DNA of 25,573 nucleotides, taken from IMG/VR virus record IMGVR_UViG_3300020722_000007, positions 1 to 25,573 of that record; one strand, written 5' to 3'. The translations under genes and the position numbers were made by a program. Shown one piece after another: positions 1 to 25,573 of the stretch (its first letter is position 1; each line of letters starts with the position of its first letter). Under the pieces are notes generated by a model, which had not been told where the DNA came from, searched no databases, and worked only from the letters and a program-made list of their open reading frames with translations. The stretch comes from a virus.

Positions 1-175
1 TAACATACCAGCAGAGGCACAAGAGGAGATAGACCAGATGATGGGCAACCCAAAGAAGGACTACTATCCAACAGAGTTTACAGAGATGTATAACGAAGAT
101 CAACTGGGACAGAGCATCACAAACCTACCTTCGTGGCTATACACAAACTTTAAGTATTTAGCAAGTATTTCCTGA
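1..175 (+). CDS. 3' end of an unidentified phage gene (partial)
   Basis: An open frame enters from the left edge (first complete codon at position 2) and ends at TGA 173-175, giving a 57-residue C-terminal fragment rich in Glu, Asp, Gln, Tyr and Asn. I do not recognise the family. Its codons resemble the native, GC-richer genes until the last ten or so codons (around 147-172), which turn AT-rich just before the HEG element. The stop codon overlaps the first base of the ATATTTAT motif and the RNA element, so this gene and the HEG cassette are directly abutted. No start, domain or function can be given from the fragment. Confidence 0.6.
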   Translation, partial: NIPAEAQEEIDQMMGNPKKDYYPTEFTEMYNEDQLGQSITNLPSWLYTNFKYLASIS

Positions 176-188
176 TATTTATTATAGA
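175..188 (+). promoter_or_regulatory. ATATTTAT candidate promoter motif (in RNA element, copy 1)
   Basis: ATATTTATTATAGA matches the motif found before 13 genes in this window. It lies in the 5' arm of P1a. If it is a -10 box, transcripts starting from it would lack most of that arm. Confidence 0.5.
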
Positions 189-284
189 TAGAAGCTCCTG
201 CATGAGTTATCTATAATAGAACTTATTGGTCCTTTGAGATAGAGAGCATGCAGGCTCTTTGTCACTTTGGACCATTTTTATTTT
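175..284 (+). ncRNA. Kissing-loop RNA element upstream of HEG, copy 1
   Basis: P1a pairs 178-190 with 208-220 (13 bp, one G-U). P1b pairs AGCT 193-196 with AGTT 205-208. Loop L1 is CCTGCATG at 197-204. P2 pairs GGTCC 228-232 with GGACC 269-273. Inside P2, AGAG 243-246 pairs with CTCT 255-258 and presents loop L3, CATGCAGG at 247-254, the exact reverse complement of L1. A conserved linker CTTATT (222-227) separates P1 and P2. A conserved TTTTATTTTATG leads into the HEG start at 285. The same architecture with different loop sequences recurs at three other HEGs. The pairings are seen directly; function is unknown. Confidence 0.82.
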
Positions 285-1004
285 ATGGCATATGTGTATC
301 GTCATATAAGACTAGACAAGAATGAGGTTTTTTATATAGGAATAGGATCAGATAAAAACTATAAAAGATCTTATTCAAAAAAGAACAGAAATATTCATTG
401 GAATAATGTGATTAATCTTACAGAATATAAAGTAGAAATTATGTCAGAAGAATGGTTAACTTGGGAAGAAGCCTGTGAAAAAGAAAAATTTTGGATTATA
501 TTCTATGGAAGAGCAGATCTTAAATTGGGACCTTTAGTTAATATGACAGATGGTGGACAAGGTCAATTTGGTTTTAAACATTCTGAAGAAACAAAACGAT
601 TATATAGATTATCCAGAAAAGGCCATTTAGTTTCTGATGATACTAAAAAAAAGATGAAAGAATCGAATACGGGAAAAGTAAGATCAGAAGAAACTAAATT
701 AAATATAAGAAAATCTAAATTAGGGATATGTTTATCTTTACAACATAGAGAATCAATTTCTAAAGGTCAAAAAAATAGAGTAAAATCAGAATTAGAGAAG
801 GCAAATATTAGCAGAGCTCTTAAGGGAAAATCTAAATCAGAAGAACATAAAAGAAAATTGAGCATATCTAAAATAGGAAATACTAATAGATTAGGAATAA
901 AAAATCCAAAAATACAATGTCCGCATTGTAATAAAATTGGAGGAAATAACGGAATGACTCAGTGGCATTTTGATAAGTGCAAATATAAAAAACCAAATAT
1001 ATAA
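285..1004 (+). CDS. GIY-YIG homing endonuclease with NUMOD3 repeats and C-terminal zinc finger
   Basis: Free-standing homing endonuclease of 239 residues. The N-terminal GIY-YIG nuclease carries YVYRHI then FYIGIG, an acidic E-rich helix (WEEACEKEKFW) and the closing LVNMTDGG. Residues about 95-200 are NUMOD3-type DNA-binding repeats of the pattern HSEETKRLYRLSRKG and SEETKLNIRKSKLG. The C-terminus has CPHC followed by WHFDKC, a zinc finger common in phage HEGs. The ATG at 285 is preferred over an upstream TTG at 267 because all four copies of the RNA element place TTTTATTTTATG exactly here. Very AT-rich codon use, unlike the helicase after it. The first ~96 residues are about 81% identical to the HEG at 22534. 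It presumably cuts near the gap between the upstream gene and the helicase in phages lacking the insert. Confidence 0.9.
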   Translation: MAYVYRHIRLDKNEVFYIGIGSDKNYKRSYSKKNRNIHWNNVINLTEYKVEIMSEEWLTWEEACEKEKFWIIFYGRADLKLGPLVNMTDGGQGQFGFKHSEETKRLYRLSRKGHLVSDDTKKKMKESNTGKVRSEETKLNIRKSKLGICLSLQHRESISKGQKNRVKSELEKANISRALKGKSKSEEHKRKLSISKIGNTNRLGIKNPKIQCPHCNKIGGNNGMTQWHFDKCKYKKPNI

Positions 1005-1011
1005 TAAAGTT

Positions 1012-2397
1012 ATGGCACAATTAAACACGCTCAACGCGTATGGAAGTGGATTTCAAATAAAAGTTCTTGCTTCACTTTTACGTCATAAAGAGTTCCTACA
1101 GACGATACACGACGTTGTAGAGCCAGAGATGTTCGATTCGCCGGCGTCACAGTGGATAGTCAAAGACATTCTAAAGTATTATTACAAATATCATACCACA
1201 CCGTCACTAGAATATCTTCAGATAGAAGTCAAAAAGATAGACAACGAGGTCCTCAGGGTCTCGGTAGCAGAGCAGTTGAAAGAGGCGTTAAAGACGGCGA
1301 ACGAAGACAAGGAGTACATAGAACTGGAGTTCTCAAGCTTCTGCAAGAACCAGCAATTAAAGAAGGCGCTACTCAATTCCGTAGATCTGCTTTCCAAAGG
1401 CCAGTTTGAAGACATAAGGATCATGATAGATTCTGCGTTAAAAGCCGGTGCAGACAAGAACGTAGGACACGAGTATTTGCAAGACATAGAGCAGAGGTAC
1501 AGAGAAGACGACAGAAGGGCAGTGCCTACTCCATGGCCAAAGATAAGCGATCATCTCATGGGAGGACTTGGAAGAGGAGACCTTGGCATAATATTCGGAG
1601 GACCAGGCTCAGGCAAGTCTTGGTTTCTGGTCAACATAGGAGCTGAGGCAGTCAAGCAGGCGCTCACTGTCAACCACTACACGCTAGAGCTCTCAGACAT
1701 CTACACAGGCAAGAGGTACGATTCTGTGTTCACCGGCATAGGTTTCAAGGAAGTCCACCTGCATCGTAGCAAGGTAGAAGAGACAGTAGCAAACTTACCA
1801 GGCAGACTGACGATAGCTGAGTTCCCAATGGGCAAGACCACAGTCAACAAGATAGAGTCTCACATAAGGAAGTGCACCGACATGGGACACAAACCTGATC
1901 TGATCATCATCGACTACATAGACCTATTGAAGTCAAAAAGGGTCGGAGGAGAAGTAAAGGACGAGATAGATGACGTGTACACCGCGGTGAAAGGCATGGC
2001 AAGAGAGCTGAACATTCCCGTATGGTCTGTGTCTCAGGTGAACAGGGCTGGGGCAAAGGATGACATCGTAGAAGGTGACAAGGCAGCAGGATCGTACAAC
2101 AAGATCATGATCGCAGACTTCATACTGTCTCTGTCCAGAAAGAGAGCAGACAAACTCAACAAGACAGGTAGAGTGCACATCATGAAAAATCGATATGGAC
2201 AAGACGGTATGACGTACAATGCGATGATCGACACGGACAACGGTACGATAAAGATAGATGAGACAGAGCTAACAGAAGAAGAGATACACGCAATGCAGGC
2301 AGCTACGAACAACGCTTTCAAAACCTCTAACAGCTCTAGTCTGACTTTTGAAGAGAAATCCATACTGAGTAAGAAATTCTTTGAACTTTCCAAGTAA
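1012..2397 (+). CDS. DnaB-like replicative DNA helicase (T4 gp41 type)
   Basis: Hexameric 5'-3' replicative helicase that unwinds DNA at the fork and partners primase. It has 461 residues; T4 gp41 has 475. The N-terminal ~160 residues are helical, as in the DnaB/gp41 N-domain. The RecA-like core has Walker A GGPGSGKSW (about 195-203), Walker B DLIIIDYIDLL (about 297-307), the sensor motif WSVSQVNRAG and a late arginine-rich segment (LSLSRKRADK) where the arginine finger is expected. The ATG at 1012, 7 nt after the HEG stop, is chosen over the longer frame from 970, whose first 14 residues lie inside the HEG. The neighbouring HEG suggests the conserved helicase region is a homing target. Strong call. 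Confidence 0.93.
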   Translation: MAQLNTLNAYGSGFQIKVLASLLRHKEFLQTIHDVVEPEMFDSPASQWIVKDILKYYYKYHTTPSLEYLQIEVKKIDNEVLRVSVAEQLKEALKTANEDKEYIELEFSSFCKNQQLKKALLNSVDLLSKGQFEDIRIMIDSALKAGADKNVGHEYLQDIEQRYREDDRRAVPTPWPKISDHLMGGLGRGDLGIIFGGPGSGKSWFLVNIGAEAVKQALTVNHYTLELSDIYTGKRYDSVFTGIGFKEVHLHRSKVEETVANLPGRLTIAEFPMGKTTVNKIESHIRKCTDMGHKPDLIIIDYIDLLKSKRVGGEVKDEIDDVYTAVKGMARELNIPVWSVSQVNRAGAKDDIVEGDKAAGSYNKIMIADFILSLSRKRADKLNKTGRVHIMKNRYGQDGMTYNAMIDTDNGTIKIDETELTEEEIHAMQAATNNAFKTSNSSSLTFEEKSILSKKFFELSK

Positions 2398-2414
2398 TTT
2401 CTCTCTCGACTCAG

Positions 2415-2427
2415 ATATTTATTGATA
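2415..2427 (+). promoter_or_regulatory. ATATTTAT candidate promoter motif upstream of small gene
   Basis: ATATTTATTGATA lies 27 nt upstream of the ATG at 2450 and just after the helicase stop. It is the least perfect match after the core octamer. Confidence 0.4.
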
Positions 2428-2449
2428 CGAAGAAAACATAACAATACAC

Positions 2450-2650
2450 ATGGCAAACTTTCTAATAGACTTGTTCAATAAAGCGATAAAGGGAGACGGT
2501 TACAGAACCACTCAATCTCTTGACAAGTACAACGATAGCATCGCAGCTCTCAACTCTACTAACCAAAAGGGAACAAACACAATAAAGCTGAAGAGCATGC
2601 AGAGTACAACTCCAGCTGCTTCAGGCAACACTACCATCCCAGGTAAGTAA
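2450..2650 (+). CDS. Hypothetical small phage protein (66 aa)
   Basis: A 66-residue ORF beginning MANFLIDLFNKAIKGDGY. A short amphipathic N-terminal helix is followed by a Ser/Thr/Asn/Gln-rich low-complexity tail ending in TTIPGK. There are no cysteines, membrane segment or recognised domain. Codon use (AAG, AAC, CTC) matches the native genes, and a candidate promoter motif precedes it, which supports a real gene. The disordered polar tail could suit a small virion or DNA-associated protein, but nothing in the sequence shows that. Confidence 0.6.
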   Translation: MANFLIDLFNKAIKGDGYRTTQSLDKYNDSIAALNSTNQKGTNTIKLKSMQSTTPAASGNTTIPGK

Positions 2651-2729
2651 CATCACACACCACTAAGATCAAACTGATGGACCCATCTCAGGGCCCAAGT
2701 TATAAACTATTCTCAAAACTTTAACAGAA

Positions 2730-4340
2730 ATGAATATCTCACAGGAAATATTATCAGATATTACAGTACACTTAAAATATTCCAAATACCTCCCAGAACT
2801 ACAGAAGAGAGAGTCTTGGGAAGAATTGGTAGACAGAAACAAGGCAATGCATCTCAAGAAATATCCCAATATGCAAGCTGAGATAGACTGGGCTTATGAA
2901 TTCGTATATGATAAAAAGGTGCTTCCTTCTATGAGGAGCCTGCAGTTCGGTGGAAAGTCGATAGAGATATCTCCTAACAGAGTGTATAACTGCGCGTACC
3001 TTCCTATAGACGACATACACGCTTTCTCTGAGACGATGTTCCTGCTGCTTGGTGGCACGGGAGTAGGTTTCTCTGTACAGAAGCACCACGTTGAGAAGCT
3101 GCCAGAGATAAGGAAACCGAACCCAAAGAAGCACACAAGGTTCCTGATAGGAGACTCGATAGAGGGTTGGGCAGACGCAGTCAAAGCCCTGATCAAGTCC
3201 TATTTCAGAGGTGGATCATCGATTAACTTTGACTTCTCTGACATACGTCCAAAAGGAGCAATGCTAGTTACTTCTGGCGGTAAAGCTCCAGGTCCTCAAC
3301 CACTGAAAGAGTGCTTACTAATGTTAGATGGAATACTCAGCCAGAAAGAGGATGGAGATAAACTCAGCTCGATAGAGGTTCACGACATGGTCTGCCACAT
3401 AGCTGATGCAGTACTTGCTGGGGGTATAAGGAGAGCGGCATTAGTATCACTATTCTCAGCTGACGATGAGGATATGATCTCTTGTAAGACTGGTCAATGG
3501 TGGGAATTAAATCCGCAAAGGGGTAGAGCGAATAACTCGGCTGTACTTTTAAGGAATAGACTTACAAAGGAATTCTTTATGGATCTCTGGAAGAAGATTG
3601 AGAACTCGGGATCAGGAGAACCGGGTATATTTCTTAGTAATGATAAAGATTTAGGAAGTAATCCTTGTATGGAAATTGCACTAAGACCATATCAATTTTG
3701 CAACCTTTGCGAGGTAAATGTTTCAGACGTAGTAGACCAAGAAGATCTTAATGACAGAGTAAATGCAGCAGCGATAATAGGGACTTTACAAGCAGGATAC
3801 ACTAACTTTCACTATCTCAGACCAATATGGCAGAAGACTACAGAGAAAGAAGCACTAATAGGAGTAGGAATGACTGGAATAGGGTCAGGAGTTGCTCAGA
3901 AGCTGGATCTTAAAAAGGCCGCTCTCATAGTGAAAGAGACGAACGCAGCAGTAGCGAAAGCGGTAGGGATAAACGCAGCAGCCCGTTGCACTACAATAAA
4001 ACCGAGTGGGTGCATGATACCAGAAACTGAAATAATAACAAATAAAGGTATTCTCTCATTAGAGGATATTTTTAAAATCAATGGATATGACTTATCTGAT
4101 TTTAAAAATAACGAAAAGCTATTTTTAGAAGTAACAGAGGATATAAAAGTCAAAGATTTAAATGATGAATGGCAACAAATTAATAAATTATACATTAATG
4201 GAGTAGAAGAAACGTTTGATGTGGAGTTTGAAGATGGTTTGGTAGTTACAGTTACAGCAAATCATAGGTTTTTAACTAAAAATAGGGGGTGGGTTAGAGC
4301 AGACGAATTGAAGGATGATGATGATATTATAAATTATTAG
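2730..4340 (+). CDS. nrdJ: Class II ribonucleotide reductase, N-extein plus N-half of split intein
   Basis: N-terminal part of an adenosylcobalamin-dependent ribonucleoside triphosphate reductase (monomeric Lactobacillus RTPR type), which makes dNTPs for phage replication. Extein residues 1-427 contain PSMRSLQFGG, NCAYLPID (Cys88, equivalent to RTPR C119), LLGGTGVGFSVQ, and the active-site run NPCMEI with Cys313 and Glu315 followed 11 residues later by Cys324 (equivalent to C408, E410 and C419). After KPSG the frame enters an intein at Cys428. Its block A is CMIPETEIITNKG and its block B is VTANHRFLT, then a stop at 4338-4340, leaving a 109-residue IntN. The rest of RNR is in the gene at 5540. 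Codons between about 3480 and 3900 are clearly more AT-rich than the flanks. Protein trans-splicing is required to make the enzyme. Confidence 0.93.
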   Translation: MNISQEILSDITVHLKYSKYLPELQKRESWEELVDRNKAMHLKKYPNMQAEIDWAYEFVYDKKVLPSMRSLQFGGKSIEISPNRVYNCAYLPIDDIHAFSETMFLLLGGTGVGFSVQKHHVEKLPEIRKPNPKKHTRFLIGDSIEGWADAVKALIKSYFRGGSSINFDFSDIRPKGAMLVTSGGKAPGPQPLKECLLMLDGILSQKEDGDKLSSIEVHDMVCHIADAVLAGGIRRAALVSLFSADDEDMISCKTGQWWELNPQRGRANNSAVLLRNRLTKEFFMDLWKKIENSGSGEPGIFLSNDKDLGSNPCMEIALRPYQFCNLCEVNVSDVVDQEDLNDRVNAAAIIGTLQAGYTNFHYLRPIWQKTTEKEALIGVGMTGIGSGVAQKLDLKKAALIVKETNAAVAKAVGINAAARCTTIKPSGCMIPETEIITNKGILSLEDIFKINGYDLSDFKNNEKLFLEVTEDIKVKDLNDEWQQINKLYINGVEETFDVEFEDGLVVTVTANHRFLTKNRGWVRADELKDDDDIINY

Positions 4341-4353
4341 ATTAATTTTTACT

Positions 4354-4403
4354 ATTAAGCCTATTATTGTAATTAATCAGATATTTATAATAAAAGGCTT
4401 AAT
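4354..4403 (+). promoter_or_regulatory. Hairpin with ATATTTAT motif before the intein HEG
   Basis: ATTAAGCCT (4354-4362) pairs with AGGCTTAAT (4395-4403), 9 bp, ending one base before the GTG start at 4405. The enclosed loop holds ATATTTATAATA (4381-4392). In read-through RNA the start region would be paired. RNA started at the motif would lack the 5' arm. Confidence 0.5.
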
Positions 4404-4404
4404 T

Positions 4405-5550
4405 GTGAAAAAAGATATAAAAAAGATTAATAGACTGAGACGACTACTGATTCATCTACTTGGAGAAGAGGGGGGCAACAAGAGATGTGCAAATTTAATG
4501 CGAGGGTCTTCTTTAAAAGTATTACAGTTTAAATACGGAAAAGAGTTAGGCTTATTTAAATATAAACAAAAAATAGAAAATGATAAGTTTAAAAATACCC
4601 TAAATGGATTCATTAAAAGATACGGGGAGGAGTTAGGTAGAGAGGAATATTTAGAAAAAAATAGTAAACTTTCAGTTAGTATAAATGCTTTAAAATTAAA
4701 TGGATATAGTGATGATGAAATAAAAGACATTAAAGCAAAACACTCTATTAATTCAAAGACTGACTTGGAAAGCATGATAAAAAAATATGGAGAAAAAGAG
4801 GGTAGATTAAGATATAAAAAGAAAATAGACAGTGGGTATTCTTGTAGAGATTATAAATCTGTAATGAAATATTATGGAGTAAGTGAATTAGAAGCTAAAC
4901 AGTTTGTTAATAAGAATCAATCAAGAGGGTTAGATTATTATATAAAAAAGTATGGTGATAATATAGGAAAGGAAAAATATGATGAGGCTAATAAAAAAAT
5001 AGCATATTCACAGACTAAAGACTATTATATCTCTAAATTTGGAAAAATTGAAGGCTTAAATAGATATAAAGAATTATGTTATAGTAAAGGAAAATCTGGA
5101 AGATTAGAATATTATATAGATAAATTTGGAGAAGTAGAGGGTCGGAATTTATATTCTGATATGATAAAAAAGAAAATTAGTTATTTTCCAGATTTTAGTT
5201 CAAATATAGAAAAAGATTTTAATTTATCACTATATGATTTATTAAACAATAAACAAAAAGAGGTATTTTTTGGTTACCCAATAACAAAACCCTATTTTAT
5301 AAATCTAAACCAGAATGATTATCAAATAAAGTGTATAGTACCAGACATTAAAATAGGAAATACTGTAATTGAATTTGATGGAGATTATTGGCATTCTTTA
5401 CCTAATAATATAGAGAGAGATAGATTAAAGGATAAGATATATGCTAATATGGGATTAAATTTAATTAGAGTTAAAGAATCAAATTATTTAAAAAATAAGC
5501 AATTAGTATTAGAAAATATAATAGAATTAATTAAATATTATGAAAATTAA
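4405..5550 (+). CDS. Vsr-like (EDxHD family) homing endonuclease inside the fractured RNR gene
   Basis: Free-standing HEG of 381 residues between the two halves of a split intein. The C-terminal ~60 residues carry VIEFDGDYWH, then D-R-x-x-KD and a late LIRVKES. This matches the Vsr/very-short-patch-repair fold used by the EDxHD homing endonucleases reported in metagenomic fractured genes. The N-terminal ~270 residues contain about six imperfect repeats of the form KYGExxGxxxYxxxxxK (FKYGKELGLFKY, KRYGEELGREEY, KKYGEKEGRLRY, KKYGDNIGKEKY, SKFGKIEGLNRY, DKFGEVEGRNLY), probably DNA-contact modules. GTG is the likely start. The stop overlaps the ATG of the downstream IntC gene by 11 nt, suggesting coupled translation. 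Very AT-rich. Confidence 0.85.
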   Translation: MKKDIKKINRLRRLLIHLLGEEGGNKRCANLMRGSSLKVLQFKYGKELGLFKYKQKIENDKFKNTLNGFIKRYGEELGREEYLEKNSKLSVSINALKLNGYSDDEIKDIKAKHSINSKTDLESMIKKYGEKEGRLRYKKKIDSGYSCRDYKSVMKYYGVSELEAKQFVNKNQSRGLDYYIKKYGDNIGKEKYDEANKKIAYSQTKDYYISKFGKIEGLNRYKELCYSKGKSGRLEYYIDKFGEVEGRNLYSDMIKKKISYFPDFSSNIEKDFNLSLYDLLNNKQKEVFFGYPITKPYFINLNQNDYQIKCIVPDIKIGNTVIEFDGDYWHSLPNNIERDRLKDKIYANMGLNLIRVKESNYLKNKQLVLENIIELIKYYEN

Positions 5551-6223
5551 AAAAATAACAAAGTCTGGAAATAAATTTACTGTTGACATAGAAGTAGATA
5601 ATACTCATTCATATCAACTAAAAAATAAATCTGTGGTTCATAATACCTCCTCTCTAGTCCTGGGCACATCTTCTGGCATACATGCGTGGCACAGCGAGTA
5701 CTACATCAGAAACATAAGAGTTGGCAAGAACGAGGCCATATACACGTACCTGAGCATATACCACCCAGAGCTGATACAGGACGAGTACTTCAAGCCCCAC
5801 AGCACGGCAGTCATCTCGGTCCCACAGAAAGCGCCAGAGGGTTCGATACTGAGGACAGAGTCAGCGATAGATCTGCTCGAGAGGGTAAAATACTTCTACA
5901 ACAACTGGATCAAACCAGGACACAAGACAGGACAGAACACACACAACATCTCGGCCACGATCTCTATAAAGGACGGAGAGTGGGACACTGTAGGAGAGTG
6001 GATGTGGGAGAACAGGACTTGCTACAACGGGCTTTCAGTGCTGCCATTCTCAGACCACACCTACGTTCAGGCACCTTTCCAAGACTGCGATAAAGAGACT
6101 TACGAAAAAATGATGGAGTCGCTTTCTAACATAGATCTGAGCTTGGTGGTAGAGGCAGAAGACAACACAGACCTTAAGGACCAAGTTGCGTGTGCTGGAA
6201 ATAGTTGTGAAATTAATATATAA
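5540..6223 (+). CDS. nrdJ: C-half of split intein plus C-extein of class II ribonucleotide reductase
   Basis: Residues 1-35 are IntC: a block F-like DIEVDNTHSYQL and the terminal VVHN (block G). The splice junction is Asn35/Thr36, so Thr is the +1 nucleophile. The C-extein (192 residues) begins TSSLVLGTSSGIHAWH. This joins KPSG of the N-half exactly as in intact RTPR (KPSGT...SSG.H). It ends with CAGNSC, the Cys-x4-Cys pair that relays electrons from thioredoxin to the active site. Spliced RNR would be about 619 residues, shorter than the 739 of L. leichmannii RTPR. Native GC-rich codons resume immediately after the intein, while IntC itself is AT-rich. The last ~30 nt turn AT-rich before the next HEG. 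Confidence 0.92.
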   Translation: MKIKKITKSGNKFTVDIEVDNTHSYQLKNKSVVHNTSSLVLGTSSGIHAWHSEYYIRNIRVGKNEAIYTYLSIYHPELIQDEYFKPHSTAVISVPQKAPEGSILRTESAIDLLERVKYFYNNWIKPGHKTGQNTHNISATISIKDGEWDTVGEWMWENRTCYNGLSVLPFSDHTYVQAPFQDCDKETYEKMMESLSNIDLSLVVEAEDNTDLKDQVACAGNSCEINI

Positions 6224-6239
6224 ATTAACTGAATTACAC

Positions 6240-6268
6240 AAGGTCCGCATATTTATTATAAAGACCTT
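6240..6268 (+). promoter_or_regulatory. Hairpin with ATATTTAT motif abutting a HEG start codon
   Basis: AAGGTC (6240-6245) pairs with GACCTT (6263-6268), and the ATG starts at 6269. The loop contains ATATTTATTATAAA (6249-6262). Same arrangement as upstream of the HEGs at 4405 and 10630, with unrelated stem sequence. Confidence 0.55.
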
Positions 6269-7015
6269 ATGATAATTTATAAGACTACAAATTTAGAATC
6301 AGGAAAAATTTATATAGGTAAAGACACAAAAAATGATCCAAGCTATCTTGGATCTGGAGTAAAAATAAAAGATGCTATAAAGAGCTATGGTCGAGATAAG
6401 TTCAAAAAGGGCGTATTAGATCATAGCTCTTCTATTGAGGAATTAAATATAAAAGAGCAATATTGGATCAGCTATTATAATTCTACAAATCCAGAAATTG
6501 GTTATAATATTTCTACAGGAGGGGATGGTGGAGATAATTTTACAAATCATCCAAATAAAGAAGAGCATAGAGAAAAATTACGAAATGCATCAAATACTAA
6601 TAAAGATATTTTACGACATAAATTTGTTGATATTTCTAAAAATTTATGGAAAGACGATGAGTATAGAACTAGCGTAAAAAATGGAGTGGATGCATATTGG
6701 AAAAATGAAGAGAATCTAAAAAAATTCTCAGATAAAATGAAAGATATACTTAGTAATCCAGAATATAGGAAAAAATGGAGTGAATGTAAAAAAGGAGATA
6801 AGAATTATAAATGGTTAGGATTTGCATATTTATATAATCAAGATGGAGATCTAATAAAGAAATTTGATAAAATAACAACAGCAAAGAAAGAGTTAAAGAT
6901 TAATTTTGGAGATATGAATAAAATCAGATCTGGAATAAGAGAGATAATATTGACATCTTCTAAAATAGAAAAGTCAAATTATGAAGGTTTTAAAATAATA
7001 ATAAGCAAGGTTTAA
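6269..7015 (+). CDS. GIY-YIG homing endonuclease downstream of RNR
   Basis: A 248-residue HEG. The GIY-YIG domain is MIIYKTTNLESGKIYIGK with the SYLGSG extension typical of phage members, then an acidic helix (KEQYWISYYN) and GYNISTGGDGG. The centre holds lysine-rich, NUMOD3-like segments (EEHREKLRNAS, NPEYRKKWSECKKG). The C-terminus (LYNQDGDLIKKFDKITTAKKEL and on) looks like a NUMOD1-type helix-turn-helix. It sits 45 nt after the RNR stop, so its target is probably the 3' end of the RNR gene, which encodes the essential C-terminal cysteines. The preceding hairpin abuts its start codon. AT-rich. No Shine-Dalgarno sequence. Confidence 0.88.
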   Translation: MIIYKTTNLESGKIYIGKDTKNDPSYLGSGVKIKDAIKSYGRDKFKKGVLDHSSSIEELNIKEQYWISYYNSTNPEIGYNISTGGDGGDNFTNHPNKEEHREKLRNASNTNKDILRHKFVDISKNLWKDDEYRTSVKNGVDAYWKNEENLKKFSDKMKDILSNPEYRKKWSECKKGDKNYKWLGFAYLYNQDGDLIKKFDKITTAKKELKINFGDMNKIRSGIREIILTSSKIEKSNYEGFKIIISKV

Positions 7016-7017
7016 TG

Positions 7018-7028
7018 ATATTTATAAC
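7018..7028 (+). promoter_or_regulatory. ATATTTAT candidate promoter motif next to a non-HEG start codon
   Basis: ATATTTATAAC ends only 2 nt before the ATG at 7031. If it is a -10 box, the metallopeptidase mRNA would be essentially leaderless. This spacing is the main stress on the promoter reading. Confidence 0.4.
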
Positions 7029-7030
7029 AT

Positions 7031-7846
7031 ATGATAAAGCTCATAGATCTGCTTACAGAGAAGATAGTAAAGATACCGCAGGACCAGCTGTCAAAGGCTA
7101 GTTCTGCGTTCTCCTACATAGAGAACAACCTAGACTCTCTCAAGAAGAAGTCGCCTAAAAGCTACAAGCAAGATCCATATGTTCCTATGAGCTTCAAGAA
7201 CATGTTCAACATGAAAGACCGCAGAGGCAACCTGACATCGATCAGCTTAGGTCTGTATAACGATCCAAAGGATGGAGCATACGCTAGGATGGACCAGCAG
7301 AACATGGCTGTCATGGCAAACCTTGCAAAGCTTACAGACGAGCATGATTTTACGGTGAACATAGAGCATGAGCTCATACATGCAATAGATCCTAAAGCGT
7401 TCGATCCAGATCTAGATGCAAAGCTGGGAGTTGGAGCACCGAAAGCGCCAGGCAAGAATGCAAGCCCAGAAGACATAGAGCAGTACGAAAAGGACCTCAT
7501 ATCACATCTAAATTCACCAGCTGAGTTCGATGCACACACCTCTACGCTGATAAACACAATAGCCTCTGGGCTTGCAAAGAAAGACAAGGACAAGAAGCTT
7601 ATGGCTGCGGTCAAAAGCCAGCTGTTTAGGGCACTCTCTGACATAAAGACCAAGAGCTACGATGAGGTATACAACGAGTACAAGAACACGGCAGTTCCTT
7701 TCCTCTTTCTAAGAGGACCTTGGATAAAAGACAGGCTTGAGTCTGCAAGAGACAGTTTTTACTCTGAGCTGGTCAAGATCAAAGCATGGTCAACTGACGA
7801 GGGGCTATACAGGAGGTTCCTCAGAAGGCTGAGCACAGAGCTTTAG
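7031..7846 (+). CDS. Putative zinc metallopeptidase, probably virion-associated
   Basis: A 271-residue protein with HELIH at residues 113-117, the HExxH zinc-binding and catalytic motif, within NIEHELIHAIDP. A later SPAEFDAHTS (about residue 163) offers acidic or His candidates for a third zinc ligand. The N-terminus MIKLIDLLTE resembles the short leader seen on proteins of large phages that are cut by a prohead protease. That comparison is from general knowledge, not proof. The C-terminal 60 residues are basic and aromatic (LFLRGPWIKDRLESAR). Native GC-richer codons. It could be a structural protein with a zincin domain, an anti-host factor or a maturation peptidase; the sequence does not decide between these. 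Confidence 0.72.
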   Translation: MIKLIDLLTEKIVKIPQDQLSKASSAFSYIENNLDSLKKKSPKSYKQDPYVPMSFKNMFNMKDRRGNLTSISLGLYNDPKDGAYARMDQQNMAVMANLAKLTDEHDFTVNIEHELIHAIDPKAFDPDLDAKLGVGAPKAPGKNASPEDIEQYEKDLISHLNSPAEFDAHTSTLINTIASGLAKKDKDKKLMAAVKSQLFRALSDIKTKSYDEVYNEYKNTAVPFLFLRGPWIKDRLESARDSFYSELVKIKAWSTDEGLYRRFLRRLSTEL

Positions 7847-7849
7847 CAC

Positions 7850-7876
7850 TTAGAACTTACACTGCAAAAGTTCTAA
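7850..7876 (+). terminator. Hairpin after the metallopeptidase gene, possible terminator or RNA end
   Basis: TTAGAACTT (7850-7858) pairs perfectly with AAGTTCTAA (7868-7876) around a 9-nt loop, 4 nt after the stop codon. No T-tract follows, so rho-independent termination is doubtful. It may instead protect a 3' end. Confidence 0.4.
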
Positions 7877-7879
7877 AAG

Positions 7880-7904
7880 ATGTCATACATTTGACTTATG
7901 ACAT
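7880..7904 (+). promoter_or_regulatory. Hairpin covering the start codon of the small membrane protein
   Basis: ATGTCAT (7880-7886) pairs with ATGACAT (7898-7904). The 3' arm begins with the ATG of the next gene, so the start codon is in the stem. Confidence 0.45.
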
Positions 7905-8104
7905 TCACAGTTACTACACAGACGTTTTACCTCATTGTGATATTTGTACTCATGGTATTACAAGTATACCAGTTCCGATTAATATATAAGCTCAGACAGG
8001 ACCACAACGCTCTTTGGCTCCAAGTTCAAAACGTGATACTCAACGTCGCCGGGGCAATAACCCAAATAGAAAAGAAGATAGATGGCAAACAAGATAAGGA
8101 GTAG
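7898..8104 (+). CDS. Small single-pass membrane protein (68 aa)
   Basis: Residues about 8-28 (FYLIVIFVLMVLQVYQFRLIY) form one hydrophobic helix. This is followed by a predicted amphipathic or coiled-coil tail (LRQDHNALWLQVQNVILNVAGAITQIEKKIDGKQDKE). A short polar N-terminus and charged C-terminus suggest an inner-membrane anchor with a cytoplasmic coiled coil. Family not recognised. It overlaps the next gene by 23 nt, indicating coupled translation, and its start codon lies in a hairpin. A membrane protein of this size could be a lysis or superinfection-exclusion accessory, but nothing in the sequence confirms that. Confidence 0.65.
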   Translation: MTFTVTTQTFYLIVIFVLMVLQVYQFRLIYKLRQDHNALWLQVQNVILNVAGAITQIEKKIDGKQDKE

Positions 8105-8339
8105 AGGTCTTGGAGACACGATAGCACGATTCACCCATTTCTTTGGACTGGATCGTTTGTCTATGTGGTTTGCTACCAAAGTCTTAGGAAAAGAAGACTG
8201 CGGATGCGAAAGGCGTCAGAGCAGACTCAATGAGCTATTCCCATACAAGAAGAATAAAGTTTATGACACAAAGGACATATTTGAAAGTAGATACTTCTCA
8301 GAAAGTCAAGGAAATGATAGCTCACATACAGAGCCATGA
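8082..8339 (+). CDS. Small Cys-rich phage protein before DNA polymerase (85 aa)
   Basis: A basic N-terminus (MANKIRSRGLGDTIARFTHFFGLDRL) leads to CGCERRQSRLNELFPYKKN. I associate the combination of GLGDTIARFTH-like helix, CGC and LNxLFPY with small conserved proteins of large phages, but I know no function. The Cys-x-Cys pair might bind metal. It overlaps the upstream membrane protein by 23 nt and runs 77 nt into the polymerase gene in another frame. Such deep overlap makes the polymerase start choice (8263) plausible and suggests co-translation. Moderate confidence that it is expressed. Confidence 0.6.
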   Translation: MANKIRSRGLGDTIARFTHFFGLDRLSMWFATKVLGKEDCGCERRQSRLNELFPYKKNKVYDTKDIFESRYFSESQGNDSSHTEP

Positions 8340-10572
8340 TCTCATATCCTTTGACACAGAGACAAACTCGCTAAACCCCAGAAAAGGCAAGATAATAGGC
8401 TTCTCTGTCTCAGGAGAAGTTGGTCTAGGTTTCTATATGCCGACGATGTTATTTGTCAACGATGAGCTCCAGAATGCGTCTATTGATGGTATTTTATGCC
8501 ATGACATAGCCAAACGTGCCATTGCACTGCTTGTAGGAAAAAAGCTCATCGGACACAACCTCTCTTTCGACACCAGATTTGTCAAGAACTTCTACGGCGT
8601 AGATCTCATAGACTCGATACATGCAGACACGATACTCATGGTACACACAGTCCAAGAGGAAGGTGCAAACGCTGAGTACGGAGCAGGTACCTTTGCGTTG
8701 AAGGAGATCGCCAAGAGCATACAGACAGAGATCGGTATTGATATCGAGACTGAGGCGAACAAGGAGCAGATAGAGCTCAAGGAGTCGATACACGCAAACG
8801 GCGGATCTACATCGAAGGAGAACTACGAGATATGGAAGGCGGACATAGACATCCTCTCTAAATACGCATGTGCAGACACCGATCTTGCTCTAAGGATATA
8901 CAAATACTACCTGCAGAAGATAAAGGACGAGGGGCTAGAGGGCTTCTTCTTTGTGGACGAGGTCATGCCCCTTTACAGAGAAGTCACCATACCAATGGAA
9001 GACAAAGGCGTGAAGCTGGACATCGATACCATCAAGTCATCGAGAGAGAGGATAGATCTTGACATGAAACGGTACTACGATCTTGTGGTAGAGGACCTCG
9101 TGGGCAGACAGGAAATCAAAGACTGGATAGTATGCAAGGCGATAGAGGCATATCCTCCGAGCAACAAGGGATCATTTGCTCAGGCCGCTGTAGAGCACTT
9201 TAAACTAGACCTGCCAAAGTCAGAGGCTTCAGGGAAATACAGCATCACTAAATCCACTGTCTCCAAACTGCCAGATTCACAAGTTAAAAGATTTCTGTCA
9301 GAAGGACACGACTTTCTTTTAGACGATATAGACCTGCAGAAGATAAGCATGAAGTTGTGGAAGAAAGACAACGATGGCACGTTCTTCAACATACAGTCCA
9401 AAGACCAGATGGGTGACATAGCATTCAATGCGCTTGGGATAAAACCCCTGTCTCAGACCAAGAAGGGCAAACCCCAATTCGATGATGATCTGATCCAGAG
9501 CATCGCTGACAAACACTCTTGGGCGTCTAAGCTCAGGATATATGGCAAGCTGCTAAAGATCAAGTCTACATACATGGATCGCTTTTTGGATGCACAAGAG
9601 GACGGCAGATATTTCTTTTATTATAAACAGCACGGGACTGTATCAGGCAGATATGGTTCAGACGCGCAACAGCTTCCAAGGCCGAAAGAGGAAGGAGAAG
9701 ACGATCCGATAGTAGTAGAGTACACGAACCTGGTGAGAGCGTTCTTTATATCCGACACGGGCAATGACTTTGTGGATTGCGATTATGAGTCTTTGGAGCC
9801 TCACGTGTTCGCCCATGTCTCAGGCGACGAAGGACTCAAGGATATCTTCAGAAATAACTGGGATTTTTATTCTACGATCGCGATAAAGACAGAGCATCTC
9901 AGCCAATATTCCCCAGATAAAAAGGCAGAGAACTTCCTCAGAAAGCATGCACCGCAGCTCAGGAACAAAGCCAAAGCATACGCGCTAGGCATCCCTTACG
10001 GCATGGGAGCTTACGCGCTAGGAATGAACCTTGACATACCACAGAAGAAGGCACAAGTCTTGGTCGATGGATACCTCAACGGCTTTCCAGCATTGAAGCA
10101 GTGGATGGCAGACTCAAAACTTCAAGCCCAGACCTTAGGATACGTCAAGACCCAAGTAGGTCGCATCAGACACTTGGACAAAGTCAAGAAGATATACGAT
10201 TCTCTCGGAGACGGCATCACAGATTGGCAAATCAGAAACATGCTATCTAAACAATATGGTAAGGAGAAAGTCACCAAGATATACAGGGACTACGTCAATG
10301 GCATCAATAACTCTCGCAATTATTGTATACAGTCATTAGCTGCCTCAATAGTAAATAGAGCAGCTATACAAATAAATAGACGACTAAAATCTGTTGGGAT
10401 TGATGGATTAGTTATAGCTCAAATTCATGACCAGACGATTACTGAAGTAGAGTCTTCCAGAGCTCAAGAGGCAATGCAAATAGTAAAAGATTGTATGGAA
10501 AATACTACAAAGATAAGCATAGACTTAAAAGCTCCTCCAACATTATGTAAAAATTGGAAAGAGGGGCATTAG
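8263..10572 (+). CDS. Family A DNA polymerase with 3'-5' exonuclease
   Basis: Replicative polymerase of 769 residues; there is no 5'-3' exonuclease domain. The proofreading domain is intact: SFDTETNSL (Asp31, Glu33), LIGHNLSFDTRF and YACADTDLALRI. Polymerase motif A is CDYESLEPHVFAH (Asp507). Motif B is RNKAKAYALGIPYG with Arg567, Lys571, Leu575 and Tyr579. Motif C is QIHDQT with Asp723. Leu575 sits at the E. coli Phe762 position. Gln724 replaces the usual Glu883 of HDE. The ATG at 8263 is preferred over 8230 because the alignment begins with the RTYLKVDTSQ strand just before the exonuclease. The last ~260 nt are strongly AT-rich (28-30% GC in two counted 60-nt blocks, versus 50% at 10081-10140), next to the HEG at 10630. 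Confidence 0.95.
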   Translation: MTQRTYLKVDTSQKVKEMIAHIQSHDLISFDTETNSLNPRKGKIIGFSVSGEVGLGFYMPTMLFVNDELQNASIDGILCHDIAKRAIALLVGKKLIGHNLSFDTRFVKNFYGVDLIDSIHADTILMVHTVQEEGANAEYGAGTFALKEIAKSIQTEIGIDIETEANKEQIELKESIHANGGSTSKENYEIWKADIDILSKYACADTDLALRIYKYYLQKIKDEGLEGFFFVDEVMPLYREVTIPMEDKGVKLDIDTIKSSRERIDLDMKRYYDLVVEDLVGRQEIKDWIVCKAIEAYPPSNKGSFAQAAVEHFKLDLPKSEASGKYSITKSTVSKLPDSQVKRFLSEGHDFLLDDIDLQKISMKLWKKDNDGTFFNIQSKDQMGDIAFNALGIKPLSQTKKGKPQFDDDLIQSIADKHSWASKLRIYGKLLKIKSTYMDRFLDAQEDGRYFFYYKQHGTVSGRYGSDAQQLPRPKEEGEDDPIVVEYTNLVRAFFISDTGNDFVDCDYESLEPHVFAHVSGDEGLKDIFRNNWDFYSTIAIKTEHLSQYSPDKKAENFLRKHAPQLRNKAKAYALGIPYGMGAYALGMNLDIPQKKAQVLVDGYLNGFPALKQWMADSKLQAQTLGYVKTQVGRIRHLDKVKKIYDSLGDGITDWQIRNMLSKQYGKEKVTKIYRDYVNGINNSRNYCIQSLAASIVNRAAIQINRRLKSVGIDGLVIAQIHDQTITEVESSRAQEAMQIVKDCMENTTKISIDLKAPPTLCKNWKEGH

Positions 10573-10604
10573 TAATGGGAATAATAATGTATAAAATATC
10601 CAAC

Positions 10605-10630
10605 TAAGTATATTTATAATAAAATACTTA
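10605..10630 (+). promoter_or_regulatory. Hairpin with ATATTTAT motif abutting a HEG start codon
   Basis: TAAGTAT (10605-10611) pairs with ATACTTA (10624-10630), whose last base is the A of the ATG. The loop is ATATTTATAATAAA apart from its first bases. Same design as at 6240-6268 and 4354-4403. Confidence 0.55.
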
Positions 10631-11604
10631 TGAATTATCAAAAACATTATAATTTATTAATAGAAAAAGGAAAGAATAGAGATAGTAAAATATTACCATA
10701 TTATGAACAACATCATATTATACCTAAATCAGAAGGTGGATTAGATGATAATTCTAATTTAGTTAAACTAACAGCCAGAGAACATTTTATCGCTCATTGG
10801 TTACTTTATAGAATTAATCCATCAATACCAGCTAGAGCATTTTCTTTTTGGAGAATGTGTAGAGGAAGAGGATCTACTCCTAAGTGTCATTGGATAGTAA
10901 TATCTTCTAGATGTTATGAAGAAGCGAGATTAGCTCACTCTAAAGCAATATCTAAAGCTTTAAGTGGCGTAAAAAAATCACTAGAGCATTCTGCAAAAGT
11001 TGGATTAGCCTTAAGAGGCAAAAAAAGAACTGAAGAGCAGAAATTAAAGATGAGAAAAAAGCATATAATTACAAAAGAGGGTTTAGATAAAATAAAGGAG
11101 ACTAATAAAAATAAAAAGTATTATACTAGAAAAGTGATAATGCTAGATAAAAGCACTTTAGATGAAATAAGAAATTTTGATTCTTTAAAACAAGCTGCTT
11201 TATTTGTAAATCTTAAAAATTCTAATATATGTGCTGCTATCAAGAATGGATCTATTTCTGGAAATTATAGATGGAAATACTTCGATCAAGAATCATATAT
11301 AAAAAAAGAAGATAATACTTTTAAAAGTAGACTAAATTTTATAGGAGATAAAAATCCGAATAAGAGCCCAGAAAAACGTGAAAAATTACGATTAAGATCT
11401 ACTGGTGATAATAATCATAATGCGATTAAGATAATTCAATCTGACTTAGAAGGAAATTATATAAAACTTTGGACATGCATGGCAACAGCCGCAAAAAGTC
11501 TAAATATATGTTCTACCAATATTCAAAAATGTTGTATTGGTAAAAGAAAAAAAGCTGGCGGATATACATGGAAATACAATAACTATAAACACAAACCACA
11601 ATGA
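10630..11604 (+). CDS. HNH homing endonuclease with NUMOD repeats
   Basis: A 324-residue HEG. The N-terminal HNH domain shows YYEQHHIIPKSEGGLDDNSN then LTAREHFIAHWLL, giving the His-His pair, the central Asn and the last His. The middle part has NUMOD3-like segments (LEHSAKVGLALRGKKRTEEQKLKMR). Two NUMOD1-like helix-turn-helix units follow, the second ending GGYTWKY, the usual closing motif. It lies 57 nt after the polymerase stop, and the polymerase 3' end is AT-rich as if co-converted with it. The stop overlaps the next ATG as ATGA. Its target is probably the conserved polymerase motif C region or the sequence just downstream. Confidence 0.9.
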   Translation: MNYQKHYNLLIEKGKNRDSKILPYYEQHHIIPKSEGGLDDNSNLVKLTAREHFIAHWLLYRINPSIPARAFSFWRMCRGRGSTPKCHWIVISSRCYEEARLAHSKAISKALSGVKKSLEHSAKVGLALRGKKRTEEQKLKMRKKHIITKEGLDKIKETNKNKKYYTRKVIMLDKSTLDEIRNFDSLKQAALFVNLKNSNICAAIKNGSISGNYRWKYFDQESYIKKEDNTFKSRLNFIGDKNPNKSPEKREKLRLRSTGDNNHNAIKIIQSDLEGNYIKLWTCMATAAKSLNICSTNIQKCCIGKRKKAGGYTWKYNNYKHKPQ

Positions 11605-11834
11605 TTAAGAAAATAGGAAAATATACAATACTCATCATAACAGAATCTTACTGGAGAAAATATGGTATAAGTTTAGTTCTCAGTAATACTTGTGGATATG
11701 CTATCGATAGAATTTGGATAGACAGAGAAGTTGCTTCGGAGATAATGTGTGATGATGAAATGATGAGCAGCTTATGGCCAACTCTACGATACAATGAAAA
11801 AGTTGATAGACATGAATTAATAACAAGAATATGA
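11601..11834 (+). CDS. Hypothetical protein (77 aa)
   Basis: A 77-residue ORF, MIKKIGKYTILIITESYWRKYGISLVLSNTCG and on, with an N-terminal beta-rich half and an acidic middle (MCDDEMMSSLW). No recognised domain and no clear membrane segment. Both ends overlap neighbours as ATGA (HEG before, next ORF after), so its translation is probably coupled. Codon use is intermediate between the HEG and native genes. I see no functional clue. Confidence 0.55.
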   Translation: MIKKIGKYTILIITESYWRKYGISLVLSNTCGYAIDRIWIDREVASEIMCDDEMMSSLWPTLRYNEKVDRHELITRI

Positions 11835-12058
11835 AAACAGCAGAACAGTTTTTAGAAGAATGCAAAGCAAAGTGGACGTTAAACACGCCAGAGAACTCCA
11901 AACAGGCGATGATAGAGGCATTAATACTATACGCAGAACAGGCAATAGACGAGTGTGCTCAAACATTTCGTTGGGAATGGGACTGTGATGATCCACATGA
12001 TGCAGTAGAGATAGTAGATCCAGATACGATAAAAGAAGTAAAAAACATGCTAAAATGA
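11831..12058 (+). CDS. Hypothetical acidic protein (75 aa)
   Basis: A 75-residue acidic protein, MKTAEQFLEECKAKW at the start, with a central helical segment (SKQAMIEALILYAEQAIDECA) and a WEWDCDDPHD acidic patch. The N-terminal FLEE..k..W pattern and helix resemble many small phage proteins of unknown function. Coupled by ATGA overlaps to both neighbours. No catalytic motif is visible. Confidence 0.6.
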   Translation: MKTAEQFLEECKAKWTLNTPENSKQAMIEALILYAEQAIDECAQTFRWEWDCDDPHDAVEIVDPDTIKEVKNMLK

Positions 12059-12300
12059 CAAGCGCAAAACAAGCAAGTGAAGAATCAAACCAAGTTAGAT
12101 CTAGCTTAGAAAAAGAGCTCAGAGACTCAGACATAGCAAACATAGAGAAAAAAATCTCCAAAGCTATACAGAGAGGGGATCATGGAGTAGATTGCATTAT
12201 AGGATTTTCAGAACACAAAACCCTATTAGAATCTTTGGGATACGGATTATATAAGCAGCCAAATGAAACTCTACTCTATAAAATAACTTGGTATAACTAG
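12055..12300 (+). CDS. Hypothetical protein (81 aa)
   Basis: An 81-residue ORF with a charged helical N-terminal half (KQASEESNQVRSSLEKEL, IANIEKKISKAIQRG). A short C-terminal part follows (HKTLLESLGYGLYKQPNETLLYKITWYN) that reads like a small alpha/beta domain in which a position-specific loop precedes a final strand. Family not recognised. ATGA-coupled to the preceding gene and followed by the structured leader of the next gene. Confidence 0.55.
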   Translation: MTSAKQASEESNQVRSSLEKELRDSDIANIEKKISKAIQRGDHGVDCIIGFSEHKTLLESLGYGLYKQPNETLLYKITWYN

Positions 12301-12322
12301 CCGAACGAAATATAAAACGCAT

Positions 12323-12336
12323 ATATTTATAGATGA
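12323..12336 (+). promoter_or_regulatory. ATATTTAT candidate promoter motif for the virion-like gene
   Basis: ATATTTATAGATGA, 104 nt upstream of the start at 12440. A start about 6-7 nt after the core would yield a ~100-nt structured leader. Confidence 0.5.
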
Positions 12337-12348
12337 AACACCCATAAC
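12335..12348 (+). repeat. 5' arm of a 14-bp inverted repeat flanking the virion-like gene
   Basis: GAAACACCCATAAC is the exact reverse complement of 13253-13266, about 900 nt downstream, beyond the stop codon of the same gene. Confidence 0.75.
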
Positions 12349-12351
12349 TTT

Positions 12352-12406
12352 GTCGATCTTGGGAAGCGATATCCCTCGAGTGGTCACAGGCCACGATAAG
12401 ACCGGC
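12352..12406 (+). promoter_or_regulatory. Structured 5' leader, three-way junction
   Basis: GTCGATCTT (12352-12360) pairs with AAGACCGGC (12398-12406) with one wobble and one A-C mismatch. It encloses GGGA/TCCC (12361-12364 with 12372-12375) and GTGG/CCAC (12380-12383 with 12391-12394). A strong Shine-Dalgarno AAGGAG (12427-12432) follows, 7 nt before the ATG, which is unusual in this window. I could not match it to a riboswitch class. Confidence 0.5.
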
Positions 12407-12439
12407 AACATTGTTAACACATAAAAAAGGAGAATCAAA

Positions 12440-13240
12440 ATGTACATCACAGACTTAGGCTATGGCACATTTGCAAAGCCAGAAGCACACATCACATCAA
12501 AGAAGTCTAGGCTCAAAGTCTACGACAGCAAGAACATCTACCTCAAAGACGGAACAAATTTCGAGATAGAATTACACAACCCCACATCGACAAGATACAT
12601 GGCAAAGATCTGGATCAACGGCAAGTTGGTTTCCACGTCTGGCATCGTAATCCCAGCAGGACAACGAGTATACATCGAGAGGTTCATCGATGAGAACGCA
12701 AAGTTCCTATTCAAGACTTTCGAGGTCGACAACGTAGAAGAGACAGTCGAGGCTAGAGAGAAGAACGGACTGGTCAAGGTCGAGTTCTATCCAGAGGTCT
12801 TCAAATTCAATACTGGCACGCTCACAACGATCACGCCTCCTGTATTCTATGACAGCCAAGTATATACTAGCCCAAGCGGAAACATCGTAGGATACAGCTC
12901 TACAAGCTACTACTCATCAACATCATTTGCAAACTCTTCTAACACATTTGCTGGGCCAAACATCAGAACCACTGGGCTAGGAAAGCAGCAGCTCAACGAA
13001 GCAAAGCCAGATTCAGTAGAGACGGGCCGAGTAGCTCAAGGAGAGAAGTCAAGCCAGAAGTTCACAAGCACGACAGGAGACTTCTACACAACACCATACT
13101 ACCGCTACGAGATGCACTTGCTTCCAGAGTCACTGAGAGCCATAGAGGCAAACGAGATCAGGAACTACTGCGGAGAGTGTGGAGTAAGGATCAAGAAATC
13201 AAACTGGAAGTTCTGCCCAAACTGCGGAGAAAAGTTATAG
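12440..13240 (+). CDS. Virion decoration- or adhesin-like protein with C-terminal zinc ribbon
   Basis: A 266-residue protein. Residues about 20-115 are beta-rich (RLKVYDSKNIYLKDGTNFEI, AKIWINGKLVSTSGIVIPAG, ERFIDENAKFLFKTF), a jelly-roll-like pattern I associate with surface or decoration proteins of large phages. Residues about 135-200 are Ser/Thr/Tyr/Gly-rich and probably flexible. The last 30 residues form a zinc ribbon (YCGECG and FCPNCGEKL, Cys-x2-Cys twice). It has a strong ribosome-binding site and a structured leader, consistent with high late expression. Codon use is GC-richer and strongly biased to AAG and AAC, as expected for an abundant protein. Function is inferred, not shown. 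Confidence 0.65.
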   Translation: MYITDLGYGTFAKPEAHITSKKSRLKVYDSKNIYLKDGTNFEIELHNPTSTRYMAKIWINGKLVSTSGIVIPAGQRVYIERFIDENAKFLFKTFEVDNVEETVEAREKNGLVKVEFYPEVFKFNTGTLTTITPPVFYDSQVYTSPSGNIVGYSSTSYYSSTSFANSSNTFAGPNIRTTGLGKQQLNEAKPDSVETGRVAQGEKSSQKFTSTTGDFYTTPYYRYEMHLLPESLRAIEANEIRNYCGECGVRIKKSNWKFCPNCGEKL

Positions 13241-13249
13241 GATCTTAAA

Positions 13250-13276
13250 TAGGTTATGGGTGTTTCTTTAACCTAC
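13250..13276 (+). terminator. 3' hairpin whose loop complements the gene's own leader
   Basis: TAGGTTA (13250-13256) pairs with TAACCTA (13269-13275). The loop region carries most of GTTATGGGTGTTTC (13253-13266), the exact complement of leader positions 12335-12348. There is no T-tract, so termination is uncertain. Confidence 0.45.
13253..13266 (+). repeat. 3' arm of a 14-bp inverted repeat flanking the virion-like gene
   Basis: GTTATGGGTGTTTC is the exact reverse complement of 12335-12348. It lies largely in the loop of the 13250-13276 hairpin. Confidence 0.75.
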
Positions 13277-13323
13277 TGAAAAGAAAGATTACAAGTTTAC
13301 GAAAATAAAGATTATATTATATC

Positions 13324-13614
13324 ATGAGCAAAATCACACCACTAAATGGGTACTTAGTACTCAAGCCGGTAGAGACATCAGAGGAGATGGTCGGCAACAT
13401 CATACTACCAGACATGGGAAAAGAACGCCCAGAGACAGGAGAGGTCATCGAGACTTCGGGTACGTACAACTACAACTCTGACACTACGATCCCATCAAAC
13501 CTAAAAGTAGGAGATGTAGTTCTTATACCAAAGATGGGCACAACAAAGATCAGCCTTGCAGGAGAGGATTATTTCATTACAAAAGAGACAGAAGTCTTAG
13601 CAATATTAGGATAA
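13324..13614 (+). CDS. groES: GroES co-chaperonin
   Basis: A 96-residue co-chaperonin, the normal GroES length. It has an N-terminal KITPLNGYLVLKPVE strand, the mobile loop MVGNIILPD that contacts GroEL, the TGEVIETSG strand, VGDVVLIPKMG and the closing ITKETEVLAILG. It would cap the phage or host GroEL ring during folding of phage proteins such as the capsid protein. The gene is directly upstream of groEL with two small ORFs between them. Native GC-richer codons, with an AT-rich leader and no Shine-Dalgarno. Confidence 0.93.
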   Translation: MSKITPLNGYLVLKPVETSEEMVGNIILPDMGKERPETGEVIETSGTYNYNSDTTIPSNLKVGDVVLIPKMGTTKISLAGEDYFITKETEVLAILG

Positions 13615-13615
13615 T

Positions 13616-13825
13616 ATGAGCAATCCAACACATTACATGGCATTTTATACAGAAACAAAATCTTCTAAAGATGAGAATGACGTAGAAGTAGTAGATATGC
13701 AGCTTAAACATAAATACATTCCAGAACATCTTAAGGATTTGTATATTGAAAACTTTAGTCATCTTGGATCATCAGTATCAGGTCAAGATATAGATAATTT
13801 TTTAAAATCACACATTACACAATAA
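13616..13825 (+). CDS. Hypothetical protein between groES and groEL (69 aa)
   Basis: A 69-residue hydrophilic ORF beginning 2 nt after the groES stop. It has a mixed N-terminal strand region (THYMAFYTETKSS), an acidic stretch and the helical LKDLYIENFSHLG. No known domain. It is AT-rich compared with groES, like the broken ORF after it and the start of groEL. The whole 13616-14230 stretch therefore has a different base composition from its neighbours and may have arrived as one block. Confidence 0.55.
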   Translation: MSNPTHYMAFYTETKSSKDENDVEVVDMQLKHKYIPEHLKDLYIENFSHLGSSVSGQDIDNFLKSHITQ

Positions 13826-13826
13826 T

Positions 13827-13971
13827 ATGACTAAACAAGACATTGCAAAAGTAGCACATAGAAAGTGGATTAGTTTTCGATTATGCTGGAAAGGCTGCAG
13901 AATACTTTAAAGTATCGCCAAGTACAATAACTAAGTGGATTAAAGAAAGTAAATTTAAAATTTTAAACTAA
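13827..13971 (+). pseudogene. Helix-turn-helix ORF split by a +1 frame change
   Basis: Frame 1 reads MTKQDIAKVAHRKW from 13827 but soon stops in frame. The +1 frame from about 13855 reads HIESGLVFDYAGKAAEYF then KVSPSTITKWIKES and ends at TAA 13969-13971. KAAEYFKVSPSTITKWIKE is a helix-turn-helix of the kind found at NUMOD C-termini or in small DNA-binding proteins. Joining both frames near 13852-13855 gives a sensible ~47-residue protein, so one base is likely extra. Decay, a sequencing error or programmed +1 frameshifting are all possible. It could be the scar of a lost HEG upstream of groEL. Confidence 0.45.
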
Positions 13972-13979
13972 AATAAATT

Positions 13980-15641
13980 ATGAGTAAAACACAAAGTCTT
14001 TCAGGTCAAGAACTAAAAGAAAAACTTCTTGTTGGTATTGAAAAACTAAATATGACTGTATCTTCAACATTAGGACCCGGCGGAAGAAATGTAATACTGG
14101 TAGATTCTACTACTGGAGAAATTAAAATTTCTAAAGATGGAGTTTCCGTCGCAAAAAATTTCCATAAATTAGAAGATGAAATTGAGAATATCGGCGCTCA
14201 ATTAGTAAAGCAGGTATCAATTAAATCAGCGAACGAAGCTGGAGACGGCACAACAACTTCGACTCTTCTCGCGACAAAGATGATCCAAGAGGGAATGAGA
14301 GAGATCCGCCAAGGCACCAATGCGGTAGAGGTCAAGGCTGGCATAGACAAGGCAGTAGCAATGGTCATCGAAGAGCTGAAGAAGTTCTCGGTAGACGTGA
14401 GCACAGAAGAGCAGATCAAGCAGGTTGCGACCATATCAGGCAACAATGACACTGAGGTAGGAGAGCTGATCTCTGCAGCAATAGACAAAGTAGGTCGCGA
14501 AGGTCTGATCACGATAGAAGAATCAAAGACAGGAGAGACTACGCTAGAAGTGGTAGAAGGCATGCAGTTCGACAGGGGATACAAGAGCCCGTACTTCGTG
14601 ACAAACAACACTACTATGACCGCTATCCTCGAAGACTGCTACATCATGCTGTTCGACGGCAGGATAAATTCAGCAGCAGAGATCATACCGTTCTTGCAAA
14701 AAGCAAACTCAGAGAACAAGTCCATACTGATCATAGCAGAAGACTACGGAGACGAGGCGCTTGCGTTGATGATCGTCAACAAGATGAGAGGCGTAGTAAA
14801 GGTGTGTGCGGTGAAAGCCCCAGACTTCGGTGATCGCCGTACGCTGCTTCTTGAGGACATGGCGATACTGACTGGCGGAACGGTAATGTCAAAGAGCAAA
14901 GGGCACAAACTTGAAAAGATAACGCCCCAAGACATGGATAAGTTCTTAGGAAAATCAAGGTTGGCTACAATAAGCAAGGAAGACACGACGATGGTAGATG
15001 GCAAAGGAGACGCAGAGACGATACAAGCAAGGTCTCTGGAGATCAAAGATCAGATAGACAAAGCTCAGTCTTTCTTCGAGAAGGAGAAGCTGCAAGAACG
15101 ACTTGGAAAGCTCATAGGCGGAGTGGCCATCATCAACGTAGGAGGCAACTCTGAGATCGAAATGAGGGAGAAGAAAGACAGGGTAGAAGACGCATTGCTT
15201 GCAACAAAGGCGGCACTGGCAGATGGCATACTTCCTGGTGGCGGTGTGGCTTTGATCAAGGCGATCATAGCGATGAACAGCAAGACTCTGGACTGGAAAG
15301 AGAACGAGAAGATCGGGTTCAAGATAGTCAAAGAGGCGTGCCATGAGCCTTTCAAGAGGATACTCTCAAACGCAGGCATGGACAACTGGTATGAGATCTT
15401 GCACAGCATAAACCAGAAAGACGACCAGTTCACTACGTATGATGCGAAGAACAAGTGCATAGTCAATGGCATAGCAGCAGGGCTTTTGGATCCTACAAAG
15501 GTGGTAACGTCTTCGATCAAGAATGCTAGCGGAGTCGCCGGTACAGTTTTGACTGTTGAATCGGTGGTTTTATCTATTAAATCTAAAAAGGAACAAGAAG
15601 ACTCAGAAAATTCTTTGGGTGGAATGAATTTAGGAATGTAA
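13980..15641 (+). CDS. groEL: GroEL chaperonin
   Basis: A 553-residue group I chaperonin, close to the usual ~545. Visible motifs are TVSSTLGPGGRNVIL, the ATP-binding GDGTTTSTLLA, the apical GMQFDRGYKSPYF, KAPDFGDRR and the second equatorial motif DGILPGGGVAL. The C-terminus is KKEQEDSENSLGGMNLGM, an odd, poorly repeated version of the Gly-Met tail. A second, more canonical tail lies at the end of the HEG downstream. The first ~240 nt (32% GC in 13981-14040) and the last ~100 nt are AT-rich, whereas the body is not (48% in 14341-14400). This suggests both ends were replaced during homing events. It works with the GroES encoded at 13324. Confidence 0.95.
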   Translation: MSKTQSLSGQELKEKLLVGIEKLNMTVSSTLGPGGRNVILVDSTTGEIKISKDGVSVAKNFHKLEDEIENIGAQLVKQVSIKSANEAGDGTTTSTLLATKMIQEGMREIRQGTNAVEVKAGIDKAVAMVIEELKKFSVDVSTEEQIKQVATISGNNDTEVGELISAAIDKVGREGLITIEESKTGETTLEVVEGMQFDRGYKSPYFVTNNTTMTAILEDCYIMLFDGRINSAAEIIPFLQKANSENKSILIIAEDYGDEALALMIVNKMRGVVKVCAVKAPDFGDRRTLLLEDMAILTGGTVMSKSKGHKLEKITPQDMDKFLGKSRLATISKEDTTMVDGKGDAETIQARSLEIKDQIDKAQSFFEKEKLQERLGKLIGGVAIINVGGNSEIEMREKKDRVEDALLATKAALADGILPGGGVALIKAIIAMNSKTLDWKENEKIGFKIVKEACHEPFKRILSNAGMDNWYEILHSINQKDDQFTTYDAKNKCIVNGIAAGLLDPTKVVTSSIKNASGVAGTVLTVESVVLSIKSKKEQEDSENSLGGMNLGM

Positions 15642-15648
15642 AATATAG

Positions 15649-15662
15649 ATATTTATTATAGA
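15649..15662 (+). promoter_or_regulatory. ATATTTAT candidate promoter motif (in RNA element, copy 2)
   Basis: ATATTTATTATAGA at the 5' arm of P1a, 100 nt before the HEG start. Confidence 0.5.
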
Positions 15663-15761
15663 TAGAAAAGTGCCGTAATCATTTATCTATAATAAAACTT
15701 ATTGGTCCATAGAATTATTAGCTATTACGGAGCTGGTATTTTTATAGGACCTTTTTATTTT
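15649..15761 (+). ncRNA. Kissing-loop RNA element upstream of HEG, copy 2
   Basis: P1a pairs 15652-15664 with 15684-15696. P1b pairs AAGTG 15668-15672 with CATTT 15680-15684 around loop CCGTAAT (15673-15679). P2 pairs GGTCC 15704-15708 with GGACC 15747-15751. P3 pairs AGCT 15720-15723 with AGCT 15731-15734 around loop ATTACGG (15724-15730), the exact complement of the first loop. The linker ACTTATT and the lead-in TTTTATTTTATG are conserved. It starts 7 nt after the groEL stop. Confidence 0.85.
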
Positions 15762-16631
15762 ATGAAACTAATATACATTTATGTTAAAAGAAGCCCCCTT
15801 GGTTTACTATATTTAGGAAAAACTATAAAAGATCCATATAAATATAAAGGGTCAGGTAGTAGGTGGTTAAATCATATTAAATTTCATAATTTTACAAATA
15901 AAGATATTGAGACTTGGATATTACACAAAACTGAAGATAAAGAAGATCTTAAAAAGATAGGAGAATATTATTCTATATTATTTAATATTGTAGAATCTAA
16001 AGAGTGGGCTAATCTTAAATTAGAGAGTGGTGATGGAGGAGGGAGTCCATGGACTCAAGAAAGAAGAGATCTTTTTATTAAGATGTTTTCTGGTGATAAT
16101 CATCCAAATAAATCTATAAAAAATAGAGAGATTTTAAAATTATCATGGACTCAAGAAAGAAAAGATCACGTTAGTAAAATTATTAAAGGCTCTAAGATGT
16201 CTGATGTAGGTAAACAGAAAATTAAAGATTCTTGGACACAAGAGAGAAAAGATAAAATGGCTAAGTTAATAAAGGATGGTAAACATGGAAATTTTGGAAA
16301 GGGGCAGAGTGGGGAAAAAAACGGCATGTTTGGTAAAAGAGGAGCAGATCATCCATCATCTAAAAGAATAGCAGAGAATAATCCTATGTTTGGGAGAATA
16401 GGGAAATTATCAGCTAGATCAAGGCCAATTTCTCAATATAAATTAAATGGAGAGTTTATTAAAAATTGGGATAGTATTGCTGATATTCGTAGATATTATA
16501 AAATAAATAATAGTCATATATCGTCAGTCTGTTCTAATAAGAGAAAAAGTTGTTATGGATATATTTGGAAATATACAAAAAAAGAAGAGAACTCAGGAGA
16601 TGGACTTCAAGGTATGGGAGGAATGATGTAA
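15762..16631 (+). CDS. GIY-YIG homing endonuclease ending in a displaced groEL tail
   Basis: A 289-residue HEG from the ATG set by the RNA element's TTTTATTTTATG. GIY-YIG signature: LIYIYVKRSPLGLLYLGKT, then KYKGSGSRW. Three tandem units SPWTQERRD, LSWTQERKD and DSWTQERKD form lysine-rich DNA-binding repeats. A NUMOD1-like unit (PISQYKLNGEFIKNWDS and on) closes with GYIWKY. After this normal HEG end the frame continues TKKEENSGDGLQGMGGMM, a typical GroEL C-terminal tail with native-style codons, then stops 10 nt before the methyltransferase gene. The insertion therefore hit the 3' end of groEL and the old tail is now read as part of the HEG. Confidence 0.9.
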   Translation: MKLIYIYVKRSPLGLLYLGKTIKDPYKYKGSGSRWLNHIKFHNFTNKDIETWILHKTEDKEDLKKIGEYYSILFNIVESKEWANLKLESGDGGGSPWTQERRDLFIKMFSGDNHPNKSIKNREILKLSWTQERKDHVSKIIKGSKMSDVGKQKIKDSWTQERKDKMAKLIKDGKHGNFGKGQSGEKNGMFGKRGADHPSSKRIAENNPMFGRIGKLSARSRPISQYKLNGEFIKNWDSIADIRRYYKINNSHISSVCSNKRKSCYGYIWKYTKKEENSGDGLQGMGGMM

Positions 16632-16641
16632 GTTTATACAT

Positions 16642-17643
16642 ATGAATATACAGATAAAATTTGATGCTGAACTCTTAAAGCATCTCACTAAATTCCAAAA
16701 CATAACAGACGAAGAGATCGAACAATTGGCATCAGAAGGTGAAGGATTAGACGCTGAACAAGCATTGCTACTACACCTTGAGAGAGACTTTGTTCGATCT
16801 TTCAATAAAGCAGTGGTAGAAGAATTATCAAAACTAAAAAAACCAAACATGGAAGTTACAACAGAAAATGCAGAAGTAGTCTCAAAGAAAAAAAGCAAGT
16901 ACAACACAACAGACTTGGATCCTGAACACACCTTTGAGAGGCATGTGTACCATAGAGACCAGTTTGCTCACTACCTTCGTTGGACTCACGTTCTAAACCA
17001 AGCAACAATAGGTGAGACTATAGCTGACTTCGGTTGTGGTAAAGGAAGCCTGCTTGAGGTGTTTTACCGAAACAAGTTTAAGTGCAAGAAGTATGTAGGG
17101 ATGGACATCAGGAAGAAGACAATAGAAGAAGCAAAAGAAAAGTACAACATGGTGCCGTGGGCAGAGTTTCATGCAGTAGATCTCATACTTGATCCATTTC
17201 CATATGATCAGATCCAAGCAGACAAAGTCATCAGCTTTGAGGTTGCTGAGCATGTGGGAAAGCAAAACATAGACGTGTACCTCCAACACTTTAAAGCATG
17301 TGGAAATGATAACGCGACCTACTACCTTTCTACTCCTAACTACGATGAGAAAGTAGGAGCTGCAGGAAATCACACATACGACTCAGGCGATGGTCGTGGA
17401 ATAGCTGTCCATGAATTTGAGCATAAAGAACTCCAAGCGCACATCGAGAAGTACTTTACCATAGAAAAGAAGTATGGAACATTTGCATCTCAGACGCACT
17501 ATAAGCCCTTGTTAAATGACTGGCAGCAAAAGATGTTCGATGCTCTTAGAGAATACTATGATTCTAATCTTGTTGCAAATATAATGGCTCCATTCTTCCC
17601 TGAGCAGGCGAGAAATTGTCTTTGGGTATTAAAGAATAAATAA
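16642..17643 (+). CDS. Class I SAM-dependent methyltransferase
   Basis: A 333-residue protein. Residues 1-90 are acidic and helical (DEEIEQLASEGEGLDAEQALL) and may mediate a protein contact. The Rossmann methyltransferase follows: motif I IADFGCGKGSLLE (about 127-139), KKYVGMDIRKKTIEEA with the acidic residue for the SAM ribose, and the motif IV region DKVISFEVAEHVG. YYLSTPNYDEKVGAAGNHTY follows and could contain the acceptor-site residues. The target (nucleic acid, small molecule or protein) cannot be assigned; the absence of a DPPY/NPPY motif argues against the common N6-adenine or N4-cytosine DNA methylases. In the ancestor it would have sat directly after groEL. Confidence 0.82.
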   Translation: MNIQIKFDAELLKHLTKFQNITDEEIEQLASEGEGLDAEQALLLHLERDFVRSFNKAVVEELSKLKKPNMEVTTENAEVVSKKKSKYNTTDLDPEHTFERHVYHRDQFAHYLRWTHVLNQATIGETIADFGCGKGSLLEVFYRNKFKCKKYVGMDIRKKTIEEAKEKYNMVPWAEFHAVDLILDPFPYDQIQADKVISFEVAEHVGKQNIDVYLQHFKACGNDNATYYLSTPNYDEKVGAAGNHTYDSGDGRGIAVHEFEHKELQAHIEKYFTIEKKYGTFASQTHYKPLLNDWQQKMFDALREYYDSNLVANIMAPFFPEQARNCLWVLKNK

Positions 17644-17691
17644 CCAAAAAGATACACTTTCTTAATTCACAGAACATCGTTATACTCTAAC

Positions 17692-17970
17692 ATGAACATA
17701 CTTGAACATGCACAGGACATCGTATACAGAAGAGGCGAAGAGACATCTCGTAAGTATGGTCCGATGAAAGAGAGCATGGAGATAGCCGCATCATTGGCAT
17801 CTAACATGACAGGCAAAGACATATCAGCAAAGGACATGTACCTCTACATGGTAGCTCTTAAACTTTCAAGGGAATCCTATTCAAAGAAATACGATAATAT
17901 TTTAGACGCCATAGCATACCTCACGGCGATGGTAGAACACTACAAAGAGGATTACGATAAAACAAAATAG
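17692..17970 (+). CDS. DUF6378-like small phage protein (92 aa)
   Basis: A 92-residue helical protein with the pattern AQDIVYRRGEETSRKYGPMKESMEIAASLAS, then ISAKDMYLYMVALKLSRE and KYDNILDAIAYLTAM. This matches what I recall of the DUF6378 family, common in phages, in which a four-helix arrangement carries conserved Arg, Asp and Asn residues reminiscent of MazG-like nucleotide hydrolases. The similarity to MazG is an inference. It lies beside dUTPase, which fits a nucleotide-related role. Native codon use. Confidence 0.65.
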   Translation: MNILEHAQDIVYRRGEETSRKYGPMKESMEIAASLASNMTGKDISAKDMYLYMVALKLSRESYSKKYDNILDAIAYLTAMVEHYKEDYDKTK

Positions 17971-17973
17971 GTC

Positions 17974-18255
17974 ATGGTAATTTACGCGTTAAAATTTTTA
18001 GGAGTCATCATCTCTATGTTCTTAGTAGATGTATGTTGGGCAAAGTACTTCATATACGTAGGAAAGCATGATCCTATTAAGTCAGCGACACGGGGGTCTA
18101 TGATCATGCTCTTTGGAGCTTTCACAACTATAAATTATGTAGGAGACAGAACCCTGCTCATCGCTGCGATCATAGGCAGTTTCTTAGGAACATATGTAAC
18201 AGTACTCAGAGAAAAAAACAAATCACAGAAAAATGAAGATCACAAAAATTCGTAA
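17974..18255 (+). CDS. Multi-pass membrane protein (93 aa)
   Basis: A 93-residue protein with about three hydrophobic segments: residues 2-20 (VIYALKFLGVIISMFLVDV), 43-56 (SMIMLFGAFTTINY) and 61-80 (LLIAAIIGSFLGTYVTVL). The tail (REKNKSQKNEDHKNS) is highly charged. This resembles small phage membrane proteins of unknown function that sit among nucleotide-metabolism genes. Its 3' end overlaps the dUTPase start by 23 nt, so translation is likely coupled. Confidence 0.7.
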   Translation: MVIYALKFLGVIISMFLVDVCWAKYFIYVGKHDPIKSATRGSMIMLFGAFTTINYVGDRTLLIAAIIGSFLGTYVTVLREKNKSQKNEDHKNS

Positions 18256-18664
18256 TGTCAAAACGCCAGCTCGAGGCACAGGAAAAAGCGCAGGCATAGA
18301 TTTCTTCATCCCAGAAGACTTCAAGTACACTATACTTAGTCCTGGAGAAGACGTCTTGATACCTTCTGGAATCAAAGCAAACGTTCCGGCTGGGTACATG
18401 CTCATGGCTGGGAACAAGAGCGGAGTAGCGACAAAGAACAAACTCATCAAAGGTGCTGAGATAGTGGACGAAGACTACACAGGAGAGATACACATCCATG
18501 TCATCAACGTTGGAAAGATAAACACCATACTAGAACCAGGCAAGAAGCTGATCCAATTCATCCTCGTACCGGTTAGCTATGAAGACGTAGAAGTGGTAGA
18601 TCAGCTCGATGAGAAAGAGACAGAGCGTGGAGCTGGAGGATTCGGATCAACAGGAACTCACTAA
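18233..18664 (+). CDS. dut: dUTPase
   Basis: Trimeric dUTP pyrophosphatase of 143 residues, which makes dUMP and keeps uracil out of DNA. The five motifs are in order: SAGIDFF (1), GNKSGVAT (2), AEIVDEDYTGEIHI with the catalytic Asp (3), KLIQFILVPV (4) and RGAGGFGSTG (5, glycine-rich and covering the active site). Motif 2 is NKSG rather than the common RSS/RSG, a mild departure. Together with dCMP deaminase it feeds dUMP, which points to dCMP and dUTP management in this cluster. Confidence 0.93.
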   Translation: MKITKIRNVKTPARGTGKSAGIDFFIPEDFKYTILSPGEDVLIPSGIKANVPAGYMLMAGNKSGVATKNKLIKGAEIVDEDYTGEIHIHVINVGKINTILEPGKKLIQFILVPVSYEDVEVVDQLDEKETERGAGGFGSTGTH

Positions 18665-18674
18665 AATAAAAGTC

Positions 18675-18902
18675 ATGAAAAGAATACTACTCTTAGCATT
18701 GAGCGTGTCTCTGCTATCATCTTGTGCAACACAGAAGTTCAATAAGATCAAGACAAAGGATTACAAGTTCTGTATATGGACTGTAGTAGATAAGGTCGAG
18801 ATAGAGCCAGGTGGATGCGCGTACTACTGGAACAGAGGACAGAGCTCCTTCATAGACAGCTGCGAAAAGTACAACGTAGGAGACACGATAAAACACCAGT
18901 AG
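18675..18902 (+). CDS. Small lipoprotein (75 aa)
   Basis: A signal peptide MKRILLLALSVSLLSSC with a lipobox LSSC (Cys17) predicts a lipid-anchored protein of about 59 mature residues. The mature part carries three further cysteines (FCIW, GGCAYYW, DSCEKY), with the last two possibly disulfide-bonded. Small phage lipoproteins often block superinfection or act at lysis, but this one has no recognised family. The ATG at 18675 is chosen because it directly begins the signal peptide; the frame is open further upstream but inside dut. Its stop lies 3 nt before the next RNA element's motif. Confidence 0.75.
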   Translation: MKRILLLALSVSLLSSCATQKFNKIKTKDYKFCIWTVVDKVEIEPGGCAYYWNRGQSSFIDSCEKYNVGDTIKHQ

Positions 18903-18905
18903 ATT

Positions 18906-18919
18906 ATATTTATTATAGA
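18906..18919 (+). promoter_or_regulatory. ATATTTAT candidate promoter motif (in RNA element, copy 3)
   Basis: ATATTTATTATAGA, 3 nt after the lipoprotein stop codon. Confidence 0.5.
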
Positions 18920-19018
18920 TAATAATCGAATCCGACTCGACTATCTATAATAAACTTATTGACCTATTAATCTATTGTGATGTCGGATATCCTTTAGTTT
19001 TTTAGGTCTTTTTATTTT
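18906..19018 (+). ncRNA. Kissing-loop RNA element upstream of HEG, copy 3
   Basis: P1a pairs 18909-18921 with 18942-18954. P1b pairs TCGA 18926-18929 with TCGA 18937-18940 around loop ATCCGAC (18930-18936). P2 pairs GACCT 18961-18965 with AGGTC 19004-19008, i.e. three of five pairs are changed compensatorily relative to the GGTCC/GGACC of the other copies. P3 is short (GAT/ATC, 18979-18981 with 18989-18991) around loop GTCGGAT (18982-18988), the exact complement of the first loop. This copy precedes an HNH enzyme, not a GIY-YIG one. Confidence 0.85.
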
Positions 19019-19579
19019 ATGGAAAAATTATATAAACACCATATCGTCCCAAGACACTCTGGAAGTACAGATGATCTAAGCAATATAAAATTAGTTACAT
19101 TGTCAGAGCACGCTGAAGAACATAGATTATTGTGGGAAAAAAATAAAAATCAATATGATTATATTGCGTGGAAGTGTTTATGCGGACAAATACCAGTAGA
19201 AGAGGCAATAAATAAAATTCGTTCCATTAATGGCAAAAAGCAAGGTGAGAAAAACGCTCAATCTGGATGGATGTTAAAAATTAGATTGTTGATGAATCCA
19301 AAAGAAACCGGCAAAAAATCAGCTGAATTTTGCAGAAAAAATAAGATTAATTCATTCTTTGATCCAGAAATATTAAAAGAAGTTAGAAAAAAAGGAGGAC
19401 ATGTTCAAGGTAAAAAAAATGCTGAATCTGGACACCTTCAAAGAATTTCAAAATTACCAAGAAAATATACCAAAAAACAGTGGTATTATAATGAAAATAG
19501 TAGTATATTAATAAAAGATGGAGATCCAATTCCAGATGGTTATATAAAAGGTAGAAAATGCCCACACAAAAACAACTAG
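19019..19579 (+). CDS. HNH homing endonuclease
   Basis: A 186-residue HEG. The HNH core is at the very N-terminus: KHHIVPRHSGSTDDLSNI then LVTLSEHAEEHRLLW, giving the His-His pair, Asn and final His of the motif. The rest is basic with repeated GKKQGEKNAQSG and GHVQGKKNAESG units (about residues 72-83 and 128-139), likely DNA-binding modules. It ends WYYNENSSILIKDGDPIPDG and on. The stop lies 22 nt inside the dCMP deaminase gene, so the insertion preserved a tight overlap with the downstream start. The first ~290 nt of the deaminase gene are AT-rich, in line with co-conversion. Confidence 0.88.
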   Translation: MEKLYKHHIVPRHSGSTDDLSNIKLVTLSEHAEEHRLLWEKNKNQYDYIAWKCLCGQIPVEEAINKIRSINGKKQGEKNAQSGWMLKIRLLMNPKETGKKSAEFCRKNKINSFFDPEILKEVRKKGGHVQGKKNAESGHLQRISKLPRKYTKKQWYYNENSSILIKDGDPIPDGYIKGRKCPHKNN

Positions 19580-19971
19580 ATCAGGTATACATTAATATAG
19601 CAAAAGAAATATCAACTCTTTCTAAGTGCGAAAGAGCTAAAGTCGGCGCTATTTTGGTAAAAGATGGTAATATTATTAGTATGTCATATAATGGCACCCC
19701 AGCTGGAATGAATAACTGCTGTGAAAGAAATGGATTAACAGTTCTTGAAGTTGTACATGCTGAAATGGGAGCAATACTTAAAGCGGCAAGATCTGGTTAT
19801 GCAGTTGATGGATCTACATTGTATCTTACTCTCAGCCCATGTGTCGACTGTGCAAAACTACTACTACAGTCCGGTATAAAACGCGTACTTTACCTAGAGC
19901 AATACAGGAAGACAGACGGTATAGACTTCATAAAACAATTCATAGAAATTTCCCAACACGATGAGATTTAA
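19558..19971 (+). CDS. dCMP deaminase
   Basis: Deoxycytidylate deaminase of 137 residues, which converts dCMP to dUMP. Zinc and catalytic signatures are VVHAEMGAI (His and catalytic Glu) and LSPCVDCAKLL (the two zinc cysteines), with the substrate-binding YNGTPAG before them. It overlaps the upstream HEG by 22 nt and the downstream hydroxymethylase by 11 nt, so the two pyrimidine enzymes are coupled. The 5' two-thirds of the gene is AT-rich, then the composition switches to native near 19850, a sharp change that marks where a converted tract may end. Confidence 0.93.
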   Translation: MPTQKQLDQVYINIAKEISTLSKCERAKVGAILVKDGNIISMSYNGTPAGMNNCCERNGLTVLEVVHAEMGAILKAARSGYAVDGSTLYLTLSPCVDCAKLLLQSGIKRVLYLEQYRKTDGIDFIKQFIEISQHDEI

Positions 19972-20602
19972 AAACGCAAATGAGGCCTTCAAGCAACTTT
20001 ACCTACAGATCATGTCTACAGGCAAAGACTTCTCAGGCACAAAGACGATGTTCAATGCATCATTCACTTTAGAGAATCCGATGCAGATGATCATCACAGA
20101 GCCAGAGAGAAAGTTCAATCAAGACTATGCAGAGTACGAGTGGCATTGGTATCTGACCGGTAACAGAGACGCCACAGAGATATCCGAGCGTGCCAAGATA
20201 TGGAAGAATATGATCGTCCCAGGTACAACAGAGGTCAATTCGAACTACGGATACTTCTGGAATAAGAACGGACAGTTAGATCGTGCAATTCTAGAGCTCA
20301 AGAGGAACCCCAATTCAAGAAGAGCAGTAGTAGTTCATTACGACATAAACGAGTTAGAGAGGTATGACTCAGACACTCCCTGCAACGTCGTGCTTAACTT
20401 CACTATAATCGATGGAAAACTACATCTTACAGTGTTCGCAAGAAGCATTGATTGTATTTGGGGTTGGTGTAATGATCAATATATTTTTGCAAAATTAATG
20501 GAAAAAGTTAGTATAGAATTAAATTTACAAATTGGAGAAATGCATTGGTTTATTACAAACTTCCATATATATCCAAGACATTATAATATGTTTTCAAAAT
20601 AA
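19961..20602 (+). CDS. Thymidylate synthase-fold enzyme, probable dCMP hydroxymethylase
   Basis: A 213-residue TS-superfamily protein. Shared landmarks: NSNYGYFW, NSRRAVV (phosphate-binding arginines), TPCNVVLNF with nucleophile Cys131, and RSIDCIWGWCNDQY. Ungapped alignment of RSID...GWCND with E. coli TS RSCD...GLPFN puts Asp162 at the Asn177 position. That Asn-to-Asp change is what makes T4 gp42 prefer dCMP over dUMP. His after the catalytic Cys is Asn here. I therefore favour dCMP hydroxymethylase over thymidylate synthase, implying 5-hydroxymethylcytosine in the phage DNA. The C-terminus stops ~5 residues after HIYPRH, some 25 residues short of T4 gp42. The last ~160 nt are 25% GC where counted (20461-20520) versus 48% upstream, and a HEG follows. 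Confidence 0.8.
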   Translation: MRFKNANEAFKQLYLQIMSTGKDFSGTKTMFNASFTLENPMQMIITEPERKFNQDYAEYEWHWYLTGNRDATEISERAKIWKNMIVPGTTEVNSNYGYFWNKNGQLDRAILELKRNPNSRRAVVVHYDINELERYDSDTPCNVVLNFTIIDGKLHLTVFARSIDCIWGWCNDQYIFAKLMEKVSIELNLQIGEMHWFITNFHIYPRHYNMFSK

Positions 20603-20637
20603 TTTATGATTACTATAACCAAATCTAAAATCTATGC

Positions 20638-20651
20638 ATATTTATTATAAA
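20638..20651 (+). promoter_or_regulatory. ATATTTAT candidate promoter motif before a HEG
   Basis: ATATTTATTATAAA, 7 nt before the ATG at 20659. Only a weak CATA/TATG hairpin surrounds it, unlike the HEGs at 6269 and 10630. Confidence 0.5.
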
Positions 20652-20658
20652 ATACTTT

Positions 20659-21609
20659 ATGATAAATGATTATTATATTTACAAAGTTACTCACAAGATT
20701 ACTAATGAATATTATATAGGACTAAGATCTAGAATTAAAGATTTGTTATTAGATTTAGATTGGATAGAAAAAGATTTTTATTTTGGATCTCAACAGGGTT
20801 GGAAAGAAATCAAAAATTTATCTCAAAAAGAAAAATCACTGATTTTTAATAAAGAAATTTTACGAGTATTAAATCAAGTTACACAAGAATATGCATCTAG
20901 TATAGAAATGTCTTATATACTTAAATATATAAAAGACGAAAAAAATAAAAATTATACATCTAGTACAAATGGTGGGTGGCCTACTGGAAATAAAAATCCA
21001 TCTTCTATAAGTAGAAAAAATAAAATTCCATTAAATTCAATAGTTTTTTTTAGAGATGAACCTTATAGATTAAATCAACTACTTAAATTTTTTAACTTAG
21101 AGGAATTATATGATTTAGTTAAAAATAAGCACGTACTTTATTATAAAGATTATTTAAAGGGGAATTTTTATAATCATACTAAAAAATTAGTTATTTTTAA
21201 TGAAGTTAAATCAGCTTTAGAGTGGTGTGCAGATAATAGATTAAATATAGATAAAACTCTTAAGTCAACAGGATTATTAAAGTGGTATTTAGAAAAAAAT
21301 AATATAAACTATAGAGAAATTACTAAAGCAGAATTATTAAAAATTCTAAGTACTTGTCAAATTGGAATAAAAAAACCAGGAGTTTCATTAGCAATGAAAA
21401 TAAATAATCCATCAAAAAGACAAGATGTTAGAGATAAAATAAGTAAAGCTACAAAAGGGAAAAAAAAGAAAGTTAATAATAGTAGTGAATCAAGAGAAAA
21501 AAGGAGATTAAGTCGAATTGGGAAAAAACATTCTAAAGAGACTAGAGAAAAGATGAGTATTTCAAATAAAAAAGCTTGGGAAAAAAGAAGAGTAAGTCAT
21601 GAAAAATAA
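20659..21609 (+). CDS. GIY-YIG homing endonuclease
   Basis: A 316-residue HEG. The GIY-YIG core is DYYIYKVTHKITNEYYIGLRS, followed by a longer spacer (FYFGSQQGWKEIKNL) and YTSSTNGGWPTGNKNPSS in place of the more common NxTxGG. A central region (YRLNQLLKFFNLEELYDLV) is of unknown role. The C-terminus has NUMOD3-like units (KRQDVRDKISKATKGKKKK, RIGKKHSKETREKMS). Very AT-rich. Its stop overlaps the next start by 11 nt. It follows the hydroxymethylase, whose 3' end looks co-converted. Confidence 0.87.
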   Translation: MINDYYIYKVTHKITNEYYIGLRSRIKDLLLDLDWIEKDFYFGSQQGWKEIKNLSQKEKSLIFNKEILRVLNQVTQEYASSIEMSYILKYIKDEKNKNYTSSTNGGWPTGNKNPSSISRKNKIPLNSIVFFRDEPYRLNQLLKFFNLEELYDLVKNKHVLYYKDYLKGNFYNHTKKLVIFNEVKSALEWCADNRLNIDKTLKSTGLLKWYLEKNNINYREITKAELLKILSTCQIGIKKPGVSLAMKINNPSKRQDVRDKISKATKGKKKKVNNSSESREKRRLSRIGKKHSKETREKMSISNKKAWEKRRVSHEK

Positions 21610-21838
21610 TATACTAAAAAATACTGCTATAAATCTCAGAGGATTAAAAAGTTGGTTACAAGAAACTCCATTTGGAAATAATCACTTATCTGATCTACCT
21701 GAGTGGTTTTATAAAACTTTAAGTGATTCTATAGATGATCTAGAAAATTATAATGAAGAACCAGAAAAAGAAGGCGCTCCATCGTGGGCAAGTTTACTCG
21801 AAGCTCCAGACACGCAAAAACGTGTATCAAGACTTTAA
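21599..21838 (+). CDS. Hypothetical protein (79 aa)
   Basis: A 79-residue, mainly helical ORF: LRGLKSWLQETPFGNNHLSDLPEWFYKTLSDSIDDLENYNEEP then the polar tail APSWASLLEAPDTQKR. No recognised domain. The first ~180 nt are AT-rich like the HEG, and the last ~60 nt are native, so the composition break again falls inside a gene beside a HEG. The start overlaps the HEG by 11 nt. Confidence 0.6.
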   Translation: MKNNILKNTAINLRGLKSWLQETPFGNNHLSDLPEWFYKTLSDSIDDLENYNEEPEKEGAPSWASLLEAPDTQKRVSRL

Positions 21839-21852
21839 AAACACAAAGCAAA

Positions 21853-22110
21853 ATGATAAACATCCTCTACTTTTCAACAAAGACATGTCAACCCTGTGCA
21901 ACGTTCAAGCCAGTGGCACAGCAAGCGGCCTCAGAGACAGGCGCAAACATCAGTTACATAGACGCCCAAGACAACGCTACAATGGCCGCTTCTTACGGAG
22001 TGACTTCGGTGCCGACTTTGATATTCCTAAAGAACGGACAGCAAGTAGGCAAGACGATAGGAGCAATGCCAAAGGCGATGCTGATCAACAAAATAAAGCA
22101 ATACTCGTAA
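21853..22110 (+). CDS. Thioredoxin-like protein
   Basis: An 85-residue thioredoxin fold: MINILYFSTKTCQPC with the redox pair Cys12-Gln-Pro-Cys15, VTSVPTLIFLKNG with the cis-proline, and a final helix. It is shorter than the ~105 of E. coli thioredoxin, like several phage members. The ATG at 21853 begins the first strand; a longer frame starting at 21784 lies inside the preceding gene. A natural role would be to re-reduce the Cys-x4-Cys tail of the phage class II RNR, but host redoxins could do the same. Confidence 0.88.
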   Translation: MINILYFSTKTCQPCATFKPVAQQAASETGANISYIDAQDNATMAASYGVTSVPTLIFLKNGQQVGKTIGAMPKAMLINKIKQYS

Positions 22111-22162
22111 GATAAGCTTTACACTCTCAAACTATTTCATTACTTTCATCTAAACACAGAAC

Positions 22163-22414
22163 ATGCAAAAACCACTAGGTGGACAGCAAGCTCCACAACT
22201 CAATGTTACTCTAGACAAGACGACCGCGATCACATGCGATGAGTGCCAAGGACAGATCTTCACAGAAGGGATCATGATCCGTAAGGCGTCAAAATTCTTG
22301 ACTGGCACACCTCAAGACGCCATAGTTCCAATTCCCACCTTCGTTTGTGCAAAGTGTGGACATGTGAACCAAGATTTCCTTCCTAAAGAGCTACAGACTC
22401 AGAAAGATGCCTAA
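22163..22414 (+). CDS. Small zinc-ribbon protein (83 aa)
   Basis: An 83-residue protein with ITCDECQG (Cys-x2-Cys) and, about 39 residues later, FVCAKCGHVN (Cys-x2-Cys), a four-cysteine zinc ribbon. The middle (IFTEGIMIRKASKFLTGTPQDAIVPIPTF) is beta-rich. Such small proteins are common in large phages and have no set function. Native codon use. The RNA element begins 6 nt after the stop codon. Confidence 0.75.
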   Translation: MQKPLGGQQAPQLNVTLDKTTAITCDECQGQIFTEGIMIRKASKFLTGTPQDAIVPIPTFVCAKCGHVNQDFLPKELQTQKDA

Positions 22415-22420
22415 AGCTGG

Positions 22421-22434
22421 ATATTTATTATAGA
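22421..22434 (+). promoter_or_regulatory. ATATTTAT candidate promoter motif (in RNA element, copy 4)
   Basis: ATATTTATTATAGA, at the 5' arm of P1a. Confidence 0.5.
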
Positions 22435-22533
22435 TTATATTACGACTACGACACGTAATCTATAATAAACTTATTGGTCCATTCAATCTCAGAAGGTCGT
22501 AGCTCTGAAGATTTTTTGGACCACTTTTATTTT
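22421..22533 (+). ncRNA. Kissing-loop RNA element upstream of HEG, copy 4
   Basis: P1a pairs 22424-22437 with 22456-22469 (14 bp). P1b TTACG (22440-22444) faces CGTAA (22454-22458), partly competing with P1a. The apical loop contains CTACGAC (22446-22452). P2 pairs GGTCC 22476-22480 with GGACC 22518-22522. P3 pairs CAGA-A-G (22490-22495, A94 bulged) with CTCTG (22503-22507) around GTCGTAG (22496-22502), the exact complement of the first loop. Linker CTTATT and lead-in TTTTATTTTATG conserved. Confidence 0.85.
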
Positions 22534-23253
22534 ATGGCATACATATATAGACATATTAGACTAGATAAGAATGAAGTTTTCTATATCGGGATAGGATCAG
22601 ATAAAAATTATAAAAGAGCGCATACAAAAAAGAATAGAAATAAATACTGGCATAATATAGTAAATCTTACTGATTATAGAGTAGAAATAATCTCAGAAGA
22701 ATGGTTAACTTGGGAAGAATCTTGTGAAAAAGAAAAATTTTGGATTATATTTTATGGCAGAGCAGATTTAAAAAAAGGGACATTAGTTAATATGACAGAT
22801 GGAGGAGATGGAGCGCTTGGGTCTATACTTACAGAAGAAAGAAAAAGACTTATAAGTAAAACTCATAAAGGAAAAAAATTAACAGAAGATCACAAAAGAA
22901 AAATTAGCATCTCTCATAAAGGAATTTCTAATGGACCATGTTCTGAAAAAACTAAGAAAAAAAGAAGTATAGCATTAACAGGAAAAAAACGATCTAAAGA
23001 GACTAAGAAAAAATTAAGTGACGCTCAAAGAGGAAAACATTATTCTGAAGAATCAAGAAAAAAAATGAGTGATCTAAAAAAAGGAGAAAAAAATTATAAC
23101 TTTGGAAAACCCGCGCATAATAGAAGAAAAGTAATAAATTTAGAAACCGGAGAAATATATGATTCTGTTAAACTTGCATCTATAATAAATCATATACACA
23201 AATCTACAATGAATTTATTAATTAAAAAAGGAATAAGATTTAAATATTATTAA
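22534..23253 (+). CDS. GIY-YIG homing endonuclease, paralog of the one at 285
   Basis: A 239-residue HEG. The first 96 residues match the HEG at 285 at about 78 positions (MAYIYRHIRLDKNEVFYIGI and on, through LVNMTDGG). After that the two diverge. This one has NUMOD3 repeats (LTEERKRLISKTHKGKKL, KETKKKLSDAQRGKHY) and a NUMOD1-like end (INLETGEIYDSVKLASIINH), with no zinc finger. So a near-identical nuclease is fused to a different DNA-binding part. The ATG at 22534 is set by the RNA element. It sits 3 nt before the RecB-like gene, whose first ~130 nt are AT-rich. Confidence 0.9.
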   Translation: MAYIYRHIRLDKNEVFYIGIGSDKNYKRAHTKKNRNKYWHNIVNLTDYRVEIISEEWLTWEESCEKEKFWIIFYGRADLKKGTLVNMTDGGDGALGSILTEERKRLISKTHKGKKLTEDHKRKISISHKGISNGPCSEKTKKKRSIALTGKKRSKETKKKLSDAQRGKHYSEESRKKMSDLKKGEKNYNFGKPAHNRRKVINLETGEIYDSVKLASIINHIHKSTMNLLIKKGIRFKYY

Positions 23254-23256
23254 GTT

Positions 23257-24162
23257 ATGCCTAAACAAAATTATCCAGTAGATTATTCTTATCAGAAATC
23301 AATATCTTATTCTCAATATTCATTATATAAATCTTGTCAATATTCATGGTATCTACAGTATGTAAAGAAGCATAAGAAATTTGAGAACTCAATTCATCTA
23401 ACATTTGGAACTTCTCTACACGAGGCATTCCAAGAGTACATTAATATCATGTACACTGTATCAGGCAAAGCGGCCGATTCGATGGACCTCGTTGATTTCT
23501 TCAAGACTCGCATGATAGAGAACTACAAAGAGGCGTTAGAGCAGAACAAAGGAGAACATTTTGTGAAGCCTGAGGTTTTCAAAGAGTTCATCGAAGACGG
23601 CATAGCTATACTAGAATACATCAAGAAGAAGAGGTCAGAGCACTTCAGCCTCAAGAACGAAGAGCTGGTCGGCATAGAGATCCAGATAACAGATCCCGTG
23701 GTAGACGAGATCCCCAACGTTCTGATGATAGGAAGCATAGATCTGATCATGAGAAGCAAGACTACTGGAAAGTACAAGGTATACGACATCAAGACAAGCA
23801 CGTCAGGTTGGAAAGACAAGGACAAGAAGGATCAGACCAAGATCAACCAGGTACTTTTTTACAAGCACTTTTACTCAAAGAAGCTGGGAATCGATCCTGA
23901 GATGGTAGACGTTGAGTTCTTCATAGTTCGTCGCAAGATATATGCTGACGCTGAGTTCCCCATAAAGAGGATCCAGATATTCCAACCGGCACAAGGCAAG
24001 ATCAAGATGAAACAGGCAGTCGAAGACCTCAAGGCGTTTGTCAAAGAGGTGTTCACCCCAGATGGGAAGTATGTAGACAAGCAGTATCCCAAGAACCTAG
24101 ACGGATGCAAGTGGTGTCCATTCAAAGATAATAAAGAGCTTTGTGATAAAAAAATATCTTAA
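23257..24162 (+). CDS. RecB/Cas4-like PD-(D/E)XK nuclease with Fe-S cluster cysteines
   Basis: A 301-residue nuclease. Motifs: SYSQYSLYKSCQYSWYLQY (Cys27), GTSLHEAF (His55), GSIDLI (Asp162), YDIKTS (Asp177, Lys179) and QVLFYKHFY (Gln198, Tyr202). The C-terminal CKWCPFKDNKELC gives Cys284, Cys287 and Cys296. With Cys27 these form the four-cysteine 4Fe-4S pattern seen in Cas4 and AddB nucleases. This indicates an exonuclease of phage recombination, replication or host-DNA breakdown. There is no CRISPR array or other cas gene nearby, so a Cas4 role is not indicated. Native codons after about 23390; AT-rich before, next to the HEG. Confidence 0.88.
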   Translation: MPKQNYPVDYSYQKSISYSQYSLYKSCQYSWYLQYVKKHKKFENSIHLTFGTSLHEAFQEYINIMYTVSGKAADSMDLVDFFKTRMIENYKEALEQNKGEHFVKPEVFKEFIEDGIAILEYIKKKRSEHFSLKNEELVGIEIQITDPVVDEIPNVLMIGSIDLIMRSKTTGKYKVYDIKTSTSGWKDKDKKDQTKINQVLFYKHFYSKKLGIDPEMVDVEFFIVRRKIYADAEFPIKRIQIFQPAQGKIKMKQAVEDLKAFVKEVFTPDGKYVDKQYPKNLDGCKWCPFKDNKELCDKKIS

Positions 24163-24188
24163 AAATATACAACGTAAACATTTTATGT

Positions 24189-24201
24189 ATATTTATAGAT
24201 A
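24189..24201 (+). promoter_or_regulatory. ATATTTAT candidate promoter motif before the RHH gene
   Basis: ATATTTATAGATA, about 7 nt before the ATG at 24208. Confidence 0.5.
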
Positions 24202-24207
24202 AAAGGC

Positions 24208-24438
24208 ATGGATTTACAAGAAAGAACACTGACCTCGATCAAAGTACCTAAGGGGATATACGAGGACTTCAGAGTGCTAACCAAAATGAATAAGATGTAT
24301 TTGCAAGAATTAACTGAAAGAGCACTATTCCTCTACATCACAGATTCTGAATTTAGACATAAGATACACAGCACATACAATACATACTACACAGGTAGTG
24401 CATTCGTCGATCAAGTTAAACAGACAGTAACAAGATAA
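24208..24438 (+). CDS. Ribbon-helix-helix-like small protein (76 aa)
   Basis: A 76-residue protein. LTSIKVPKGIYEDFRVLT gives a short strand followed by a helix, then NKMYLQELTERALFLYIT gives the second helix: the ribbon-helix-helix plan of Arc/CopG-type DNA-binding proteins. The tail (HSTYNTYYTGSAFVDQVKQT) is polar. It could be a transcription regulator or a DNA-binding accessory. A candidate promoter motif precedes it closely. Confidence 0.65.
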   Translation: MDLQERTLTSIKVPKGIYEDFRVLTKMNKMYLQELTERALFLYITDSEFRHKIHSTYNTYYTGSAFVDQVKQTVTR

Positions 24439-24443
24439 GGTAT

Positions 24444-25004
24444 ATGAAAGAAGGTTATATAAAAAAAGAAGATCGCAAAAAGATATTATTTTTGGGCGAT
24501 GATTTGCGAACTCATAGCGGAGTAGCTACGATGTCAAGAGAGATAGTCTTGAACTCAGCCCATAGATTCAACTGGGTACAATTAGCTGGAGGCATAAGCC
24601 ATCCAGAGAAAGGCAAAAGACTGGACCTTTCACAAGACACGAACAATCTTCTTCAGATACCAGACGCATCGGTGATCTTATACCCGACTGACGGATACGG
24701 AAACCCAGACATGGTGCGACAGCTAATCGAGATAGAGAAGCCAGACGCTATCATGCTTTTCACAGACCCGAGGTACTACGTTTGGCTGTTTGACATGGAG
24801 GCAGAGATCAGAAAGAAAGTTCCGATTTGCTATTTACAAATTTGGGATAATTTTCCAGCGCCATTATACAACTCTAGTTTTTATGAATCATGCGATGCAT
24901 TGATGGGAATATCTAAACAATCTAAATTAGTTTCTAAATTAGTATTAGAATCAAGTTATTTAAAAGATAATATTAATATAGTAGATTTAGATAAAAATAA
25001 TTAA
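24444..25004 (+). CDS. Glycosyltransferase (GT4-like), C-terminus missing, beside a HEG
   Basis: A 186-residue ORF covering only the N-terminal half of a glycosyltransferase. ILFLGDDLRTHSGVATMSRE is the nucleotide-sugar-fold start of phage GT-B enzymes. VQLAGGISHPEKGKRLDLSQ, DASVILYPTDGYG, KPDAIMLFTDPRYYVWLF and DALMGISKQS follow. Full-length relatives I recall are 400 residues or more. The frame ends with an AT-rich, charged stretch (SYLKDNINIVDLDKNN) just before a HEG. The gene is therefore interrupted or truncated at codon ~165; the remainder may lie beyond the window. It may glycosylate virion proteins or a modified base. Confidence 0.75.
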   Translation: MKEGYIKKEDRKKILFLGDDLRTHSGVATMSREIVLNSAHRFNWVQLAGGISHPEKGKRLDLSQDTNNLLQIPDASVILYPTDGYGNPDMVRQLIEIEKPDAIMLFTDPRYYVWLFDMEAEIRKKVPICYLQIWDNFPAPLYNSSFYESCDALMGISKQSKLVSKLVLESSYLKDNINIVDLDKNN

Positions 25005-25032
25005 ATTATATTATTTTCTATTACTTTTTCAT

Positions 25033-25046
25033 ATATTTATGATAAA
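25033..25046 (+). promoter_or_regulatory. ATATTTAT candidate promoter motif before the last HEG
   Basis: ATATTTATGATAAA, 10 nt before the ATG at 25057. An in-frame ATG also lies within the motif at 25039. Confidence 0.45.
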
Positions 25047-25056
25047 GATAGATACT

Positions 25057-25573
25057 ATGGAGTATATTAGAAAATGCCCAAAATGTAATAAAGAAATAAA
25101 ATATTTTAATTCAAGTAAATTAAATAGAGCAATAAATGATAATAGTCACTGTAGATCGTGCGCATATAGTGGAAGAATATCTCCACTAAAAGGGAAAAAA
25201 CAGTCAGAAGATCATATAAAAAAAAGAGCAGCTGGAGTAAGTAGATACAGAAAAGGAAAAACAGAAATAGAACTATATGGAGAAGAAAAAGCTAAAGAGG
25301 TAGCTTTAAAGAAAAGTAAATCTCTATTAGGTAAAAAAAGACAAGAATTTAGCGGCGAGTGGAAAAAGAATATGAGTGAAAGTAGGAAAAACTCTAAGGT
25401 CTATAAAGATTGGATGAATTCTGGGGAATATAAAAATAAGAGAAGAGAGATAAATGCAATGAGATATTATGGTATCAGTTTAGAAGATTGGTACGCTATG
25501 ACTACAGAAAAAAGACTTTATTATCTAAAAGTAAGATCTATAACAAGATCACAACCTTTAAAAACTTTAAAAG
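25057..25573 (+). CDS. HNH-type homing endonuclease (partial, runs off the window)
   Basis: Open frame to the right edge, 172 residues without a stop. It begins MEYIRKCPKCNKEIKYF with HCRSCAYSG, a four-cysteine zinc finger, then NUMOD3-like segments (KGKKQSEDHIKKRAAG, LLGKKRQEFSGEWKKNMSES). It ends RYYGISLEDWYAMTTEKRLY then YLKVRSITRSQPLKTL. The last part resembles the lead-in to the HNH core of a large family of phage HNH enzymes; the core itself would be just beyond the edge. AT-rich, like the other HEGs. ATG 25057 is preferred to 25039 because of its spacing from the motif. Confidence 0.7.
   Translation, partial: MEYIRKCPKCNKEIKYFNSSKLNRAINDNSHCRSCAYSGRISPLKGKKQSEDHIKKRAAGVSRYRKGKTEIELYGEEKAKEVALKKSKSLLGKKRQEFSGEWKKNMSESRKNSKVYKDWMNSGEYKNKRREINAMRYYGISLEDWYAMTTEKRLYYLKVRSITRSQPLKTLK

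Follow-up and report, generated by a model that had tools for sequence, protein, structure and literature searches.

A 25,573-nt stretch of viral DNA (IMG/VR record IMGVR_UViG_3300020722_000007), referred to here as the window, carries four copies of a repeat, each ending at the start codon of a putative homing endonuclease gene (HEG). A first-pass annotation of this DNA had read the repeat as a functional RNA that makes a contact between two apical loops, that is set before HEGs and that fits no described family. This raises the questions of whether the fold is real, how widely the element occurs, whether it belongs to HEGs and what it may do directly upstream of an AUG.

Four leader copies and their genes

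All four copies that had been described are present and share one architecture (Table 1). The common order is P1, a AACTTATT linker, P2 around P3, a U-rich run and the ATG. The apical loops of P1 and P3, L1 and L3, are perfectly complementary over 8 nt in c1 and over 7 nt in c2, c3 and c4, and they differ between the copies, exactly as the annotation had it. Its account of P1 stands in part: pairing is kept, but some of the P1 invariance is promoter sequence and not a property of the RNA.

In PHROGs, HEG1 to HEG4 each match a homing or HNH endonuclease family (E 2e-27, 3e-8, 1.4e-5 and 1.3e-24, in that order), HEG3 being the weakest case; the proposal of endonuclease genes behind all four leaders is borne out. 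Pfam matches, to NUMOD3, are found for HEG1 and HEG4 only.

Table 1. Coordinates in the window of the four leaders, the genes behind them and the GroEL gene
Feature	Position	Strand	Parts and remarks
Leader c1	175–287	+	read and aligned; R1 match E 1e-5; late promoter core 176–186; P1 arms 180–190/208–218; L1 CCTGCATG 197–204; linker AACTTATT 220–227; P2 228–232/269–273; L3 CATGCAGG 247–254; U-rich run 274–284; ATG 285–287
HEG1	285–1004	+	homing endonuclease, NUMOD3 motif; starts at c1 ATG
GroEL gene	13980–15641	+	recoded C-terminal tail; insertion target of c2 cassette
Leader c2	15649–15764	+	read and aligned; R1 match E 7e-5; promoter core 15650–15660; L1 CCGTAAT 15673–15679; linker 15696–15703; P2 15704–15708/15747–15751; L3 ATTACGG 15724–15730; ATG 15762
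HEG2	15762–16631	+	PHROG HNH endonuclease, without Pfam match
Leader c3	18906–19021	+	read and aligned; R1 match E 0.024; promoter core 18907–18917; L1 ATCCGAC 18930–18936; linker 18953–18960; P2 18961–18966/19003–19008; L3 GTCGGAT 18982–18988; ATG 19019
HEG3	19019–19579	+	PHROG homing endonuclease, E 1.4e-5, without Pfam match
Leader c4	22421–22536	+	read and aligned; R1 match E 5.5e-4; promoter core 22422–22432; L1 CTACGAC 22446–22452; linker 22468–22475; P2 22476–22480/22518–22522; L3 GTCGTAG 22496–22502; ATG 22534
HEG4	22534–23253	+	homing endonuclease, NUMOD3 motif

Two classes of leader in phages

When viral contigs are scanned with the pattern AACTTATT-NG-N(45-75)-TTTTATTTTATG, at least 119 stretches match the linker pattern; these form two classes, with a few chance matches among them. 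The long-P1 class, to which the window copies belong, precedes endonuclease-like genes, and the 5′ arm of its P1 is TATTTATTATAGAT or a variant of it. In the short-P1 class, P1 has 4–7 bp and is mostly found behind a TAnnTTTG box; the genes are replication initiators, a DNA methyltransferase and HNH genes. The replication initiators are DUF1376-like (below the Pfam cut-off), DnaD- or replisome-organizer-like, or Lin1244_N. Since many copies stand before replication or methyltransferase genes, the leader is not confined to HEGs, and the annotation's view of HEGs as its setting does not hold. Among the 62 rows listed as 'B', L305 is a chance match and L051 belongs to the long-P1 class.

The linker and the ATG context are biased by patterns that contain them. 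A linker-free scan of the viral contigs, which fixed five of the seven loop positions and still required ATG, yields at least 50 distinct stretches; among the matches listed, 49 have matching loops, and AACTTATT is unchanged in 44 of the distinct stretches. In leaders or sites obtained by other means than the linker patterns, variants of the linker include AACTCATT, AATTTATT and AAATATATT.

Among named phages, Flavobacterium phage immuto has the DNA polymerase closest to that of the window (53% identity). On the basis of this kinship and of short-P1 promoters of the Bacteroidota type, the hosts are probably Bacteroidota. A covariance model of the leader, R1 (see below), has no match in five bacterial genomes, nor in 395 in a lossy search that scored 10 candidates per listed genome. 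With a linker-plus-U-run pattern, hairpins with complementary loops are found in none of the 119 matches listed from bacterial genome contigs and in 99 of the 115 listed from viral loci, duplicates counted; the bacterial search leaves room for leaders in prophages. A different dispersed repeat, with seemingly covarying arms and at least eight copies, was a chance catch of the linker pattern in the Candidatus Symbiothrix MAG Hs463_bin62 (L147, L150, L161, L190, L192, L204, L212 and L214).

Conservation of the fold and of loop-loop pairing

In an alignment of 12 short-P1 leaders, 93.3% of cells are paired, compared with 34–48% in slid controls, and 18 of the 24 pairs show a double change. R1 was built from these 12 leaders of other phages, with the loop-loop pairing and the window copies both left out. 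The model nevertheless finds all four window copies within 959,636 bases (Table 1). At E ≤1 it has 113 hits, comprising 74 strong short-P1 hits, which entered the loop count, 36 long-P1 hits and three weak ones that did not enter the loop counts.

A perfect L1-L3 complement of at least 7 nt is present in 70 of 71 distinct strong short-P1 hits, L1 having been lost in the exception (L082). The same holds for 36 of 37 long-P1 hits (R1 hits with near-duplicates removed by eye), and the remaining one has 6 nt. When L1 is set against the L3 of a differently looped leader, complements of this length are seen in only 40 of 3978 short-P1 and 21 of 1260 long-P1 comparisons. There are about 27 different loop words by hand count, nested words being merged. 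Thus complementarity is not routinely lost. A weak R1 hit outside the 71 (L111, E 0.019) has an imperfect loop complement, two other weak hits look like chance (L049 at 6965, E 0.32; L084 minus strand, E 0.75), and two of the 82 short-P1 rows, with loop GGGCAAT, are probably mis-sorted long-P1 leaders.

The alignment of 37 long-P1 leaders has 80.1% of cells paired over the whole structure (slid controls, 31–51%). In the lower part of P1, paired cells make up 93.8% and 3 of the 11 pairs show double changes; the support for this part as RNA is therefore weaker than that for the rest. The loop-loop helix scores 52% and P3 64% in this alignment because MAFFT sets the loops of different groups out of register. 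Taken together, covariation and the counts with true loop partners demonstrate the predicted fold and its loop-loop pairing, and they support the original proposal of a functional RNA.

Whether the loops of one genome are also kept different from each other was considered separately. No loop is shared among 25 long-P1 and four short-P1 within-genome pairs; only 1.7 and 1.0 shared loops are expected, and none is also the outcome in 0.15 and 0.29 of shuffles, with loop lists compiled by hand; orthogonality is therefore not claimed.

Searches for known families

Rfam 15 gives a sole match in the window, to a snoRNA, at E 0.37 and away from the leaders, and in 12 leader loci only tmRNA and tRNA elsewhere. 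At permissive thresholds, with six loci and seven short leader stretches, all matches are far below gathering scores. None of these four sets has a match to HEARO/IscB omega RNA, nor do the window and the 12 loci have one to a group I intron; models of both are presumably contained in the library. The exclusion of these two families, and the statement that no described family fits, are thus upheld in Rfam. In blastn searches of 50,697 named phage records with four leaders, no leader is found, one of the searches giving four weak matches of 21–25 bases, and megablast of the window against named phages also finds no leader. R1 finds none in two whole named phage records and has chance-level hits only in further short stretches. 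One leader was searched against plasmid records and was not found there. A literature search revealed no description, two catalogues of candidate structured RNAs (PMC8040213; PMC2864571) lying outside the comparison. Within the database and literature searches made, the kissing-loop leader is an undescribed RNA.

Promoters and the 5′ end

The genome of immuto, a T4-like Flavobacterium phage of 150 kb, has TATTTATNATA ten times on the plus strand, six minus-strand cases being left out of this count. Eight of the ten begin 12–33 nt upstream of annotated starts, and the genes behind the motif include those for the tail sheath, a tail spike and a tail fibre; the 60 nt upstream of the major capsid gene do not contain it. 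In the long-P1 class the 5′ arm of P1 contains TATTTATNATA, which, from its placement before immuto starts, is read by motif as a phage late promoter. Since this arm doubles as a putative promoter, the conservation of P1 cannot be credited to the RNA alone. The window has nine late promoter cores, all on the plus strand and all before open reading frames. For six of these frames PHROGs gives a match to a homing or HNH endonuclease family; the frame at 4405 has a nuclease match below the threshold only, and no match is found for the frames at 20659 and 25057.

Other putative HEGs of the window have the late-promoter motif without a leader. At 6249–6271 and 10607–10632, leaderless HEGs have the late-promoter motif in a short hairpin that touches the start codon, a T4-like layout. 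The ribonucleotide reductase gene (2730–6223) is apparently split by an intein, and this apparent intein holds a nuclease-like open reading frame (4405–5550) with its own late-promoter motif in a long predicted hairpin.

In 73 of 82 short-P1 leaders, the end of the −7 box lies 1–5 nt upstream of the first pair of P1. Among the other nine it is 15–29 nt away in six, and none is found in three. In F. psychrophilum this promoter box lies at −12 to −5 (PMC9723704). From the two positions together, P1 would start at about +1, and we infer that transcription starts at or near P1. For the long-P1 class a start site is proposed from the likeness to the T4 arrangement.

Distance to the AUG and start context

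The last G or C lies 9–13 nt before the AUG in 47 of the 49 linker-free leaders listed, most commonly 11 nt, and 7 nt in the other two; in the long-P1 class it lies at 9–12 nt in 33 of 35 rows with a readable end and at 5 nt in two. This spacing is kept before unrelated genes, and it is partly selected by the search patterns, the ATG required in the linker-free scan included. The U run begins directly after P2 or one or two bases on. It holds one A in 44 of the 49 leaders listed; among 35 long-P1 leaders, 34 have one or two. In the same 49, position −3 is U in 36 and A in 13, and position −6 is U in 44 and A in five. Positions −12 and −13 are C residues of P2 in most leaders, the leader lists being partly chosen by an ATG-context pattern.

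Initiation in F. johnsoniae is favoured by A at −3, −6, −12 and −13, and well translated genes of this species have U less often at −3, as reported in PMC6847099. The starts of 157 immuto genes, listed for comparison, are A-rich at −3 and −6, unlike the leaders. The U-rich start context, which goes against these host rules, could equally mean weak translation.

Mobility of promoter, leader and gene

Insert-free relatives are found for all four sites in the window, and the earlier suggestion that the RNA may be part of a mobile cassette thus gains support. At the c4 site, the flanking genes abut without an insert in 12 of 25 loci examined (47 fetched); of the rest, two carry the insert of the window, one carries another HEG and ten have a different upstream gene. 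The c4 insert in the window begins about 5 nt before the promoter. At the c2 site (15560–16631), the insert is absent in eight of nine GroEL loci examined (13 found); in the window, the tail of GroEL is recoded, and the original C-terminal tail has been captured as the last codons of HEG2. For c3, the upstream gene runs about 12 codons further in two near-identical relatives, and the other seven records have another gene. Five relatives lack the c1 insert.

The left borders of the c1, c3 and c4 inserts lie about 5–12 nt before the promoter core. As judged from these borders, the leader is the 5′ edge of a mobile HEG cassette. An independent HEG at the c4 junction of a relative (L399, 2260–3005) has a late-promoter motif and no leader, and by this example the leader is dispensable for an HEG cassette. 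In Flavobacterium phage Fpv1 (L391, 1270–1501), a leaderless relative of HEG1 and HEG4 follows a stretch resembling a group I intron.

Relatives of one replication gene show how the leader is placed in other phages. Of 159 loci, 80 were kept, and the 58 of these with the gene start present were searched with R1. A hit is found in 57 (26 distinct sequences, many near-identical), directly at the gene in 52 of the loci; in five of the 58 another open reading frame intervenes and is itself preceded by the leader at the usual spacing. On this pattern, the leader belongs to the promoter rather than to one gene.

Possible functions

The position of the leader relative to the promoter motif and to the AUG is established by its sequence. 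Both ends are fixed while promoters, genes and phage types change, which suggests a self-contained element. The reading preferred here, tentatively and at somewhat below an even chance, is that of a portable 5′ leader with an intramolecular kissing loop, which would govern translation initiation at the first gene and probably the stability of the 5′ end. A promoter (late in the window, host-type TAnnTTTG in other phages) would start the message at or next to P1. The P1 loop would pair, nearly always over 7 nt, with the P3 loop, fold the leader and leave the AU-rich linker AACUUAUU single-stranded. The fold would fix the end of P2 mostly 9–13 nt before the AUG, with a U-rich stretch, usually holding one or two A, in between. 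Perhaps the fold loads the ribosome at the AUG in place of the upstream adenines used by Flavobacterium; the folded 5′ end may also protect the message. In the window class, read-through transcripts would extend P1 by about 11 bp, promoter sequence pairing with the 3′ arm of P1. By analogy with T4, the longer P1 may keep read-through RNA in another state, in which it is probably translated less. Promoter, leader and gene travel as one unit in mobile endonuclease cassettes. Several observations speak against this reading: other putative HEGs of the window, and one at the c4 junction of a relative, have the late-promoter motif without the leader, nine short-P1 leaders have no −7 box within 5 nt of P1, and folding predictions made without the loop-loop pairing do not show the start codon freer in late RNA. 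A bolder form of this proposal, which is doubtful, makes the leader a cap-like or internal ribosome-recruiting phage element, acting at a U-rich AUG in bacteria whose ribosomes make no use of Shine-Dalgarno sequences; it would be portable between promoters, phage types and genes and be spread by homing endonucleases as part of their own expression cassette.

Several other explanations bear on the same observations. In T4 I-TevI and segB and in Aeh1 mobE, a late promoter lies in a hairpin and the HEG is among early or middle genes; read-through RNA of such genes has a structure that late RNA lacks, as PMC2988022 describes. A timing switch of this kind, in which the leader lowers translation and long-P1 read-through RNA is silent until late transcripts start inside the hairpin, would account for the late promoter within the 5′ arm of P1, for the strongly paired lower P1 of the 37 leaders and for the setting of the nine window cores, six of them before endonuclease-family genes. 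Moreover, four of the five leaderless cores (4405, 6269, 10630 and 20659) are predicted to fold, in read-through RNA, into promoter hairpins of at least six pairs. However, folding of the RNAs of the four leader HEGs, without the loop-loop pairing, predicts a start codon no more accessible in late RNA than in read-through RNA, and for HEGs without a leader it is not clearly freer. The short-P1 class, in addition, has no promoter inside P1, and its own promoter makes the whole leader. This explanation is regarded as unlikely. Less likely still is pure protection of the 5′ end, whereby a hairpin near +1, tied by the loop-loop helix, keeps nucleases off and has no role in translation. The closeness of P1 to the expected +1 in most short-P1 leaders agrees with it, but the narrow AUG distance and the U-rich start window are left unexplained, and in six leaders the promoter box is 15–29 nt upstream of P1.

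The U run that follows P2, and the persistence of the short-P1 leader at its promoter while the first gene changes, also bring to mind a transcription element, either an attenuator with P2/P3 and the U run as terminator or an antiterminator of the put/EAR kind at the start of an operon. Against this, the U run stops at the AUG and mostly has an A within it, P2 is short, at about 5 bp, and a fixed AUG distance is not something that an antiterminator would require. A simple terminator scan did not call the leaders, which its loop limit of 8 would miss. A role of this kind has a rather low probability. Two further alternatives are very improbable. A DNA-level palindrome, serving as operator or nuclease target, would suit the inverted repeat of the lower P1 over the promoter, with its modest covariation; yet covariation in P2, in P3 and in the loop-loop complement joins segments that are not adjacent, and no promoter palindrome is present in the short-P1 class. 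That the RNA is a ribozyme, or serves the nuclease encoded behind it as a guide, would suit the joint travel of leader and nuclease and the loops that differ between copies, but the loops are constrained to pair with each other, many of the downstream genes do not encode nucleases and no Rfam ribozyme or HEARO match is found. A self-contained leader that would act on translation initiation is retained as the working proposal.

The leader adds a widespread and strongly covarying RNA family to phages whose probable hosts belong to a phylum with poorly understood translation start signals. For initiation that depends on RNA structure and not on Shine-Dalgarno pairing, it would offer a natural case open to testing. 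The HEG cassettes are also an example of a selfish gene that carries, within its mobile unit, a structured leader common to the replication genes of unrelated phages.

Comparison with known systems

Kissing complexes of the ColE1 RNAI/RNAII type consist of two hairpins with 7-nt loops that are fully paired. The leader resembles them in its fully paired 7-nt loops, but here the contact is within one leader and before an AUG. In the leaders of IncI and IncB plasmid repZ/repA genes, a pseudoknot forms by loop-loop contact just upstream of the start of the replication initiator. This is similar to the position of the loop-loop contact in the phage leader, which, however, is found in different organisms and stands also before HEGs and methyltransferases. 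HK022 put and Bacillus EAR are structured antitermination RNAs with which a phage or operon transcript begins. The phage leader shares with these its place at the presumed transcript start, and differs in its narrow distance to the AUG and in being found before single genes in addition to operons.

The T4-type HEG hairpins are like the leader in having a late promoter within the hairpin, a likeness that applies, by motif, to the long-P1 class only. Those hairpins hide a Shine-Dalgarno sequence, whereas the leader has a U-rich run instead. The leader also differs from the T4 type in being a multi-helix fold with an intramolecular kissing loop, and one of its two classes has no late promoter.
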